A stretch of DNA of 64,000 nt, taken from Halomicroarcula saliterrae (GTDB taxonomy: Archaea > Halobacteriota > Halobacteria > Halobacteriales > Haloarculaceae). The stretch lies in contig NZ_JAMQON010000004.1 in the NCBI RefSeq assembly GCF_031624395.1, positions 178,988 to 242,987 of the forward strand. The letters are read 5' to 3'. The position numbers were made by a program, and so were the translations under genes. Below, piece after piece: positions 1-64,000 of this stretch. The notes beneath the pieces were generated by a model, which saw only the letters and a list, made by a program, of their open reading frames with translations, was not told where the DNA came from and made no database searches. Numbering within the stretch: position 1 is the first letter of the stretch; every line of letters starts with the position of its first letter.

Positions 1-237
1 TCCGCTGCTACCGTCGTCGTCGCCACCACCGCTGCTACCGTCGTCGTCGCCACCACCGCTGCTACCGTCGTCGTCGCCACCACCGCTGCTACCGTCGTCG
101 TCGCCACCACCGCTGCTACCGTCGTCGTCGCCACCACCGCTGCTACCGTCGTCGTCTCCACCACCGCTGCTACCGTCGTCGTCGCCACCACCGCTGCTAC
201 CGTCGTCGTCGCCGCCACCGCTGCTACCGTCGTCGTC
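1..237 (-). repeat. 27-bp minisatellite encoding (DDDGSSGGG)n linker
   Basis: Eight full 27-bp units (from position 22 to 237) and one partial unit at the left edge repeat in frame inside the M6 protease gene. They are almost identical: one unit has tcc for gcc (around 157) and the last has gcc for acc. The array continues beyond the window, so its full length is unknown. The product is an acidic Ser/Gly linker. Near-identity of the units points to recent expansion by slippage or recombination. Confidence 0.97.
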
Positions 238-3200
238 GGTCGCAGTCACCTCGACGGAGCGCGTGGTGGTGTCGGTTCCACTGCGGTTGTCGGTAACGGT
301 CAGAGTCACGGCGTAGGTGCCCTTCGACGAAAACGCGTGGACGACCTGTGAGCCATTGGCCGTCGTCCCGTCGTCGAAGTCCCACTCGTAGCGTTCGATA
401 CTGCCGTCGGCGTCGGTCGACTCGCTGGCGTTGAACGCCACTGCATCACCGACGCTCACGGCCGTCCGGTTCGCGGCGGCGACTGCCGTCGGGGCCTCGT
501 TGGCCTCGACGACTTCGACGGCGACCGTCGAGGTGTTCGTCGCGCCGTCGTCGTCCGTCACGGTGAGTTCGACCGTGTACGTCCCGGCCGACGAGAAGGC
601 CTCTGTCGTCCGGGGACCAGAGACGGTAGATCCGTCGCGCAGGTTCCACGCGTAGCTTTCGATACGTCCGTCGGCATCGGTGGACCGGCTCGCGTTGAAC
701 GCGACCGCGTCGCCGACCGCGACGGTGGAGGCGTTCGCCGTGGCGACTGCCGTCGGCGCCGTGTTCGGCGCGGCCACCTCGACCGTGACCGTCGCGTTGT
801 CGGTCGCACCGTCGTCGTCAGTCACCGTGAGCTCGACCGCGTAGGTCCCGGGCGAGGCGAAGGCGTGAGTGGGCTGGGAAACGGTCGCCGTGGTCCCATC
901 GTCGAAGGCCCACTGGGATCGCTCGATACGACCATCGGTGTCAGTCGACTCGTTCGCGTCGAAGCTGACCGCTTCGCCGACCGTGACAGCCGTCCGGTTC
1001 GCCGAGGCCGATGCGGTCGGCGCCTCGTTGGGCTCGGTCACCTCGACCGTGACCGTCGCGTTGTCGGTCGCACCGTCGTCGTCAGTCACCGTGAGTTCGA
1101 CCGTGTACGTCCCGGCCGACGAGTACGAGTGGACGACCCGCTCGGCCGCCCCACCGGCGCCGTCGCCGAAGGTCCAGTCGTAGGCGGCAATCGACCCGTC
1201 CGAATCGGTCGAGTTGCCCGCGTCGAAGGCGACCGCTTCACCGACCGTCACGCTCGTTCGGTTGGCCGACGCGGCTGGCGCCGGTGCGTCGTTGGGCTCG
1301 GCCACCTCGACGGTGACGGTCGCCGTGTCCGTCGCCCCGTCGTCGTCCGTGACGGTCACCTCGGCGGAGTACGTCCCGGCCGACTCGAACGCGTGCGTGG
1401 CCTGTGAACCGTTCGCCGTTGTCCCGTCGCCGAACGCCCACGCGTACTCCGTGAGCGAGCCGTCCGAATCGGTCGAGTTCCTCGCGTCGAAGGCGACCGG
1501 GTCGCCGACGGTCACGTTCGTCCGGTTGGCCGACACCGCTGCCGTCGGCGCCGCGTTGCCGCCGCGCTCGTAGGTAACCGTGGCCGTCGAGGTGTTCGTG
1601 GTGTGGCTGACGCCGACCTTCGCGTCGGTGGCGTTGACGGCGAGGCGGTAGGAGCCGCCGGACGCCCGCGCCGGAGGCGTGATGGTCAGCGTGTACGCGC
1701 CCGGCCCGCGTCTGGCGACGCTGATGTCCTCGTCCGGGACGGTGTCAGAGCCGACCGCGACGGTGAACGCCGAGGCGTTCAACGCGTCGAACGCGCCGGT
1801 GTCGTAGGGCTGGTTTCCGGTCCGGACCGTGACGTTCGCCGTCACCGGGTCCGGGTCGGCCGCGGCGCCGGCGTCGAGTTCGCGCTCGTCGACGGCGAGC
1901 GCCGTCGGGAGCGGAAGCGTCGGATACGTCGTCGCGCTGTAGTAGTCGACGCCGTCGTCACCGGCGCTCTCGACCAGCTTCCAGCCGCCACTCGTCGGCG
2001 TGCCGGCCGTCCGCGCGGCCTCGTAGCTGGTTTCGGTCTCCGACGCGGTGAGCGTCCGGCTCCCGTCGGGGCTGGTCAGCGCGACGTCGAGGTCGCTGTC
2101 GTTGTCGGCCCACGACGCCCGCGAGGAGAGCCGCCACGTGGCGGACACCGTCCGACCGTCCGGCAGCGTCGTGTCGACGGGAACGGCGTACACCGCCGAC
2201 TCGCCGGCGTCGAGGCTCCGGCGTGGGGGGTCGTTGAACACGACTGAGTCGTGGACTCGGGTGACGTTCGTCAGACTGACATCGCTCTGACAGTCCGCAC
2301 AGGACGCCCCCTCGAATGTTCCCCCCGTCCCCGGGTAGAGCGTCTGGTCGAGGTCGCCGCCGTTCGAGACGCCCGAGTTGTCGGTTCGCCAGGCCAGCAG
2401 GCCGGGCTCTTTCGAGGACCCGTACCCGAACAGCCCTTGGTCGAATCCCTCGTCGGCGCGGAACGACAGCAGGAAGTGGTGGCCGCTGGTCGCGCTGTCG
2501 TCGCCGAGCCGGTAGAAGTCGTTGACCGACGACGACGGCGGGAGGATACCCGGCTGGTCCGACGGGGCGATGCGCGGCGTCTCCGTCCAGCCCCGTGCCC
2601 GTTTCGTCCAGACAGTGGGGTGGACCGGCGAGTCGCCGCCCCGGGCGAGCCCGCCGTAGCTTCCGCCGCCCATCAGGCCCCAGTCGTCGATGCCCGGATA
2701 CCCGTCTCGCGGGTAGAGGTCCGGCCAGTCGAATATCAGGTGGCCGGTCTCGTGGGCCATCACGCCGATTGTGTTCTGTTCGCCCGACGGGACCGTCTCG
2801 GGCTGGAGGCTGTACCCGGTCACCGCGACGCCGTCGTCAGTGTCGATCGGCGTGCGAAACCCCCAGCGGTGTGACCAGATGTCCGTCGAGTCGCCGGAGA
2901 CCTCCTCCCCGGGGCCCGGGTGGACGATGGCCACGCTGACGTGGCCGTCGCCGTCGTGGTCGTACTTCGAGAAGTCGGTCGAGTCGTCGGCGGTCCGGAT
3001 CGCCTCGGCGGCGTAGTCGCGGGCCGCGCCGTAGTCGGCACCGGCCTCGTCGTGAGTCGTATCGGTGTCGAACCAGCCGACGACGCCCGGCCCGGCCGTG
3101 AAGTTCACCCGGCCGTCGCTGGCTTCGAGGAAGTACTCACGGAAGCTCCCGGGCCCGGTCGCCTCGTCGGGGTCGGACCCGAAGTAGAGGTCCGCGAACG

Positions 3201-3858
3201 AGGCGGCGCTATAGTCGGGCTCCGTGTCCGCGAAGTTCGCAAAGAGGAGGGGAATCGGAACGTCGGTCCGTCCGGAGGTCGCACCGGGAGACTGCTCGAA
3301 CGCGCGCTGTCCCGTCGAATCCGGACTGATCGACGGGGCCGACTGAGGCACCTCGGCCGTCGGCCTGACGTGTCTGTCGAGGTCGCCCGGCGAATCGAGC
3401 CCGACGCGCCGGTCGGTCGCTTCGAGCGCTCCGTCAGCCTCGCGGGCGTAGTACCACCAGCCCGACTCGTTGGACTGGACGATGGTGTAGCCGTCCGTCG
3501 TCTCCCAGCCGTGTCGACGCGCGTCGCCCCACTGCCGGGCCTCGAAGGTCGTCCCGTTGGGCTGGGTCACGGTCTCCGGTTCCGGGTCGGCCGGTGCCGA
3601 CCGAAACCCGACCCGCGGCGCCGTGTCGTTCGTCGCGTTCACCTCGGCCGTCGCGTTCGCGGAGACGGCAGCCACAGTTCCGTCGTCAGTCGGGGCGTCA
3701 GACTGGGGGGCCGACGCTGTCGGTCCCCCGGCCGTCATCACACCCAAGACCGGCGCCGCGGCGACCACGGCGACCGTCCCGACGACGAGTAACACCGTTG
3801 TCCATCGAGCGATACGACCGTCCGCCCATCCACTGTCTCCATCGGCATCTGAGTTCAT
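1..3858 (-). CDS. Secreted M6-family metalloprotease with PKD domains (3' end outside window)
   Basis: About 1286 codons are visible; the C-terminus runs off the left edge. Residues 1-50 hold a charged N-region and one hydrophobic helix, a signal peptide or anchor. The catalytic zinc motif HETGH is at about residues 369-373, followed by FDWPDLYP as in M6 (immune inhibitor A-like) proteases. Next come a beta-rich PPC-like domain (about 520-640) and five PKD domains (about 766-1205), each with VTVTDDDGAT-type strands. A DDDGSSGGG repeat linker follows and presumably leads to a surface anchor. Family knowledge: M6 enzymes degrade extracellular proteins. The start at 3858 is the first ATG before the hydrophobic helix. 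An AT-rich region precedes it. The protease call is firm; substrate and anchoring are inferred. Confidence 0.85.
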   Translation of the reverse strand, partial: MNSDADGDSGWADGRIARWTTVLLVVGTVAVVAAAPVLGVMTAGGPTASAPQSDAPTDDGTVAAVSANATAEVNATNDTAPRVGFRSAPADPEPETVTQPNGTTFEARQWGDARRHGWETTDGYTIVQSNESGWWYYAREADGALEATDRRVGLDSPGDLDRHVRPTAEVPQSAPSISPDSTGQRAFEQSPGATSGRTDVPIPLLFANFADTEPDYSAASFADLYFGSDPDEATGPGSFREYFLEASDGRVNFTAGPGVVGWFDTDTTHDEAGADYGAARDYAAEAIRTADDSTDFSKYDHDGDGHVSVAIVHPGPGEEVSGDSTDIWSHRWGFRTPIDTDDGVAVTGYSLQPETVPSGEQNTIGVMAHETGHLIFDWPDLYPRDGYPGIDDWGLMGGGSYGGLARGGDSPVHPTVWTKRARGWTETPRIAPSDQPGILPPSSSVNDFYRLGDDSATSGHHFLLSFRADEGFDQGLFGYGSSKEPGLLAWRTDNSGVSNGGDLDQTLYPGTGGTFEGASCADCQSDVSLTNVTRVHDSVVFNDPPRRSLDAGESAVYAVPVDTTLPDGRTVSATWRLSSRASWADNDSDLDVALTSPDGSRTLTASETETSYEAARTAGTPTSGGWKLVESAGDDGVDYYSATTYPTLPLPTALAVDERELDAGAAADPDPVTANVTVRTGNQPYDTGAFDALNASAFTVAVGSDTVPDEDISVARRGPGAYTLTITPPARASGGSYRLAVNATDAKVGVSHTTNTSTATVTYERGGNAAPTAAVSANRTNVTVGDPVAFDARNSTDSDGSLTEYAWAFGDGTTANGSQATHAFESAGTYSAEVTVTDDDGATDTATVTVEVAEPNDAPAPAASANRTSVTVGEAVAFDAGNSTDSDGSIAAYDWTFGDGAGGAAERVVHSYSSAGTYTVELTVTDDDGATDNATVTVEVTEPNEAPTASASANRTAVTVGEAVSFDANESTDTDGRIERSQWAFDDGTTATVSQPTHAFASPGTYAVELTVTDDDGATDNATVTVEVAAPNTAPTAVATANASTVAVGDAVAFNASRSTDADGRIESYAWNLRDGSTVSGPRTTEAFSSAGTYTVELTVTDDDGATNTSTVAVEVVEANEAPTAVAAANRTAVSVGDAVAFNASESTDADGSIERYEWDFDDGTTANGSQVVHAFSSKGTYAVTLTVTDNRSGTDTTTRSVEVTATDDDGSSGGGDDDGSSGGGDDDGSSGGGDDDGSSGGGDDDGSSGGGDDDGSSGGGDDDGSSGGGDDDGSSGGGDDDGSSG

Positions 3859-4038
3859 CGTTGTTCCCTGCCCAGTAGTGTCCGGAACCGCGACCGACCC
3901 GTTTCTATCCACAGATATGAGAGTACATATTACTCCGACTATTAATATTTACCGTAAACGAGAAGTGAAATTATCCCGACTGCAGCGGGCCAGAACGGTC
4001 GAAAGTGCACTGTCGGTTGGAGGTGGGTCCGGTACCCG
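3859..4038 (-). promoter_or_regulatory. AT-rich upstream region of the M6 protease gene
   Basis: Between the protease start and the next gene, roughly 3905-3975 is clearly AT-rich (runs such as attaatatttacc) in a GC-rich genome. This suits a promoter for the leftward protease gene. I cannot assign one TATA box confidently. No open frame here looks coding. Confidence 0.4.
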
Positions 4039-4179
4039 TCAGGTCCACTCCGGCGTCACCGGCTGGGCAGCGTAATCCGCGACGCAGGCGCCGACCGTGA
4101 CCCGCCCGCCGTCGACGCGAACCACCGTCACGGTCTCCCAGGGGGCCCGGTTGGTATCGGCTAAACGACGCCCCGGCAC
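4039..4179 (-). CDS. Small hypothetical protein downstream of nfo
   Basis: A 46-codon frame starts at a GTG (4179) about 17 bp after the endonuclease IV stop and reads on the same strand. The product begins MPGRRLADTNRAPWETVTVV and ends VTPEWT. It has alternating hydrophobic/polar residues like a small beta-sheet protein, and codon third positions are mostly G or C as in real genes here. It could be the last cistron of an nfo operon. No family is recognised. The start is uncertain because the frame stays open into the 3' end of nfo, and a chance open frame cannot be excluded at this GC content. Confidence 0.4.
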   Translation of the reverse strand: MPGRRLADTNRAPWETVTVVRVDGGRVTVGACVADYAAQPVTPEWT

Positions 4180-4195
4180 GCGCCGGGTTCGAGAA

Positions 4196-5032
4196 TCAGT
4201 TCTCGTCGCGCAGTTCCCGTACGCGCTCGATGTTCCACGCGAAGCTCTTGCCGTTTTCCGTGGGCGTTTCGAGCACCAGCGGCACGTCCGCGACGGCGTC
4301 GTGGTTGACGAACGCCGCCATCCCGGCCTCGCCGATTTCGCCCTCGCCGATGTGGGCGTGTTCGTCCTTGTTCGTCCCGCAGGCGTGTTTCGAGTCGTTG
4401 AGATGGATACAGGCGAGGTCCTCGAACCCGACCACGTCGTCGAACTCGGTGAAGGTCTCCTCGACGCCTTCCGGGGTCGAGAGGTCGTAGCCCGCCGCGA
4501 ACATGTGGGCGGTGTCCAGACAGAACTCGATGTCCTGTTCGGTCCGTTCGCGAACGGTGGCCAGGTGCTCGAACTGCCCGCCGAGCTTCGTGCCGCTGCC
4601 GGCGTCGGACTCGATGAGCACCGTCACGCTCTCGGGGACGTCGAGCTCGTCGAGCACGCTCGCGGCGTTGTCGAGCCCACCGTCGACGCCGGCGCCGGTG
4701 TGAGCGCCCAGATGGACGTTGACGTACTCGACGCCGAGTTTGTCGGCGGCGTCGACCTCCTTTTGCATCGAGTCGAGTGACTTCTCCCGGAGGTCGTCCT
4801 TGGGCGTACAGAGGTTCACGAGATACGAGGAGTGGATGACCCACGGCCCGACGCCGTGGTCCTCGCTCAGCTCGCGGAACGTCGCGGCCTCGTCGTCCTC
4901 GATGTTGGGGTCCTGCCAGACCTGCGGGGAGTGAGAGAATATCTGGCCGCAGTTGCCACCGTACTCGACCTGTTCGTCGACGGCGTTGTACGCGCCGCCG
5001 GCGATAGAGGTGTGTGCGCCGACTCGTACCAT
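4196..5032 (-). CDS. nfo: Endonuclease IV (AP endonuclease)
   Basis: This 278-residue protein matches the Nfo/EndoIV TIM-barrel family in length and motifs. It begins [13 protein letters not shown] and carries the metal-site strings [30 protein letters not shown] and, near the C-terminus, [11 protein letters not shown]. Family knowledge: these enzymes use three zinc ions to cut DNA 5' of abasic sites in base-excision repair in the cytoplasm. The ATG at 5032 is chosen because the conserved N-terminus starts there; the frame stays open upstream but loses family similarity. The lipoate ligase homologue lies 68 bp upstream on the same strand, so co-transcription is possible. Confidence 0.95.
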
Positions 5033-5100
5033 GGACAGCGGTGGGGGACGCCGAATAAAAGGGGTTCCGACATCTGTCAGGGGGTGTCCGGCGGGCCGCG

Positions 5101-5895
5101 TCAGGGCGACTTCCGGACCCACTCGTCGGTGGTGTATTTCGACTCCGCGCGCTCGCGTGCGCGGGCCCGCTCGTCGTCTGTCCATTGCCCCTCGTCGGCG
5201 TCGACCCACTCGGCGAGCGTCGCGCACAGGGCGTCGACCACGTCGCCCCGCTCGACGTCGACGTACTCGTCGATAGCACCGACCCGCTCGCGGAAGGCGT
5301 CGGTGTCGGGCTCGCCGGTGAAACAGCCGCAGTGGCGCTCCGGGCGAAGGGACACCGACAGCGAGCCGTGCTGGACGACGGCGTCTTTCCGGCGGTACTG
5401 GGCGTTGCCGCCGAGCTTGCGGCCGTCCGGCCCGACGATGTCGTGGGCGGGATGGAGCGCCCGGAGGTAACAGGCCGGCTGGTGGACGGCGTCGCGTTCC
5501 GCGTCGACGAAGCTCGCGTCGACACCGATACCCTCGAAGGCATCGAGAACCGGGCCACAGAACAGCTGGTAGCACTCCATGAGGTCGCCGGGAACCGCGT
5601 CGGCCGGCGCGACGATGCTGTAGGAGAGGTCGGCGTAGTGGTCGTGGTAGATGGCGCCGCCGCCGGTCGGGCGGCGCGTGACCCCGATGCCTTCCCGCTC
5701 GCAAAAGTCCCAGTCGACGGTGTCGGGGTCCTGGTTGTAACCCAGCGAGAGCACGTCGGGCCAGGTGTAGACGCGAACGGTGGCCGGGCCGCCCGCCGCC
5801 GCGGTCTCGGCGGCGATCTCCTCCAGTGCCATCGTCGTCGGCCCGTCGTCGGTGGCTTCGCCGACGACCCGCCAGTCGAGCTCCGCGAGTGTCAT
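5101..5895 (-). CDS. Lipoate-protein ligase A family protein
   Basis: The 264-residue product has the BPL/LplA fold signature: an N-terminal strand ending [12 protein letters not shown], the motif [12 protein letters not shown] around residues 75-86, and the lysine-containing loop [20 protein letters not shown] around residues 160-180. The loop lysine binds the adenylate phosphate in this family. Such enzymes attach lipoate or octanoate to 2-oxoacid dehydrogenase E2 or glycine cleavage H proteins. In archaea the N-terminal catalytic part can need a separate accessory domain, and none is seen nearby, so ligase versus octanoyltransferase is not settled. The gene is on the minus strand just upstream of nfo. 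Confidence 0.85.
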
Positions 5896-5959
5896 TGGCG
5901 TCGGTATGTCGTGGGCAGCGTTATGGGTTGCGGGCCGCCGGTGGGAGGGCGGATACCGG

Positions 5960-6631
5960 TCAGACGGGCCCGTCGCCCTCGACGAGCCGCCCCATCACCC
6001 GCGCCTCGGCCTTGCGGAGGTGTTCGGCGGCGGTGCCCGGCGAACAGCCCAGTGTCTCGGCCACCTCCGCCGTCGACCCCTCTCGCGGTTCGTCGTAGTA
6101 GCCACAGTCGACGGCGGCGTCGACGGCCTCGAACTGGCGGTCGGTCAGCGCCGCGCTCGGCTCGAACTGGTGGTTCGCGTACTCGCCGACCTCGCGGACG
6201 TCGACGCCGATGCCGTCCGGGACGGCGTCGAGTGCCCGCTGGACCGTCTGGCCCGGGCCGACCAGCGTGAGTTCCATCGTCCCGTCGGCGCGGAACGCGA
6301 CCGGCGAGACGCCCACCAGCCCGGCGGCGGTGACCGCGTCGACGATACCCCGACCGGTCTGGGAGAACCGGTCCCGAACGTAGAGGTAGAACGACCCGTC
6401 CGGACACGGCGAGATAGCGTACTCGACGACGTTCTCGGTCGCTTCCAAGGCCTCCCGATATGGCGCTATCGGGTGGCCGTCGACGTAGAACAGCATCGTG
6501 TGGACGTCGTCGTCGATGTTGTTCCCTTGAAGCAGATACGACGCCTCGTACCCCTCGTGGTCGACGATAAACTGGTGCATCGGGTTGCGCGCGTCGGGCG
6601 GCAGCGACAGCGAGAGCCTGACGTACTTCAT
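5960..6631 (-). CDS. HTH-10 (bacterio-opsin activator type) transcription regulator
   Basis: The 223-residue protein starts MKYVRLSLSLPPDARNPMHQ. It has a sensor-like N-terminal region of about 155 residues and a C-terminal HTH-10 domain (LTDRQFEAVDAAVDCGYYDE, then an EVAETLGCSPGTAAEHLRKA helix-turn-helix). This architecture is typical of haloarchaeal Bat-like regulators of unknown ligand. A TATA-like AT stretch lies about 20-27 bp before the ATG at 6631, suggesting a leaderless transcript. It diverges from nuoCD with only 82 bp between the starts, so it may control nuoCD or itself; that is inference. Confidence 0.85.
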   Translation of the reverse strand: MKYVRLSLSLPPDARNPMHQFIVDHEGYEASYLLQGNNIDDDVHTMLFYVDGHPIAPYREALEATENVVEYAISPCPDGSFYLYVRDRFSQTGRGIVDAVTAAGLVGVSPVAFRADGTMELTLVGPGQTVQRALDAVPDGIGVDVREVGEYANHQFEPSAALTDRQFEAVDAAVDCGYYDEPREGSTAEVAETLGCSPGTAAEHLRKAEARVMGRLVEGDGPV

Positions 6632-6647
6632 AGCTGCACTCGACTCG

Positions 6648-6660
6648 CCGAATATAAATG
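6648..6660. promoter_or_regulatory. Shared AT-rich promoter between HTH-10 regulator and nuoCD
   Basis: The divergent 82-bp gap contains one AT-rich core, gaatataaatgc. Read leftward it is a TATA box at leaderless distance from the regulator ATG. Read rightward it is about 55-60 bp before the nuoCD ATG, leaving a short leader. The two genes are therefore likely to share or compete for this element. Confidence 0.5.
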
Positions 6661-6713
6661 CACCTCGCCGCTGGGGCACCACGGCGAGGCGGGCTCGGCG
6701 TCCAGTCTCGGGC

Positions 6714-8354
6714 ATGTCCCGCTCCGTCGCCACACCGGCCCGTGAGGCAGACGACCCGGTCGAGCCGATACGCGAGCACGTCGTCCGCGAGGAGGTCCAC
6801 GAGAACGCACCGGCGGTCGTGATTCGCGCCGACGAGGTACGGCAGGTGCTCTCGACACTGCGAGCCGAGGCCGGGCTCGACCACTGTGCCTGTGTCACGG
6901 CCCAAGAATACAGCGACCGCTTCGAGACGATCTACCACCTGCGCAGCTACGACGACCCGACCCGGGAGCTGTCGGTGGTGGTCCCGACGGTCCACGACGA
7001 CCCCCACAGCGAGTCAGCGGCGCCGGTGTACCGGACCGCCGACTGGCACGAGCGCGAGGCCTACGACCTGCTTGGCGTCCGGTACGACGACCATCCGGAC
7101 CTGCGACGGATTCTCCTGCCCGAGACCTGGCAGGGCCACCCGCTCTCCCGAGACTACAATCAGGACCAGCCCCAGATTGTCACGTTCCGCGAACACCAGC
7201 GGCTGCTGGACGACGAGCGCGTCGGCCCCGATACGATGCACCTCAACGTCGGGCCACATCACCCATCGACCCACGGTGTGCTCCACCTCAGCGTGGAACT
7301 GGACGGCGAGCAGGTCGCCGCCGTCGACCCCGATATCGGCTACATCCACCGCTGTGAGGAACAGATGTGCCAGCAGGGCACCTACCGCCACCAGATAATG
7401 CCCTACCCCGACCGCTGGGACTGGGGCGGCGGGGGGCTGCTCAACGAGTGGGCCTACGCGCGGGCCGCCGAGGACCTCGCCGACATCGAGGTCCCCGAGT
7501 ACGCCCAGGTCATCCGCACGATGTGTGGGGAACTCGCACGCATCCTCTCGCATATGCTCGCCGTCGCCACCTACGCGCTGGACGTGGTCGGGGAGTTCAC
7601 TGCCGTCTTCCAGTGGGGCATCCGTGACAGGGAGGTCGTCCAGGACATCCTCGAAGACCTCACCGGCCAGCGGCTCATGTTCAACTATCTCCGCCTGGGC
7701 GGCGTCGCCTGGGACCTGCCCGAGCCCCGGGAGACCTTCTTCGAGAAGATACGGGTCTTCCTCGACGAGCTGCCCCGGAAGCTCGGCGAGTACCACGACA
7801 TGCTGACCAGCAACGAGATTCTCCAGTTGCGGACCGTCGATACGGGGTATCTCGCGCCCGAGACGGCGAAGGCCTACGGCTGTACCGGGCCCGTCGCCCG
7901 CGGCTCCGGCGTCGACTACGATTTGCGGCGGGACGACCCGTACGGCTACTACGACGAACTCGACTGGGACGTGGTGACCGACGACGGTGGCGACAACTTC
8001 GCCCGGCTGCTGGTCCGGCTGCGCGAGGTCGAGGAGTCCGCCCGCATCGTCGAACAGTGTGCAGACCTGCTGGAGAACTGGCCCGAGAACGACCGCGAAA
8101 TCCAGTCCAACGTCCCCCGGACGCTCCGGCCCGAGGCCGATACAGAGATCTACCGCGCGGTCGAGGCCGCGAAGGGCGAACTCGGCATCTACATCCGCTC
8201 CGACGGGACGGAGACGCCCGCGCGCTTCAAGATTCGCGGCCCCTCGTTCTCCCACATCCAGGCTCTGTCGACGATAGCCGAGGGCGAGTCCGTCCCCGAC
8301 CTCGTGGCGACGATCGGAAGTCTGGACGCCATCATGGGCGAGGTCGACCGGTAG
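6714..8354 (+). CDS. nuoCD: NADH-quinone oxidoreductase subunit C/D fusion (NuoCD), stand-alone
   Basis: The 546-residue product fuses a 30-kDa NuoC domain (about 20-165: EREAYDLLGVRYDDHPDLRR, then LPETWQGHPLSRDY) to a 49-kDa NuoD domain (about 175-546: LNVGPHHPSTHGVLHL, PYPDRWDW, RGSGVDYDLRRDDPYGYYDE, and the typical end MGEVDR). In complex I-type enzymes NuoD helps form the quinone site, and the PSTHG histidine is present. ATG 6714 is chosen because the leftward extension crosses the promoter. Haloarchaeal complex I genes usually form one nuoA-N cluster, but no other nuo gene adjoins this one except the NuoL-like dabB 10 kb away. This may be a second copy or a relocated subunit. Confidence 0.92.
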   Translation: MSRSVATPAREADDPVEPIREHVVREEVHENAPAVVIRADEVRQVLSTLRAEAGLDHCACVTAQEYSDRFETIYHLRSYDDPTRELSVVVPTVHDDPHSESAAPVYRTADWHEREAYDLLGVRYDDHPDLRRILLPETWQGHPLSRDYNQDQPQIVTFREHQRLLDDERVGPDTMHLNVGPHHPSTHGVLHLSVELDGEQVAAVDPDIGYIHRCEEQMCQQGTYRHQIMPYPDRWDWGGGGLLNEWAYARAAEDLADIEVPEYAQVIRTMCGELARILSHMLAVATYALDVVGEFTAVFQWGIRDREVVQDILEDLTGQRLMFNYLRLGGVAWDLPEPRETFFEKIRVFLDELPRKLGEYHDMLTSNEILQLRTVDTGYLAPETAKAYGCTGPVARGSGVDYDLRRDDPYGYYDELDWDVVTDDGGDNFARLLVRLREVEESARIVEQCADLLENWPENDREIQSNVPRTLRPEADTEIYRAVEAAKGELGIYIRSDGTETPARFKIRGPSFSHIQALSTIAEGESVPDLVATIGSLDAIMGEVDR

Positions 8355-8356
8355 CG

Positions 8357-8881
8357 CTACCCGAGGTCGACAGTGTACTCGCGGGTCGTCGGCGTGCCGT
8401 TGGGCGCCGAGGTGACGGTGACCGCGACCGCGTCAGGTCGGTCGCCGCTGGGGAGCCCCCAGGTGCCGGTGGCGAGGCCGTTCTCGCCGGCGTCGAGCGT
8501 CCCCGTCGTCGCCCCCGCGTCCTCGACGGTCCGACCCGCGCGGGTCGTAACCGCCCCGAGCCGGAGCACGTAGCCGTCGGGCGGGTCGGTGACGGTCACC
8601 GTGAGAACGAGCCGGGTCTCGCCGTCGTCTTCGGACAGCGTCGCCGCGTCGAGGCGCTCGGTCGCCGCGGTCTCCGGGAGTATCTCGTCGCCGACGGTCG
8701 CACCCGCCGTCTCGGGCGTCGGCGTTGCGACTGGCGTCGCCGTGTCGGCGTCGTCACCGCCGAAGTAGTGGCCGACGAGGCCGCCGAAGGTCACCACCTC
8801 GATGGCGATGGGGACGGCGATGGCGAGCACGAGGATCACCCGGACCATGCTCACCTCCGGGGGGTCGAGGTCTTCGAGCAT
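8357..8881 (-). CDS. Small membrane-anchored protein, last gene of ba3 oxidase operon
   Basis: The 174-residue product has one N-terminal transmembrane helix (about residues 12-32, VRVILVLAIAVPIAIEVVTF), a Thr/Pro/Asp-rich linker and a C-terminal beta-rich domain of about 110 residues with repeated VTVT strands. It starts at 8881 through an ATGA overlap with the oxidase subunit I stop, which supports the start and translational coupling. The last residues end 2 bp from the convergent nuoCD stop. The bulk is probably outside the cell. No family is recognised; position suggests an accessory or assembly factor for the oxidase. Confidence 0.75.
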   Translation of the reverse strand: MLEDLDPPEVSMVRVILVLAIAVPIAIEVVTFGGLVGHYFGGDDADTATPVATPTPETAGATVGDEILPETAATERLDAATLSEDDGETRLVLTVTVTDPPDGYVLRLGAVTTRAGRTVEDAGATTGTLDAGENGLATGTWGLPSGDRPDAVAVTVTSAPNGTPTTREYTVDLG

Positions 8882-10569
8882 CACACTGGGAAGGGGGGAC
8901 TCCCCGGAGTGGTGATGCCGTCTGCGACCATGCTCACCAGCGGTGGGCCGTAGGCGATGACGATGAGCGCCAGCGCGATGGCCGTCCAGAGCTTGTAGTT
9001 GTCCAGCAGCCGGGGGCTGTGTTCCGGCCCCGACAGCGGCTCCGGAATCGCGCTGTTGACCGAGAGAGTCCCGCCGCGATGGGCCAGCCACGTCTCGGCC
9101 ATCACGAACAGGAACATCGCCGCGCCGACGAACAGCAGCGTGCCGCCGATAGCGATCTGGAGCCGCATCTCGCCGACGGAGCCGGTGGCGCTCTGGAACG
9201 CGAACTCGTCGTAGGTCGGCTCGGCCGTCCGGCGCGGGATGCCCGCCAACCCGGCCCGGTGCATGGCGTTCGACATCAGCGCCATCCCGATGAACCAGAC
9301 GTACGGCTGGGCGACCGCGACGGAACGGCGCCGGAGCCGCTTGCCGGTGAGCTGTGGGACCAGCCAGTAGCTGATTGCCATCGCCGTCAGGGCGAAGGCC
9401 GTCCCCACGGTGAGGTGGAAGTGGCCCGGCACCCACAGCGTGTTGTGGATGAGGTAGTTGATGTTCATGCCGGCGTTTATCATCCCGCTGAACCCGCCGG
9501 CGGCGAACATCAGCCCGGCGAGCATACAGCCGGTGAAGGCGGGCTTGTCCCACGGCAGCTCGCGCAGCCAGCTCACGTACCCCGTCGCGCCGTGCTGGCG
9601 GGCGCCGTGTTCCACGGAGGCGACCACGGTGAAAGCCGTCAACAGCGACGGCAACAGCAGGAACATCGTGTTCGTCATCGCGATAGTCTTGAACCCGGCC
9701 GGGATGCCGGGGTCGACGTACTGGTGGTGGAACCCGACCGGCGTCGACAACAGCAGGAACAGGACGAACACCACGCGTGCGAGAGGGTCGCTGAACAGCC
9801 GTCCGCCGGCCAGTTTCGGCAGGATAGTGTACCACACCAGATAGGCCGGCATGAGCCAGAAGTACACCACCGGGTGACCGAAGTACCAGAACAGCGTCCG
9901 CGTAAGCAGCGGGTCGACCTGGTCGATGAGCCCCAGCGACCACGGGATGAGGAAGACGACCACCTCGACGGCGACGCCGATGGTGGAGATGTACCACATC
10001 AGCATCGTCGTCACGACCATGAACGTCTGGAGTGGGATGCGCTCGTCCGGGTTCTCGGCGCGCCACTCCCACAGCGACTTGAAATACGCCAGCCCGGCGC
10101 CCCACGAGCCGACGATGAGCAGGGCCGCGCCGACGTAGAACAGCGGGTGGGCCTGCAGCGGCGCGTAGAACGTAAAGAGCACGTCGGCGCTGAGGTCCTG
10201 TCCGAGGACCGTCGGCGCGCCCAGCACGCCGCCGAGGATAGCGACGGTGGCGAGCACCGACCCGAACAGCATCAGCCGGAACGACCACCAGGCGACCGCC
10301 TGCGGGAGCTCCCGCTCCAGCGAGTTCGTCACAGCCCAGCCGAAGAGGCCGGCGATGAAGAACGTCGTAAACACCAGCGCCAGCAGGACGCCGTGGCCGG
10401 TCAGGATAGTGTAGTAGTCCGCGGAGCTGACGAACCCGCGGAAGACGCCGGTGCGATGCAGTGCTTGAACGATACCGAAGAGCGCACCGATACCGAGCGC
10501 CACGAACGCGACGATGAACTGTCGGCGGACGAGTTTCGAAGTCTTGGGATAGCTATCGACGAAGACCAT
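8881..10569 (-). CDS. cbaA: ba3-type heme-copper terminal oxidase subunit I
   Basis: This 562-residue polytopic membrane protein has about 13 hydrophobic helices. Family landmarks are an early heme-ligand HGV motif (LTGHGVLLAL), the CuB His-Tyr pair in WYFGHPVVYFWLMPAY, the paired histidines in PVGFHHQYVDPG and the heme ligands in WVPGHFHLTVG. The sequence and the lack of A-type proton-channel features place it in the B family (ba3) of oxygen reductases. It reduces O2 with electrons from a copper protein while pumping protons. It overlaps subunit II upstream and the small membrane protein downstream, each by ATGA, so the operon is tightly coupled. Confidence 0.95.
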   Translation of the reverse strand: MVFVDSYPKTSKLVRRQFIVAFVALGIGALFGIVQALHRTGVFRGFVSSADYYTILTGHGVLLALVFTTFFIAGLFGWAVTNSLERELPQAVAWWSFRLMLFGSVLATVAILGGVLGAPTVLGQDLSADVLFTFYAPLQAHPLFYVGAALLIVGSWGAGLAYFKSLWEWRAENPDERIPLQTFMVVTTMLMWYISTIGVAVEVVVFLIPWSLGLIDQVDPLLTRTLFWYFGHPVVYFWLMPAYLVWYTILPKLAGGRLFSDPLARVVFVLFLLLSTPVGFHHQYVDPGIPAGFKTIAMTNTMFLLLPSLLTAFTVVASVEHGARQHGATGYVSWLRELPWDKPAFTGCMLAGLMFAAGGFSGMINAGMNINYLIHNTLWVPGHFHLTVGTAFALTAMAISYWLVPQLTGKRLRRRSVAVAQPYVWFIGMALMSNAMHRAGLAGIPRRTAEPTYDEFAFQSATGSVGEMRLQIAIGGTLLFVGAAMFLFVMAETWLAHRGGTLSVNSAIPEPLSGPEHSPRLLDNYKLWTAIALALIVIAYGPPLVSMVADGITTPGSPPFPV

Positions 10570-11102
10570 CAGTTTTGCACCTCCGTGCCGTTGTACTCGT
10601 ACTCGGATTTCGGGACCACCTCGACCGACCCGCCCATGGCGTGGTGGCCGGCCCCACAGTACTCGTGACAGACCAGTCCGTAGGTCCCCGGCTCGTCGAA
10701 TTTGGCGGTGATGTCCGCCACCTGGCCGGGGATGACCATCGTGTTGATGTTCGTCTCGGTGATGGAGAACCCGTGCATCACGTCCGCGCTGGTCACCCGG
10801 AAGGTGACGCGCGTGTCCGCGGGGATGCGGATGGGGTTGTCACCGCTGCCCGGCACGAACTGGAACTGCTGGGCCACGACGTACACCACGTAGTGGCTGT
10901 CGTTTTGCCTGACGACGCCCGGGTCGTCGAAGCCGGTCCCGGTGTCGCCGCTCTTGACCGCTTCCGGGTCGATTTCGCCGCCCGAGTCGTCGACCATCTT
11001 CACGCCGGCACCGGCGGTGCCGTACGTAACGGTGGCGATGAAGCCGACGATGAGCAGGAGCGCTGCGCCGAGCCAGACTTTCTCGAAACTGTGAACCTGC
11101 AT
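10569..11102 (-). CDS. cbaB: ba3-type terminal oxidase subunit II (CuA subunit)
   Basis: The 177-residue protein has a single N-terminal membrane helix (residues about 10-30) and an external cupredoxin domain. CuA ligands are visible: DVMHGF for the first His, then CHEYCGAGHHAMGG with the two Cys, second His and Met. Length and the single helix fit ba3-type subunit II rather than the longer aa3 type. It accepts electrons from a halocyanin-like donor and passes them to subunit I. The upstream double-halocyanin fusion ends 4 bp before this gene, so donor and acceptor are probably made together. Confidence 0.95.
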   Translation of the reverse strand: MQVHSFEKVWLGAALLLIVGFIATVTYGTAGAGVKMVDDSGGEIDPEAVKSGDTGTGFDDPGVVRQNDSHYVVYVVAQQFQFVPGSGDNPIRIPADTRVTFRVTSADVMHGFSITETNINTMVIPGQVADITAKFDEPGTYGLVCHEYCGAGHHAMGGSVEVVPKSEYEYNGTEVQN

Positions 11103-11106
11103 GCTA

Positions 11107-12288
11107 TCACCCGATCACCGAGACGCGGCCGAGGAACTCCACGAAGTACATGAACACCCACAGCAGCGCGATGAGGACGAAGTACGCCGCGACCAGCGAG
11201 GCCGTCCCCCACGGGTCGAACTCGTCGTGTCCGAGTTCGACGTCGGGCTCCGTCGTCGGCGCCTCGTCGACCGGTCTCGGGCCGCTGGCCCGCTCCAGAG
11301 AGTCGTCGGTCGGTTCCGGCGGCCGCTCGCGGTACCGGCGGCGCATCACCGCCGCGAACAGCAGCGGTGAGAAAAACGCCGTCAGAACCGACCCCATGAG
11401 GAGCCACATCGGCCCCGAGAGTTCGACCTCGGTACCCCCCTCGCCGCTGCCGCCCGCCAACGGGCCGCCGACGACGACGGCGCCTTTCATCCCGAGCCCC
11501 TTGTGGGGCACACAGACGTACTTGTAGATACCGTACTCCTCGAACGTGTGGCTGTAGGTCGTCCCCTGCTCGGAGACGAGTTCGCCGGAGTCGAGCGGGC
11601 CGTCCCCGTCCGAGACGACGTTGTGCCCGCCGCCCGACCCGGTCCACGTCCAGACGACCTCCGTCCCCGGCGTGACCCGGACCGCGGGCGGGTCGAAAGC
11701 GTAGGCGCCGTTGTTGCCCTCCGCCCCGACCGTTATCTCGACCGAGTCGGAGCCGGTCTTGTCGACCGTCGTCCCGTCGAAGTTCGAGACGTCGCCGAAC
11801 CAGCCGCCGTAGTCGGGGCTCGCCGGCGGCCCCTTCGGGCCCGGCGTGCCGCTCTCGACCACGACGGCGCCTTTCATCCCGAGCCCTTTGTGGGGCTCAC
11901 AGACGTACTTGTAGGTGCCCTCGTCTTCGAAGGTATGGCTGTAGGTCGTCCCCTGCTCGGAGACGAGTTCGCCGGAGTCGAGCGGGCCGTCCCCGTCCGA
12001 GACGACGTTGTGCCCGCCGCCCGACCCGGTCCACGTCCAGACGACCTCCGTGCCGGGGTTGACCTTCACCGCAGCCGGGCCGAAGGCGTAAGCGCCGTTG
12101 TTGCCCTCCGCTCCGACCGTTATCTCGACGGTGTCCTGACCGCGCTTGTCGAGGGTCCCGTCGTAGTTCGAGACGTCGTCGAACCAGCCGCCGTAGTCTG
12201 GCTCGCTCTGTGCGGTCGCCGTCCCCACTGCACCGAGAGCGGCCGCCCCCGCCGTGGCCGTGAGGAACTGGCGTCGTCCGAGCGTCAT
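11107..12288 (-). CDS. Double-halocyanin protein fused to oxidase-type membrane helices
   Basis: The 393-residue product starts with a Tat signal (TLGRRQFLTA). It has two halocyanin (blue copper) domains at about 33-145 and 160-275; each has the type-1 copper set GGHNV, YKYVC or YVCVPH, PHKGLGMKG. After a Gly-rich linker come a membrane helix (about 285-307), an acidic cytoplasmic stretch and a final helix starting DPWGTASLVAAYFVLIALLW. That last segment resembles the tiny extra subunit of ba3 oxidases. Encoded just before subunit II, it is likely the membrane-tethered electron donor of the oxidase. The start at 12288 matches the Tat signal; a longer frame upstream lacks support. Confidence 0.85.
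   Translation of the reverse strand: MTLGRRQFLTATAGAAALGAVGTATAQSEPDYGGWFDDVSNYDGTLDKRGQDTVEITVGAEGNNGAYAFGPAAVKVNPGTEVVWTWTGSGGGHNVVSDGDGPLDSGELVSEQGTTYSHTFEDEGTYKYVCEPHKGLGMKGAVVVESGTPGPKGPPASPDYGGWFGDVSNFDGTTVDKTGSDSVEITVGAEGNNGAYAFDPPAVRVTPGTEVVWTWTGSGGGHNVVSDGDGPLDSGELVSEQGTTYSHTFEEYGIYKYVCVPHKGLGMKGAVVVGGPLAGGSGEGGTEVELSGPMWLLMGSVLTAFFSPLLFAAVMRRRYRERPPEPTDDSLERASGPRPVDEAPTTEPDVELGHDEFDPWGTASLVAAYFVLIALLWVFMYFVEFLGRVSVIG
11549..12051 (-). repeat. Perfect 116-bp direct repeat within the two halocyanin domains
   Basis: Positions 11549-11664 and 11936-12051 are identical over 116 bp, offset 387 bp (129 codons). They encode the copper-ligand region of each halocyanin domain. The flanking parts of the domains are similar but not identical. 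This indicates recent duplication or ongoing gene conversion. Confidence 0.95.
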
Positions 12289-12415
12289 CGGCCCCCTCCT
12301 GCGGACCAGGGGCGCCGCGCGTTGTCGCGTTTGAACCGTCCCATGGACGAGAAACCCGACTACGATGACTAAAATACAGGACGCTGTTCCTACAGACTTG
12401 GAACGCGCTAGCCGT

Positions 12416-12425
12416 TTTTTTAATA
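12416..12425 (+). promoter_or_regulatory. TATA box of the 58-residue membrane protein gene
   Basis: The string ttttttaata lies about 21-30 bp before ATG 12446, the spacing expected for a leaderless haloarchaeal transcript. It probably drives the whole copper-maturation module 12446-15913. Confidence 0.55.
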
Positions 12426-12445
12426 CATCCGACCTACCGTCGGCC

Positions 12446-12622
12446 ATGTCATCGTCCAGCCCACGTCACGTCACGCTGTTGGCTCTGCTTGGTCTGGTTC
12501 CGGTCGCCTACTACATTCTCGGTACCGGCCGGACGATTGTCGCGCTCTCCCTGGTCAGTGTCGTCATCATCACGGCGAGTCTCTACCTGATGACCGGGGA
12601 CCACGAGGGCCAGACCGCCTGA
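12446..12622 (+). CDS. Tiny two-helix membrane protein beside ba3 oxidase
   Basis: The 58-residue product has two hydrophobic helices (about 8-25, VTLLALLGLVPVAYYIL, and 31-50, VALSLVSVVIITASLYLM) and a charged tail. Similar tiny proteins occur beside ba3 oxidase genes in haloarchaea and are often annotated as an oxidase subunit; I cannot verify that by alignment. It diverges from the oxidase operon and is 1 bp ahead of the UreH-like gene, so it heads the maturation module. The start fits the TATA box 21-30 bp upstream. Confidence 0.7.
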   Translation: MSSSSPRHVTLLALLGLVPVAYYILGTGRTIVALSLVSVVIITASLYLMTGDHEGQTA

Positions 12623-12623
12623 G

Positions 12624-13397
12624 ATGGCCCCCGTGAGCATCGGGCTTTCGGCGGGCGAGACGACCGGGCTCGCCGCGATGGTCGGCCTCGGCCTCCTCGG
12701 GAGCGTCCACTGCCTCGGGATGTGTGGGCCGCTGGTGACCACCTACGCCGACCGACTGGACGACGGGGGGCCGCTGTCGCTGTCGGAGATACGCCAGCAG
12801 GCGCTGTTCAACGTCGGCCGGACGGCGAGCTACACGCTACTCGGCGGCCTCTTCGGCGCCGCGGGCGCGCTACTCTTCGACCTGGCGGCGCTCGCTCGGG
12901 TCGGCGCGCTCGTCCGGGGCGGGGTCGGCGTGGTCGTCGGCCTGTTCATCCTCGCGGTCGGAACGGGCTATCTGACCCGTGGCCGGGCCGTCGACGTGGG
13001 CCGGTCCCTGCCGCTGGTGGGCGGCCTGTTCGCCCGGGTCTCGTCGGTGCTGGTCGACCGGCTCGACCGGCTGGTCGACGGCCCGGGGATGGTCGCGCTG
13101 GGCGCGGTACACGGGCTGTTGCCGTGTCCGCTGCTGTATCCGGCCTTCCTCTACGCCGCGTCGACCGGCTCCCCGGTGACCGGGGCGCTCTCGCTGCTGG
13201 CGCTTGGGCTCGGGACCGTCCCGCTCGTGTTCGCCGCCGGCACCGCCTTCGGGACGCTGTCGCCCGCCCGGCGCACAGCCCTGCACCGCGTCCTCGGCGC
13301 GGTCTTCCTCGTCCTCGCGCTGGTACCGCTCGCGAACGGACTCGGGGTCTTCGGCGTCGCCGTGCCGAAGCCGCCCCTACCGATGCCCTGGAGATGA
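12624..13397 (+). CDS. UreH/SafE-like sulfite-exporter-type membrane protein (oxidase copper maturation)
   Basis: The 257-residue polytopic protein has about six helices and the family motif [15 protein letters not shown] near the N-terminus, with a second half containing [17 protein letters not shown]. These HCxGMC and LPCPL motifs define the UreH/CcdA-like transmembrane family (often called sulfite exporter TauE/SafE). In bacteria the same family, called CcoH or CcoS neighbours, sits with CcoI copper ATPases. Its stop overlaps the start of the copper P-type ATPase by ATGA. A role in delivering copper or reducing thiols for oxidase assembly is inferred from context. Confidence 0.8.
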
Positions 13398-15913
13398 CCG
13401 ACTGCACGCTCTGTGGGCTGTCGACGGACGACCCGGTCACCGATAGCGGCGTCGCCGGCACGTTCTGCTGCCGGGGGTGTCTCGAAGTGGCGCGGACCCT
13501 CGACGACCCCGCCGGCACCGACCCCGAGAGCGTCGACAGCGGGACCGACCCGGACGACGCCGAGGGCGAGACGGCCTTCCTCGCCGCGTCGGGGATGCAC
13601 TGTGCGACCTGTGAGCTGTTCGTAGAGCGGCGGGCGACTTCCCACGACGGTATCAGGGCGGCGTCGGCCAGCTACGCGACCGGGACGATGAAGCTCACCT
13701 ACGACGCCGAGCAGGTCGAGGCGGACGCCCTGCCCGACCTCCTGTCCGGGACGGGCTACGATGTGTCCCGCCGCCGGCCGGGCGAGGAGGACGACACCGA
13801 ACAGGTGGGCCGGCTGCTCGTCGGCGGCTTCTTCGGGATGATGACCATGCTGTGGTACGTCCTCTTTCTCTATCCGGCCTACCTCGGGCTGGAGGTCGGC
13901 CTACTGGACCTCGGCGGGACGGCCGGGTCGTACCTGCTCTGGAACATGGCCGTGATGACCGCCGTCGTGGTCGGGTACACCGGCTGGCCGCTGCTCCGGG
14001 GCGCGTTCGTGAGCCTTCGGACCGGGCGGCCGAACATGGACCTGCTCGTGGCGATGGCCGCGACGACGGCCTTCGGCTACAGCCTCCTCGCCGTCGTACT
14101 GGGGCGGACGGAGGTGTACTTCGATGTGGCGACGGTCATCGTGCTGGCCGTCTCTGTCGGCGACTACTACCGCGAGCGGGTCCGCCGGGCCGCCGCCGGC
14201 CGGCTCGCCGACCTGACCGCCCAGCGGCCCGAGCGGGCGCGCCGCCGGACCGCCGCCGGCACCGAGACGGTCGACCGCGACGAGCTGGTCCCCGGCGACG
14301 AGGTCGTCGTCAGGCCCGGAGAGCGGGTCCCCGCCGACGGCGCTGTCGTCGAGGGGACCGCCGGCGTCGACGAGTCCCTCGTCACGGGCGAGTCCCTGCC
14401 GGTCCGGAAGGCGCCGGGCGACGACGTCGTCGGCGGTGCGACGGTGACTGGCGGCGGTGAGCCGAGCGAAGTGAGGCGAACCTCGTCAGACCGCAATTCA
14501 GACGGCGGTGAGCCGAGCGAAGTGAGGCGAACCTCGTCGGACGAGTCCGCCGGTGGACTCGTGGTGGCGGTCGGCCCCGAGGCACGGAGCACCGTCGCCC
14601 GGCTCACCGAGCTACTCTGGAACGTCCAGAGCGAACGGAGCGGCGTGGGACGGCTCGTCGACCGCGTCGCGGCGGTGTTCGTCCCGCTCGTGGTCGGGCT
14701 GGCACTCCTCGCGACCGCCACACACCTGGTCCTCGGCGCGGCCCCGACCGACGCCTTGCTGACGGGCCTCGCGGTGCTGGTCGTCTCCTGTCCCTGCGCG
14801 CTCGGGCTGGCGACGCCGCTGGCGACCGCGGCGGGCGTGCGCGCCGCCCTCGGAGAGGGTGTCGTCATCACCGACGGGTCGGTGTTCGAGACGGCGACCG
14901 ACGCGGACGTGGTCGCGTTCGACAAGACGGGGACGCTGACGACCGGCGAACTGCGGCTGCTCGAACGGCCCGGCGACGAGGCGCTTCGACGGGCCGCCGC
15001 CGTCGAGCAGTTCGCCGACCATCCGCTGGCGGCGGCGATAGTCGACGCCGCGCAGGCGGCCGACGTGGCGATAGTCGACGCCGCGCAGGCGTCCGACGCG
15101 GCGATAGTCGACGCCACGCCGGGCGTCGTCGTCGAAGACGTCGAACACTCCCCCGGGCGCGGTGTGAGCGGGACCGTCGACGGCGAACGCGTGGTCGTCG
15201 GGACGCCCGAACTACTCGCCGACCGGGGGCAGTCGGTGCCCGGGAGGTTGGCCGACCGTTGCGAGCGGGCCCGCGCCGACGGCAACCTCCCCGCGCTGGT
15301 CGGCTGGGACGGCCGCGCGCGTGACCTCGTCGTGGGCGGTGACCGGCCCCGCGAGGAGTGGGCGTCCGTCGCCGAGTCGCTGTCGGCCCGGGAGGTCGTC
15401 GTCATCACCGGTGACGGGCCGGCCGCGGCCGCCCGGTTCGAGCGCCACCCGGCGGTCGACGAGGTGTTCGCCGGCGTCCCGCCCGAAGCGAAGGCCGAGG
15501 TGGTCGAACGGCTCGGGGCCCGGGGCACCGTGGCGATGGTCGGCGACGGGGCGAACGACGCGCCGGCGCTGGGGACGGCGGACCTCGGTATCTCGCTCGC
15601 CTCAGGGACGAAACTGGCCGCCGACGCCGCCGACGCCGTGGTCACGACCGACGATATCGCCGCGGTCCCCCGGGTGTTCGACCTGACCCAACGGACCCAG
15701 CGGCGCATCCGCGAGAACCTCGCGTGGGCCTTCTGTTACAACGCCGTCGCCGTGCCTCTGGCGCTTTCGGGGCTGTTGAACCCGCTGTTTGCCGCGCTGG
15801 CGATGACCGCCAGCAGCCTGCTGGTCGTGGCCAACTCCGCGCGGTCGCTGGGGAGTGGCCGGGACAGCCCGACACGCGAAGCCGGAGCCGGAACCCCGGC
15901 GTCGGCTGACTGA
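13394..15913 (+). CDS. CcoI/CopA-like copper-translocating P-type ATPase
   Basis: The 839-residue protein starts [10 protein letters not shown] with an N-terminal Cys-rich segment (CTLCG...CCRGC), as in CcoI/FixI ATPases. A heavy-metal domain follows ([10 protein letters not shown]), then membrane helices, the actuator domain with TGES, the ion-binding [11 protein letters not shown] (C466-P-C468), the phosphorylated D510 in [15 protein letters not shown] and [10 protein letters not shown]. It should export copper(I) toward the outside, here most plausibly for the neighbouring ba3 oxidase. The ATG at 13394 overlaps the previous stop (ATGA). Oddities are a repeated hydrophilic insert after the actuator TGES region and a triplicated AIVDAAQ segment in the nucleotide domain. 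Confidence 0.93.
14452..14538 (+). repeat. Duplicated 36-bp element inserted in P-type ATPase gene
   Basis: Positions 14452-14487 and 14503-14538 are identical (36 bp, offset 51 bp). Both encode [13 protein letters not shown] in frame, between TVTG and the conserved GGLVVAVG of the actuator domain. Related P-type ATPases lack such a stretch there. Each copy contains a small hairpin, gagg-cgaa-cctc. Confidence 0.9.
15035..15118 (+). repeat. 33-bp tandem repeat in P-type ATPase nucleotide domain
   Basis: Two full 33-bp units (15035-15067, 15068-15100) and a partial third encode [22 protein letters not shown] and AIVDA. Just after the conserved DHPLAAA helix, the repeat lengthens that helix in frame. 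It looks like recent tandem duplication. Confidence 0.92.
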
Positions 15914-16025
15914 CGCGGGGCTTTGCGGCCCGACTGGCTCGGGTGGGCGACCGATTGCGGGTCGCCGTGGACCGAGAGGCGTTCCGGGAGAACGGGTAAG
16001 GGGCCGCCGCCCGTCTCCTCGTCCA

Positions 16026-16304
16026 GTGGCACTCAGAATATCGGCCCGGGTTCCGGATTCGGAGCGATACCTGCTCGTCGACGCCGACCTCGAAACGGGG
16101 CAGCCACCGCCGGTGGACACGCCCGCGAGGCTACTCGACGCGCGGCAAGGCGTCCTGTTCGAGCCGAACTACTTCCACTCCATAACCGCACACGTTCCCA
16201 CGTTCCGGCCCTACGACGTGGCCGACGGTGAACTCGACGCGCTCCTCGACGGCGTCGAAGTCAGAGGGCCGCCGGCGACCACCGTCGGCGAGGTCGACCG
16301 GTAG
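16026..16304 (+). CDS. Hypothetical haloarchaeal protein
   Basis: The 92-residue product begins at a GTG (16026), reading VALRISARVPDSERYLLVDA, and ends TTVGEVDR. It has mixed alpha/beta character and no signal peptide, membrane segment or metal motif. The upstream frame is open but arginine-rich and unlike coding sequence, so the GTG start is preferred. No family is recognised. It lies between the copper ATPase and msrA on the same strand; no functional link is evident. Confidence 0.55.
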   Translation: MALRISARVPDSERYLLVDADLETGQPPPVDTPARLLDARQGVLFEPNYFHSITAHVPTFRPYDVADGELDALLDGVEVRGPPATTVGEVDR

Positions 16305-16354
16305 CGGACACGGCGGCCGGCCGCTTTTGTACGTCCCACGCCTACTAGCGGTCG

Positions 16355-16879
16355 ATGACCGAGCAAGCGACGTTCGCTGGTGGGTGTTTCTGGTGTACCG
16401 AGTCCGTCTTCAAGCAGGTCGAGGGCGTCGAAGACGTCGTCTCGGGTTACGCCGGGGGCCACGTCGAGAATCCGAGCTACGAGGCCGTCTGCCGCGAGGA
16501 GACGGGCCACGCCGAGTGCGTTCAGCTGACCTACGACCCCGACGCCGTGAGCTACGAGGAGCTGCTCGCGGTGTTTTTCACGACCCACACCCCGACGACG
16601 CTGAACCGCGAGGGCAACGACGTTGGGACCCAGTACCGGTCGGCGGTGTTCTACCACGACGACGCACAGCGGGAGACCGTCGAATCGTTCATCGAGGAGA
16701 TTCAGCCCGGCTACGACGACGACATCGTCACCGAAGTCGAGCCCCTCGAAGAGTTCTACCCGGCCGAGGAGTACCATCAGGACTACTTCGAGAAGAACCC
16801 GAATCAGGCCTACTGCCAGATGACGATTCCGCCCAAGCTGGACAAACTGCGCGAGAAACACGCCGAGCTACTGGCATGA
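16355..16879 (+). CDS. msrA: Peptide methionine (S)-S-oxide reductase MsrA
   Basis: The 174-residue protein carries the MsrA active-site motif GGCFWCTE with nucleophile Cys11 and second Cys14. Further family strings are VVSGYAGGHVENPSYE, AVFFTTHTPTTLNREGNDVGTQYRS and EYHQDYFEKNP. It reduces methionine sulfoxide in proteins using thioredoxin-type donors, in the cytoplasm. The length is typical. Its stop overlaps the thioesterase start by ATGA, so the two are translated together. Confidence 0.96.
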   Translation: MTEQATFAGGCFWCTESVFKQVEGVEDVVSGYAGGHVENPSYEAVCREETGHAECVQLTYDPDAVSYEELLAVFFTTHTPTTLNREGNDVGTQYRSAVFYHDDAQRETVESFIEEIQPGYDDDIVTEVEPLEEFYPAEEYHQDYFEKNPNQAYCQMTIPPKLDKLREKHAELLA

Positions 16880-17289
16880 ACTTCGAGACCGAGGTGGCCC
16901 TGCGCTTCGACGACCTCGACACGTACGGCCACGTGAACAACGTCCGGTACGGCACCTATCTGGAGGAGGCCCGCATCGACTACCTGACCGCGGTGGTCGG
17001 CGACGGCGACCGGGAGTTCCTCGCCGGGAGCGACGACGGCATCGTCATCGCCAACCTGGAAATCGACTTCGAACAGCCGATAAGAGCGGCCGACAGCGTC
17101 ACCGTCAGCGTCCGGGTGCCCCGGCTGGGCACGACGAGTTTCCCCTTCGAGTACGAGGTCCGGGACGACGGGCGGGTCGCCGCGACCGGTGAGACGACCG
17201 TCGTCACCTACGACCGCGCGGCCGGCGAGCCACAGCCGATTCCCGAGTCCTGGCGCGACGCCATCAGCGAGTTCGAGTTCGGGCAGTAG
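16876..17289 (+). CDS. Acyl-CoA thioesterase (4-hydroxybenzoyl-CoA thioesterase-type hotdog fold)
   Basis: The 137-residue protein is a single hotdog domain. The signature LRFDDLDTYGHVNNVRYGTYLEEARIDY contains the catalytic Asp of the 4HBT/YbgC family in DLDTYGHVNN. The remainder has the expected strands IANLEIDFEQPI and TTSFPFEYEVRDDG. Members hydrolyse acyl-CoA thioesters; the substrate cannot be told from sequence. The start overlaps the msrA stop by 4 bp, which supports ATG 16876. Confidence 0.88.
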   Translation: MNFETEVALRFDDLDTYGHVNNVRYGTYLEEARIDYLTAVVGDGDREFLAGSDDGIVIANLEIDFEQPIRAADSVTVSVRVPRLGTTSFPFEYEVRDDGRVAATGETTVVTYDRAAGEPQPIPESWRDAISEFEFGQ

Positions 17290-17495
17290 CAGTATCGGAG
17301 AAGCGATGTCGGTCGTGTGTGGATAGATGGCCGGAAACGGTGACGGCCAGAAAGGCCACAGCCCCTTTCAGTCCCGCCCATACGGTCGACTAACCGGCGA
17401 CGGGGGCTCTCTAGCTGTCCTCGCCCGTGAGTGACGAGTCGTCTGCAGCCGCGACCAGGCGAAGTTCCTTTGGCAGTGACGGCTGTAGGCGGTGT

Positions 17496-17960
17496 ATGGG
17501 AGACGATGCTATCGATGGTGTCGACGAGGCGATTCTCCACGCCCTCCAGGAGGACGCGCGTAACATCTCGTCGGGCGACATCGCGGAACGGACCGGCACG
17601 TCGGGAAGCACCGTTAGGAAACGGATTCAGCGGCTCGAAGGGGACGAGGTCATCAAGGGGTACAGCGCCGAAATCGACTACCAGAAGTCCGGATACCCGC
17701 TCCGGATGCTCCTGTTTTGCACCGCGCCGATTCCCGAGCGTGGCGAGCAGATTCCCGGTATCCTCGACATCGACGGCGTCGTCTCGGTTCAGGAGCTAGT
17801 CACCGGCGAGCGGAACCTGCTGGTGACCGTCGTCGGCGAGACGGACAGCGACATCACCCCGGTCGCACAGGAGCTACTGGACCTGGGGCTGACTGTCGTC
17901 GACGAGGTGCTGGTCCGGAGCCACGAGACGACGCCGTTTGGCGAGTTCGACGGCGAGTAG
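17496..17960 (+). CDS. Lrp/AsnC family transcription regulator
   Basis: The 154-residue protein has the AsnC-type winged HTH at residues 5-60 (DEAILHALQEDARNISSGDI, then a GTSGSTVRKRIQRLEGDEVI recognition region) and a C-terminal RAM-like domain with VVSVQELVTGERNLLVTVVG. The start at 17496 gives a normal family length; an in-frame GTG at 17427 would add a Ser/Arg-rich tail of 23 residues. Lrp proteins bind palindromic operators as dimers and oligomers. The dabB promoter, 134-178 bp after the stop, carries a perfect 13-bp inverted repeat, so this protein is the obvious candidate regulator (inference). Confidence 0.85.
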   Translation: MGDDAIDGVDEAILHALQEDARNISSGDIAERTGTSGSTVRKRIQRLEGDEVIKGYSAEIDYQKSGYPLRMLLFCTAPIPERGEQIPGILDIDGVVSVQELVTGERNLLVTVVGETDSDITPVAQELLDLGLTVVDEVLVRSHETTPFGEFDGE

Positions 17961-18093
17961 GCGCGTCTTTCGGACGACTAATACCCCGTATAGACGCCGT
18001 TTAACAGTCCGAAACCGGCATCCAAGACCCGTGAGCGGTCGGACCATACGACTGTTTCGCTGAAATCATAATGTTCTTTAATTTCCTTATACG

Positions 18094-18138
18094 CGAACAG
18101 ACTGGTAAGATAGAAGAATTTAATAACCAGTCTGTTCG
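18094..18138 (+). promoter_or_regulatory. 13-bp inverted repeat flanking a TATA box, dabBA promoter
   Basis: The left arm cgaacagactggt (18094-18106) and right arm accagtctgttcg (18126-18138) are perfect reverse complements separated by 19 bp. The spacer and first base of the right arm contain atttaataa (18118-18126), a good TATA box. Transcription would start near 18150, giving a leader of about 60 nt before dabB. A protein bound to both arms would block TBP/TFB, so repression is the likely mode. Confidence 0.75.
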
Positions 18139-18212
18139 TTATGTGGACGAACGACGGCCGACATCGCCCGGAGTAGCTGTCCGGGTGGTGCCGGTCGACG
18201 AACACGCTATCA

Positions 18213-19691
18213 ATGTCAGACGAAACACAGCGCACGACGGTCGGACCACTTCCGAACGGGATAGGGCAGCAAGCACCGAGCACGCCGAACGCCCTGACCC
18301 GGGCCGTCTGGTTGCTGTGGGGGCTGAGTCTGGCCGCACTGGTCGGCCACGCGGTGAACGGCTGGTCACCCGCGTTCGGCAGTCTGGTCGCCGTCGACGG
18401 GCTGACCGTCCTGATGTGGACGGTCGTCACGTTCTTTTCGGGCATCGTCCACAGCTACTCCCGGCGCTACATGGCCGGCAGCGCCCACGAGACGCGCTTT
18501 TTCGCCACCGTGTTCGGCTTTACCGTGGTGGTGATGGCGCTGGTCGCGGCGAACCACGTCGCCCTCTTTGGCGCCCTGTGGCTGGCGATGGGGCTGTTGA
18601 TGGCACAGCTCATCGGCGTCATCGACGGCTGGCAGCAGGCACAGGCGGCCGCGGCGGTCGCCCGCAGGTACTTCCTCGCGAGCAGCGCGTTGCTCGGTGT
18701 CTCGCTGGCGGCGCTGTGGTTGGCGACCGACGCGACGACGCTCTCCGGAATCGCCGCGGCCTCGGACACGCTGGGCGGGCCGGTGTGGCTCCTCGCCGCC
18801 GGCGCGCTCGTCCTCGCGGCGATGATCCAGTCGGCGCTCATCCCGTTTCAGGGCTGGCTGCTCTCCTCGATGACCGCGCCGACGCCGGCGTCGGCGCTGA
18901 TGCACGCCGGGTTCGTCAACGCCGGCGGCATCCTGCTGACCCGCTTTGCCCCGGTCATCACCGTCGACCCCACACTCATGCTCGCAGTTGTCGGCGTCGG
19001 CGCGGCCAGCGCCCTCGGGGGGAAGCTCCTGAAATCGGTCCAGACGGACGTCAAGAGCAAGCTCGGCTGTTCGACGGTCGGCCAGATGGGCTTTATGATA
19101 ATGCAGGCCGGGCTGGGCTTTTTCGGAGCTGCCATCACCCACCTCATCCTGCACGGCTTCTACAAGGCCTACCAGTTCCTCTCCTCCGGTGACGGCGTCG
19201 AACACAACAGCCCCGCCGGGCGGCCGGGCCGCAGGGAGAGCGTCGTCGGCGTCGCCGTGACGCTGTTGACCGCACTGGTCGGCGGCGCGCTGTTCGCGGT
19301 GCTGACGGGGAAGGGAGCGAAACTCGACAGCGGCCTCCTGTTGACCTTCTTCGTGGTGTTCACCACGCTACACGCGGCCCGCAACGCGGTCCAGCACACC
19401 GAACTGCCGGCGATGGCCCGCTACGGGGCCGTCCCGCTGGTCTTCTTCCCGGCCATCGTCGTCTACGCCGTGGTCTACGAGGGGGTCTCCGGGCTCTTGG
19501 CAGTGGGCACGGCGACGACCGAACTGACCCTGCTTCACGGCGCCGTCGCCGTCTTCTTCGTCGGCGTCTACCTCGCCATCGAGACCGGCGTCCACGAGCA
19601 CAGCCAGCGCCTCTACGTGGCGCTGTTGAACGCCAGCCAACCGCCGACCGACACCGTGTTGACTTCCACGGAGGACTACAATGAGTACTGA
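18213..19691 (+). CDS. dabB: DabB, NuoL-like proton-conducting subunit of inorganic carbon uptake system
   Basis: The 492-residue polytopic protein belongs to the NuoL/MrpA proton-translocating family. It has the motifs FFSGIVHSYSRRYM, MIQSALIPFQGWLLSSM, APTPASALMHAGFVNAGG (the antiporter signature) and STVGQMGFMI. It is paired with a DUF2309 gene that it overlaps by 11 bp, which identifies it as DabB rather than a complex I subunit. Family knowledge: DabB couples proton flow to CO2 hydration by DabA. The start ATG 18213 fits the promoter at 18118-18126. Confidence 0.9.
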   Translation: MSDETQRTTVGPLPNGIGQQAPSTPNALTRAVWLLWGLSLAALVGHAVNGWSPAFGSLVAVDGLTVLMWTVVTFFSGIVHSYSRRYMAGSAHETRFFATVFGFTVVVMALVAANHVALFGALWLAMGLLMAQLIGVIDGWQQAQAAAAVARRYFLASSALLGVSLAALWLATDATTLSGIAAASDTLGGPVWLLAAGALVLAAMIQSALIPFQGWLLSSMTAPTPASALMHAGFVNAGGILLTRFAPVITVDPTLMLAVVGVGAASALGGKLLKSVQTDVKSKLGCSTVGQMGFMIMQAGLGFFGAAITHLILHGFYKAYQFLSSGDGVEHNSPAGRPGRRESVVGVAVTLLTALVGGALFAVLTGKGAKLDSGLLLTFFVVFTTLHAARNAVQHTELPAMARYGAVPLVFFPAIVVYAVVYEGVSGLLAVGTATTELTLLHGAVAVFFVGVYLAIETGVHEHSQRLYVALLNASQPPTDTVLTSTEDYNEY

Positions 19692-22041
19692 ATCCACTAT
19701 CCGCGACAGCATCGACGACGCAGCCGCCACCGTCGGCTCGGTCTGGCCCATCCACTCGTTCGTGACGGCCAACCCCCTCTCGGGGTTCGAGGACCAGCCG
19801 TTCGACGAGGCGGTCGCACAGGCCACCGATATCCTCGGCGGCCGGGGCTATCCCAGCCCGGAGACGTTCCGCCAGGCCCTGGAGCGCGAGCAGATAGACC
19901 GCGAAATCCTGGAAGCGGAACTCGCCGAGGCCGGCTACGAGGCCGACCCGGAGGCGCTGCTCGACCGTATGGACACGACCGTCGACGCTGACGAGGCCGC
20001 AGAGGACACGGTCGAGGACCGCGTCGACCACGTGCTGACGAAGTGGCTGTCTGCCTTCCTCGACGAGGGGCGCGCCCACTGGGCGCTGCCGGACCGTGAC
20101 CTCGGGTTCTACGGCGTCTTCCGCAACGTAGCCGCCTACGACACCCAGATTCCCGACGCGGGCATCGTCGCGGACCTGCCGGCGACGCCGGTCGAGGCCA
20201 TCGAGACGGTGCTCGACCCGTATCCCGAGGCGCAGTGGGAGGCCATCTTCGAGGAGCAACTCTCCGCGCTCCCGGGCTGGACCGGCTTCATCAAACAGCG
20301 TGCCGAAGACGGGGGCGAGTGGCAGTCGAGGCATCCGATAACACTCGCGGGGTATCTCGCGGTGCGTCTGTCGTTGTTCGACGCCGTCGACGCCGACCTC
20401 TCGCCGGCCAAATCCCACACGGCCGAGCCGAACGAAACAGACGAGCTCAGCGAAGCGTTCCTCAGCGCCTGGGAGGCGACCTACCGCGAGGAGCTGGTCG
20501 ACGCCGTCAGCGAGGCCAGCGAGGAACGTGCCGACGCCGACGACGGCCGTCCTGACGCACAGCTCGTCTTCTGTATCGACACCCGCTCCGAGGTCCTGCG
20601 TCGCCACCTCGAGGACACGGGCGACTACGAGACCCACGGCTACGCCGGCTTTTTCGGCGTTCCGATGGAGTACGAGGGGTACAACTCGGAGGTCTCCGTC
20701 GAGGCGTGCCCCCCCATCGCGGACACCCAGCACACCATCACCGAGCACCCGACCGACGGCGAGAGGCAGGCCGAGTACGACCACCTGACGGGCATCCGCG
20801 AGGCCGCCGCCGAGATTGTCGAGACCATCGAGTCCAACGCCGCGACCGCCTACGGCTTCGTCGAAAGCGCCGGGAGCGGCTACGGGCTCGCACTGGCGGG
20901 CCGCACGCTGGTTCCCGGGCGCGTCCACGACCTGTTCGACAGCGTCGACGGGAGAGTGCCCGACGAGCACGAGTTCTGTAGCCCGTCGGTCGAGACCCTC
21001 ACGCTCGAAGAGAAGGTCGGGTACGCCGAGACCGCCTTCGACCTGATGGGGTGGGACCAGTTCGCCCGTCTGGCGGTGTTCACCGGCCACGCCAGCGAGA
21101 CCGCGAACAACCCGTACGACTCGAGTCTGGACTGTGGGGCCTGTGCCGGCAACCCCGGCGGCCCGAGCGCCCGCGTCCTCGCGGCGATCTGTAACCAGGA
21201 CGCCGTGCGGGAGGAACTCCGCGAGCGCGGCTTCGACATTCCCGACGACACCGTGTTCCTCGCCGGCCAGCACAACACCACGACCGACGAGGTCGACCTG
21301 TACGACAGCGGTGTGCCCGAGAGCCACGCCGAGGAGCTCGAAACGCTGCGCTCGGACCTGAAGGCGGCCCGCGAAGGCGCGACTGCAGAACGCACGAGGT
21401 CGGTTGACGACGCCGTCCGCGAGACCGAGCGCAAGGCGGCCGACTGGGCAGAGACCCGCCCCGAGTGGGGGCTGGCCGGCAACGCCGGTTTCGTCGTCGG
21501 GCCGGGGGAGCTGGCGGCCGACCTCGACCTCGACGGCCGCGCGTTCCTGCATTCGTACGACTGGACGACCGACCCCGACGGCGACGCGCTGGAAGCGATC
21601 ATGACGGCGCCGATGGTCGTCACCCAGTGGATTAACTGCCAGTACTACTTCTCGACCGTCGACAACGCAGTGTACGGCAGCGGGTCGAAGATAACCCACA
21701 ACCCCGTCGGCAACGTCGGCGTCTACCAGGGCAACGGCGGCGACCTGATGACCGGCCTGCCGCTGCAGTCGCTCAAGGCGGCCGACGACGAGCCCTACCA
21801 CCAGCCGCTGCGTCTCTCGACGGTCATCCACGCACCGGTCGACACCGTCACCGACATCCTCGCGGACCACGAGGACGTGGCCGGTCTGCTCGACAACGGG
21901 TGGCTCTCGCTGACCGTCGTCGACCCGACCCAGGACCACACCGCCTTCCACTACGCCGGCGAACTCTCCTGGAGCCCGGCCAGCAAAGACGTGGCCGCCG
22001 AACCGTCTGCCGAAGCCACGCCGGCCGTGGCCGACGACTGA
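19681..22041 (+). CDS. dabA: DabA, carbonic-anhydrase-like subunit of inorganic carbon uptake (DUF2309/UPF0753)
   Basis: The 786-residue soluble protein has the DabA opening VWPIHSFVTANPLSGFED and the beta-carbonic-anhydrase-like zinc site: Cys298 and Asp300 in VFCIDTRSE, His470 in FTGHASETANNPY and Cys485 in SLDCGACAGNPGG. The spacing Cys-X-Asp, then His, then Cys 15 residues later matches the DabA zinc ligands described for Halothiobacillus. With DabB it should hydrate CO2 to bicarbonate in the cytoplasm, driven by the membrane ion gradient. The ATG at 19681 overlaps dabB. No carboxysome or RuBisCO gene is nearby. Confidence 0.93.
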   Translation: MSTESTIRDSIDDAAATVGSVWPIHSFVTANPLSGFEDQPFDEAVAQATDILGGRGYPSPETFRQALEREQIDREILEAELAEAGYEADPEALLDRMDTTVDADEAAEDTVEDRVDHVLTKWLSAFLDEGRAHWALPDRDLGFYGVFRNVAAYDTQIPDAGIVADLPATPVEAIETVLDPYPEAQWEAIFEEQLSALPGWTGFIKQRAEDGGEWQSRHPITLAGYLAVRLSLFDAVDADLSPAKSHTAEPNETDELSEAFLSAWEATYREELVDAVSEASEERADADDGRPDAQLVFCIDTRSEVLRRHLEDTGDYETHGYAGFFGVPMEYEGYNSEVSVEACPPIADTQHTITEHPTDGERQAEYDHLTGIREAAAEIVETIESNAATAYGFVESAGSGYGLALAGRTLVPGRVHDLFDSVDGRVPDEHEFCSPSVETLTLEEKVGYAETAFDLMGWDQFARLAVFTGHASETANNPYDSSLDCGACAGNPGGPSARVLAAICNQDAVREELRERGFDIPDDTVFLAGQHNTTTDEVDLYDSGVPESHAEELETLRSDLKAAREGATAERTRSVDDAVRETERKAADWAETRPEWGLAGNAGFVVGPGELAADLDLDGRAFLHSYDWTTDPDGDALEAIMTAPMVVTQWINCQYYFSTVDNAVYGSGSKITHNPVGNVGVYQGNGGDLMTGLPLQSLKAADDEPYHQPLRLSTVIHAPVDTVTDILADHEDVAGLLDNGWLSLTVVDPTQDHTAFHYAGELSWSPASKDVAAEPSAEATPAVADD

Positions 22042-22193
22042 GCGGCGCGACGAGCCGCTTTTTACCCGAGCGACACTGCTCGCGCCGGATAGCGGCCGGT
22101 GGGGCCGTCGATTCTGTATAGCGCTATCTGATTTATCACCGATTCGCCGCCGACGCGTCGAACTTTTACGAGTCGGGCGTTTAGGCGCCGCTA

Positions 22194-23102
22194 ATGGTCC
22201 AGAACGTGGCGTCCGTGATGCCGGAGCTGGAGCTTGAGGATTTCCACCTTCTCTCGGGGGTCGAACAGGGGATGCGGTTCTCGGAGTACGTCAACCGGGA
22301 CAAGCTCACCGACTTCTCCCGGCTCAGCGAGGAGAACGTCGACTACCGGCTGGACCGGTGTGAGGACCGCGGGCTCGTCGAGCGCAAGACCATCCAGTAC
22401 GAGGGGTTCAAGCTCACCTTCGAGGGGTACGACGCCCTGGCCTTGCACACCTTCGTCGAACGCGACACCATCGAGGGGTTCGGGGCCCCGCTGGGCGTGG
22501 GCAAGGAGAGCGACGTCTACGAGGTCCAGTCGTACAAACCCCTGGCGCTGAAATACCACCGCGAGGGGTACACCAACTTCCGCGAGGTGATGCGCGACCG
22601 GGACTACACGTCCGACCGCGACCACGTCTCCTGGCTCTACACGGCCCGCAAGGCCGCGGAGCGGGAGCACGAGGCCCTGGAGACGCTGTATCCCGACGTC
22701 TCGGTCCCCCAGCCGATCGACACGAACCGCCACGCCATCGTCATGGAGAAAGTCGACGGCGTCGAGCTCTCCCGGACGGGTCTGGAAGCCGAACAGGTCG
22801 TTCCCGTTCTGAACCTCGTCCTCGACGAGATGCAGACCGCCTACCAGGAGGGGTTCGTCCACGCGGACATGAGCGAGTACAACGTCTTCGTTACGACTCA
22901 GGGGGTCGTCGTCTTCGACTGGCCCCAGGCAGTGCCGACCGACCACGAGAACGCGGAGGAGTTGCTGGCCCGGGACGTCGACAACATCGCGAGCTACTTC
23001 CAGCGGAAATACCCCGCAGTGGTGCCAGACGTCGACATCGACGCCGTCGCTGCGGCGCTCACTGACGACAGCTTCGAGACCGTCGGCGACTACACTGTCT
23101 GA
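22194..23102 (+). CDS. rio2: RIO2 family serine protein kinase/ATPase
   Basis: The 302-residue protein has the RIO2 layout: an N-terminal winged-helix domain (about 1-85) followed by the RIO kinase domain with GVGKESDVYE as the nucleotide loop, LKYHREG with the ATP lysine, the catalytic Asp225 in HADMSEYNVF and the metal Asp242 in VFDWPQ. RIO2 acts in late maturation of the small ribosomal subunit; it is universal in archaea. A strong start at ATG 22194 follows an AT-rich stretch. It stands alone downstream of dabA. Confidence 0.96.
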   Translation: MVQNVASVMPELELEDFHLLSGVEQGMRFSEYVNRDKLTDFSRLSEENVDYRLDRCEDRGLVERKTIQYEGFKLTFEGYDALALHTFVERDTIEGFGAPLGVGKESDVYEVQSYKPLALKYHREGYTNFREVMRDRDYTSDRDHVSWLYTARKAAEREHEALETLYPDVSVPQPIDTNRHAIVMEKVDGVELSRTGLEAEQVVPVLNLVLDEMQTAYQEGFVHADMSEYNVFVTTQGVVVFDWPQAVPTDHENAEELLARDVDNIASYFQRKYPAVVPDVDIDAVAAALTDDSFETVGDYTV

Positions 23103-23171
23103 GGCCGCTATTGCCGTTTTCCGGCCGGTGTGCGCGCTGAGCGGCGGCGCCGTGGTCCGCTCGCAGCCATA

Positions 23172-23200
23172 CCAATAAATTATATATCGCTATAACAAAT
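23172..23200 (+). promoter_or_regulatory. AT-rich promoter-like stretch upstream of cupredoxin gene
   Basis: A run of A/T including aaattatatatcgctataac lies in the RIO2-cupredoxin gap, about 118-146 bp before the cupredoxin ATG. It could hold a TATA box, leaving a leader of roughly 100 nt. It could also drive something on the minus strand; nothing obvious starts there. Confidence 0.35.
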
Positions 23201-23317
23201 CGGCTCGCGCGACGAACAGCGCGACACAGCGAACGACGGCTGAAACGCCCGTTCCCGGTCCCGTTGGCGGTCGAAACCGGGGAAAGTAAACCGTTCGGAG
23301 CCGAATATCACGGTGTG

Positions 23318-23749
23318 ATGGACCGACGAACCATACTGCGAGCGAGCGGGGTCGCGTTAGCCGCCGGTCTGGCCGGCTGTGGCGGGACCTCGTCGGAGGG
23401 GACGCCCGAGGGGACAGCGACAGGCAGCGGTACCACGGTCGCAATGACCGACGGCCTCGTGTTCGACCCCAGGGAGATAACTGTCAGCGTCGGCGACACC
23501 GTCACCTGGGAGAACACCGGCTCGGTCCCACACAGCGTCACCGCCTACGAGGCCGACCTGCCCGACGGGGCGACGTACTTCGCCTCCGGCGGGTTCGACA
23601 GCGAGTCCGCCGCCAGGGAGAACTATCCCAACGAGGGGGCGATCGGCGCCGGCGAGACCTACGAACACACGTTCGAGACGAGCGGCGAGTTCCCCTACTT
23701 CTGTATCCCCCACGAGTCGGGGATGCAAGGGACCGTCGTCGTGGAGTGA
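23318..23749 (+). CDS. Halocyanin/plastocyanin-like copper lipoprotein
   Basis: The 143-residue protein begins MDRRTILRASGVALAAGLAG followed by Cys: a twin-arginine signal with a lipobox, so it is probably exported folded and lipid-anchored. The mature domain is a small cupredoxin with type-1 copper ligands His in SVPHSV, Cys and His in FCIPH and Met in ESGM. It likely shuttles electrons outside the membrane, for example to terminal oxidases. The ATG at 23318 is preferred because the signal peptide begins there; an upstream in-frame ATG adds residues that would spoil it. Confidence 0.88.
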   Translation: MDRRTILRASGVALAAGLAGCGGTSSEGTPEGTATGSGTTVAMTDGLVFDPREITVSVGDTVTWENTGSVPHSVTAYEADLPDGATYFASGGFDSESAARENYPNEGAIGAGETYEHTFETSGEFPYFCIPHESGMQGTVVVE

Positions 23750-23760
23750 CGGCGGGCGGC

Positions 23761-24675
23761 TCAGTTCAGGTAGTCGTGGAGCCCGTCCGCCAGCGAGACG
23801 GTGGGCTCGAAGCCCAGTCGCTCCCGGGCCTTGCCGATGTCGGCCACGGAGTGGCGGATATCGCCCTCCCGGGCGTCGACGTGGGTTATCTCGGCCGTGG
23901 GGTCGACCTCGTCTCTGATTAGTTCGGCGAGCCCGCGAACGGAGGTCCGCGAGCCGGTGCCGACGTTGAACGCCTCGCCAGTCTCGTCAGTCCGGGCCGC
24001 GAGCACGTTCGCCTGCACCACGTCGGCGACGTTGACGAAGTCGCGGGTCTGCTCCCCGTCGCCGTGGACGGTCAGCGGACCGCCGTCGTGGGCCTGCTCG
24101 TCGAACGCCTTGATGACGCCAGCGTAGTCACCGCCGGACTGGCGAGGGCCGTAGATGTTGAAATAGCGCAACGCGACGGTCGGGAGGTCATAGAGGTCGG
24201 CGTAGAGCCGACAGTAGTGGTCGCTCGTCAGCTTCTCCAGTCCGTAGGGCGAAGACGGGTCTTTCGACTCCGTCTCGGTGATGGGGAGCGTGTCGGGTGC
24301 GCCGTAGATAGCGGCACTGGAGGCGAAGACGACGCGGGCGTCCTGCCGACGGGCCGCCTCCAGCACGGCGAGGGTGCCGTTGGCGTTGACCGCGTTGCTC
24401 GTCGTCGGGTCCTCCACCGAGCGGGCGACGCTGACGATAGCCGCCTGGTGGAAGACGATATCGACGCCGTCCATGGCCTCAGCGAGGGCCTCGTCGTCGC
24501 GGATATCCCCCTCGATGAGCGTCGCGTCGTCGGGGACGTTCGCCCGCTTGCCACTGGAGAAGTTGTCGAGAACACGGACGTCGTTGTCCGGGAGGTGGGC
24601 GTCGGCGACGTGGCTGCCGACGAAGCCAGCGCCGCCGGTGACGAGCACCGTCTTGTCGGTCACAGTAGCCGTCAT
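23761..24675 (-). CDS. NAD-dependent nucleotide-sugar epimerase/dehydratase
   Basis: The 304-residue short-chain dehydrogenase starts with the Rossmann motif VTGGAGFVGSHVAD. It has the catalytic tyrosine and lysine in SPYGLEKLTSDHY (YxxxK) and the typical LRYFNIYGPRQ and FVNVADVVQA strings of UDP-glucose 4-epimerase relatives. It probably interconverts or modifies nucleotide sugars for glycosylation or exopolysaccharide. The exact substrate is not readable. It converges on the cupredoxin gene; its neighbours upstream are transcription factors, so context gives no pathway. Confidence 0.88.
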   Translation of the reverse strand: MTATVTDKTVLVTGGAGFVGSHVADAHLPDNDVRVLDNFSSGKRANVPDDATLIEGDIRDDEALAEAMDGVDIVFHQAAIVSVARSVEDPTTSNAVNANGTLAVLEAARRQDARVVFASSAAIYGAPDTLPITETESKDPSSPYGLEKLTSDHYCRLYADLYDLPTVALRYFNIYGPRQSGGDYAGVIKAFDEQAHDGGPLTVHGDGEQTRDFVNVADVVQANVLAARTDETGEAFNVGTGSRTSVRGLAELIRDEVDPTAEITHVDAREGDIRHSVADIGKARERLGFEPTVSLADGLHDYLN

Positions 24676-24771
24676 ACCGGGGAGTGGGTCGGGCTGTGAT
24701 AAATAGGTCGGGTCGGTCCAACAACTAAGGGCCTCGGTCGCGTGGGCGGCGAGACGCCCGCAGTCGGCCGG

Positions 24772-25776
24772 TCAGGCGCTCGCGTTGGAGCTGCTCGGCG
24801 CGTTCGTCTCGACGGCCTCGTGGGCCGACTCGGCTTCGAGCAGTTCGCGGTAGCGGTCCCGGATGGTGACCGTGCTCACGTCGGTCGCCCCGCTCACGGT
24901 CTCCTGAGTGAGCTCCTCGTTGACGAGCAGCCCGGCGGCGTAGATGGCCGCCGCGGCCAGACCGACGGGACTCTTGCCGCTGTGGACGTTGGCGGCCTTG
25001 CCCGTTTCCAGCAGTTCGCGGGCCCGCCGTACCAGTTCGTCGCTGGCGTCGAGTTGGGAAGCGAACTTGGTGAGGTAGTCGGCGGGGTCGGGCGGGCCGA
25101 TCTCCAGGGCGAGCTCGCGATTGATGTAGCGGTACGCCCGCGTGAACTCCTGTTCGTCCACCCGACTCACCAGCACCATGTCGTCGATGGTCTGGGGGAG
25201 GTTCGCCTGCCGGATAGCGGCGTACAGCGCGGCCGTGGCGATGCCCTCGATGGAGCGGCCCGGGAGCAGCCCCTCGTCGAGCGCTCGGCGATAGACGACG
25301 CTCGCGGTCTCGCGGGCGCTCTCGGGGACACCAAGAGCGCTCCCCATGCGGTCGATTTCACCGAGCGCCTGTTTGAGGTTGCGCTCGCTGTGGTCCCGCG
25401 TCCGGAACCGCTCGTTCCACGTCCGGAGGCGCTGCATCTTCTCGCGCTGGCTCGCCGACAGCGTGTTGCCGTTGGCGTCCTTGTCCTGCCAGCCGATGTT
25501 GGTCGACAGCCCCTCGTCGTGCATCATCTTGGTCGTCGGGGCGCCGACGCGGGACTTCTGGTCGCGCTCGGCCGAGTCGAAGGCGCGCCACTCGGGTCCG
25601 TGGTCGATCTCGTCTTCCTCGACGACCAGTCCGCAGTCCGCACACACCGTCTCGCCGCGGGCGGCGTCGCTGGTGAGGGAGCCGCCACAGTCCGGGCAGC
25701 GGCGCTCGTCAGCGACCGCTGTGTCTTTCTCGTCGACATCGCGCTCGTGGGCGTCGTAGGTGTTGAGTGTAGTCAT
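24772..25776 (-). CDS. tfb: Transcription initiation factor B (TFB)
   Basis: The 334-residue protein has an N-terminal zinc ribbon (CPDCGG...CADCGLV, residues about 27-48), a B-finger region (EWRAFDSAERDQKSRVGAP) and two cyclin-like repeats (about 120-210 and 220-310) with the motif SIEGIATAALYAA in the first and SPVGLAAAAIYAAG in the second. TFB recruits RNA polymerase to TBP-bound promoters. ATG 25776 is preferred over a longer frame because the zinc ribbon N-terminus then has normal length. Haloarchaea carry several TFBs for different promoter sets; which paralogue this is cannot be told here. Confidence 0.95.
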   Translation of the reverse strand: MTTLNTYDAHERDVDEKDTAVADERRCPDCGGSLTSDAARGETVCADCGLVVEEDEIDHGPEWRAFDSAERDQKSRVGAPTTKMMHDEGLSTNIGWQDKDANGNTLSASQREKMQRLRTWNERFRTRDHSERNLKQALGEIDRMGSALGVPESARETASVVYRRALDEGLLPGRSIEGIATAALYAAIRQANLPQTIDDMVLVSRVDEQEFTRAYRYINRELALEIGPPDPADYLTKFASQLDASDELVRRARELLETGKAANVHSGKSPVGLAAAAIYAAGLLVNEELTQETVSGATDVSTVTIRDRYRELLEAESAHEAVETNAPSSSNASA

Positions 25777-25881
25777 AATGAGAGTGCGAGTGCGGACCGC
25801 CACTCGCGTGTGTATCCAAACGAACACGCGCATCGGGTATCAGGTCTCGGTTGGCATATGCCGAACTGCCGTGTCAGCCCC

Positions 25882-26667
25882 TCACACGCCCGAGCGGCCG
25901 ACCCGGAGTCGGCTCCCCTCGGCGACGGCCTCGTCGGCCTCGACGGGGCCCATCGAGCGGGTGACGAACGAGCGAACAATCCACGCTTCGGCCCGCTGGA
26001 GACGGTACTGCAGGGTCGAACGCGACACGTCGAGGCGCTCGGCGAGTTCGGTCAGCGACACGTCTCTCGGGGTCCGGTAGTAGCCGTACTCGACGGCCGC
26101 TTCGACGGCGGCCTGCTGTTCGGGCGGGAGCTCCGCGAGCGTCACGGCCTCGTCGGCCCAGTAAGCGGGCTCGCCCAGCTGTCTGAATTCGACGGTGAGG
26201 CCGGGGCGAAGCTCGTCTTCCAGCGCGCCGAAGAGGTCGTCGACCCCGTCGTCGCTACAGAGAAGCAGGCGCCACTCACAGCGGCTCCCCCGCCGCTCGG
26301 TCTCACAGAGGACGCCCTGACCGACGTGTTCGATGGCCAGGCGCGGGATGGAGTGGCAGTCGCCGGCCTCCGAGCGGTAGCTGTAGACGGTGCGCCGGCC
26401 CGCCTCGCTGGCGATGACCTCGTAGTGCCAGTCGGTCACGCAGTCGCGGGTGCCGATACACTCCGTACACTGGACGGGGCTGTCGAAGACGTCGTCCAGC
26501 CGTTCGAGCGCCGTTTCGGGGCCGGCGACCCGTTCGAGCCGCCACATCCCGTCGTCGGTCACGTTGCAGGCGATAGAGCGGGAGTGGGTCTCCGGATGGT
26601 CGATGAACACGTCCATCAACGGGTCCACGTTCCGGTCGTAGTCGATGGTGAAGATGAACTCGCGCAC
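25882..26667 (-). CDS. HTH-10 (bacterio-opsin activator type) regulator with Cys motif
   Basis: The 261-residue protein has an N-terminal sensor region with CTECIGTRDC (about residues 68-77) and two further cysteines around 120-136, then a C-terminal HTH-10 domain (LPPEQQAAVEAAVEYGYYRT, then RLDVSRSTLQYRLQRAEAWI). The cysteines suggest metal or redox sensing, which is inference. A TATA-like sequence (gagctataagc on the minus strand, near 26688-26698) sits at leaderless distance from ATG 26667. The tfb gene follows 105 bp downstream on the same strand, so the two regulators may work together. Confidence 0.87.
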   Translation of the reverse strand: MREFIFTIDYDRNVDPLMDVFIDHPETHSRSIACNVTDDGMWRLERVAGPETALERLDDVFDSPVQCTECIGTRDCVTDWHYEVIASEAGRRTVYSYRSEAGDCHSIPRLAIEHVGQGVLCETERRGSRCEWRLLLCSDDGVDDLFGALEDELRPGLTVEFRQLGEPAYWADEAVTLAELPPEQQAAVEAAVEYGYYRTPRDVSLTELAERLDVSRSTLQYRLQRAEAWIVRSFVTRSMGPVEADEAVAEGSRLRVGRSGV

Positions 26668-26892
26668 AGACAGGGTACGCGACCGGGGGGCTTATAGCTC
26701 CGGAAACGTTCGGCCCACGCCGAACAGTCGATGGTGCCCGTGGCGCTGCCGTGTGACTACCGACAGACGAGAGCGAAGGGAGTGTGGTCGGAGACAGTTT
26801 ACACGTGAGAAATATAGGTCGAAACGCACTGAGACCGTTCCAAAGTCGCGCGTCACTGGGACGCACAGACCCGATTCGACTGCTGGCTCGGG

Positions 26893-27696
26893 TCAGGACT
26901 GCTGGGCCTGTGCCTCGGCGAGCCAACTGGGGTCGGAGACGGTGGTGGAGCCGATGTCGGTCAGCGAGTAGCGCCACTCCGCCGAGACGGACTGACCGGC
27001 GTCGGTCCGGCCGCTGAACGTCCACATCGTCAGCCGGGCGACGTCGTTCTCGTCGACCAGCACGCTGACGGTGAAATCGGTGACCGTGACGTTGTCGCTC
27101 CCGAACATCGACGAACCGGTCGCGCCGTTGTAGGTCTGCCACGCGGCGGTGTCGTCGTACTCGTACCGGGAGACGGTGACGCCATCGAACGTCTCGGTCC
27201 CCACGAACTGCGCGTCCGATTCGAGCGAGCCGTAGAACGACGACGCGCGGCCGGTCGCCGAGTCGAAGACGTCGGGCGCCTGGTCGTTCACGTTGTAGAA
27301 CGGCTCCTGACCGCCGCCGTATCTGCTGTAGACCGTGCCGTCGGCGACGAACGTCTCGATTTCGACAGTGCTGTCGGGGCCGGTCGTCGAGAACAGCTCG
27401 ACCGACCGGTTCGCGTCGAGGTCGACGCGGTAGGTGTCGGTAATCGAAGCCGTCGTCCCGTCGGCCTCGGTGACGGAGTAGCTCCACTCGGTGGTGAAGC
27501 TCCCCGCGTCGCGGAGTCTCTCGTCGGCCTCGGTCAACGAGAGCCCGTCGCTCGACGCGCTGTCACCGGACGACGACGGACTGCCTGTCGCCGCCTCGGT
27601 CCCGTTCTCGGAGCCGTCGGTCACGCCCCCGCCCGAACAGCCCGCGAGGGCGACTGTCAGCACGACCAGTAGCGTCGACAAGCGTACGTATTTCAT
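26893..27696 (-). CDS. Haloarchaeal lipoprotein (DUF7537-like)
   Basis: The 267-residue protein begins MKYVRLSTLLVVLTVALAG then Cys, a Sec-type lipoprotein signal with lipobox. A Ser/Gly/Thr-rich spacer follows, then a beta-sheet domain with WSYSVTEADGT, TYRVDLDANRSVELF and VADGTVYSRYG, reminiscent of LppX/LolA-like halophilic lipoproteins now grouped under DUF numbers. Function unknown; surface-exposed. Two residues upstream there is an alternative ATG (27702). A TATA-like tataagct lies about 20-30 bp upstream, so either start would be leaderless. Confidence 0.78.
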   Translation of the reverse strand: MKYVRLSTLLVVLTVALAGCSGGGVTDGSENGTEAATGSPSSSGDSASSDGLSLTEADERLRDAGSFTTEWSYSVTEADGTTASITDTYRVDLDANRSVELFSTTGPDSTVEIETFVADGTVYSRYGGGQEPFYNVNDQAPDVFDSATGRASSFYGSLESDAQFVGTETFDGVTVSRYEYDDTAAWQTYNGATGSSMFGSDNVTVTDFTVSVLVDENDVARLTMWTFSGRTDAGQSVSAEWRYSLTDIGSTTVSDPSWLAEAQAQQS

Positions 27697-27821
27697 CACC
27701 AAGAGAACACCGGTAGAGAATATAAGCTAGTGGGATTGATACGATAACACGTCGATTAGATACTCGTTACCTCCGGTTATCCCAGCCCTGAGTCAATCGT
27801 ACTCTGCACCCAATGTTTCTG

Positions 27822-28784
27822 TTACAGCCAATCGGTCTCGGGGTCGATCGCGTCCGGCGGCGTCTCGCCGGCCAGCGCCGCGCGGACGTTCGCCGCGACG
27901 GTGGCGTTGAGCTCCGCGCGCGCTTCCGCGGAGTACCACGCGGCGTGGGGGGTGACCACGCAGTTGTCGAGTTCGACGAGCGGGTGGTCGGGGGCCGGTG
28001 GTTCCGTCCGGAGCACGTCGAGGCCGGCAGCGGCGATGGTCCCCTCGGCCAGCGCGTCGGCTAGCGCCGCCTCGTCGACGAGCCCGCCCCGGCCGGTGTT
28101 GACGAGGACGGCGTGGTCATGCATCGCGTCGAGCGCGTCGGCGTCGACGAGCCCGCGCGTGCCGTCGGTCAGCGGCGCGTGCAGGGAGACGAAGTCGGCC
28201 TGGTCATACAGGGCCTCGAGGGTCACCTTCTCCACGTCAGCGTCGGCCATCGTCTCGGCGTCGACGTAGGGGTCGTAGGCGACCACGTCGATATCGAACC
28301 CGCGCACCTGCTCGCGGACCCGCCGGGCGATGGGACCGAAGGAGACCAGCCCGAGCGTCCGGCCGCGCAGTCGGTGGACGCGACGGCCCCGTTCCCAGCC
28401 CCAGTTGCCGGCCCGGGTGTCTCGGTCGTAGGCGGCGACGCTGCGGGCGCAGTCGAGCAGGAGCGTCACGGTGTGGGTGGCGACCTCGCGAGTGCAGTAG
28501 TCGGGGGCGTTGGTGACGGTGACACCGTGCTTCGTGGCCGCAGCCACGTCTATGTTCTCGATGCCGACGCCGGCCCGGGCGACGACCCGCAGGCCGTCGA
28601 GCCTGTCGAAGACGGCGGCGCCGACCGGCGTGTTCACGTCGACGACCAGTCCGTCGGCGCCGTCGGCGGCGTCCACCAGCGCCGCTTCGCTGTCGGTGGC
28701 AGCGACGGTCACGTCGGCGTCGAGCTGTTCGCGGAGCCGTCCGGCGTCTATCATCGGGTCGTCGCTGGCCACGACTCGGTCCAT
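27822..28784 (-). CDS. D-isomer-specific 2-hydroxyacid dehydrogenase (CtBP/SerA-like)
   Basis: The 320-residue protein has the family substrate-domain entry VVARAGVGIENIDV, an NAD-binding loop LGLVSFGPIARRVREQ (a SFGPIA variant of the GxGxxG motif), the catalytic Arg in NTGRGGLVDEAAL, the Glu in LRTEPPAPDHPL and the His in VTPHAAWYS. It should reduce or oxidise a 2-hydroxy acid with NAD(H); the sequence resembles the C-terminal-binding-protein/phosphoglycerate dehydrogenase branch. ATG 28784 (MDRVVASDDPMID) is favoured; ATG 28811 would add nine residues. No serine-pathway gene is beside it. Confidence 0.86.
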   Translation of the reverse strand: MDRVVASDDPMIDAGRLREQLDADVTVAATDSEAALVDAADGADGLVVDVNTPVGAAVFDRLDGLRVVARAGVGIENIDVAAATKHGVTVTNAPDYCTREVATHTVTLLLDCARSVAAYDRDTRAGNWGWERGRRVHRLRGRTLGLVSFGPIARRVREQVRGFDIDVVAYDPYVDAETMADADVEKVTLEALYDQADFVSLHAPLTDGTRGLVDADALDAMHDHAVLVNTGRGGLVDEAALADALAEGTIAAAGLDVLRTEPPAPDHPLVELDNCVVTPHAAWYSAEARAELNATVAANVRAALAGETPPDAIDPETDWL

Positions 28785-28887
28785 ACTCGAACGATAGGGA
28801 ACCTCGGACATAAGGGAGCCGCCGCGTTCCCGGTCGCCGGGAACGCCGTGTGGGCAACAGTCACACGCCAGCGCGGGTCCGAACGGT

Positions 28888-29033
28888 TTAAGACTTCGAG
28901 TCCGGAACACAAACCAACTCGCTGGACGACGGGCACCAGCGGGCACCTGCGTGTGCAGGTCGGGATGTGAGTCCCCACGGGACAGTCAGTCTCCGAGGCG
29001 ACTTGAACCACGCAACGCCCGTGGTGAAACACA
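28888..29033 (+). promoter_or_regulatory. Promoter and structured 5' leader of rpl15e
   Basis: A TATA-like gtttaag (about 28888-28894) would place the transcription start near 28915, giving a leader of about 115-120 nt, long for haloarchaea. Two perfect hairpins are visible: acctgc-gtgt-gcaggt (28945-28960) and accacg-caacgcc-cgtggt (29007-29025), the second ending 8 bp before the ATG. This could control L15e translation or be processed into a small RNA. No tRNA fold fits. Confidence 0.45.
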
Positions 29034-29624
29034 ATGGCACGAAGCGCATACTCGTACATCCGAGACGCATGGCAGACCCCCAAAGAGGGGAAACTAGCGG
29101 AGCTGCAGTGGCAGCGCCAGCAGGAGTGGCGCAACGAGGGGTCGGTCGTCCGCATCGAGCGCCCGACCCGCCTCGACAAGGCCCGCTCGCAGGGGTACAA
29201 GGCAAAGCAGGGCGTCGTCGTCGCCCGCGTGTCCGTCCGGAAGGGCAGCGCCCGCAAGCAGCGACACAAGGCCGGTCGACGCTCGAAGCGACAGGGCGTC
29301 ACCCGCATCACTCGCCGGAAGAACCTCCAGCGCGTCGCCGAGGAGCGCGCCGCGCGGGTCTACCCGAACCTCCGGGTCCTGAACAGCTACTCCGTCGGCC
29401 AGGACGGCCGACAGAAGTGGCACGAAGTCATCCTCGTCGACCCGGAGCACCCGGCTATCCGGAACGACGACGACCTCAACTGGATCTGCGAACCGGACCA
29501 GAACGACCGCGTCTTCCGCGGCCTCACCGGCGCCGGCCGGCGTAACCGCGGGCTGAGCGGCAAGGGCAAGGGCTCGGAGAAGACCCGTCCCTCGATCCGC
29601 TCGAACGACGGCAAGGGCAAGTAA
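29034..29624 (+). CDS. rpl15e: 50S ribosomal protein L15e
   Basis: The 196-residue basic protein matches archaeal/eukaryotic L15e from start (MARSAYSYIRDAWQTPKEGK) to the C-terminal GRRNRGLSGKGKGSEKTRPS. Conserved strings include RLDKARSQGYKAKQGVVVAR and RVLNSYSVGQDGRQKWHEVI. It belongs to the large ribosomal subunit and contacts 23S rRNA. It is one of the few strongly basic proteins in the window. A structured leader precedes it. Confidence 0.98.
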   Translation: MARSAYSYIRDAWQTPKEGKLAELQWQRQQEWRNEGSVVRIERPTRLDKARSQGYKAKQGVVVARVSVRKGSARKQRHKAGRRSKRQGVTRITRRKNLQRVAEERAARVYPNLRVLNSYSVGQDGRQKWHEVILVDPEHPAIRNDDDLNWICEPDQNDRVFRGLTGAGRRNRGLSGKGKGSEKTRPSIRSNDGKGK

Positions 29625-29720
29625 CACGACCGAACCGTCGGTTTTGCTTTGGAACTCCGGCGATACGTTTCGACGGCCGACCACCGCGTGCTCCACCCGC
29701 AGTTCGTGACAATCGAACGT

Positions 29721-29732
29721 AATTTTAATATA
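29721..29732 (+). promoter_or_regulatory. TATA box of the 43-residue zinc protein gene
   Basis: The string aattttaatata lies about 22-33 bp before ATG 29754, so the transcript should be leaderless. The surrounding sequence is GC-rich, making this element stand out. Confidence 0.6.
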
Positions 29733-29753
29733 CGCCGGCTTCGAGTCGGATTT

Positions 29754-29885
29754 ATGACGAAAGAAAACCGTGCGGCCCACCGCGTGTGTCCGGAGTGCGA
29801 GACGAGCCCGATTCTCCAGCAGGACGGCAACGCCTTCTGTGACATCTGCAACCGGTATATGGAGACGCGGACGCTGGTCAGCTGA
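29754..29885 (+). CDS. Small zinc-ribbon protein
   Basis: The 43-residue product has two CxxC knuckles (CPEC at about 14-17 and CDIC at about 33-36), consistent with one tightly bound zinc. It starts MTKENRAAHRVCPECETSPI and ends METRTLVS. Tiny zinc proteins of this kind are common in haloarchaea and a few affect stress or biofilm behaviour; nothing here shows the role. The start is fixed by the TATA box at leaderless distance. Confidence 0.75.
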   Translation: MTKENRAAHRVCPECETSPILQQDGNAFCDICNRYMETRTLVS

Positions 29886-30098
29886 CGCGGTGGTCCGGCC
29901 GACAGATAGGGCGGGCCAGTTCCGGTTGCATACGAGTAGGCATCGCCCCGACCCGAGCGGTTCGGAGTAAGACGGTCCCACTCGGAACTAAGCGGCCCGA
30001 ACAAGTCGTACGAGATAGCTACGCCGCTGAACGACGGCCGCGGTTTTTCCCAGTGCACTCCTTGCGTCGGGACGCGGCGCTGTGACAGGAGACCGATC

Positions 30099-31280
30099 AT
30101 GACTGACGAGACAACGGACGAGAGTGGCGACGCTACAGCACGCACCGACAGCGACTGGGAGCTCCCGTCGCGGCTGACAGCCAGGCGCGACATCCTCAAA
30201 ACCGGGGCCGCCGCCTCGGCGGTACTGGGCGTCGGGTTCGCCGGTGCCACCGGCGGACTCGCACAGGAAGGAGACGACGCCGGAAACGAGACGGAGACCG
30301 TCGCCGAACAGGCCTCGGTGTCGTTCCTGAACCAGCCGACCGACGGCACCGCCGTCACCGTCGAGTCGGTCACGGTCCCCGAGGGCGGCTACGTCACCGT
30401 CCACGACGCTACCCTGCTCGACGGGGCCGTCGTCGAGAGCGTCATCGGCGTCAGCGACTATCTCGACCCCGGCGCCTACGAGGCCGTCGAGGTCGACCTG
30501 TACGAGGTCCCCGGTGGGAGCACCGACCAGTCGGCCCTCGAAGAGACACAGGCGCTGTTCGCGATGCCACACGAGGAGACGACCGACAACGAGAGCTACG
30601 ACTTCGTCGAGTCGGGTGGCGAGTCCGACGGCCCGTACGTCCGCGAGGGGCAGGCAGTCGTCGACGTCGGGTACGCCGTCGTCGACGGGGCCGCAAACGG
30701 CACCGCGACCCCCGAGAACGCCACGGCGACCCCCGAAAACGCCACCGCGACGCCCGAGAACGCCACCGCGACGCCGACAGACGCCGCCGACGGCGAGGCC
30801 TCGGTCACGTTCCTGAACCAGTCGACCGACGGCACCACCGTGACGGTCGCAGCGGTCACGCTGCCCGAGGGCGGCTACGTCGCTGTCCACGACGTCACCC
30901 TGCTCGACGGGGCCGTCGTCGAGAGCGTCATCGGCGTCAGCGAGTACCTCGAACCGGGCAGCTACGTGGACGGCGAGATTACCCTGTACGAAGTCCCCGG
31001 CGCGGAGTTCGACCAGTCGGCGCTCGAAGAGACACAGGCGCTCATCGCGATGCCCCACGAAGAGACGACCGACAACGAGAGCTACGACTTCGTCGAGTCG
31101 GGCGGCGAGTCCGACGGCCCGTACGTTCAGGCCGGCCAGCCGGTCGTCACCGCCGCCTACGCATCGGTCGACGAGGAGGCCGAAACGGCGACCCCGGACG
31201 GCGAGACCGACACGCCGGAAGGTAACGAGACCGATACGCCAGAAGACAACGAGACGGCCCCCGAGAACGAGACGGCGTAA
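30099..31280 (+). CDS. Tat-exported protein with two DUF7282-like domains
   Basis: The 393-residue protein has a twin-arginine-type signal (LTARRDILKTGAAASAVLGV) preceded by an acidic N-terminus. Two homologous domains of about 135 residues (about 70-195 and 230-355) each contain SVTFLNQ-type starts, VTVPEGGYVTVHDATLLDGA-like strands and the near-identical ESYDFVESGGESDGPYV. They are joined by a Thr/Pro-rich linker with (PENATAT) repeats, and the C-terminus is another TPE(D/G)NET tail. Such N-x-T-rich stretches are potential glycosylation sites. Haloarchaeal DUF7282 proteins are surface or secreted proteins of unknown role. No membrane anchor is seen at the C-terminus. Confidence 0.8.
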   Translation: MTDETTDESGDATARTDSDWELPSRLTARRDILKTGAAASAVLGVGFAGATGGLAQEGDDAGNETETVAEQASVSFLNQPTDGTAVTVESVTVPEGGYVTVHDATLLDGAVVESVIGVSDYLDPGAYEAVEVDLYEVPGGSTDQSALEETQALFAMPHEETTDNESYDFVESGGESDGPYVREGQAVVDVGYAVVDGAANGTATPENATATPENATATPENATATPTDAADGEASVTFLNQSTDGTTVTVAAVTLPEGGYVAVHDVTLLDGAVVESVIGVSEYLEPGSYVDGEITLYEVPGAEFDQSALEETQALIAMPHEETTDNESYDFVESGGESDGPYVQAGQPVVTAAYASVDEEAETATPDGETDTPEGNETDTPEDNETAPENETA

Positions 31281-31328
31281 CCCGTCTCTCGGTCGTTCGA
31301 CGCCGACAGCCGAGTGCTGTTCCGGGCG

Positions 31329-31432
31329 ACGCCCAGACGCCCTGCTCCTGTGCGGTCCGTTCGGACTACGCCCAGACGCTCTGCTCCTGTGCGGCGCGTT
31401 CGCGCTACGCCCAGACGCTCTGCTCCCAGTCC
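31329..31432 (-). repeat. 39-bp tandem repeat of the blh 3' end with hairpins
   Basis: Units at 31329-31367 and 31368-31406 and a partial unit 31407-31432 repeat with period 39 bp. The last is the true end of blh (EQSVWA-stop); the others are extra in-phase copies of it beyond the stop. The two full units contain different perfect hairpins at the same place, gtccg-tt-cggac and gcgcg-tt-cgcgc. Confidence 0.88.
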
Positions 31433-32427
31433 ATGATTGTAACGACCACGACGTGGGGGAGGGTGACGACCGCGATGAACACCAGATACAGACCGACCCA
31501 CTCGGGGACGGTCGCCGGCGGGTTCGGGACGACCACGGCGAGGCCGGCGAGCAGGGCGAGCGACGCCGCCGTCAGGGGGAACGCGTCGCGGGCGAACCGG
31601 GCCAGCGCCGCCGTTGGTTCGCGGTCCCGGAGCGCCGCCGCCGCTCCGTCGTCGACGAGCAGCAGGCGGGCGATGTGGCGCAGCGAGTGCCAGAGGGTGA
31701 AGTAGACGCCGATGGCGAGGACGGGCGGGACGAGAGCGAAGTACGCGACGAGCCCGAGCGTCTCGGCGGCGTCGAGACGCCACGGGCCGCGGTCGTCGGC
31801 GCGGACGTACCCCAGGGCCAGCGTCGCGGCGACGACGGCGCCGTAGCCGACGCCGAGCGCGAGGCGAACGTCCGGCCGGAACGCCCACGCGAGCGCCCCG
31901 ACGGCCTCCGGGGCGAAGCGGCCCACGAGGGTCTCCGCGACCCGGCGGTACCACGCCGGGAACGCGAGCAGGGGGACGAGCATCGGGAGCCCGCCCCGGA
32001 CGACGACAGTCCCCACGCGTTGGGGGAGCGACCGGAGGTAATCGGCGTCGGCGAGGGCCACCAACACGTAGAGGTCCCCCTGACCCCAGTGAAACCAGGT
32101 GACGAGGATGAAGAGGGCGAAGGCGGCGGCGGGCCCGAGGAACCAGCCGACGGCGTAGGCCCCGCCGACGACGCCGTAGAGGGCGACCACGCGGGCGACG
32201 GCCCCCCGGTCCGGTGGTCGGCCGCGGGCGCGGGCGACAGCGAGGTGGTCGACGGCCCCGTGCGGGAGCCCCAGCACCAGGGCGCTGGCGACCAGCGGCG
32301 CGTACTGGAGCGTCGGCGGCAGCGAGAGCCCCACGAGAGCGATAGCGACGAGCGCGACGGTTGCCGCCCACCCCGGACTGAAAACGAGGGGGCGGAGCGT
32401 CCGCCGTGCCGCCCGGGTCGTCGCCAC
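31405..32427 (-). CDS. blh: Beta-carotene 15,15'-dioxygenase, Brp/Blh family
   Basis: The 340-residue polytopic membrane protein carries the Brp/Blh motifs LGLPHGAVDHLAVA, TWFHWGQGDLY, FTLWHSLRHIARLL and LPHVVVVTIMDW, whose histidines bind the catalytic iron. It cleaves beta-carotene into two retinal molecules. It is the last gene of the minus-strand crtB-crtY-blh cluster, starting 4 bp after the lycopene cyclase stop, so carotene made by the cluster goes straight to retinal. The opsin that would use it is not in the window. The 3' end has been tandemly duplicated past the stop. Confidence 0.92.
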   Translation of the reverse strand: MATTRAARRTLRPLVFSPGWAATVALVAIALVGLSLPPTLQYAPLVASALVLGLPHGAVDHLAVARARGRPPDRGAVARVVALYGVVGGAYAVGWFLGPAAAFALFILVTWFHWGQGDLYVLVALADADYLRSLPQRVGTVVVRGGLPMLVPLLAFPAWYRRVAETLVGRFAPEAVGALAWAFRPDVRLALGVGYGAVVAATLALGYVRADDRGPWRLDAAETLGLVAYFALVPPVLAIGVYFTLWHSLRHIARLLLVDDGAAAALRDREPTAALARFARDAFPLTAASLALLAGLAVVVPNPPATVPEWVGLYLVFIAVVTLPHVVVVTIMDWEQSVWA

Positions 32428-32431
32428 CGTG

Positions 32432-33208
32432 TCACCGCCCCCCGAACAGGGCGCCGACGGTGCGGAGGTCCCGCCGTTCGACCGCTCGCAACCGGTCGGC
32501 GAGCCAGACGTAGAGGACGAGCCCCTGGACGACGAACAGCGAGGTCAACAGGAAGAACGTCGCCTCTTCTATCGGAAGGCCCAACAGCGGGACGTCGACC
32601 CCGGTCGTGTACCGGTCCGAGATGGTCCAGAGCCCGACCCCGATAGCGGCCCGGTCGACGAGCCAGAGATACAGCGTGGGGGGCAGCGTGGCTCCGAGGA
32701 CGGCGCGCCACTCGGCCAGCAGGAAGGGCCAGCCGAACGCCCACTGGATGGCCAGAATGGGCGCGCTCCAGACCAGTAGCGACCCAAGATACAGCCCGCT
32801 GTCGTCGCCCAGCAAAACGACACCCGCGAGGGCGACGACTCCGGCACCGAGCAGTCCGAGGGCCCGCTCCGGAAGTGACAGCGACAGCGGTCGCTCCGTC
32901 GCGACGGGAAACCGAGCGGCCCAGAGCGCGACCAGCAGGGGCTGGAAAACGAAGAAGAGATACTCGCCCAGCGGGGCCGCCCAGAACCTGAGCGCCACCG
33001 TCCCCTCGCCGTACCACCAGACGCCGCGGAGGATGAGGTAGTTGTCCCACGGTGTGGTGTACACGAGCGCCAGCGTCGCGAGCAGAGCGGTCGCCGTCAG
33101 GACGTCGCGGCGCGTCCCGAGCCGATAGCGGGCGGCCAGGGCCAGCAGACCGATGACAGGGAGGATCGCGACGGAGTGGAACTCCAGATACGAGAGGCCA
33201 GCGAACAT
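32432..33208 (-). CDS. crtY: Lycopene cyclase (CarR/CrtYcd membrane type)
   Basis: The 258-residue protein has about seven membrane helices, forming two lycopene-cyclase repeats. Signature strings are LEFHSVAILPVI, YTTPWDNYLILRGVWWYGEG and, near the C-terminus, LPIEEATFFLLTSLFVVQG; the PWDN and EE motifs are conserved in this heterodimer-derived family. It closes both ends of lycopene to give beta-carotene in the membrane. ATG 33208 fits the family N-terminus; the longer frame overlaps crtB. It lies 11 bp after crtB and 4 bp before blh. Confidence 0.93.
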   Translation of the reverse strand: MFAGLSYLEFHSVAILPVIGLLALAARYRLGTRRDVLTATALLATLALVYTTPWDNYLILRGVWWYGEGTVALRFWAAPLGEYLFFVFQPLLVALWAARFPVATERPLSLSLPERALGLLGAGVVALAGVVLLGDDSGLYLGSLLVWSAPILAIQWAFGWPFLLAEWRAVLGATLPPTLYLWLVDRAAIGVGLWTISDRYTTGVDVPLLGLPIEEATFFLLTSLFVVQGLVLYVWLADRLRAVERRDLRTVGALFGGR

Positions 33209-33219
33209 CGAGCGGTGCC

Positions 33220-34191
33220 TCAGCCGCGCCAGGTCGGCTGGCCGTGGCTGGCGGGCTCGGCGGCCGTCGCGCCGGGGCCGCCCTCGGAGACGGCGCTGAC
33301 GGCGTAGAAGGTCGCCTCGGGGTCGCCGTTGCGCCGCCAGTGCCACCACGTCCGGGCCAGCAGCCAGAGGCGGCGGCGACGGGTCAGCTCCGGGGTTTTC
33401 GTCAGCACGTCGTAGCCCCGCGAGCGGATGAGCCGGTGGTGCTCGGCGTACAGCACCGCCGACAGCAGGACGCCGAACTGGCAGTCCTCGGGGAGATACC
33501 GGATGCCGGCGACGCCCTCCCGGTAGCGGTCTTCGGTCCGGGCCAGCTCCTCCTGCATCACGGCGCGAAAGCCGTCGTCGACGTCGGCTTTGGCCAGTTG
33601 CTCCTCGGTGACGCCGTGACGGGAGAGCGTCTCCTGTGGGAGGTACACCCGGCCGTACTCGTGGATGTCCTCGCGGACGTCCCGGAGGAAGTTCGAGAGC
33701 TGGAACGCCTCGGCGAGCGCCTGCGCGTGGGGCAGAGCGGTGTCGGCTTCGGGCGGGTCCATCACCATCGTCATCATGTTGCCGACGGCGACGGCCGACC
33801 CCCGCATGTACTCACGGAGGTCCTCGAAGGTCTCGTAGCGGGCCTGGGCGATGTCCATCTCCATCGCGTCGACGAAGACGTTGACCTCCTCGTCCGGGAT
33901 GTCGTTTGCCGCCCGGAGTTCCTGAAAGGCGGCGAGGACCTCCCCGTCGGGCATCTCGCTCGCGTCGCGGTTGCCCAGAGCGGCCTCGCGAATCTCCTCC
34001 AGGCGCTCGTGCTGGACGTTCGGGGGCGGCCCGTCGGGCTGGTCGACGACCTCGTCGGCGACCCGAAAGAAGGCGTACATCACGTACGTCGGGTGGCGAA
34101 TCCGCTCGGGGAGGAGGCGAGTGGCGAGGTGGAAGGTCCGACCGGTCTGCTGTTGAATCGACTTGCTGGTGCGTATATTATCAGATTGCAT
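33220..34191 (-). CDS. crtB: Phytoene synthase
   Basis: The 323-residue protein belongs to the squalene/phytoene synthase family. The two Asp-rich motifs are AFFRVADEVVDQPD (about 43-56) and LSNFLRDVREDIHEYGRVYL (about 165-185). It joins two geranylgeranyl diphosphates into phytoene, the first committed carotenoid step. ATG 34191 (MQSDNIRTSKSIQQ) matches the family start. A GTG at 34347 in the same frame, just downstream of the promoter, would add 52 non-family residues. The gene heads crtB-crtY-blh and follows the Bat-like regulator gene. Confidence 0.94.
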   Translation of the reverse strand: MQSDNIRTSKSIQQQTGRTFHLATRLLPERIRHPTYVMYAFFRVADEVVDQPDGPPPNVQHERLEEIREAALGNRDASEMPDGEVLAAFQELRAANDIPDEEVNVFVDAMEMDIAQARYETFEDLREYMRGSAVAVGNMMTMVMDPPEADTALPHAQALAEAFQLSNFLRDVREDIHEYGRVYLPQETLSRHGVTEEQLAKADVDDGFRAVMQEELARTEDRYREGVAGIRYLPEDCQFGVLLSAVLYAEHHRLIRSRGYDVLTKTPELTRRRRLWLLARTWWHWRRNGDPEATFYAVSAVSEGGPGATAAEPASHGQPTWRG

Positions 34192-34377
34192 TATCACGAC
34201 AGGGTGGACTGTGAGTTGGTTTTCGACGCGCTGTGGCGGACACGCCGCCCGGATACGTGCGGGGAGCGTGGAGACGAGCGCAGCTGGGCGGCTAGCAGAG
34301 ACGACCGCAGAGTAGGCGCCGGCTGGCTCGAAAGTCCCGATTGGCACATCGTATGCCCGCTAATTAGGATAGGACGG

Positions 34378-34402
34378 ATTTAAATTGCCTGCCAAACTGG
34401 GT
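34378..34402 (-). promoter_or_regulatory. crtB promoter with candidate Bat upstream activating element
   Basis: On the minus strand, acccagtttgg (34402-34392) is followed 6 bp later by a TATA box, atttaaat (34385-34378). The Halobacterium Bat element (ACC...TTnGG, placed directly upstream of TATA in bop, crtB1 and brp) has the same half-sites but wider spacing. With a bat-like gene directly upstream, this is a plausible Bat site. Leader length to crtB would be about 160 nt. Confidence 0.5.
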
Positions 34403-34424
34403 CGGACGCCTCGCCCGTGGCCAG

Positions 34425-36005
34425 TTACCACGTCTCGAAGATGGCCTCGAGCAGTTTCCGCTCGCCGGCACGCAGATGCTGGTGGAAGGTAGAGGGACAG
34501 ATGCCCATCGACTCGGCGAGTTCCTCGCCGGAGACGTCCCGGGGCCAGTCGAAGAAGCCGCCGAGATACCCCTTCCGGAGCGCCGTCAGCTGGCGGTTCG
34601 TCAGGCGGTCTTCGAGCGTCCCCAGGAACGCCTGCCGGGAGACCGGCGGCTCGTCGCGTTCCCTGACCGAGAGGAGGTCAGTGCTGGGGTAGCGGTCCCG
34701 GACGTGTTCGACGATACTGCGTGTCTCCGTCGTCGACGGGAGCGTGACGGTAAAGCGGGCGAACTCGGGCGAGACCACGATATCCCGCGTCTCCGCGCCC
34801 CGGTCGGCCAGCAGCGAGACGACCGGCGGGTCGGAGACGGTGAACTCGAACAGCGCCGTCGATTCGGCGGTCGAGACGTGGGTGACGGCACTGACGTGCG
34901 GGTGGTCGCCGGCCACCGCACACACCGTCGACGGGTCGTCGCTCTCGACGAGGAAGAACATCACCGTCTCCTCGTCGCCGGCGACGCTCCCGCCGTACTC
35001 CAGCCGACAGCCCAGTTCACGGGCCAGCGAGACGAAGAAGATGTCGTCGTCGCGAATCTGGAGTTCGAGTTCGGTGACGTTGTCGGCGGTCAGCAGGCGG
35101 CTCGTCTCGGTGGCGTCGATGGCGGTGGCGACGGCCTGCCCGACGGCGCCCAGTACGGCCCGCTCGCGCGGGTCGAACACGTCGGGGCTGTCGGCGTACA
35201 CCGTCAACACGCCGTACAGCGACTCGCCGGCGACGAGCGGCACCGCGGCCAGCGAAGCCGCGTCGGCCGCTGCGAGCTCCGTGTGGGTACGCCCGATATC
35301 CCCCGTCGCGAACTGTATCTCCTCGGTCCGCGCGGCGAGTGCGACGGGGTCGTCCGCCGCGAGCGAGATTGCGAGGTCGGTGTCGCGGTCGTCCGACAGC
35401 GCCGCCGGCCGCAGCGTTTCGTCCCGGAGATCGAACTCGGCCACCCAGGCAAAGCGGTAGGAGTCGACGGTCGCCAGCCGGTCGACCACGGTCTGCTGGA
35501 TAGCGCCCCGCGAACCGGCGCTCATCACGTCGTCCATCACCGCGGTGATGAGCCCCTCGACGCGGTCGACGAGGTGCTGGAGGTTCGAGCGCTCCGCTTT
35601 GAGCTGCTCACTGCGTCGTTCGGCCGAAAGCTCGGCCAGTTTCCGCTGTGTGATATCGATGTGGGCGACGACGGCGCTGCCCGCTTCCTCGGGCGGCAAC
35701 GGCGCGACCCGCATCAGGAACCACTGCTTCTCGTCCGGCGAGTGACAGGGGTATTCGAGCGTGAACAGCTCCTGCTTCCCGGAGATGACGGCCTCGATAC
35801 CCTCGACGGCCTGCCCGGCGTACTCGTCCGCGTCGACGTCGGTCGTCCCGAAATAGTTCACGCCCTGCATCTCGCCCTCGTCGGCGCTGGCGAACTCCCG
35901 CCACGCGCGGTTGGTGAACAGAATCGTCCCGTCCGCGTCGAGCACGGCGATGTTGATGGGGAGCGTATCGAGCGTCGAGTGAACGAGCGTTTGGGGTGGT
36001 TGCAT
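34425..36005 (-). CDS. bat: Bat-like bacterio-opsin activator: PAS-GAF-HTH-10 regulator
   Basis: The 526-residue protein has an N-terminal PAS domain (about 10-125: LPINIAVLDADGTILFTNRA, then LRVAPL-type end with HIDITQRKLAE), a coiled linker, a GAF domain (about 155-305: VPLVAGESLYGVLTVYADSP) and a C-terminal HTH-10 domain (LTNRQLTALRKGYLGGFFDW, MGICPSTFHQHLRAGERKLL). That is the architecture of Halobacterium Bat, which senses oxygen or light and switches on opsin, crtB and brp. Its place next to crtB-crtY-blh supports the assignment. ATG 36005 begins the PAS domain. The ligand is not readable from sequence. Confidence 0.88.
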   Translation of the reverse strand: MQPPQTLVHSTLDTLPINIAVLDADGTILFTNRAWREFASADEGEMQGVNYFGTTDVDADEYAGQAVEGIEAVISGKQELFTLEYPCHSPDEKQWFLMRVAPLPPEEAGSAVVAHIDITQRKLAELSAERRSEQLKAERSNLQHLVDRVEGLITAVMDDVMSAGSRGAIQQTVVDRLATVDSYRFAWVAEFDLRDETLRPAALSDDRDTDLAISLAADDPVALAARTEEIQFATGDIGRTHTELAAADAASLAAVPLVAGESLYGVLTVYADSPDVFDPRERAVLGAVGQAVATAIDATETSRLLTADNVTELELQIRDDDIFFVSLARELGCRLEYGGSVAGDEETVMFFLVESDDPSTVCAVAGDHPHVSAVTHVSTAESTALFEFTVSDPPVVSLLADRGAETRDIVVSPEFARFTVTLPSTTETRSIVEHVRDRYPSTDLLSVRERDEPPVSRQAFLGTLEDRLTNRQLTALRKGYLGGFFDWPRDVSGEELAESMGICPSTFHQHLRAGERKLLEAIFETW

Positions 36006-36136
36006 GTTCGGTCCTCGGCTCCGAACAGCCGATAGACAACGTAGTGCTGGCAGTTTGATAAACGTATGGCCGACGCCGAACGGTGGCGCTTGCCCGCTCG
36101 GAAAATACTTTACCGTGCCAGCCGCTACCATCGGGT

Positions 36137-36421
36137 ATGTTCGGGTCCCGGCGCGACGGGGAGACGGTGACCTGTATCGCCTGTGGCGAGGAGCGTCCCC
36201 GGTCCGACGCCCGCGAGTACGACAAGCACGGGGACCGGTGGGACCGCCGGGACAAGACCTTCGAGTTTCTCTGCAAGGGGTGTTTCACCGAGACCTGCCG
36301 CCAGCCCCGCGACGGGCTCGAAGCGACGCTCGCGGCGGCCGACGCCGGCGAGACGGACCGCGCGACCTTCCTGCGGCAGTTCCGCGAACTGGTCCGGGAG
36401 CGAAGCGTCGAGCGGGAGTGA
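36137..36421 (+). CDS. Small zinc-finger protein (DUF7562-like)
   Basis: The 94-residue product begins MFGSRRDGETVTCIACGEER and has two Cys pairs (CIAC at 13-16 and CKGC at about 45-48), a single treble-clef or ribbon zinc site. A helical, charged C-terminal half follows (ATFLRQFRELVRERSVERE). Similar haloarchaeal zinc proteins are of unknown function. ATG 36137 is favoured over an upstream ATG that adds residues before the conserved core. It diverges from bat. Confidence 0.75.
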   Translation: MFGSRRDGETVTCIACGEERPRSDAREYDKHGDRWDRRDKTFEFLCKGCFTETCRQPRDGLEATLAAADAGETDRATFLRQFRELVRERSVERE

Positions 36422-36627
36422 ACTAGAGCGACTCGCACCGACGAGCGGTCGCTGTAGCTGCCATTCTGCCGCTAGCGGAGCGGCCGTGCTGTTGTGGGCT
36501 GACACCGGCCGTCAGGTTGGCGATAAATCAAATACCGCGATATCAAATCGGACGGACAGCGACATCGCGGAGCCGTGGCACACAGGGGGCGCCAAAGGAC
36601 TTATAGTTGGAAGTTTAACACTTCTTT

Positions 36628-36951
36628 GTGACTGGAGAGACCACAGACCGGGACGAGGGTGTGGACTTTACCCCCATCAACCCGGTCCTCACGGGCATAG
36701 AGTACCCGATTACCACGGCGGAACTCGTCGGACAGCACGGCGCCCGGAGCGTCGAACGGACCAACGCTGAATCGATTACGGTCCAAGAACTGTTCAGGGG
36801 GACCGGGGCGGACACGTTCGAGTCACCCGAAGAAGTACGCCAGAGCCTGCTCAATCTGATGCCCGGCGAGTCCGTCGGCCGCCAGCGGTACTCCGACCGC
36901 GGGGGCGCGACGCCCGACAACGGGCCGGAGCGAGGGGACGACACGCTGTAG
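36628..36951 (+). CDS. DUF5789-like small haloarchaeal protein
   Basis: The 107-residue protein begins at GTG 36628. It is acidic, with FTPINPVLTGIEYPITTAEL early, then TVQELFRGTGADTFESPEEV and a C-terminal GESVGRQRYSDRGGATPDN. The last motif resembles the ending of the haloarchaeal DUF5789/DUF2795 group (IGRKxYDDRGG), known from many small proteins without assigned role. A TATA-like cttatag lies about 22-28 bp upstream, so the gene is leaderless and the GTG is the natural start. Confidence 0.7.
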   Translation: MTGETTDRDEGVDFTPINPVLTGIEYPITTAELVGQHGARSVERTNAESITVQELFRGTGADTFESPEEVRQSLLNLMPGESVGRQRYSDRGGATPDNGPERGDDTL

Positions 36952-36991
36952 CCGACGGGAGAGACCCGCCGGGATACGCCGAATCGGCCCC

Positions 36992-37570
36992 TTAGCCCGA
37001 CTGCCGTCGCTGTTTGGCCGTCGCCGGTCGGGTCCGTCTGCTCTCGTCGTAGACGCTACCTACGGGCTCGTTAGACGCCATATAGGTCCCGAGCGTCACC
37101 CCGTAGACCGCGTGGCCGACGTGGAACACCAGCGCGTCCTCGGACTGTAGTTCGCGACCGAGGACGCGGACGAAGATGACCCGCGAGCCGATAGCCGAGA
37201 GGCAGAGACCGTACCCCAGTCCGCCGGCCACGCTCACCCGCTCTCGTACCGCCGGGTCGCTCACGTCGACGAAACTCGCGAGCAACCCGTAGACGCCGCC
37301 ACCCACGACGCCGTAGAGAAGGTGTAAGACCAGCCCCGGGACGAAGTGCTGTTCCACGTCGCCACCACTGACGTACCGGGCCCAGAACTCGGCCGTCGGG
37401 GGGAGCGCTTTGAACACGGGGGCGCGGTAGACGGTCATGACGACCGTCGCGACGAGCCCCCCGACACAACCCCGTGTGACGGACCCCCGGAGTCGTGAAG
37501 ACGACGGGACGCGGAGTGCCCTGGTCTCGCTTCGCCGACCTCGATGCGGTGGTTGGGATCCGGATGACAT
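36992..37570 (-). CDS. Hypothetical polytopic membrane protein
   Basis: The 192-residue protein has about four hydrophobic helices (about 30-50 VTRGCVGGLVATVVMTVYRA, 78-100 VPGLVLHLLYGVVGGGVYGL, 115-135 and 145-170 FHVGHAVYGVTLGTY) between basic ends. The repeated pattern of Gly-rich helices and a conserved H in FHVGHAVYG resembles the DUF6789-type protein encoded at 59214-59672, so the two could be distant relatives. Role unknown. The exact start is uncertain because the first 28 residues are Arg/Ser-rich. Confidence 0.65.
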   Translation of the reverse strand: MSSGSQPPHRGRRSETRALRVPSSSRLRGSVTRGCVGGLVATVVMTVYRAPVFKALPPTAEFWARYVSGGDVEQHFVPGLVLHLLYGVVGGGVYGLLASFVDVSDPAVRERVSVAGGLGYGLCLSAIGSRVIFVRVLGRELQSEDALVFHVGHAVYGVTLGTYMASNEPVGSVYDESRRTRPATAKQRRQSG

Positions 37571-37681
37571 TGTTCTCTGTTGACATACGGTCCAGGGACT
37601 TTTCTAATTGAGGGCGACCGCCGACCGTGTCCCCTCGGCCACCCCGACAGTCCTAACTACACCGTGGGCGTAGCCGGGGGC

Positions 37682-38998
37682 ATGACTACCGAGGACGCGC
37701 AATCGGCGGCCGGAACTGCCGAAGGGCAAGGCCCCGTGGAGATCGACGAGGAGATGGCCCGCCATCTCTCGAACAAGCGCGAGGAGCTGTTCGAGAAGTT
37801 CGGCATCCGCGACGAGTTCCCGCCGGAGGTACTCGACGAAGCCGAGGCCCGAACGGAGGACGTCCACGCGGAGATACAGGGCGAAATCGACGAACGGCGA
37901 GACCTCCGGGAGATGACGACCTGGACGACCGACCCCATCGACGCCCAGGACTTCGACGACGCCATCTCCGTCGAGGAACGAGAGGACGAGTACGTCCTCT
38001 GGGTCCACATCGCCGACGTGACCCACTACGTCAACCCCGAGACGGCGATGTGGGACGAGGCCGTCGAGCGGGGCAACACCGTCTATCTCCCCGCCTACAC
38101 CATCCACATGCTCCCGCCGGTACTGGCCGAGACAGTCTGCTCGCTCGTGCCCAACGAGGAGCGACTGGCCCACACCGTCGAGATGCACCTGGACAAGGAG
38201 AACCTGGGCTACGACGAGATAGAGATATACAAGTCCGTCATCGAGAGCGACGCCCGCCTGACCTACTCCGAGGCCGAGGGCATCCTCGACGACCCCGAGA
38301 GCGCCGACGACCTGCTCGAAGACCCCAGCGTCGACCTCGCGGAGAAGACCGAGATGGTCTGGAAACTGGCCGACCGGATGCACGAACAGCGCAAGGAGGA
38401 GGGGTCGCTCGTCCTGAACCCAGCGCGGGACCGCGCCCACACCATCATCGAGGAGTGCATGCTGAAAGCCAACAAGGCCGTCACTCACGAACTGATGTGG
38501 TCCCGCGGCGTCGAGGCGATGTACCGCGTCCACCCACAGCCGAGTCCGGACGAGTGGGACGAGGCGCTCGTGGAGATACAGGAACTCGACGGGGTCTCGA
38601 TTCCCGGGTCGGCGTGGGACGACCCCCGCAAGGCGGTCAACGCCACGCTGGAAGACGCGCCCCAGCGCCAGCTCGACAAGATTCAGTGGGCCGTGATGAA
38701 GGTGATGCCCCGCGCGAAGTATATGAACGACCCGTTCGGGGGCCACCACGCCCTGAACTTCGAGATATACGGCCACTTCACGTCGCCCATCCGGCGGCTC
38801 TCGGACCTCATCAACCACTGGATCGTCTACAGCAACGACGTGCCCGAGGACCTCGTCGCGCTGTGTGACCGCGCCAGCGACCGCCAGAAGGACGCCGAGC
38901 AGTGCGAACGGGAGTACAAGAAGTTCCTCGAAGAGGTGGGTCTGGACGCGTCGGCGGTGAACAACCGCGGGCTAGAAGTCGTCGACGACGAGGAGTGA
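37682..38998 (+). CDS. rnr: RNB-domain exoribonuclease (RNase R/II family)
   Basis: The 438-residue protein is essentially one RNB catalytic domain. The hallmark Asp cluster is in IDAQDFDDAISVEER, followed by VLWVHIADVTHYV, AYTIHMLPPVLAETVCSLVP and, at the end, FGGHHALNFEIYGHFTSPIRR with the conserved arginines. It lacks the cold-shock and S1 domains of bacterial RNase R, as is normal in haloarchaea. It degrades RNA 3' to 5' and would complement RNase J and other nucleases, since haloarchaea lack a typical exosome. ATG 37682 gives the family N-terminus. Confidence 0.93.
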   Translation: MTTEDAQSAAGTAEGQGPVEIDEEMARHLSNKREELFEKFGIRDEFPPEVLDEAEARTEDVHAEIQGEIDERRDLREMTTWTTDPIDAQDFDDAISVEEREDEYVLWVHIADVTHYVNPETAMWDEAVERGNTVYLPAYTIHMLPPVLAETVCSLVPNEERLAHTVEMHLDKENLGYDEIEIYKSVIESDARLTYSEAEGILDDPESADDLLEDPSVDLAEKTEMVWKLADRMHEQRKEEGSLVLNPARDRAHTIIEECMLKANKAVTHELMWSRGVEAMYRVHPQPSPDEWDEALVEIQELDGVSIPGSAWDDPRKAVNATLEDAPQRQLDKIQWAVMKVMPRAKYMNDPFGGHHALNFEIYGHFTSPIRRLSDLINHWIVYSNDVPEDLVALCDRASDRQKDAEQCEREYKKFLEEVGLDASAVNNRGLEVVDDEE

Positions 38999-39007
38999 CG
39001 AGCCGGC

Positions 39008-39352
39008 TCAGTGCGGGTCGGCGAGGTGTTCGTGGCTCCACTCCAGCAACCCCTTGATGATGGGTTCGAGCGCCCTGCCGGCGGGAGTCAGCGAGTAGTT
39101 CACCCGGACGGGTTTGTCCTCGACCACGTCACGGACCACCAGGCCGGCGTCCTGGAGGTCGTCGAGCGCTTCCGAGAGCACCTTGTCCGAGATACCGTCG
39201 ACCCGGTTCTTGATGTCGTTGAACCCGAGCGGTCCCTCCGAGAGGAGCGTGTGTATCAACATCGGATGCCACTTCTTGCCCAGAATCGCGGTCGCCCGAC
39301 GAAGCTGCTGGCCTCCGGTGTGGACACCCGTCGCCTCCCCATACCCAGTCAT
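39008..39352 (-). CDS. HxlR-family winged-helix transcription regulator
   Basis: The 114-residue protein matches the HxlR/MarR-like single-domain family: a first helix with ATAILGKKWHPMLIHTLLSE, the recognition helix region GISDKVLSEALDDLQDAGLV and the wing VVEDKPVRVNYSLTPAGRAL. HxlR proteins often respond to thiol or electrophile stress, but this one has no cysteine, so another signal is likely. It diverges from the ABC exporter pair at 39433-41783 with 80 bp between, so it may regulate that pair. Confidence 0.88.
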   Translation of the reverse strand: MTGYGEATGVHTGGQQLRRATAILGKKWHPMLIHTLLSEGPLGFNDIKNRVDGISDKVLSEALDDLQDAGLVVRDVVEDKPVRVNYSLTPAGRALEPIIKGLLEWSHEHLADPH

Positions 39353-39432
39353 GGTCTGGCGTTACGTTCGGTGGATAATATAGCTACGGGCCAACTGGTA
39401 AAATCTAATGGGCTCGGGCTTCAGGCTCGGGT

Positions 39433-40173
39433 GTGAGCCCTCCATCACCAGCCATCCGAACAGACGGCCTGCGGAAACAGTACGGTGACGCAGTCGCCGT
39501 CGCCGACCTCGACCTCACCGTCGACCGGGGGAGCGTCTTCGGCTTCCTCGGTCCCAACGGCGCCGGGAAGACCTCCACCATCCGCATCCTGACGACGCTG
39601 ACGACACCGACCGCGGGCACCGCCCACGTCGCCGGCCAGCCGGTCAGTGACCGGTCCGCGGTGGTCGAACACATCGGTTTCCTCCCCGAGGAGCCCCCGC
39701 TGTACGACGAGCTCACCGGCCGGGAACAGCTGGAGTACATCGCCGGCCTGCGCGGCCACGAGGACTGGGACCGAGTGGAGTCGCTGCTTTCCCGCTTCGA
39801 CCTCGACGGCGACGCGGACCGGCGAGTCGAGACCTACTCGAAGGGGATGAAACAGAAGCTCGGACTGATTCAGGCGCTGCTACACGAGCCCGACGTCCTC
39901 TTTCTGGACGAGCCCACGAGCGGGCTGGACCCCCGGGCGGCCCGAACGGTACGGGACACCATCGACGAGGTCGCGGCCGCCGACACGACGGTGTTCCTCT
40001 CGACGCATATCCTCCCGGTCGTGGAGGAGCTGGCTGACACCGTCGGCGTCCTCTACGACGGCGAGCTCGTCGCCGAGGGGTCACCGACGGCACTGACCGA
40101 CGACGTCGAGGCGGGAAGCACGCTCGAAGACGTGTTCCTCGACGTGACCAGCGCGGACCACGCGGAGCGATGA
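39433..40173 (+). CDS. ABC transporter ATP-binding protein
   Basis: The 246-residue ATPase has Walker A GPNGAGKTST (about 38-47), the signature SKGMKQKLGL (about 140-149), Walker B LFLDEPTSGLDP and the H-loop STHILPV. It resembles the CcmA/NatA branch that pairs with ABC-2 type exporters. GTG 39433 is used as the start. Its stop overlaps the permease start by ATGA, so the two form one transporter. Substrate unknown; the divergent HxlR regulator hints at a toxic or stress-related compound. Confidence 0.93.
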   Translation: MSPPSPAIRTDGLRKQYGDAVAVADLDLTVDRGSVFGFLGPNGAGKTSTIRILTTLTTPTAGTAHVAGQPVSDRSAVVEHIGFLPEEPPLYDELTGREQLEYIAGLRGHEDWDRVESLLSRFDLDGDADRRVETYSKGMKQKLGLIQALLHEPDVLFLDEPTSGLDPRAARTVRDTIDEVAAADTTVFLSTHILPVVEELADTVGVLYDGELVAEGSPTALTDDVEAGSTLEDVFLDVTSADHAER

Positions 40174-41783
40174 CCCGGACGAACCCACGCCGGGCCGCAC
40201 TGGTCGCCCGGCTGGAGCTGCGCCGGACATGGCGCTCGCTCAGAGGCAGCACCCGAGGGCTACTCCTGCTGGCCGGCGGCTGTCTGATGCTCCCGCTGTA
40301 CAGTCTCGCCATCGGTGTCATGGCGCTGTTTGGCGGACGGGAAATCGCCAGCAGCGACCCGGCCACCGTCAGGCTCGCGACCACAGGGATTCTGGCCTTC
40401 CTCGTCGGGCTGGTCGCGTTCATGGTCGTCCAGCGGACCATCAAGACCAACGGCGAGCCCGACGCAGTCGACGGCCTGTTGACCACCGCCCCGTACGCGG
40501 ACATCGCCGCCGGCCTGCTCGGGGCCGAGCTGTGCCGGATGTTCGCTATCATGGCGGGGCCGCTGCTGGCGCTCACGGTCGGCCTGACCGTCGGGAGCGG
40601 GCTCCCGCTACTGGGCGCGGCGACGTTGGCGACGACGGGAGTCGTGGTCGCGCTCGCGGTACTGGGCAGTTACGCCGCGGGGCTGGCGGTGAAGCTCGTC
40701 GCCGCGCGCTCGGAGTTCGTCGCGCGCCACCGGGCCACGCTCGGCGGGGCCGCTTCACTGGCGCTCGTCCTGTTCTGGATTCTGGGGTCGAGTGCGCTGG
40801 GCGTGCAGCTGGCGCTGTTGCGAGCCGCCACCCAGTCGCCGCTCTCCTGGACCGGGGATATCGTCCTCCTGACGGTCCCGGGCGTCGGCGCCGACGCACT
40901 CTCCGCCGCCGTCGCCGCCACCGCACTACTGGGAAGCGTTCCGCTCGCCGGTGTCGCCAGCCTGCGGCTGGCCGAGCGGCTGTGGTACGCTGACCCCGTC
41001 CAGCCCGCCCACGAGTTCGACGCCGCGGAGCGGACGCTGTCGGACCGCCTGCTCGATGGCCGGGTGTCGACGCCGACCCGCGTCGTCGCGCAGAAGTCGT
41101 GGCTCCGCGCGAAACGGGCCCCGTTCACCGTCCAGTTCGCCATCGCGCCGTTCTTCCTGCTGGCGTTGCAGTTCCGGACCGTCTTGCTCGGCGGGACCGT
41201 CCCGCCGACGCTCCCGCTGACCGCCGGACTGGCGAGCACGACGGCCGCCGGTGCCGCCTTCACGCTCAACCCGCTGGGCGGCGAAGAGCGGGTCCTGCCG
41301 CTGACGCTCACCGCGGATATCTCCGGGAGGGCGTTCGTCACCGGGCTGGCACTTGCCGGCGCGGTACCCGGGGTGGTCCTGACGGCGCTGCTCGTCGTCG
41401 GGTTCGGGCTCGCCGCCGGGAGCGCCCCGGCGACGCTGGGAGTCACACTCCTGACGACACTCGTGGCCACGGTCACCGCCCCCGCCATCGCGGCCGCGGC
41501 GGGCGTCGTCTTCCCGAAGTTCGACCGGTCGTCCGTCGGCAACCGCGAGGTGACGCTCCCCAGCGGGTTCGCCTTCGGGTTCTACGCCTCGGTGCTTGGC
41601 ATCGTCGTTGCTCCCGGCAGCATCGCCGTCTGGCTAGCGGTTGTCGAGCCGTTCGCGCTCCCGCTCTCGTCGACGGTCCTGCTCGCCAGCGGCCTCGCGG
41701 TGACCGTCGCACTCGCCGCCGTCGCCGGCTCGATGGGCTTTCTCTACGCCGCCAACCGCGTCGGGACGTACCGACTGGAGTGA
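40170..41783 (+). CDS. ABC-2 type permease
   Basis: The 537-residue membrane protein has about 12 hydrophobic helices in two halves separated by a cytoplasmic stretch (about 270-310, DPVQPAHEFDAAERTLSDRL). It has no signal peptide or binding domain. It starts at the ATGA overlap with the ATPase gene, which fixes the start at 40170. Its size and topology fit the large integral exporters paired with CcmA-like ATPases in haloarchaea. Together the pair should export an unidentified substrate. Confidence 0.85.
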   Translation: MTRTNPRRAALVARLELRRTWRSLRGSTRGLLLLAGGCLMLPLYSLAIGVMALFGGREIASSDPATVRLATTGILAFLVGLVAFMVVQRTIKTNGEPDAVDGLLTTAPYADIAAGLLGAELCRMFAIMAGPLLALTVGLTVGSGLPLLGAATLATTGVVVALAVLGSYAAGLAVKLVAARSEFVARHRATLGGAASLALVLFWILGSSALGVQLALLRAATQSPLSWTGDIVLLTVPGVGADALSAAVAATALLGSVPLAGVASLRLAERLWYADPVQPAHEFDAAERTLSDRLLDGRVSTPTRVVAQKSWLRAKRAPFTVQFAIAPFFLLALQFRTVLLGGTVPPTLPLTAGLASTTAAGAAFTLNPLGGEERVLPLTLTADISGRAFVTGLALAGAVPGVVLTALLVVGFGLAAGSAPATLGVTLLTTLVATVTAPAIAAAAGVVFPKFDRSSVGNREVTLPSGFAFGFYASVLGIVVAPGSIAVWLAVVEPFALPLSSTVLLASGLAVTVALAAVAGSMGFLYAANRVGTYRLE

Positions 41784-41784
41784 G

Positions 41785-42387
41785 TCAGCAGATTGGCTTC
41801 GGATCGAAACCCATCGCTTCGAGGGTCTCCGCGTACTCGTCGTAGGCGACGCCGAGTGCCTCGATTGCCGCGTCCCGGGCTCGCTCGCGGCCGGAGTCGT
41901 CGAGCGCCGACAGCGCCGCGCGAGCCGGGTCGAGGTCACTCGCCCCGGTCCGGAGCTCGCGGGCCACGTCGGCTCTGCTCTCGTCGGCCTCGTTGACGAA
42001 GAAGCTGACCACCTGCAGGTAGAACCGGTCGAGCGCGAGCGGGACTGCGACGAGTCCGGCACCCACGCGGTCGGCGGTTCCGTCGAGAGTCCGCAAATAG
42101 GCCGAGAGCGCGTCGGCGTCGTCGGGCGTCGCGTCGATGCGGTCGGCTCTGTCGCCCGCAGCCGCCGCGGCCCGCTCGAAGGCCTCGGCCACGGCGCCGT
42201 CGGTTTCGCCAGCCCAGCCGTCCAGTGCCCCGGCCACGCCGGCCTCCCGCGTCGCCGCGGCCCGCCAGACGGCGTCGGTCTCCAGCGTCGCATCGGTGGC
42301 CGCGACGAGCGTCTTGTCGGAACCGAGCCGACTGCGCTCGGTCGTCGTCCCGTCCTCGACGGCCGCGATGGTGTCGGCTGCGTCCAT
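41785..42387 (-). CDS. Conserved all-helical haloarchaeal protein, function unknown
   Basis: The 200-residue acidic protein begins MDAADTIAAVEDGTTTERSR and is predicted almost wholly alpha-helical, with long Ala/Glu/Arg helices such as AVAEAFERAAAAAGDRADRI and RERARDAAIEALGVAYDEYA. It has no membrane helix and no clear metal motif. The fold could be a ferritin-like or helical-bundle type; similar haloarchaeal proteins carry conflicting annotations (rubrerythrin-like, transcription antitermination), so I do not name a function. It ends 1 bp after the ABC permease stop, convergent. Confidence 0.7.
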   Translation of the reverse strand: MDAADTIAAVEDGTTTERSRLGSDKTLVAATDATLETDAVWRAAATREAGVAGALDGWAGETDGAVAEAFERAAAAAGDRADRIDATPDDADALSAYLRTLDGTADRVGAGLVAVPLALDRFYLQVVSFFVNEADESRADVARELRTGASDLDPARAALSALDDSGRERARDAAIEALGVAYDEYAETLEAMGFDPKPIC

Positions 42388-42457
42388 ACCGGTGAAAGGA
42401 CCGCTCGGGGCATACATCCTCCGCCCGATTTATCGGTCGCGGCCCCCTCTCTGAGAT

Positions 42458-43630
42458 ATGGCCGAGAACCATCCGGACCCGCCCGCCGAGCACCCCTCGC
42501 TCTCCGCGGCGGCCCTGAAAGAGCGGCTCGACGCGGGCGAACCCGTCCGGCTGCTGGACGTCCGCGACCGCGACGAGTTCGAGCAGTGGCACATCGAGGG
42601 ACCGACGGTGACGGCGACACAGCTCCCGTTCGCGAAGTTCCTGCAGGCGAAGGTGACCGGCGAGGTCGATGCGCTGCTCGAACGCATCGACGGCGAAGGC
42701 CCGATCACCGCGGTCTGTGCCCGCGGCGAGGCCAGCGCCTTCGCCGCCGGCCTGCTGGTCGACCACGGCATCGACGCCCGCAATCTCGCCGACGGGATGG
42801 ACGGGTGGGCCCGCCTCTACGAGGCCCACGAACTGCCCTGCAAGACCGCGACCGTCCTGCAGTACCAGCGCCCCGCCACGGGCTGTCTCGCCTATCTCGT
42901 CGTCAGCGACGGTGCGGCCGCTGTCGTCGACCCGCTCCGGGAGTTCGCCGACCGCTACGTCGCCGACGCCGCCGACCGCGATGCCACGCTAACCCACGCC
43001 GTCGACACGCACGTCCACGCCGACCACGTCAGCGGCGTCCGCCGACTCGCCGCCGACCACGGCGTCGAACCAGTCGTGCCGGCCCGCGCCGTCGACCGCG
43101 GCGTCAGTTTCGACGTGACCGAGCTCCCCGACGACGGGAGCATCGCGGTCGGGTCGGTCTCGCTCGACGCCGTTGCCCTGCCGGGCCATACCACCGGCAT
43201 GACCGGCTTCCGCGTCGGCGACGTCCTGCTGGCCGGCGACAGCATCTTCTTGGAGAGCGTCGCTCGCCCGGACCTCGAAGCCGGCGACGAGGGCACAGCG
43301 GCGCTCGCGGAAACGCTATACGAGACGCTCACCGAACGGCTCGGTGCACTCCCGGCTGAAACCCTCGTCGCGCCGGGCCACCACGGCGAGACGACCGACC
43401 CTGACGCAGGCCGGCGCTACACCGCTCGGCTGGGCGACCTGCGCGACCGGCTCCCGGCGCTGCGGCTCGACCGCGAAGCCTTCGTCGAGCGCATCTGTGA
43501 CGATATCCCGCCCCGACCCGCCAACTTCGAGCGCATCATCGCCATCAACCTCGGCATCGAACGCGCCGACGACGACGCCGCCTTCGAGCTGGAACTGGGC
43601 CCGAACAACTGCGCGGCGACGCCGCTATAG
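42458..43630 (+). CDS. Rhodanese fused to MBL-fold persulfide-dioxygenase-like hydrolase
   Basis: The 390-residue protein joins an N-terminal rhodanese domain (about 10-125, with the Cys loop VCARGEASAFAAG) to a metallo-beta-lactamase domain (about 130-370). The metal motif is THVHADHVSG, with further ligands in ALPGHTTGMTGF and LLAGDSIF. This domain order resembles ETHE1/persulfide dioxygenases with a sulfurtransferase partner. It likely handles glutathione- or CoA-like persulfides or other low-molecular-weight thiols in sulfide detoxification. Its stop overlaps by 6 bp the convergent HTH gene. Confidence 0.87.
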   Translation: MAENHPDPPAEHPSLSAAALKERLDAGEPVRLLDVRDRDEFEQWHIEGPTVTATQLPFAKFLQAKVTGEVDALLERIDGEGPITAVCARGEASAFAAGLLVDHGIDARNLADGMDGWARLYEAHELPCKTATVLQYQRPATGCLAYLVVSDGAAAVVDPLREFADRYVADAADRDATLTHAVDTHVHADHVSGVRRLAADHGVEPVVPARAVDRGVSFDVTELPDDGSIAVGSVSLDAVALPGHTTGMTGFRVGDVLLAGDSIFLESVARPDLEAGDEGTAALAETLYETLTERLGALPAETLVAPGHHGETTDPDAGRRYTARLGDLRDRLPALRLDREAFVERICDDIPPRPANFERIIAINLGIERADDDAAFELELGPNNCAATPL

Positions 43631-43918
43631 CGGGAGCAGGCGGCGGACCTTCTGCAGCAGCGACGCCTCGTCCTCGCTCGTCTCCGGCCCCACCACGTCC
43701 TCGTCGGGCAGGATGAGCGTCCGCTCGTCCTCTTTCTCGACGACGATGAGGCCGTCCGCCTTCAGCGCAGCCAGTGCGTCCTCGATCTGGTCGATGGTGA
43801 CGTCCGCTCGCGAGCGTATCTCGAACACCGTCATCCCCTCCTGGTGGCGGTCCGCGAGCGCATCGAGTACCACAACCTCCGTCTCGTCCCGATTGCGGTA
43901 CTCCGGCTTCGCTCTCAT
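43625..43918 (-). CDS. DUF6432-like winged-helix protein
   Basis: The 97-residue product begins MRAKPEYRNRDETEVVVLDA and has a compact winged-helix pattern: TVFEIRSRADVTIDQIEDAL as the recognition helix region, then LKADGLIVVEKEDERTLILP. Haloarchaeal DUF6432 proteins share this start and ending. It is probably a small DNA-binding regulator. ATG 43918 is chosen; a longer frame upstream adds 14 residues without similarity. The stop codons of this gene and the rhodanese-MBL gene meet in the sequence ctatag. Confidence 0.75.
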   Translation of the reverse strand: MRAKPEYRNRDETEVVVLDALADRHQEGMTVFEIRSRADVTIDQIEDALAALKADGLIVVEKEDERTLILPDEDVVGPETSEDEASLLQKVRRLLPL

Positions 43919-44069
43919 ATCACCCCCTAAACCCGGCTGGCTCTTGGCTTTGTCCCTCAACGGTCGGACTCACCGGTCGGAACTGGGACCTGCCGCGAGT
44001 TCCCGACCCGGGAGTTAGTCGACAACGGAATCGTCCTGAAGCCCCGGAACCGACCTCGATCAGAGTGTT

Positions 44070-45173
44070 TCAGTCGTAGTATCTCTCTTCGAGTGTCGTC
44101 CCGTCAGGGAAGGTGTAGTTGAGATACGTCCCTAGTGGGAACGCTTCGTCAGTGGTCATGACGTCCCCGCCCTCCTCGTAGCTCGGGCTCCCCGGTCCAA
44201 TCCGATTCGTCGAATAGTACCGGTCAGAATACGATCTGATGTCTTCCGTTTCAGCGTACTCTCGGGCCCAGTCCAACGTCAGGAAGTTCGTTCGGTACAG
44301 TTCCCCATTAGGGTTCTCTGCACGGAAATAGATTATCTCGGGGACCCAGGACTTGTTTTCTGCAAACTCAGGATTGCCTGTCGCATTCCGATAGGTCTCG
44401 TCGAGATTCGCATAAGTCAGTTCTATGGCAGTATCTATATCAACCATCTCTCTGGTGGTCAGGTTTTCCGCGTCCCACTGGTAGCCAATTATTAGGTAAT
44501 CTTCTTGGGCGTTAGCCCATAGACTCCGCCGGGAGACGTAGCCAGAGAACTGCCCGTTATCTGCGGTGGCGTTCGCAGCGCGGGCAAAGGTGCGACCAAA
44601 CGCTAGATATTTTTCGGTTTCGTTCCATGTTGATTTTGCACCGGCGAATATTCCGGATCCAGCCCGCTCAATAGTAAGATTATACTCGAACGTTTCATTC
44701 GGGTTGTCCGAAGTCACTTCGATGGTATAGTTCCCTGTCTTAGAGAAGGTCCCACCTATTAACTCAACCGTTCCGGAATCACTATTTCTGACAGTTTGAG
44801 TGACGTTGCCGATGGGATTAACAACCCGTAACATCGGTTCACCGCCGTCCGCTTGCATTGTGATATTCGCTTGCGCCCCAGCCTTGACTTCGATTTGGAC
44901 CGGCTCGTAGAACTTATTATCACTAATTGGGTCATCCGTATCAAGCTCACCAGACACCGTGGTGCTCCCGTTATCGGGAATAGCGACCCTACGCAGGTCC
45001 GTTTCATTGTCCGGAACAGGTTCGTCGTCAGAACCACCCAACACGGACGTTGGCGTTGCTCCAGACCTGTCGTCGGAATCCGATAGAATCCCGGAGCATC
45101 CAGCAGTTACCAGTAAAGTGGCGAAGAGGATGCTGAACAGGGTGTGGCGGAATGCAAATTTGCCGTTAGACAT
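44070..45173 (-). CDS. AT-rich lipoprotein with C-terminal domain of unknown function
   Basis: The 367-residue protein starts MSNGKFAFRHTLFSILFATL and has a lipobox ending VTAGC. After a Ser/Asp-rich spacer comes a PPC-like beta domain (about 60-170; NFDNxT-like strands such as GTFSKTGNYTIEVTSDNPNE), then a 190-residue C-terminal region rich in Tyr/Trp/Asn (YLIIGYQWDAENLTTREMVD). The C-terminal region matches no family I recognise. The gene is clearly richer in A/T than its neighbours, and its codons often end in A or T, suggesting acquisition by transfer. It follows the PKD protein gene on the same strand after a 115-bp AT-rich gap. Confidence 0.75.
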   Translation of the reverse strand: MSNGKFAFRHTLFSILFATLLVTAGCSGILSDSDDRSGATPTSVLGGSDDEPVPDNETDLRRVAIPDNGSTTVSGELDTDDPISDNKFYEPVQIEVKAGAQANITMQADGGEPMLRVVNPIGNVTQTVRNSDSGTVELIGGTFSKTGNYTIEVTSDNPNETFEYNLTIERAGSGIFAGAKSTWNETEKYLAFGRTFARAANATADNGQFSGYVSRRSLWANAQEDYLIIGYQWDAENLTTREMVDIDTAIELTYANLDETYRNATGNPEFAENKSWVPEIIYFRAENPNGELYRTNFLTLDWAREYAETEDIRSYSDRYYSTNRIGPGSPSYEEGGDVMTTDEAFPLGTYLNYTFPDGTTLEERYYD

Positions 45174-45285
45174 ATTTATTGTTTATATTTATGTTTCTGT
45201 TTAAATTTTCCTATTAACATTTTTAATACAGTTAGTTAAGAATTTTGTAATAATGATTGAGAAGTGAATAACCGAGAACCACCAC
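45174..45285 (-). promoter_or_regulatory. AT-rich promoter region of the lipoprotein gene
   Basis: Nearly the whole gap is A/T, with runs such as tttatatttatg and attttcctattaac. Several TATA-like strings lie 20-45 bp before ATG 45173. The individual element cannot be picked out reliably. Confidence 0.5.
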
Positions 45286-45297
45286 CTCTTATAAGAG
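45286..45297 (-). terminator. Palindrome at the stop codon of the PKD protein gene
   Basis: The perfect palindrome ctcttataagag includes the TAA stop of the PKD gene and is flanked by ccac/gtgg that could lengthen the stem with one bulge. T-rich sequence follows further downstream. It could act as a transcription or processing end. Confidence 0.45.
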
Positions 45298-46398
45298 TGG
45301 GTTGTTCAGGACGCCATCGCTACCCTCGCTGCTATCGCCATTCTCACTGGGTCCACCGGGCGAGAAATCTAAAGGATCAAATTGGTTGAACGAATCATCG
45401 CTGTCATCGTCATCCAAAATGGGCAAATCTCCATCATCATCGACAAAATAGTCACTGCCCGTGTTATCATCGTTCATCGGGTCGTTCGTTTCGGCCGCTT
45501 CAGTCGTTATGTCAGAGAGCGCTTGACCCTCGGTGACTTTGTACGCGCCTCCGACGGTCTTGCGCAAGTCCCCGGATTCCTGAAGATTGTCCCCGTAATC
45601 TGTGAGTGCGTCTGCCCCGTCACCGCTGTTGAGTTGAATCCCGTCTTCACCGTTGGTATCGAGCACGTAGTCCTGCCCGTCGGGGCCAGTGACGATTTTG
45701 TCTGCCCCCGAACAGCCCCCCGAGGCACAGGTGCTACCGCCGACACCGCTACCACCGCCTCCGCCTTCGACCACCTTGACCGACCACGTCGCGCTTCCGC
45801 GGTTCCCGAGCGTGTCGTAGACGACGGCGCGGACGGCCATCGTGCTTGTGTTGGTGAACGAGTGGGAGAACGACGTGTTCGCGGTGGCACCGTCGAGTGA
45901 CTGGCGATGCACGACCTCGCCGTCGACGACCCAGGCGAGCGTCTGGAGCGGTGCGTTATCTCGACTCACGTTCGCCTCGAAGGTGGTGTTGGAGTCTTGC
46001 AGCGTCACACCCGGTCCGGACAGCGTGACAGCGGGTCCGGTCGCGTTCGTGACGGTGACGTACAGCGTGTCCGAGCGAGTCGCGCCGTCGTCGTCGGTCA
46101 CGGTCAGTGTGACGGTGTACTGCCCGGTGTCGTCGGCGTCGAACTCGGTCCGTCGACAGTCGGGACAGGCCGGACTGGTCGTGTCGCCGCCCGGCGTCTC
46201 GATAGTCCAGGAGACGCCCGCGACCTCGCCGTCGGGGTCGACGGTCCCGTTGGCGTCGAGATGCACCGTCGTGTTGGCCGGGACCGTCTGGTCCACGCCG
46301 GCATCGGCAAGTGGAGCGGTGTTCTCCGCCGCTACGACGCCCCCCGTGGCGGCGAGCAGGCCGATACTCACGAGTGCAACGAGTGTGGCCACGCGCAT
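45289..46398 (-). CDS. Secreted PKD-domain protein
   Basis: The 369-residue protein begins with a Sec signal (MRVATLVALVSIGLLAATGG, cleavage near VVAAEN). Residues about 28-120 form a PKD domain (DAGVDQTVPANTTVHLDANG to GQYTVTLTVTDDDGAT). A second beta domain (about 125-210) has SRDNAPLQTLAWVVDGEVVH. Then come a Gly/Cys stretch (GGGGGSGVGGSTCASGGCSG) and a very acidic C-terminal third with DDDSDDSFNQFDPLDF. No anchor or enzyme motif is seen. It is likely a secreted or surface-bound structural protein. The lower-GC lipoprotein gene follows it. Confidence 0.75.
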   Translation of the reverse strand: MRVATLVALVSIGLLAATGGVVAAENTAPLADAGVDQTVPANTTVHLDANGTVDPDGEVAGVSWTIETPGGDTTSPACPDCRRTEFDADDTGQYTVTLTVTDDDGATRSDTLYVTVTNATGPAVTLSGPGVTLQDSNTTFEANVSRDNAPLQTLAWVVDGEVVHRQSLDGATANTSFSHSFTNTSTMAVRAVVYDTLGNRGSATWSVKVVEGGGGGSGVGGSTCASGGCSGADKIVTGPDGQDYVLDTNGEDGIQLNSGDGADALTDYGDNLQESGDLRKTVGGAYKVTEGQALSDITTEAAETNDPMNDDNTGSDYFVDDDGDLPILDDDDSDDSFNQFDPLDFSPGGPSENGDSSEGSDGVLNNPLL

Positions 46399-46540
46399 TG
46401 GAAAGTGTTGGTCGCCGTACCCATTATAAAATTACGCATCAGATATCAAGGAAGGAAGGGAGCGGGCGCGGAGTGTGGCGGTATCGGCGTGGACGACAGA
46501 CGGGCAGAGTTTAAGTAGGTCACAGCAACATTGACAGACA

Positions 46541-47347
46541 ATGGGTCTCAAATGCTCCGTCATCGGGCACAAGTACGGTGAGGCGGCGGTCGAACGGGAA
46601 CGCGAGGAACAGGGCAGCGAGGTCGTCATCACGATTCAGGAACGCGAGACCTGCGAACGATGTGGGAAGACGCGAATCGTTTCCGAGAACAAGGAAGTGA
46701 CCGCCATCGAGACGCCGTCCGATATCGCGGGCGACATGATCGACGACGAGGAGACAGCGACAGAGGAGGCGGAGCCAGCGGACGACGACGACGAGGAATC
46801 AGAGCCAGCGGTGGCGGACGACGAGAGCGCCGAAGTGGACGCCGCCGTCGACGCCGTGGACCCCGGCGCCGACGACGCGGAGATTCTCGACGACGGTGAC
46901 GAGGAGCCCGCGGGTGGAGACAGCGAGCTAGAGAACCCCTCGACGGAGGTGTCTATCGAGGACGCCGAAGAGAACGAGCCGCCACTCGACGCCGAAGAAG
47001 CGGCTGTCGCAAGCGACCCGGAGTCGGACGACGGCATGATAATCGACGGCGACGACGAGGACGACTCGGTGGCCGATGACCGACAGCCCGGTGAGTGGCC
47101 AGCGGAGCCGGACGACGAAGCGGACGACTGGGTTCCGGAGACGGGCGTCGCCGAGTCGGAACCGTCTGACGACGGTGACGGGGCCACAGACGTCGAGCCC
47201 TTCGGCGGGTCGGCGGTGACCGTCCCGAGCGGCCAGTTCCACTGCCCGAAGTGTGAGTTCACTACCGACGTTGCGTCGAGTTCGCTGCGAGCGGGCGATT
47301 TCTGCCCGGAGTGTCACAAGGGCGCGCTCGTCAACACTGGGGAGTGA
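46541..47347 (+). CDS. Acidic zinc-ribbon protein (DUF7093-like)
   Basis: The 268-residue protein has a Cys pair near each end: CERCGKTRIV (about 38-47) and CPKCEFTTDV plus CPECHKGALV (about 232-262). Between them is a stretch of about 160 residues that is almost entirely Asp/Glu/Ala and presumably disordered. The start MGLKCSVIGHKYGEAAVERE matches small haloarchaeal proteins of the DUF7093 type. The zinc ends suggest nucleic-acid or protein binding; the role is unknown. A strong hairpin immediately follows the stop. Confidence 0.78.
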   Translation: MGLKCSVIGHKYGEAAVEREREEQGSEVVITIQERETCERCGKTRIVSENKEVTAIETPSDIAGDMIDDEETATEEAEPADDDDEESEPAVADDESAEVDAAVDAVDPGADDAEILDDGDEEPAGGDSELENPSTEVSIEDAEENEPPLDAEEAAVASDPESDDGMIIDGDDEDDSVADDRQPGEWPAEPDDEADDWVPETGVAESEPSDDGDGATDVEPFGGSAVTVPSGQFHCPKCEFTTDVASSSLRAGDFCPECHKGALVNTGE

Positions 47348-47366
47348 GCGACCGCTTCACGGTCGC
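47348..47366 (+). terminator. Perfect 7-bp hairpin directly after the zinc-ribbon protein stop
   Basis: The sequence gcgaccg-cttca-cggtcgc begins at the base after the TGA stop of the acidic zinc protein. No T-run follows closely, so it may act as an RNA 3'-end or processing structure rather than a classical terminator. Confidence 0.45.
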
Positions 47367-47454
47367 GATAGCGGGGAGAACGAACAAAGCGAGTTGACCG
47401 AGCTCACCGGGAGTGAACGCAAAGGGTAAGACGGCGCCTTGCAAAACGTCGCCC

Positions 47455-47847
47455 ATGCGAGAGTACAAGATGCGACGCGGCGAGCACCTCGAAGATCGCG
47501 TCCCTGATATGGAAGCGTTCGTCGAGGAGTACTTCGGTGACATCACCGATACGGAGGAACACAACGGTAGCGACCTGCTTGTCGTCGACGAACCGGACAA
47601 CCCCGTCTTCGACAGGGTCGTCGCCGGGACCGTCTCCTACGGGAGCAAGAAGGACAAGCTGGCGCTGCACATCGACGAACGGCCGGCCGAGGAGGTCATC
47701 GCGGAGGGGCACGTCGACGCCGCCGAAGACGCCGTCAGCAAGAAGAACAACTTCCTCGAAGAGGCGACCGGGCGCGACGCCAAGGCCCGCCGCGATTCGC
47801 TGAAACGCGACGTCGAGGACGACGCCGACAAGCCGGACAGCGTCTGA
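47455..47847 (+). CDS. DUF5611 family protein
   Basis: The 130-residue acidic protein begins MREYKMRRGEHLEDRVPDME and carries the family strings NPVFDRVVAGTVSYGSKKDK and FLEEATGRDAKARRDSLKRD. DUF5611 proteins are widespread in haloarchaea with no known function. It has no membrane, signal or metal motif. ATG 47455 is chosen as the family start; an upstream ATG would add 14 residues of unrelated sequence. It converges with the ABC exporter genes. Confidence 0.85.
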   Translation: MREYKMRRGEHLEDRVPDMEAFVEEYFGDITDTEEHNGSDLLVVDEPDNPVFDRVVAGTVSYGSKKDKLALHIDERPAEEVIAEGHVDAAEDAVSKKNNFLEEATGRDAKARRDSLKRDVEDDADKPDSV

Positions 47848-47951
47848 GCCGAGCTGGGACAGTTTTCTCGCCGTCACCCATAAATACGTTCGTGACATAC
47901 GTTCACACACGCCCTGCCGGAGGCGAACAGAAGTATCCGGAGCACCGACGG

Positions 47952-47968
47952 CCCCGCTGGTCGCGGGG
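47952..47968. terminator. GC hairpin between convergent genes
   Basis: ccccgc-tggtc-gcgggg is a perfect 6-bp stem midway between the convergent DUF5611 and ABC permease genes. It could serve either strand as an end structure. The rest of 47848-48104 shows nothing else recognisable. Confidence 0.35.
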
Positions 47969-48104
47969 TCTGCCCCCTGTCATAGTTTGTCCGCTCCGCC
48001 GGAAGCGGTCCCAATCCGGCACACCACGGCACGTCCGGTTCGTCAGCAGCGAGGTCAAGTCCGAGTCGTTCTACCCCACCGTCGGACCCTCGGGGACGTG
48101 GTCG

Positions 48105-48872
48105 TTACTCGGACAGCCCGTATCCCCGCTTGAACAGCGAGAAATCGATAGCCAGAACGGCCACCGTCGCACCGGAGAGCACGAGCAGGGAGGTGGTGGG
48201 GTCGATTTCGGTGACGCCGATCATCCCGTAGCGAACCCCGTTGACCATGTAGACCATGGGGTTGAACAGCGAGACGGTCCGCCAGACCGGCGGGAGGACT
48301 TCGAGCGAGTAGAAGACGGCGCCGAAGAACACCAGCGGGCGGAGGATGAACTGGTTCATCACCGTCAGGTAGTCGAAGTCGCTCGCCCACAGGCCGCCGA
48401 TGACGCCGAGACCACCGAACAGCGTCGTAATCAGCAGGATGAACGCGGTCAGGTAGAGCGGGTTAGCGACCGGAACGGACGTGAATATCAGCCCGACACC
48501 GATTATCAGCAGCGACGTGATGATACCCCGCAGCGCGCTCGCGGCCACGTACGCGGACACCATATCCCGGTTCGACATCGGTGACGTCAGGACGGCCTGG
48601 ATGTACTCGTTCCACCTGCCGTGGAAGATGGTAAACGAGGCGTTCTCGAAGCTGTCCGAGATAGCGCCCAGAACGACCAGTCCCGGCAGGACGAACTGGA
48701 TGTAGCTGACGCCGGCGATCGAGCCGATTCGGCTACCGAGAATCACGCCGAAAACCGAGAAATACAGCGCGTTCGTGATAATCGGCGGCAGGAACGTGTT
48801 GTACGGTCGTCTGACGAATCGGAGGATTTCCCGTCGGATGAGGGTCTTGAGCTGGGTCGTGTTCTGATTCAT
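48105..48872 (-). CDS. ABC-2 type permease (drug exporter type)
   Basis: The 255-residue protein has six membrane helices and the ABC-2 signature near the end (FFGAVFYSLEVLPPVWRTVS then LFNPMVYMVNGVRYGM), typical of the YadH/DrrB family. It starts MNQNTTQLKTLIRREILRFV; an ATG at 48905 would add 11 residues. The partner ATPase gene ends 88 bp upstream of it on the same strand, and together they form an exporter of unknown substrate, probably a lipid-like or drug-like molecule. Confidence 0.9.
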   Translation of the reverse strand: MNQNTTQLKTLIRREILRFVRRPYNTFLPPIITNALYFSVFGVILGSRIGSIAGVSYIQFVLPGLVVLGAISDSFENASFTIFHGRWNEYIQAVLTSPMSNRDMVSAYVAASALRGIITSLLIIGVGLIFTSVPVANPLYLTAFILLITTLFGGLGVIGGLWASDFDYLTVMNQFILRPLVFFGAVFYSLEVLPPVWRTVSLFNPMVYMVNGVRYGMIGVTEIDPTTSLLVLSGATVAVLAIDFSLFKRGYGLSE

Positions 48873-48960
48873 GCTGTCGCTCCGTTGGCTGTGGACTGTG
48901 TCCACTGAGCTGCGCTGTGTGCGGTCCAGCGACCGGAGCAGGGGGCGCCACCGTCGCGGC

Positions 48961-49905
48961 TCACGCCGACACCTCCGCGTACTCGCGGTCGTCGCGGGTC
49001 AGGTCGACGAACACCTCTTCGAGCGAGGCCCGGCGGATGTCGAGCGAGGTCACGGTGTGACCCTGACGTTCGAGTTCGCGCATGAGTTCGGGGGCGGTCT
49101 GGCTGCCGCCGGCGGCGGTGACGCTGAGTCCGTCGTCGGTGACGGCGACCTCGGTGACGCCGTCCACGTCGAGCCGCGGCGCCGTCCGTGGCGGGTCGGC
49201 CAGTCCGATGTCGATGGTGTCGGTGCCACGCGACATCAGGTCGCCCGGGGTGGCCACCTCGACTTTCCGTCCGCTGTCCATGATAGCGACCCGGTCACAG
49301 AGCCGTTCGGCCTCCTCGATGTAGTGGGTGGTGAGCAGGATGGTCGTCCCCTCGTCGTTCATCCGGTTGATGATGTTCCAGAGGTCGTGGCGAAGTTGCA
49401 CGTCGACGCCCGCGGTCGGCTCGTCGAGAATCAGCAGGTCCGGGTCCGAGACGAGCGCGCGGGCGAGCACGAACCGTCGCTTCATTCCGCCCGAGAGCCA
49501 GTCGAAACGGGTGTCGCGTTTGTCCCAGATGCCGACGGTCTTCAGGGCCTCCTCGGCCCGGCGGCGGGCCTCGGTGCTGCCGATACCGTGGTAGCCGGCT
49601 TTGTGTTCGAGCACCTCGATGATGGGGAAAAAGCGGTCGACGTTGAACTCCTGTGGGGCGAGTCCGATGCGGTCGCGGGCCTCCCGGTAGTCGGCCTCGA
49701 CGTCGAAGCCGAACACCTCGGCGGTGCCGCTGTCTCCCTGAACGAGGCCGACGAGCGTGTTGATGAACGTCGTCTTGCCGGCGCCGTTTGGTCCGAGCAG
49801 TCCGAAAAACTCGCCGCGGTCGACGGTCAGGTCCAGTCCGTCGAGCGCCTGCACGTCGCCGTAGCGTTTCCGTAACTCGCGTGTTCGAATGGCCGGTTCA
49901 GTCAT
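48961..49905 (-). CDS. ABC transporter ATP-binding protein (YadG/DrrA type)
   Basis: The 314-residue ATPase has Walker A GPNGAGKTTF, signature LSGGMKRRFVLAR, Walker B LLILDEPTAGVD and the H-loop TTHYIEEAE. The extra C-terminal 90 residues (DTIDIGLADPPR to EVFVDLTRDDREY) are the regulatory domain of DrrA/YadG-like exporters. MTEPAIRTRELRK at 49905 is the chosen start; MVM two codons upstream is possible. It pairs with the permease gene downstream. Confidence 0.93.
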   Translation of the reverse strand: MTEPAIRTRELRKRYGDVQALDGLDLTVDRGEFFGLLGPNGAGKTTFINTLVGLVQGDSGTAEVFGFDVEADYREARDRIGLAPQEFNVDRFFPIIEVLEHKAGYHGIGSTEARRRAEEALKTVGIWDKRDTRFDWLSGGMKRRFVLARALVSDPDLLILDEPTAGVDVQLRHDLWNIINRMNDEGTTILLTTHYIEEAERLCDRVAIMDSGRKVEVATPGDLMSRGTDTIDIGLADPPRTAPRLDVDGVTEVAVTDDGLSVTAAGGSQTAPELMRELERQGHTVTSLDIRRASLEEVFVDLTRDDREYAEVSA

Positions 49906-49980
49906 CACCACCTCTATCGGGCCGACACCGAAAAGGACATTGAAGCCGGCTAGCCGGTCCGAGGCGTGCGAACTGGTAGC

Positions 49981-50340
49981 TTACTCCCCGAGCCGTTCGC
50001 GCGAGACGGTGACCCCGGCCGGCGTGATGATTAGCTGGTCGTCGTCCTTCTGGACGATGTCGCCGCCGACCTCGTTGGCGACCTGCTTGAGCTCGTCGCT
50101 GATGTGTTCCATGGTCCGGTCCTGCGTGGAGTGGCGCGTGATGTCGGCGATGACGATGTCGCCGTCGTAGACGGCGTCCTTGATGTCGATGACGTCCTTC
50201 GAGCCGCTGATACGGGCGATTCGGACCTGTCGCTCGGACTCGACGCTCGTCGTATCGTAGTTGTCGGCGTTCAGTTCGACGTAGTCGTCGGTCTTCCGGG
50301 ATGGCCCCGACTCGCCGAGAATCTTGCTCATTAGTCCCAT
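49981..50340 (-). CDS. sepF: Archaeal cell-division protein SepF
   Basis: The 119-residue protein has the length and layout of haloarchaeal SepF: an amphipathic N-terminal membrane-binding helix (MGLMSKILGES), a short linker and the SepF core (VRIARISGSKDVIDIKDAVY, DGDIVIADITRHSTQDRTME, IVQKDDDQLIITPAGV). SepF anchors FtsZ (FtsZ2) to the membrane at the division site in Haloferax. The start at 50340 is set by the amphipathic helix. It is monocistronic here and next to the ABC exporter genes without obvious link. Confidence 0.92.
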   Translation of the reverse strand: MGLMSKILGESGPSRKTDDYVELNADNYDTTSVESERQVRIARISGSKDVIDIKDAVYDGDIVIADITRHSTQDRTMEHISDELKQVANEVGGDIVQKDDDQLIITPAGVTVSRERLGE

Positions 50341-50481
50341 ATCCCACCGGGCGGGCGCTACCCGTTTCAACTTTTCGTCAGACGGATATTTGTTCCGGCG
50401 TCAGGCGGCGAAATATTCCCGGACACGGCCGTTGACACCGGCAGCGAAACGGCAGCAGTGTCCACGCGACTCGGAGCCCGC

Positions 50482-50964
50482 TCAGACCGAGAACTCGAAC
50501 AGGTCGTCACCCACGTGGTGGATGGACTTGACGACCTTCCCCGACTCGCCGACCATGTCGTCGCCGTCGGCCATCGCCCGGCCGACCGCGAGGAACTTCC
50601 CGTGGGTCTCCTCGTTGATGACGACCAAGTCACCCTCGCTGATGTCGTCGTCGGCCTCGGTGATGCCCGGCCGCATGATGTCGGCGCCGTCGGAGACGAA
50701 CGAGATAGCGCCCGTGTCGACGGTGACGACGTGTCTCTCCGGCGGGTGCGCGTTCGCGCCTTCGACGGTGAGGAACGGTTCGTCGTCTTCGACATAGAGG
50801 ACGTGTGGCTCGCCGTCGACGAGGACGACGTCCCAGTCGCTGTCCTCGAACTCGACTTTCTCGAAGCTGTCGGCGTCCAGTTCGACACCGAGGTTGTCGG
50901 CGAGCGCGTCGGCGATGTCGTCGACCGCGTCCGAGCGGAGGTGGTGGCGCGATTTGACGTTCAT
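50482..50964 (-). CDS. PUA-domain RNA-binding protein
   Basis: The 160-residue protein has an N-terminal alpha/beta part (MNVKSRHHLRSDAVDDIADA) and a C-terminal PUA domain from about 80 on (HVVTVDTGAISFVSDGADIM, RPGITEADDDISEGDLVVIN, FLAVGRAMADGDDM). This is the MCT-1/Tma20-like archaeal PUA family, thought to act on tRNA or ribosomes. ATG 50964 is chosen; a longer frame to 51051 lacks family similarity. It is upstream of sepF on the same strand. Confidence 0.88.
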   Translation of the reverse strand: MNVKSRHHLRSDAVDDIADALADNLGVELDADSFEKVEFEDSDWDVVLVDGEPHVLYVEDDEPFLTVEGANAHPPERHVVTVDTGAISFVSDGADIMRPGITEADDDISEGDLVVINEETHGKFLAVGRAMADGDDMVGESGKVVKSIHHVGDDLFEFSV

Positions 50965-51099
50965 ACGAGCGACTGCGCGGTCATCGGGCGTAAGCGTAAC
51001 GAAGCCCGGAAGAGCCACGCACCATCGCTGGTGCGGTGGTCCGGCAAGCACGCCACATGTGAAGCAACGTGTATACGAAGGTCGGCGGCACGTGCGGGC

Positions 51100-51243
51100 A
51101 TGGAGACCGAAGAGACGACAGTCAGCAGCCGGGGGAGAGTGACGAGTCCGGTCGACATCCGCCAGCGCCCGGATACCGGGGCAGGTGATAGGCTGCGCCG
51201 GAGCCTGGGCGAGGCCGGGTCGCTGCGCGTGCCTATCGTTTAG
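51100..51243 (+). pseudogene. Short, degenerate AbrB/SpoVT-like fragment
   Basis: A 47-codon frame reads METEETTVSSRGRVTSPVDI then RQRPDTGAGDRLRRSLGEAG. The order is that of a haloarchaeal AbrB/MazE N-terminal domain (usually TVSSRGxVTIP-DIR-RLGIDAGDRL-W). Key positions differ: IP has become SP and the helix carries a Pro, and the protein stops at about 47 residues, before the usual C-terminal part. It looks like a decaying antitoxin-type regulator, though a small functional protein is possible. No toxin gene (PIN domain) is beside it. Confidence 0.5.
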
Positions 51244-51293
51244 CTTGCGGTCCCCGAGGCGAGCCTTTAGTTCCGGGCGCCCGTAGCAGGTCT

Positions 51294-52205
51294 ATGCGCG
51301 TCGTCACCCTGTTGCCGTCCGCCACGGAGATAGTCTACGCGCTCGGGGTCGAACCGGTCGGGGTGTCACACGAGTGTGACTACCCGCCGGCGGCCCGCGA
51401 GCAGCCCTCGGTCAACCGCTCCCGGGTCGACCCCGAGGCGTCGAGCAGCGAGATAAACGAGCAGGTCGCCGAGGCCGAGGAGGCCGACGGCGTCTACGCC
51501 GTCGACCGCGAGACGCTGGCCGAGCTAGAGCCCGACGTGGTCGTTACGCAAGGCGTCTGTGACGTGTGTGCCGTCGACCACGTCCTGGTGGCCGACGCCG
51601 TTGCCGAGCTGGGACTCGACGCCGACGTGCTGACGCTGGACGTGCATAGCCTCGACGGGCTCTTCGACTCTATCCACCGCGTCGGGGCGGCTATCGACCG
51701 CGAGGAGCGGGCGACGGAGGTCGTGGCGAACCTCCGCGAGCGAGTGGCCGCCGTCGAGACGACCGCCGCGCGTGCGGACGACACGCCCAGCGTGGCGGTG
51801 CTGGACTGGCTCGACCCGGTGATGGTCGCGGGCCACTGGATTCCCGGGATGGTCGAACTGGCCGGTGGTGAGTACGCCATGGCCGAGCCCGGCGCCCACT
51901 CGCGGCCCCGCGAGTGGACCGAAGTACGGGCGTACGACCCCGACGTGCTGGTGGCGGCCCCCTGCGGGTTCGACGTCGAACAGACCCGCGAGAACCTCGC
52001 CGACGTGACCGAGCGCCCCGGCTTCGACGACCTCGGGGCGGTACGCGACGAACGGGCCTACGTCGTCGACGGTCATCACTTCGTGAACCGCTCTGGGCCG
52101 CGGCTGGTCGAGACGCTGGAATTTCTGGCGGCGCTGTGTCACCCGGACCTGTTCGACACACCGCCCCGCGATGCGATGGTCGAACTGGACCCGCTCCGGG
52201 CGTGA
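51294..52205 (+). CDS. Cobalamin-binding periplasmic-type protein (BtuF-like), cytoplasmic form
   Basis: The 303-residue protein has the helical-backbone binding-protein fold of BtuF/FepB: VTLLPSATEIVYALGVEPVG, DVVVTQGVCDVCAVDHVLVA and ARADDTPSVAVLDWLDPVMV. It starts directly at MRVVTLLPSATE with no signal peptide or lipobox, so it is probably cytoplasmic, as in several haloarchaeal proteins of this family linked to corrinoid salvage. No BtuC/BtuD transporter genes are beside it. The ligand could be cobamide or another corrinoid. Confidence 0.82.
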   Translation: MRVVTLLPSATEIVYALGVEPVGVSHECDYPPAAREQPSVNRSRVDPEASSSEINEQVAEAEEADGVYAVDRETLAELEPDVVVTQGVCDVCAVDHVLVADAVAELGLDADVLTLDVHSLDGLFDSIHRVGAAIDREERATEVVANLRERVAAVETTAARADDTPSVAVLDWLDPVMVAGHWIPGMVELAGGEYAMAEPGAHSRPREWTEVRAYDPDVLVAAPCGFDVEQTRENLADVTERPGFDDLGAVRDERAYVVDGHHFVNRSGPRLVETLEFLAALCHPDLFDTPPRDAMVELDPLRA

Positions 52206-52405
52206 GAGTTGAACGGAGTCAGACCGAGAGGGCCACGTAGCAGTTGAGAGCAACCACGCCGGTCCCCAGCCCAGCGAGGTCGGCGTAACCGGGGCGTTGC
52301 ACAGTCAGCGTGCGGGGCGACGAGGGTGCCGTTGTGAGGTCTCGGACGGAGTCCCGGTTTCCCCATCCTGAATCTCCGCACCCGAGTATCGGCGCTGAGA
52401 ACTGG

Positions 52406-53212
52406 TTACAGTTCACAGCGGCCGTCGTAGGTCGCCTCGCCGACCGAACCGATGGCGGGGTCGTCGCCACACACCGGACAGTCCGGGTTCCGGGCGACGG
52501 GTACCTCGTCGACGTTCATCCGTCCGGCGTCGAACGCGAGCAGCCGGCCGTCGAGGGGGTCCCCGTAGTCCATCGCGAGTTTGACCACCTCCGTCGCCTG
52601 CAGACAGCCGATCGTGCCCGGCAGGACGCCCAGCACGCCGGCCGTCGAGCAGTCAGGCACCGTGCCCGCGGGCGGGGCTTTCGGGAACAGACAGCGGTAG
52701 CAGGGCCCGTCGCCGGTGAACGTCGTCACCTGCCCCTCGAACCGGAAGACCGCGCCGTGGGAGAACGGGACGCCGGCGAGCGTGCAGGCGTCGTTGACCA
52801 GAAACCGCGTCGCGAAGTTGTCGGAGGCGTCGACCACGATGTCGTACTCGTCGACGAGGTCGGCGGCGTTGTCGGCCGAGAGCCGTAGCTCGTGGCTGTC
52901 GACGGTCACGTCGGGGTTCAGGTCGGCCACGAAGTCGCGGGCGCTGTCGACCTTCGGCCGACCCACGTCGCTGTCGCCGTGGACGACCTGTCGCTGGAGG
53001 TTCGAGCGTTCGACCGTGTCGTCGTCGACGATGCCGAGCCGGCCGACGCCCGCCGCCGCGAGATACTGCAGGACCGGAGAGCCCAGACCGCCGGCACCCA
53101 CCACGAGCACGCCGGTGTCGAGCAGCGCCGCCTGCCCCGCCGGACCGACGTCGTCCATGATGATGTGGCGGGAGTAGCGGTCGAGCTGTTCTGTGTCGAG
53201 GTCCGGTCGCAT
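52406..53212 (-). CDS. ubaA: UbaA, E1-like SAMP-activating enzyme
   Basis: The 268-residue protein is a MoeB/ThiF/HesA-type adenylyltransferase: ATP loop VVGAGGLGSPVLQYL, the Arg in NLQRQVVHGDSDVG, the Asp in VVDASDNFATR and the zinc Cys pairs CYRCLF and CPVCGD. The candidate catalytic cysteine is Cys188 in PDCSTAGVLG, the same number reported for Haloferax UbaA. In haloarchaea this one enzyme activates the small modifiers SAMP1-3 for protein conjugation, tRNA thiolation and molybdopterin synthesis. It converges with the cobalamin-binding gene across a 200-bp gap. Confidence 0.93.
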   Translation of the reverse strand: MRPDLDTEQLDRYSRHIIMDDVGPAGQAALLDTGVLVVGAGGLGSPVLQYLAAAGVGRLGIVDDDTVERSNLQRQVVHGDSDVGRPKVDSARDFVADLNPDVTVDSHELRLSADNAADLVDEYDIVVDASDNFATRFLVNDACTLAGVPFSHGAVFRFEGQVTTFTGDGPCYRCLFPKAPPAGTVPDCSTAGVLGVLPGTIGCLQATEVVKLAMDYGDPLDGRLLAFDAGRMNVDEVPVARNPDCPVCGDDPAIGSVGEATYDGRCEL

Positions 53213-53369
53213 GGCGAGGTGTTGGCCGGCGGCGGATATAAACGGCGGGATGCGGCCGAGGAGTGCCAGCGGCCCGCGGACGTTTCGGGTGGAGCGTGTC
53301 GAAACCGGCGCAGATATATCCGTTCGAGCGGGGTCTGAGTTTTATTGTTCAGGGCCGCAAAGAGTGGAC

Positions 53370-53921
53370 ATGGGAAACAGCGGGACCGGCGACACCGACG
53401 CGGAGGACGCCAGCCGCCTGCCCGTCCGACCGCCGAAGCCGGGGAAAGCGATGAGCGTCTTCGTCCTGCTGGCCGGTCTCGGCATCGTCGGAGTGGGAGC
53501 CTACTCGTACGTGGCGGACTCCGGGACTCTCGAAAACAGAGTCCAGATAACCGCCGAAGTCAGCGAAGTCGGTGTCGAACAGCTGCAGGGGTCACGGGGC
53601 AGGGAGTCGTACGTTCCGGCCGTGACGTTCCAGTACCGATTTCGGGGGACCAGCTACACCTCGGACAGAATCTACCCGGGGACCACGCAACCGCGATACG
53701 AAGACAGAGCGGCCGCACAGTCGCGCGCGTCGGCGTACGCCGTCGGTGAGCGCGTGACCGCGTACGTCGACCCCGGCGCGCCGGGACAGGCGTTCCTCGA
53801 AGACAGCCGGTCGGGACAGGCAACGGGGGCCTTCTTCGTCGGGGTCATCGTGTCGCTCATCGGGGGCCTGGGGCTCTACCAGGCGCGGCGGGAGGCACGC
53901 GCCCGCGAACGGCTGTCCTGA
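53370..53921 (+). CDS. DUF3592-like membrane protein
   Basis: The 183-residue protein has two membrane helices (about 28-50, SVFVLLAGLGIVGVGAYSYV, and about 148-168, GAFFVGVIVSLIGGLGLYQA) with a beta-rich loop between them outside or in the cytoplasm (YVPAVTFQYRFRGTSYTSDR, YAVGERVTAYVDPGAPGQAF). That layout and the strings resemble DUF3592. Function unknown. A longer upstream frame lies in promoter-like sequence, so ATG 53370 (MGNSGTGDTDAEDA) is preferred. It stands alone. Confidence 0.75.
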   Translation: MGNSGTGDTDAEDASRLPVRPPKPGKAMSVFVLLAGLGIVGVGAYSYVADSGTLENRVQITAEVSEVGVEQLQGSRGRESYVPAVTFQYRFRGTSYTSDRIYPGTTQPRYEDRAAAQSRASAYAVGERVTAYVDPGAPGQAFLEDSRSGQATGAFFVGVIVSLIGGLGLYQARREARARERLS

Positions 53922-53993
53922 GGCCGCTCGGACGCTGTGACTGCCGAAGCGGCGAGCGACCGGCCGTGAGGAGCCGGCGCGGCGGGCCTCGTA

Positions 53994-54980
53994 TCAGTTG
54001 TTCCGCTGGAGGTCTTCGACGAGGTCGTCCATCCGCTGGTTGATGCCGGCTATCTGGTCGGTCTGGCCCTCCGCTTTGTCGGCGATGTCGGCCGTCGATT
54101 CGGCGATGACCTCGGCGTCGTCGGTCGCCTGGTCTATCATACTCGCGACCTCCTCGGTGGAGGCGGCCTGCTGGTCCGTCGCGGTCGCGACCTCCTCGAT
54201 GCCGTGGTTGACCTCGCGGACGGCGTCGCCGATATCCGAGAGGATCTCGGTGGACTCCTCGACGGTCTCGATGCCGTCGTCTATCTCTCTGTTGCTCGAT
54301 TCGAGGCTCCTGACGGCGTTCTCGGTGTCGTCCTGAATCCCGTCTATCATCCCCTCGATGGTGGTGGCCTGCTGTTGGGACTCCTCGGCCAGCGATTTGA
54401 CCTCGTTCGCGACGACAGCGAACCCTTCGCCGGCTTCACCGGCGCGGGCGGCCTCGATAGAGGCGTTCAGCGCCAGCATGTTGGTCTGGTCGGCGATGTC
54501 GTTGATGACGTCGACGATCTCGTCTATCTCCTGGACGCTCTGCTGGATGGTCCGGACGTCCTGAGCGACGCTGTCGGCGGCCTGCTGGATGGCCTCCATC
54601 GCCTCGTGGACGTCTTCGGCGTTGTCCTGCCCCCGTTCGGCGAGGTCGTTGGCCTCCCGGGTCGCCGCCGAGACCTCTTCGGAGGAGGAGGCTATCTCTT
54701 CGACGGAAGCCGAGAGGTTCGACACCTCGCTGGCGATTTCCGCCATCCCCTCGTACTGCTCGGCGGTTCGCTCCCTGATGTCGGCGGTCTCGTGCGCGAT
54801 GTCGACCGACGAGTTCTCCAGTTCCGCGATGAGCGTCTGTATCTCGCTTGCGACCTCGTGCTCGTAGCCGGCCTCTCTGTCGATGTCTTCGGCGATATCG
54901 TCCTCGATATCCGCGTCGATATCGTCGTCGATGTCGGCACTCGCCGAAACGTCCGTCGTCCCGGGCCCGGATTCAGACAT
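53994..54980 (-). CDS. Soluble methyl-accepting transducer (Htr-like)
   Basis: The 328-residue protein has an acidic N-terminus ([20 protein letters not shown]) followed by about 280 residues of heptad-patterned coiled coil. The MCP hairpin tip is present: [20 protein letters not shown], then [20 protein letters not shown]. There is no membrane helix, HAMP domain or obvious sensor domain. Soluble haloarchaeal Htr proteins of this sort signal to CheA from the cytoplasm. What it senses cannot be read from sequence. No che gene is beside it; the gap to 55137 holds nothing clear. Confidence 0.9.
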
Positions 54981-55136
54981 GATATGACAGGCGATGAACT
55001 GGTGCTTGAAAAACGATATGCCTAATGAATCAGAACTGAAAATCGGACCGCCGGAGAGGCCCTATAGTAGCCATCAACGCACCCCCGACCACACGACAGC
55101 AGGGCGGTCGGTGTGTGAGTCGTTTCAATTGGTACT

Positions 55137-56636
55137 CTAGCAGTCGTAGAGGTCGCGGTACTTCTCGTCGGCGTAGGCGAGGAAGTGGTCGGCGCTAAAG
55201 GACTCCCCCGTGGCTTCCCGGACGAGGTCGTCGGTCTCGTACCGGGCGCCGTGGCGGTGGACGCGCTCGGTGAGCCAGTCGTGGATCGGTGCGAAGTCGC
55301 CGTCGCGGACGAGGGCGTCGACGTCGCCCAGGTCGGCCCGGACGTGGTGGTCGAGCTGGGCGGCAAGCACCGACCCGAGGGTGTACGTCGGGAAGTAGCC
55401 GATAGCGCCGTTGGTCCAGTGGATGTCCTGCAGACAGCCCGCCGCGTCGGTGTCGGGCCGGACACCCAGATACTCGGCCATCTTCTCGTTCCACACGTCC
55501 GGCACGTCCGCTACCGCCAGATCGCCCCGTATCAGGTCCCGCTCTATCTCGAAGCGGAGGATGATGTGCATGTGGTAGGTGAGCTCGTCAGCCTCGACGC
55601 GGATGAGGTTGTCCGGGTGGACCGTGTTGGCCGCCTCGTAGAACGCACGGGGGGAGGCGTCGGTGCCGAGGTGGTCGTTGGCGGTGTCGGCGAACAGGTC
55701 CCAGAACGGCCGGGAGCGGCCGACGTGGTTCTCCCAGAAGCGCGACTGTGACTCGTGGACCGAGAGGTCCCGGTCCTCGCCGAGCGGCGTGCCGTAGTCC
55801 TCCTGTGGGAGTCCCAGCGTGTAGGTGGCGTGGCCGAACTCGTGGATGGTCGACCCCACGGCGTCCATGGGGTCGTCGGGCTTGAACCGGGTGGTGACGC
55901 GGGCGTCGAACTGCGTCCCCGTCGAGAACGGGTGGGGCGCGGTGTCGAGTCGGCCGTGGTCCCAGTCGTACCCCAGCGTGGAGAGCGCGTCCTCGACGAG
56001 GGCCTGCTGGGTGTCGTCGTCGTAGGTTCCCTCGAACGGGTTGGCGAGGGTCACGTCGCTGTCGGCGATGTCGTCGATGAGCCCGACGAGTTCGTCGCGC
56101 AGGGTCGTCAACACTTCCTCGGCGGTGTCGACGCCGAGATACGGCTCGTACTCCTCGAAGAGGACCTCGTAGGGGTCCCGGTCGGGGTCGATGGCGGCGG
56201 CGTACTCCCGGCGGAGTTCGACCATCTCTTCGAGCGTGTCGGCGAACATAGCGAAGTCGTCCTCGGCCTTGGCCTCCTCCCAGACCGGCAGAGCGTTCGA
56301 GGAGGCCTCGGAGATGCGCTCGACGAGGTCCGAGGGGACCCGGACAGCCCGTTCGTGGTCGCGGCGGACCTCCCGGACGACGGCCGCCTGCTCGGGGTCG
56401 AGGTCGGCGTCGTCGAGTTCGTCCAGCCACTCGCCGAGCCGGTCGTCGGTCAGCAGTTCGTGGTGCAGCGTCGACAGCGCCGAGGACTGCTTGGCCCGGG
56501 CGGGCGTCCCGCCGCTCGGCATCATCACCTGCTGGTCCCACTGGAGGACGCTGCCCGCGTCGCCGACGTAGTGGAGACGCTTGACGTGGTCCAGGAACGC
56601 CTCGTACGTCGCGGTCGTGTCGGTCGTCGTTGCCAT
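55137..56636 (-). CDS. Carboxypeptidase Taq (M32 family)
   Basis: The 499-residue metallopeptidase has the HExxH motif HEFGH at residues 265-269 (in GSTIHEFGHATYTLG) and the downstream Glu in VHESQSRFWENH. Conserved strings include YVGDAGSVLQWDQQVMMPSG at the start and the C-terminal SFSADHFLAYADEKY. M32 enzymes remove C-terminal residues from peptides in the cytoplasm, with little sequence preference. The family length (about 500) is met. The gene is single, with PGF-CTERM nuclease upstream on the same strand. Confidence 0.95.
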   Translation of the reverse strand: MATTTDTTATYEAFLDHVKRLHYVGDAGSVLQWDQQVMMPSGGTPARAKQSSALSTLHHELLTDDRLGEWLDELDDADLDPEQAAVVREVRRDHERAVRVPSDLVERISEASSNALPVWEEAKAEDDFAMFADTLEEMVELRREYAAAIDPDRDPYEVLFEEYEPYLGVDTAEEVLTTLRDELVGLIDDIADSDVTLANPFEGTYDDDTQQALVEDALSTLGYDWDHGRLDTAPHPFSTGTQFDARVTTRFKPDDPMDAVGSTIHEFGHATYTLGLPQEDYGTPLGEDRDLSVHESQSRFWENHVGRSRPFWDLFADTANDHLGTDASPRAFYEAANTVHPDNLIRVEADELTYHMHIILRFEIERDLIRGDLAVADVPDVWNEKMAEYLGVRPDTDAAGCLQDIHWTNGAIGYFPTYTLGSVLAAQLDHHVRADLGDVDALVRDGDFAPIHDWLTERVHRHGARYETDDLVREATGESFSADHFLAYADEKYRDLYDC

Positions 56637-56693
56637 GCCAGGGGGTTAGGCGGGGAGTCCTATAGGCGCGTTGCCGGCCGAGCGGCGCGGTGG

Positions 56694-57977
56694 TCAGTCG
56701 GACCGACGCCGAAGCCACGTCCCGACGCCCAGCACGAGCCCGGCGACCGCCGAGAGGAGGCCGAAACCGGGGGCCGAAACGCCCGTTGCGGTCGGCGCCG
56801 ACGGCGTCCCGCTCGCAGTCGGAGACGGCGTCGCGGCCGTGGACGGCGTCGTCGCCTCGGCCGGTGTCGACTGTATCTCCAGAGTGGTGACGACGCCGGC
56901 GTGGTCCGAGGGCCACACGCGGACGGTCTCCCCGTCGACCGCGACCGCGACGCGGTCACCGGGCTCGTGGCCGACACGCCCGACCGACGTCGGGCTGACG
57001 GCCCCGCGGTACAGCACCGTGTCGATGCGACGGGTGAGCTGTGACTGGTCGTTGCGCAGGTCGTCGGCCTGACAGCAGGTGTAGCCGTCCGCCTCGGGCC
57101 GAAGCTCGGCGTACGGGTCGGTCAGCGTGTCGGTCAACAGCTCGTAGGCCCCGCTGCCCGGCGCGCTGTTGATGTCACCGCCGAGGACGACCGGCCCGTC
57201 CGCGGGGAGGATATCGAGCAGTTCCCGTGCCTGCAGGCGCCGAAACGTCGCCGAGGTCGACTCCAGATGCGTCGAGACGGCCGTGAACTCGACGCCGTCG
57301 ACGGTGACGTCGGCCATGGCGTAGCCGCGGTTGACGACGAGCCGTCGGTCGGTGCCCGGCACCGGGAGCGCCAGTGCGGCGTCGTAGGTGCCCGTGACGG
57401 CGTCGGCGGTGTCGAGGTCGCCGCGGACCAACAGCACGTCTCTGTCGGTGAGACGCACGTCGACGGCACCGTCGTCCGTCTCGGCCGGCAGTTCGACGTC
57501 GTTCGTCACCGCCTCGGCGGCGACGGTGTAGTCCAGCCCCCGGTCGTCCAGAGCCGTCCGGATGCGGGAGAGGAAGTCGACGACGACCTCCGAGGCCGCC
57601 TCGCTCGACTCGGTGCCGAAATCCCCCGGCTGCTGTCGCCGGAGCGCCACCACCTCCTGCAGGGCTACGACGGCCGGGTCGTTGGTTTCGACCGCCGCGG
57701 CGAAGCTGTCGGCCCGAGCCCCGTAGCGTTCGGGCTCGACCTGTTCGAAGAGGTCACCCGCGATACGCCGGACGTCCGCCATCGACTCGGCCCGTGCCAG
57801 CGCGGCGACGTCGAAACCGAGATACGCGTTCTGCGTCATGACCGTCGGCGCCGCGACCGCCGACTGCGAGCCGGCCGCGGTCCCGGTCGCGGCAGCGATT
57901 CCGGCGGCGGCGCCGGCCGTGCGACCGAGGAGGGCGCGGCGAGTGAGTGGTACCCGAGTGGTATCCGACGAGGGCAT
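56694..57977 (-). CDS. Secreted endonuclease/exonuclease/phosphatase-family protein with PGF-CTERM anchor
   Basis: The 427-residue protein begins with a Tat signal (LTRRALLGRTAGAAAGIAAA). The catalytic domain has TQNAYLGFD, the Glu in ALQEVVALR, VSTHLESTSA, GGDINSAP and SDHAGVVT, the signatures of the EEP superfamily (DNase I-like nucleases, sphingomyelinases, inositol phosphatases). A Thr/Pro-rich linker leads to a C-terminal PGF-CTERM motif (APGFGLLSAVAGLVLGVGTW then RRR), which is processed by archaeosortase for surface attachment. So it is a surface-anchored hydrolase; DNA, lipid or nucleotide substrates are all possible. Confidence 0.88.
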   Translation of the reverse strand: MPSSDTTRVPLTRRALLGRTAGAAAGIAAATGTAAGSQSAVAAPTVMTQNAYLGFDVAALARAESMADVRRIAGDLFEQVEPERYGARADSFAAAVETNDPAVVALQEVVALRRQQPGDFGTESSEAASEVVVDFLSRIRTALDDRGLDYTVAAEAVTNDVELPAETDDGAVDVRLTDRDVLLVRGDLDTADAVTGTYDAALALPVPGTDRRLVVNRGYAMADVTVDGVEFTAVSTHLESTSATFRRLQARELLDILPADGPVVLGGDINSAPGSGAYELLTDTLTDPYAELRPEADGYTCCQADDLRNDQSQLTRRIDTVLYRGAVSPTSVGRVGHEPGDRVAVAVDGETVRVWPSDHAGVVTTLEIQSTPAEATTPSTAATPSPTASGTPSAPTATGVSAPGFGLLSAVAGLVLGVGTWLRRRSD

Positions 57978-58046
57978 TACGCGCAGTTCGACGGGGCACG
58001 ACTGAAACAGTGTCGGTCAGTGAACTGGTCGCGCCCGCCGCCCGGG

Positions 58047-59177
58047 TCAATCCAGCCACGAGTCGACCACGCCGTCGTAGATGGTCCGGCACCGCTCCAG
58101 CACAGCGATGGAGACGCTCTCCGTCGCGGTGTGTGCCTCGCCGGGTTCGGCCGCGCCGACGACGACACAGTCCGTGCCCGCCGCTGCGAGCCAGCCGGCG
58201 TCGGTCGCGTGGGGTTTGACGACGTGTTCGGGGTCGCCCTCCTGTGCCCCGGCGGCCGCGTCCAGCACCGCGTCGGCGAACGCGGCGTCGCCGCAGGCCA
58301 TCGGCGGGAGGTCCTGATCGACGCGGACGGAGACGCCGTCGAGAGCCTCGACGCGCTCCAGTGGCGCCCGTTCGCCGGGGACGGTCCGTTCGTCGACCGT
58401 CGCCTCGCAGCGCTCGGGGACGACGTTCCAGGCCGACCCGCCCTCGATTTCGGTGACGGTGACGCTCCCCCGCAGTTCGTGACCGAGCACGTCGGTGGTC
58501 GGGAACTCGATACCCCGGATCAGGTCGACGGCGTCGGTCGCCCGGTAGATGGCGTTCTCGCCCGCGTCGACCTCGCTCGCGTGCGCGGCGGTGCCCTCGG
58601 CGACGACTGTCGACCCGCGCCGGCCCTTGTGGGCGACGGCCACGTCGGTGACACCGTCGGAGCGACGCTCCGGCGAGCCCCCACCCGCTTCGCTCGCGGG
58701 GACCCCCGGCTCGGAGTAGCCCGTCGACCCCTCGACGACGACGGCGTAGTCGGTCGAGAACCCGTCCTCGATGGCCGCACGACACCCCTCACCGCCCTGC
58801 TCCTCGCCGGCGAAAGAGGCGAAAACCAGTTCGCCGGCGGTCGGTTCCGCGTCGGCGAAGGCGAGCATCGCCGCCGCGAGCGAGCCCTTCATGTCGGCGG
58901 TGCCGCGGCCGTAGAGGCGTCCCGCTCGCCGCGTGAGGCGGTACTCGCCCGTGTCGTCGACCTGTCTGTCGTCCGGGGGCACCACGTCGTGGTGGCCGAC
59001 GAGAGCGAGCGACTGCTCGCCCGTTCCCGTCCGGGCGACGACGTTACCGTGGTCGTCGCGGGAGACGGCCGCGTCGGTGTGGTCACGGAGCCACTCGGCG
59101 ACGAACTCGCCGGCGGCTGTCTCGTCGTCGTGGCTCGGAATCGCCACCAGCTCCTCGGTGAGAGAGACGACGTCCAT
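58047..59177 (-). CDS. M20-family metallopeptidase (ArgE/DapE-like deacylase)
   Basis: The 376-residue protein has the M20 metal motifs LVGHHDVVPPDD, GRGTADMKGSLAA, FASFAGEEQGGEG and KPHATDAGWLAA. The dimerisation lid is at about 180-300 with KGRRGSTVVAEGTAAHASEV. ArgE, DapE and LysK-like enzymes share this fold; the substrate is not fixed. Just before that lid, residues of the form SEPGVPASEAGGGSPERRSD appear where relatives have nothing, apparently a short in-frame insertion. No arginine or lysine pathway gene is near. Confidence 0.83.
   Translation of the reverse strand: MDVVSLTEELVAIPSHDDETAAGEFVAEWLRDHTDAAVSRDDHGNVVARTGTGEQSLALVGHHDVVPPDDRQVDDTGEYRLTRRAGRLYGRGTADMKGSLAAAMLAFADAEPTAGELVFASFAGEEQGGEGCRAAIEDGFSTDYAVVVEGSTGYSEPGVPASEAGGGSPERRSDGVTDVAVAHKGRRGSTVVAEGTAAHASEVDAGENAIYRATDAVDLIRGIEFPTTDVLGHELRGSVTVTEIEGGSAWNVVPERCEATVDERTVPGERAPLERVEALDGVSVRVDQDLPPMACGDAAFADAVLDAAAGAQEGDPEHVVKPHATDAGWLAAAGTDCVVVGAAEPGEAHTATESVSIAVLERCRTIYDGVVDSWLD
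58653..58715 (-). repeat. 63-bp in-frame inserted element in M20 peptidase gene
   Basis: A 21-codon segment rich in Ser, Gly, Pro, Glu and Arg interrupts the gene between VVVEGSTGY and VTDVAVAHKG. It contains a near-perfect hairpin ggagc-gac-gctcc (on the plus strand) and resembles the [13 protein letters not shown] element in the P-type ATPase gene. It is a likely mobile or slippage-derived insertion kept in frame. Confidence 0.6.
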
Positions 59178-59213
59178 ATCTCGGAAAAGAACGGGGTCGG
59201 TTTGGGTCTTGTT

Positions 59214-59672
59214 CTACCGGAGGCCGGCGTAGGCGACGCCCAGCACGCCGCCGTAGACGGCGTGCCACAGCAGGCTCGGCGGGGCGAAGTTCGGGAACGG
59301 CGGGGCCATCGGGAAGCCGACGGCACCCAGCCACAGCGGCATCACCAGCGCGGCGAGACCCACCCAGGTGACGACGCCCCAGAGCGCGCCCAGACCCACG
59401 ACTGTCCCGGCCGAGCGGTCCTCGCCCACCGCCCGGACGATAGCGGCGAAGACGACCCCCAGAACCGCGCCGTGAGACAGGTGAACTATCCAGCCCGCGG
59501 CACCGCCAGAGAGCCCGTACAGCGCCGGAATCGCGCCCGCGAGCACTGCTGCGTTCATCACCGAGATAAGGACGGCCATGACGGCCGCCCCGGCGATACC
59601 CCCGACGACACCGGCCTGCCAGTCGGGGAGGTGGACACCGGTGTCAGTCGTCGTCGAAGTTTCGGTTGCCAT
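59214..59672 (-). CDS. DUF6789-like four-helix membrane protein
   Basis: The 152-residue protein has four membrane helices (about 20-40 WQAGVVGGIAGAAVMAVLIS, 50-75, 85-108 and 120-150) and Gly-rich packing motifs such as SGGAAGWIVHLSHGAVLGVV and LLWHAVYGGVLGVAYAGL. The conserved His residues lie in the helix pairs. Haloarchaeal DUF6789 proteins are of unknown function. The protein encoded at 36992-37570 has a similar pattern. ATG 59672 gives a clean N-terminus. Confidence 0.75.
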   Translation of the reverse strand: MATETSTTTDTGVHLPDWQAGVVGGIAGAAVMAVLISVMNAAVLAGAIPALYGLSGGAAGWIVHLSHGAVLGVVFAAIVRAVGEDRSAGTVVGLGALWGVVTWVGLAALVMPLWLGAVGFPMAPPFPNFAPPSLLWHAVYGGVLGVAYAGLR

Positions 59673-59830
59673 TACGGACGGAGATGGGAGCGGTAGTATC
59701 AAATAGGCAACCTGAAACCGCGAGAGACGTACACGAGCACGGTAGCTTGAAGTATCCCTCCCGGAAGTCCATGTCCACTCAGGGACGGATATGTGGCTGG
59801 TTCGGGAGCAACGCGGGCGCGGTGTCCGCC

Positions 59831-60520
59831 TCAGCTCGCGAACAGCCGCCGCTGTGCGCGCTCGTGGTCCGCCGCCAGCACGTCGACCAGCGGCGCGAAG
59901 GGCGTCATCTCGTCGATAGACCGGTCCGCGCTGTCGTCGGCGGCCTCGCTCATCACCGGTCCGAGCCCGTCGAGAATCCGCTGGGCGTCGGTGTGGCCGA
60001 GCGAGAGCAGTCGCTGGGCGGCCCCGAGCAGGCCGGTGGCGAAGCCGTGACAGCACAGCAGACAGGCCCGTCGTTCCTCGACGCCGGCGAGCGCGGCCGT
60101 GACGCCCAGAACGACGGCATAGTTGCCCGGCGTCGCCCCCTCGTCGACCCGCTCGGCGTACCGGGCCAGCAGGTCGTCGTCCCGAAGGTCCGACTGCAGC
60201 GAGAGCAGGCGTTTCCCGGACTGTGTCGCGCTCTCGCGGAACTCCGCCGCGAGCGTGACCGCCGCGAGACGGCGGTCGGCGTCACAGATTGCGTCTAGCT
60301 CGCCCGTGCGGGCGGCGGCGTGGGCCGCCCGGAGCGCGACCAGTTCGGCCGGCCCGACCTGCCGGCGCAGGTACGTCTCCAGCAGGGCTTCGAGCTCGTC
60401 GGCGTCGGTCACGCGGTCGTCCGCCACGAACTGTTCGAGCCCGTAGGAGACGGTGTAGGTGCCGACCGGGAGGAAGGAGTCGGCGAGTCGGAACGCTTCG
60501 AGCGCCGCGTCGTCGCTCAC
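59831..60520 (-). CDS. ureF: Urease accessory protein UreF
   Basis: The 229-residue protein is all-helical with the family start FRLADSFLPVGTYTVSYGLE, then TGELDAICDADRRLAAVTLA and, at about 140-165, CLLCCHGFATGLLGAAQRLL. UreF works with UreD and UreG to load nickel into urease. It is the last gene of the operon and overlaps ureE by 4 bp (ATGA). The region downstream to 59673 contains no gene. Confidence 0.92.
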   Translation of the reverse strand: MSDDAALEAFRLADSFLPVGTYTVSYGLEQFVADDRVTDADELEALLETYLRRQVGPAELVALRAAHAAARTGELDAICDADRRLAAVTLAAEFRESATQSGKRLLSLQSDLRDDDLLARYAERVDEGATPGNYAVVLGVTAALAGVEERRACLLCCHGFATGLLGAAQRLLSLGHTDAQRILDGLGPVMSEAADDSADRSIDEMTPFAPLVDVLAADHERAQRRLFAS

Positions 60521-61092
60521 TGTCCGCCCTCCTCGATGGTGTGGACCCCGTGACTGTGGCCGGCCCCATCGTGGCTGTGGCCGTCACCGCCGTGGCTGTG
60601 GCCGTCACCGCCGTGGGCGTGGCCGTCGTCCGCGTCGTCGAACGTCGTCGGCGGCACCGACTCGTAGCGCGTCTCGACGCCGTCGGGGAGCAGTTCCGCC
60701 ACGGTCGCGTCCATCCGATCGCGGCTGTCCGGCACCGGGAACAGCGCCTCCCCGTCCCGGAGCGCGAGGTTCCAGTGTCGGTTCCCCAGCGCGTGGCCCA
60801 GTTCCAGGGCGACAGTCGGCGGGATGTCGGCGCCGGCCACGTCCACGACGAGCGCGTCGACGGGCGCGAGTTCGACGACGACGAGCCGGTCGTCGGCGTC
60901 GAGTACGTCGCCGTCGGCGAGGTCGCGGGCCACGACGATGCCGATGTCCTCGCCGTCGGCGGTCGTCGTCCGCACCCGGGAGCGCCGCCGGTCGGTGTCC
61001 GAGAGGACGACTGTCCCGACGTCGGCGTCGGCCAGCCGGTCGGCGACGGCCGCGTCCTCGCGGTGGCCGACGTAGCTGTCGGCGACCAGCAT
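60517..61092 (-). CDS. ureE: Urease accessory protein UreE, nickel metallochaperone
   Basis: The 191-residue protein has the UreE fold, with its central segment PTVALELGHALGNRHWNLAL (the conserved LGNRHW), and a C-terminal His-rich tail of about 35 residues, (H-x-H-GG) repeats, which can bind several nickel ions. It delivers nickel to the UreDFG complex. The start 61092 overlaps the ureD stop by one base. The His tail is encoded by a short tandem repeat, so its length may vary between strains. Confidence 0.93.
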   Translation of the reverse strand: MLVADSYVGHREDAAVADRLADADVGTVVLSDTDRRRSRVRTTTADGEDIGIVVARDLADGDVLDADDRLVVVELAPVDALVVDVAGADIPPTVALELGHALGNRHWNLALRDGEALFPVPDSRDRMDATVAELLPDGVETRYESVPPTTFDDADDGHAHGGDGHSHGGDGHSHDGAGHSHGVHTIEEGGQ

Positions 61093-62048
61093 CAGTACTT
61101 CCTCCCGGACGGTGCGGGGGCGTCCAGTAGCTCGCGGCGGGCCCCGTCCCAGGCGGCGTGCAACGCGGCCTCGACCGTCTCGGCGCGGTCGCCCAGTGCT
61201 CGCACGGCGACACCGGCACCGTTTGGCAGTTCGGTCGCGCCGGCACGCGCCGTGGCGTCGGAGACGGCCGCGTGGAGCTCGTCCGACAGGGCCGCCGTGT
61301 CGGCGTCGGGCGCGACGACGAACAGCGTCCCGTAGACGGTGAACTCGCCCAGCACACCGGGCGTGGCCGGGTCGGCGTCCCCGGGCGCGAGGTGGGTCGT
61401 GTCCTCGAACAACAGCCCGTCCGGGCCACGGGCGCGGACACGCGAGAGATACCGCTCGAAGTCGAAGCGCTCGCCGCGGGCCAGCCGGCCGGGGACGACG
61501 ATGTCCCCGAGGACGGCCGTCGCGCCGTCGGCGAGGTCGAGCGTCAGCCCCTGGTAGAACCGGGAGTCGGCGTGGAGTATCGTCGGCTCGGGGACGTAGT
61601 CCAGATGGCCGCCGGCCCCGACCGACAGCGCCGTCTCCGCCGCGGCGTAGTTGCAGTTCATCGACTGCACCTTCGTCGAGCTCTGGGTCGAGACGTGGGC
61701 GAGCGCGTCGGCCTCGACGGCGATGTCGACGTCGTGGCGGTCGCCCTGTGCGATGCCGCCGGTCGGCGACTGCAGGAAGACCGTCTCGACTTCGGGGTGA
61801 GGGTCGTGACCGAGCGTCCCCGAGACGTGGAACGGCACCGTCGCGTAGTCGTGGACGAGTTTCGTCCCCCCCTCAGTTGGGGCAAACCGGAGTTCGAGCA
61901 CGCCGTCTTTCCCCGGTGCGCCGACCGCGGCCTGTGGGATGGGTTCGGCCGCGTACGGCTCGAAGGCCGGATGCGGGGCGTCGGGCTGGGCCGACTCGCC
62001 ACGCGGCTCGTCCCGGTCTGCCTGTGCGTCCGGCAGGTCGGCGGCCAT
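61092..62048 (-). CDS. ureD: Urease accessory protein UreD (UreH)
   Basis: The 318-residue protein shows the UreD beta-rich domain with FLQSPTGGIAQGDRHDVDIA, THVSTQSSTKVQ-like VSTQSSTKVQSMNCNYAAAE and LGDIVVPGRLARGERFDFER. The N-terminal 45 residues are an extra acidic/Pro-rich segment not needed for the fold. UreD binds the urease apo-enzyme and passes nickel to the active site. It lies between ureG and ureE with one-base overlaps on both sides. Confidence 0.93.
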   Translation of the reverse strand: MAADLPDAQADRDEPRGESAQPDAPHPAFEPYAAEPIPQAAVGAPGKDGVLELRFAPTEGGTKLVHDYATVPFHVSGTLGHDPHPEVETVFLQSPTGGIAQGDRHDVDIAVEADALAHVSTQSSTKVQSMNCNYAAAETALSVGAGGHLDYVPEPTILHADSRFYQGLTLDLADGATAVLGDIVVPGRLARGERFDFERYLSRVRARGPDGLLFEDTTHLAPGDADPATPGVLGEFTVYGTLFVVAPDADTAALSDELHAAVSDATARAGATELPNGAGVAVRALGDRAETVEAALHAAWDGARRELLDAPAPSGRKY

Positions 62049-62671
62049 CAGGCGAACAGCACCCCCTCGCGGACGTGCTCCAGGACTTCGTCGATACCGT
62101 CGTCGGCCTTGCAGTTGGTGAAGACGAACGGGCCGTCCCGGACCTCGTCGGCGTCCCGCTCCATCACGTCCAAGTCCGCACCGACGTGGGGCGCGAGGTC
62201 GGTCTTGTTGACGACGAGCAGGTCGCAGTCGACGACACCGGGGCCGCGCTTGCGGGGGATGTCGTCGCCCTCGGCGACGCTGATGACGTACAGCGAGTAG
62301 TCGGCCAGTTCGGGGTTGAACGTCGCGGCGAGATTGTCACCGCCGCTCTCGACGAGCACGAGGTCCAGCTCCGGATGGGTGTCGACGAACGCGTCTATCT
62401 GCTGGAGGTTCATCGACGGGTCCTCGCGGATGCCGGTGTGGGGACAGGCCCCGGTCTCGACGCCGGCGACGAGGTCCTCTGGGACGACGCCCGCGAAGCG
62501 CTCGCGCAGTTTGTTCGCGTCCTCCTGTGTGAGGATGTCGTTGGCGATGACACCGACGTCCAGACCGTCGTCGCGCAGGCGGGGGACGAGCTCGGTCAGC
62601 AGCGAGGTCTTGCCCGAGCCCACGGGCCCGCCGATACCGACCGTCGCCACGTCGCGGTGGGTGAGGCTCAT
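62048..62671 (-). CDS. ureG: Urease accessory protein UreG, GTPase
   Basis: The 207-residue protein has the P-loop [18 protein letters not shown] (about 12-29), the metal motif Cys-Pro-His in [27 protein letters not shown] and the G4-like [16 protein letters not shown]. UreG hydrolyses GTP to drive nickel insertion into urease and needs UreD, UreE and UreF. It starts one base inside the ureA stop (TAATG) and ends one base inside ureD. Confidence 0.96.
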
Positions 62672-63045
62672 TATTCCGCTTCGGCCTCGTCCCCGCCGTC
62701 GGCGGTGCCGTCTCCCGCTGCGTCGGCGGTGCCGACGCTATCCGAGCGAATCGGGTCGTGGACGGTGACGAGCTTCGTGCCGTCGGGGAAGACGGGCTCG
62801 ACCTGAATCATCCCTATCATCTCGGGGACGCCGTCCATCACGTCCTCGCGGCCCAGTAGCTGGGACGCGCCGGAGCGAATCTCGGCGACCGAGTCGCCGT
62901 CACGCCCGCGCTCGATACACCAGTCGCTGATGTAGGCGACGGCTTCGGGGTGGTTCAGCGGGACGCCGCGCTCCTTGCGGCGCCGCGCGACCTCTGCGGC
63001 GGTAAAGACCGTGAGTCGTTCCTCCTCTTTGGCTGTGAGTTTCAT
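62671..63045 (-). CDS. ureA: Urease gamma subunit
   Basis: The 124-residue protein matches UreA through residue about 100: [60 protein letters not shown] and TVHDPI. The remaining 20 residues are an acidic halophilic extension ([16 protein letters not shown]). It assembles with UreB and UreC. It overlaps ureC by 4 bp (ATGA) and is followed directly by ureG. Confidence 0.95.
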
Positions 63046-64000
63046 AGCAGGTACCGCTGTGCGAGTGGTATCTCCGAGGACGGTTCACAGGTGACGTGTT
63101 CGCCGTCGACCTGTACCTCGAACGTTTCGGCGTCGACCTGGATGTCGTCGGGACAGTAGCTGTTGTACACCATGTCGTCTTTACCGGGCGTGCGGGTGCC
63201 CTCGACGGGGACGACTGGTGTGTCGAGGCCGTACTCCTCGCCGACGCCGCGTTCGGCGGCGGCCGGCGAGACGAACGACAGCGAGAGCCCGTGTTTGGCC
63301 TTGCCGACGGCGCCGGCCCGCTCGCGCTGTTTGATGGGTTCGCAGGTCATCAGCGAGCCGTTGGCTTCGCCCATCTCGGAGTGGACCGGGAAGCCGCCCT
63401 TGAACGTCATCGCGGGCTTGATACCGAAGAACGCCGGGTCCCACAGCACTACGTCGGCTAGTTTGCCGGGTTCGAGCGTGCCGACGTACGGCTCGATGCC
63501 CGCGGAGATCGCGGGGTTGACGGTGTACTTCGAGATGTAGCGTTTGATTCGGTGGTTGTCGGCACCGGAGCCCTCGTCTTCGGGGAGCGGGCCGCGCTGG
63601 GACTTCATCTTCGAGGCCGTCTGCCACGTCCGGGGGACGAGTTCGGCCATCCGGCCCATCGCCTGTGAGTCCGTCGTCATCATCGAGATGGCGCCCATGT
63701 CGTGGAGCACGTCCTCGGCGGCGATGGTCTCGGCCCGCACGCGCGACTCCGCGAAGGCCACGTCCTCTGGCACGTCGGGGTTCAGATGGTGACACACCAT
63801 CACCATGTCGAGGTGCTCGTCGAACGTGTTGTCCGTGTAGGGCATCGACGGGTTGGTCGAGGACGGCAGCATGTTGGGCTGACCGACCATCTCCATGATG
63901 TCCGGGGCGTGGCCGCCGCCGGCGCCCTCGATGTGGAACAGGTGCATCGTCCGGCCGTCCACGGCGTCGAAGGTGTTCTCGACGAAGCCGGCCTCGTTGA
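63042..64000 (-). CDS. ureC: Urease alpha subunit (5' end outside window)
   Basis: The visible 319 codons are the C-terminal part of UreC. Active-site features present are MVCHHLNPD (the conserved His pair), the Asp in [11 protein letters not shown] and the motif [20 protein letters not shown]. The nickel-bridging lysine and N-terminal metal histidines lie beyond the right edge. The protein ends [12 protein letters not shown]. The normal partner ureB and the promoter should lie beyond the window. The gene order from here is ureC-A-G-D-E-F. Confidence 0.96.

Follow-up and report, generated by a model that had tools for sequence, protein, structure and literature searches.

The 64-kb stretch of haloarchaeal DNA analysed here, referred to as the window, carries dabB and dabA next to a gene encoding an Lrp/AsnC-family regulator, and the question arose of how transcription of the two transporter genes is controlled. 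A DabA protein (PF10070) is encoded together with an adjacent NuoL-like DabB, the combination by which a DAB is recognised, and the arrangement of dabB and dabA in one operon is shared with the known DAB/DAC inorganic carbon transporters (PF10070 + PF00361). DACs/DABs have been reported in the class Halobacteria (PMC10880623) and the dabAB genes of Haloferax volcanii are annotated as HVO_2410/2411 (PMC8305020). An earlier reading of the window from its letters alone (the sequence-only reading) had named no described operator for an archaeal DAB and, indeed, neither an operator nor a regulator was found in the open literature that was searched.

A perfect inverted repeat at the dabBA promoter

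The sequence-only reading had drawn attention to a perfect 13-bp inverted repeat around the TATA box of dabBA, and the repeat is present exactly where it was placed. The left arm, cgaacagactggt (18094-18106), is the exact reverse complement of the right arm, accagtctgttcg (18126-18138); each has 13 bp and the spacer between them is 19 bp long. A TATA-like TTTAATA lies inside the spacer, adjoining the right arm. The distance given for the Lrp-like ORF was also right, its end being 133 bp before the left arm (Table 1). No other perfect inverted repeat of at least 13 bp within 40 bp was found in the window. Three of 12 Markov-resampled windows held an inverted repeat as long within 40 bp and, therefore, the length of the repeat is by itself weak evidence; the same replicates favour the reading of the repeat as a simple one that has no part in regulation and would have arisen by chance or form a DNA or RNA hairpin.

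Table 1 Features of the lrp-dabBA region, in coordinates of the window
Feature	Position	Strand	Remarks
Lrp/AsnC-family regulator gene, 154 aa	17496..17960	+	Pfam HTH_AsnC-type; candidate regulator dedicated to dabBA
Upstream (third) Lrp-type dyad site AATCATAATGTTC	18064..18076	-	Centre 18070; conserved aAaCATAATGTTCtATAAT, core at -27/-28 from middle site
Middle Lrp-type dyad site GAACAGACTGGTA	18095..18107	+	Centre 18101; holds most of left arm; logo position 0
BRE-like stretch ATAGAAGAA	18110..18118	+	ATAGAtAGA conserved directly upstream of TATA
TATA box TTTAATA of dabBA	18119..18125	+	Conserved in 113 promoters
Downstream Lrp-type dyad site AACCAGTCTGTTC	18125..18137	-	Centre 18131; holds most of right arm; between TATA and inferred start
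Hairpin in 5' leader of dabB mRNA	18152..18200	+	z = -3.4
dabB	18213..19691	+	Pfam Proton_antipo_M, 7e-32; start ATG conserved in alignments
dabA	19681..22041	+	Pfam DabA PF10070, 2.7e-260

Three dyad sites in a fixed register

Relatives of dabA and dabB were gathered from named genomes and from the family of the window, and a comparison of 117 non-identical regions upstream of dabB gave 113 alignable promoters from many haloarchaeal genera. A search for the arm sequence at orthologous dabB genes had been proposed as a check, with absence of the repeat as a refutation; the element is present in haloarchaeal dabB promoters, and the proposal withstands this check. Of 102 promoters searched with the plain pattern GAAC-N35-GTTC around a TATA-like element, 87 gave a match. 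The alignment logo of the 113 promoters reads GAACRNWNYG-N23-CRNWNYGTTC, and its spacer contains TTTAATA and an ATAGAtAGA stretch. The perfection of the arms is not kept among dabB promoters; kept is a 10-bp core per arm (GAACRNWNYG and CRNWNYGTTC), and one half-site rule, GAACRNWNYG, fits both arms, one of them being reverse-complemented.

With a motif made from the two arms, one more copy is detected upstream, in CATAATGTTCTATAAT. Since the invariant core C-R-N-W-N-Y-G has a dyad symmetry of its own around W, each site is a 13-bp element, GAACR-NWN-YGTTC, with one strong outer half. The outer halves are asymmetric and the 13-bp palindrome is imperfect; the upstream site is a near-perfect palindrome and strongly conserved. 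The view of the repeat as one operator of two 13-bp arms thus had to be given up: each arm is the strong outer half of a dyad of its own, and a third site accompanies the two. A single TetR-like 18-bp operator per arm was considered as well and dropped on the 10-bp core and the 30-bp register.

The distances between dyad centres in the 113 promoters were 30 bp (125 pairs), 31 bp (42), 60 bp (31) and 61 bp (42), with hardly any others, and mononucleotide-shuffled promoters had no site pairs at 30 bp. All three sites were found with at most one mismatch each in 108 of the 113 promoters. Conservation is highest for the downstream site, which is above threshold in 98% of weighted promoters; the middle site reached 96%. 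In the window, the centres lie 31 and 30 bp apart. Archaeal Lrp sites are described as imperfect inverted repeats of 13-17 bp with AT-rich centres, clustered on one face of the helix at a distance of two or three turns (PMC2995911). GAACR-NWN-YGTTC is an imperfect dyad within this size range with an A/T centre, and the sites follow each other in helical phase, 30 or 31 bp apart; the geometry of the dabB array fits the published description.

Sites are also found in L060, a contig of a bacterial MAG that bears the label Bradymonadaceae. They start at 2354, 2384 and 2414, exactly 30 bp apart and all in one orientation, the first being off consensus at one position. Such a common orientation is expected of dyads, not of a simple inverted repeat, and sites that are not inverted at all argue against a repeat without regulatory role. 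So do the conserved sequence, the rigid spacing and the dab-specificity in more than 100 promoters, the fact that the arms elsewhere need not be exact mutual complements, and the position of the sites upstream of the inferred transcript start. By this conservation the no-role reading is already refuted, and its probability is close to nil; it is the conservation of the arms, not their length, that takes the dabB repeat beyond chance.

The L060 contig (sites at 2354-2423) carries an lrp gene that is 80% identical, dabBA and a carbonic anhydrase gene, and has TTGACA where haloarchaea have the TATA box. Either horizontal transfer or a mis-binned contig would account for this locus. A sigma-70 promoter, with TTGACA at the TATA position, was considered and set aside, as no convincing -10 box was found and the contig may be mis-binned.

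The adjacent Lrp-like gene and its link to dab

The protein encoded upstream of dabB has an N-terminal AsnC-type helix-turn-helix (PF13404, 7.8e-13, above the Pfam cut-off), and no RAM domain was hit in Pfam. Its AlphaFold model, which is of moderate confidence (pLDDT 64), shows the helix-turn-helix followed by a beta-alpha-beta-beta-alpha-beta arrangement of the RAM type, and the best Foldseek hits of the model are nearly all Lrp/AsnC structures, full-length ones included, among them the FL11-DNA structure 2e1c. The model thus points to a C-terminal RAM domain, and the assignment to the Lrp/AsnC family is also backed by sequence search. The haloarchaeal LrpA1 and Lrp (NF041395, NF041396) belong to the same family and matched weakly: the curated NCBIfam cut-offs of LrpA1_Halo and Lrp_Halo were missed, with 47.6 instead of 250 and 34 instead of 190 bits, and scores so far below the cut-offs place the protein in a separate ortholog group. 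Within haloarchaea the orthologs are 71-100% identical, the next paralogs at most 50%. Autoregulation is seen in many Lrps. Upstream of lrp itself no conserved site was found (8 half-sites in 104 upstream regions), which argues against autoregulation in this case and is a point against the proposal that the protein regulates dabBA.

At 108 of 117 loci, the lrp gene precedes dabB and shares its strand; several of the remaining loci have short flanks. Among 146 genomes of the same family, an ortholog is present in 100 of 101 with dab and in none of 45 without (Fisher p 4e-37). In the whole order (392 genomes), 214 genomes have both Lrp and dabA, 174 have neither and one has Lrp only, so that Lrp accompanies dabA in 214 of 217 genomes; in one of the dab-only cases (G168) the C-terminus of Lrp is cut by the contig end, and in another (G400) dabB is at a contig edge. 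From these counts, the Lrp-like gene represents a dedicated ortholog group tied to dab; joint inheritance could account for part of the linkage and co-occurrence.

Two genomes depart from this arrangement. In G155 (L245:900-1133), where no lrp ortholog was found, the upstream site is lost and the middle site has an altered core that lacks the central W, a decay of the array that may be read as a natural experiment. In G120 a near-consensus array is kept although lrp lies at a distance of about 54 kb, which is consistent with action in trans. Both bear on the possibility that the array is bound by an unlinked regulator, such as one of the other Lrp paralogs, and that the adjacent gene is linked for other reasons. 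Lrp paralogs are numerous in haloarchaea, Halobacterium salinarum having eight, and their motifs overlap (PMC4236453), and G155 keeps part of its array with no ortholog found; but the adjacent ortholog group co-occurs with dab almost one to one, the persistence of the array in G120 argues for trans action of the distant gene, and dab-less genomes are without the array despite having Lrp paralogs. An unlinked regulator is, therefore, very unlikely. The proposal of a local Lrp-like regulator/operator pair thus stands with respect to the regulator, for which the adjacent gene is the right candidate by linkage, co-occurrence and the Lrp-type geometry of the sites and whose binding to the array is very probable, and needs correcting with respect to the operator, which is not a two-armed unit.

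Specificity of the operator for dabB

The strict GAAC...GTTC operator pattern has one match in the genome from which the window was taken, and this match is at dabB. In the family it was found in 85 of 101 genomes with dab versus 2 of 45 without, and a reversed control pattern gave no match in the 146 genomes. Across the order, the pattern was matched in 186 of 392 genomes. Some genomes with dab contain further GC-rich matches distant from dab, which look like chance occurrences.

Candidates for additional operators were rejected. Two dab-less genomes (G136 and G137) gave perfect matches, but these are rich in GC and have no TATA-like centre. A wider regulon in the genome of the window was sought at up to two mismatches, which gave 58 more places; the matches listed look GC-rich and none was accepted as a second target.

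A conserved hairpin in the dabB leader

About 75 nt lie between the downstream site and the ATG of dabB, presumably for the most part mRNA leader. Folding of 86 leaders gave a mean z of -1.56 versus -0.17 for a control region. Native leader halves pair better than between-genome swaps, with 37% ranking in the top 5% of swaps compared to 10% in the control, and compensatory changes were found in four of the seven consensus hairpin pairs in an alignment of a 30-sequence subset. The dabB leader had no match in Rfam up to E = 1. Post-transcriptional control of dabB by the conserved hairpin is possible.

A proposed model of dabBA control

We propose that the Lrp-like protein from the adjacent gene binds the three-site operator cooperatively and blocks the core promoter of dabBA, a mechanism that we consider probable. 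One dimer would bind to each 13-bp imperfect dyad GAACR-NWN-YGTTC, and since the centres are 30-31 bp apart, approximately three helical turns, the dimers would sit on one face of the DNA. Neighbouring dimers would touch, and some 75 bp of DNA, including the BRE and the TATA box, would be bent or wrapped by them. With the middle site immediately upstream of the BRE and the downstream site flanked by TATA and the inferred start, an occupied array would block TBP/TFB or RNA polymerase. Expression of dabBA would stay off until the oligomer is altered by a metabolic signal, which may plausibly be connected with the supply of inorganic carbon.

Repression is the most likely sign of this control, and activation from the two upstream sites is possible. 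If the same protein and array served chiefly for activation, the upstream and middle dimers would recruit TBP/TFB and the downstream site would tune or shut off expression. Two sites do lie upstream of BRE and TATA, as in Ptr2-type activation (PMC2995911), and the upstream one is the strongly conserved, near-perfect palindrome; but a dimer on the most conserved site (98%), downstream of TATA and before the inferred start, would clash with the polymerase, and activation as the main function is unlikely.

As a repressor, the proposed complex would resemble Ss-LrpB of Sulfolobus solfataricus, three dimers of which wrap approximately 100 bp of DNA (PMC2995911), in its three interacting dimers, its several sites and the wrapped DNA. 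Unlike in Ss-LrpB, other protein and other sites are involved, the target is apparently a single operon, which encodes an inorganic-carbon pump, and the regulator's own gene is without sites. LrpA of Pyrococcus furiosus (1i1g) represses from just downstream of TATA by blocking the recruitment of RNA polymerase (PMC2995911); it shares with the dabBA regulator the Lrp fold and a site that borders TATA on the downstream side, but acts on its own gene, whereas the target proposed here is the neighbouring dabBA. FL11 (PH1519) of Pyrococcus horikoshii is similar in its 13-bp palindromic dimer site and is the structural match in 2e1c. Its site sequence presumably differs from the dabB sites, and FL11 responds to lysine.

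A wider proposal can be made tentatively: the protein would be an Lrp-family sensor devoted to inorganic-carbon status and not to amino acids, with a single-target regulon throughout the order, a three-dimer array wrapping the dabBA core promoter and a post-transcriptional layer in the leader hairpin. We regard this as unlikely to hold as a whole.

With the array and the Lrp-like protein, a candidate operator and its cognate regulator are apparently put forward for the first time for a DAB inorganic-carbon pump of archaea. Predictions of sites and spacing can be tested directly at the bench, also in Haloferax, and Haloferax profundi carries the linked lrp gene. A regulator that apparently serves only the carbon pump in heterotrophs could show why haloarchaea pump CO2, and could reveal which signals besides amino acids an Lrp protein reads.

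Neighbouring genes and a second DAB

Four relatives have a second DAB paralog, approximately 50% identical and with divergent dabB and dabA, which has neither an Lrp neighbour nor an array (L241, L242, L243 and L244); this, too, speaks for the proposed pairing of regulator and array at dabBA. In L242 it is followed by a gene resembling nitrite/sulfite reductase, as recognised by eye.

At some loci, another gene is inserted between lrp and dabB. At L052 this is an amidohydrolase gene (PF01979; 1172-2188, minus strand), and several other loci have an ORF of similar length (338 aa) at this position. At L040 (1640-2335) and L068 (1628-2329) the inserted gene is beta-carbonic-anhydrase-like (Pro_CA), the matches being weak and the one in L068 below the Pfam cut-off; a carbonic-anhydrase-like gene at this place is in keeping with an inorganic-carbon module.
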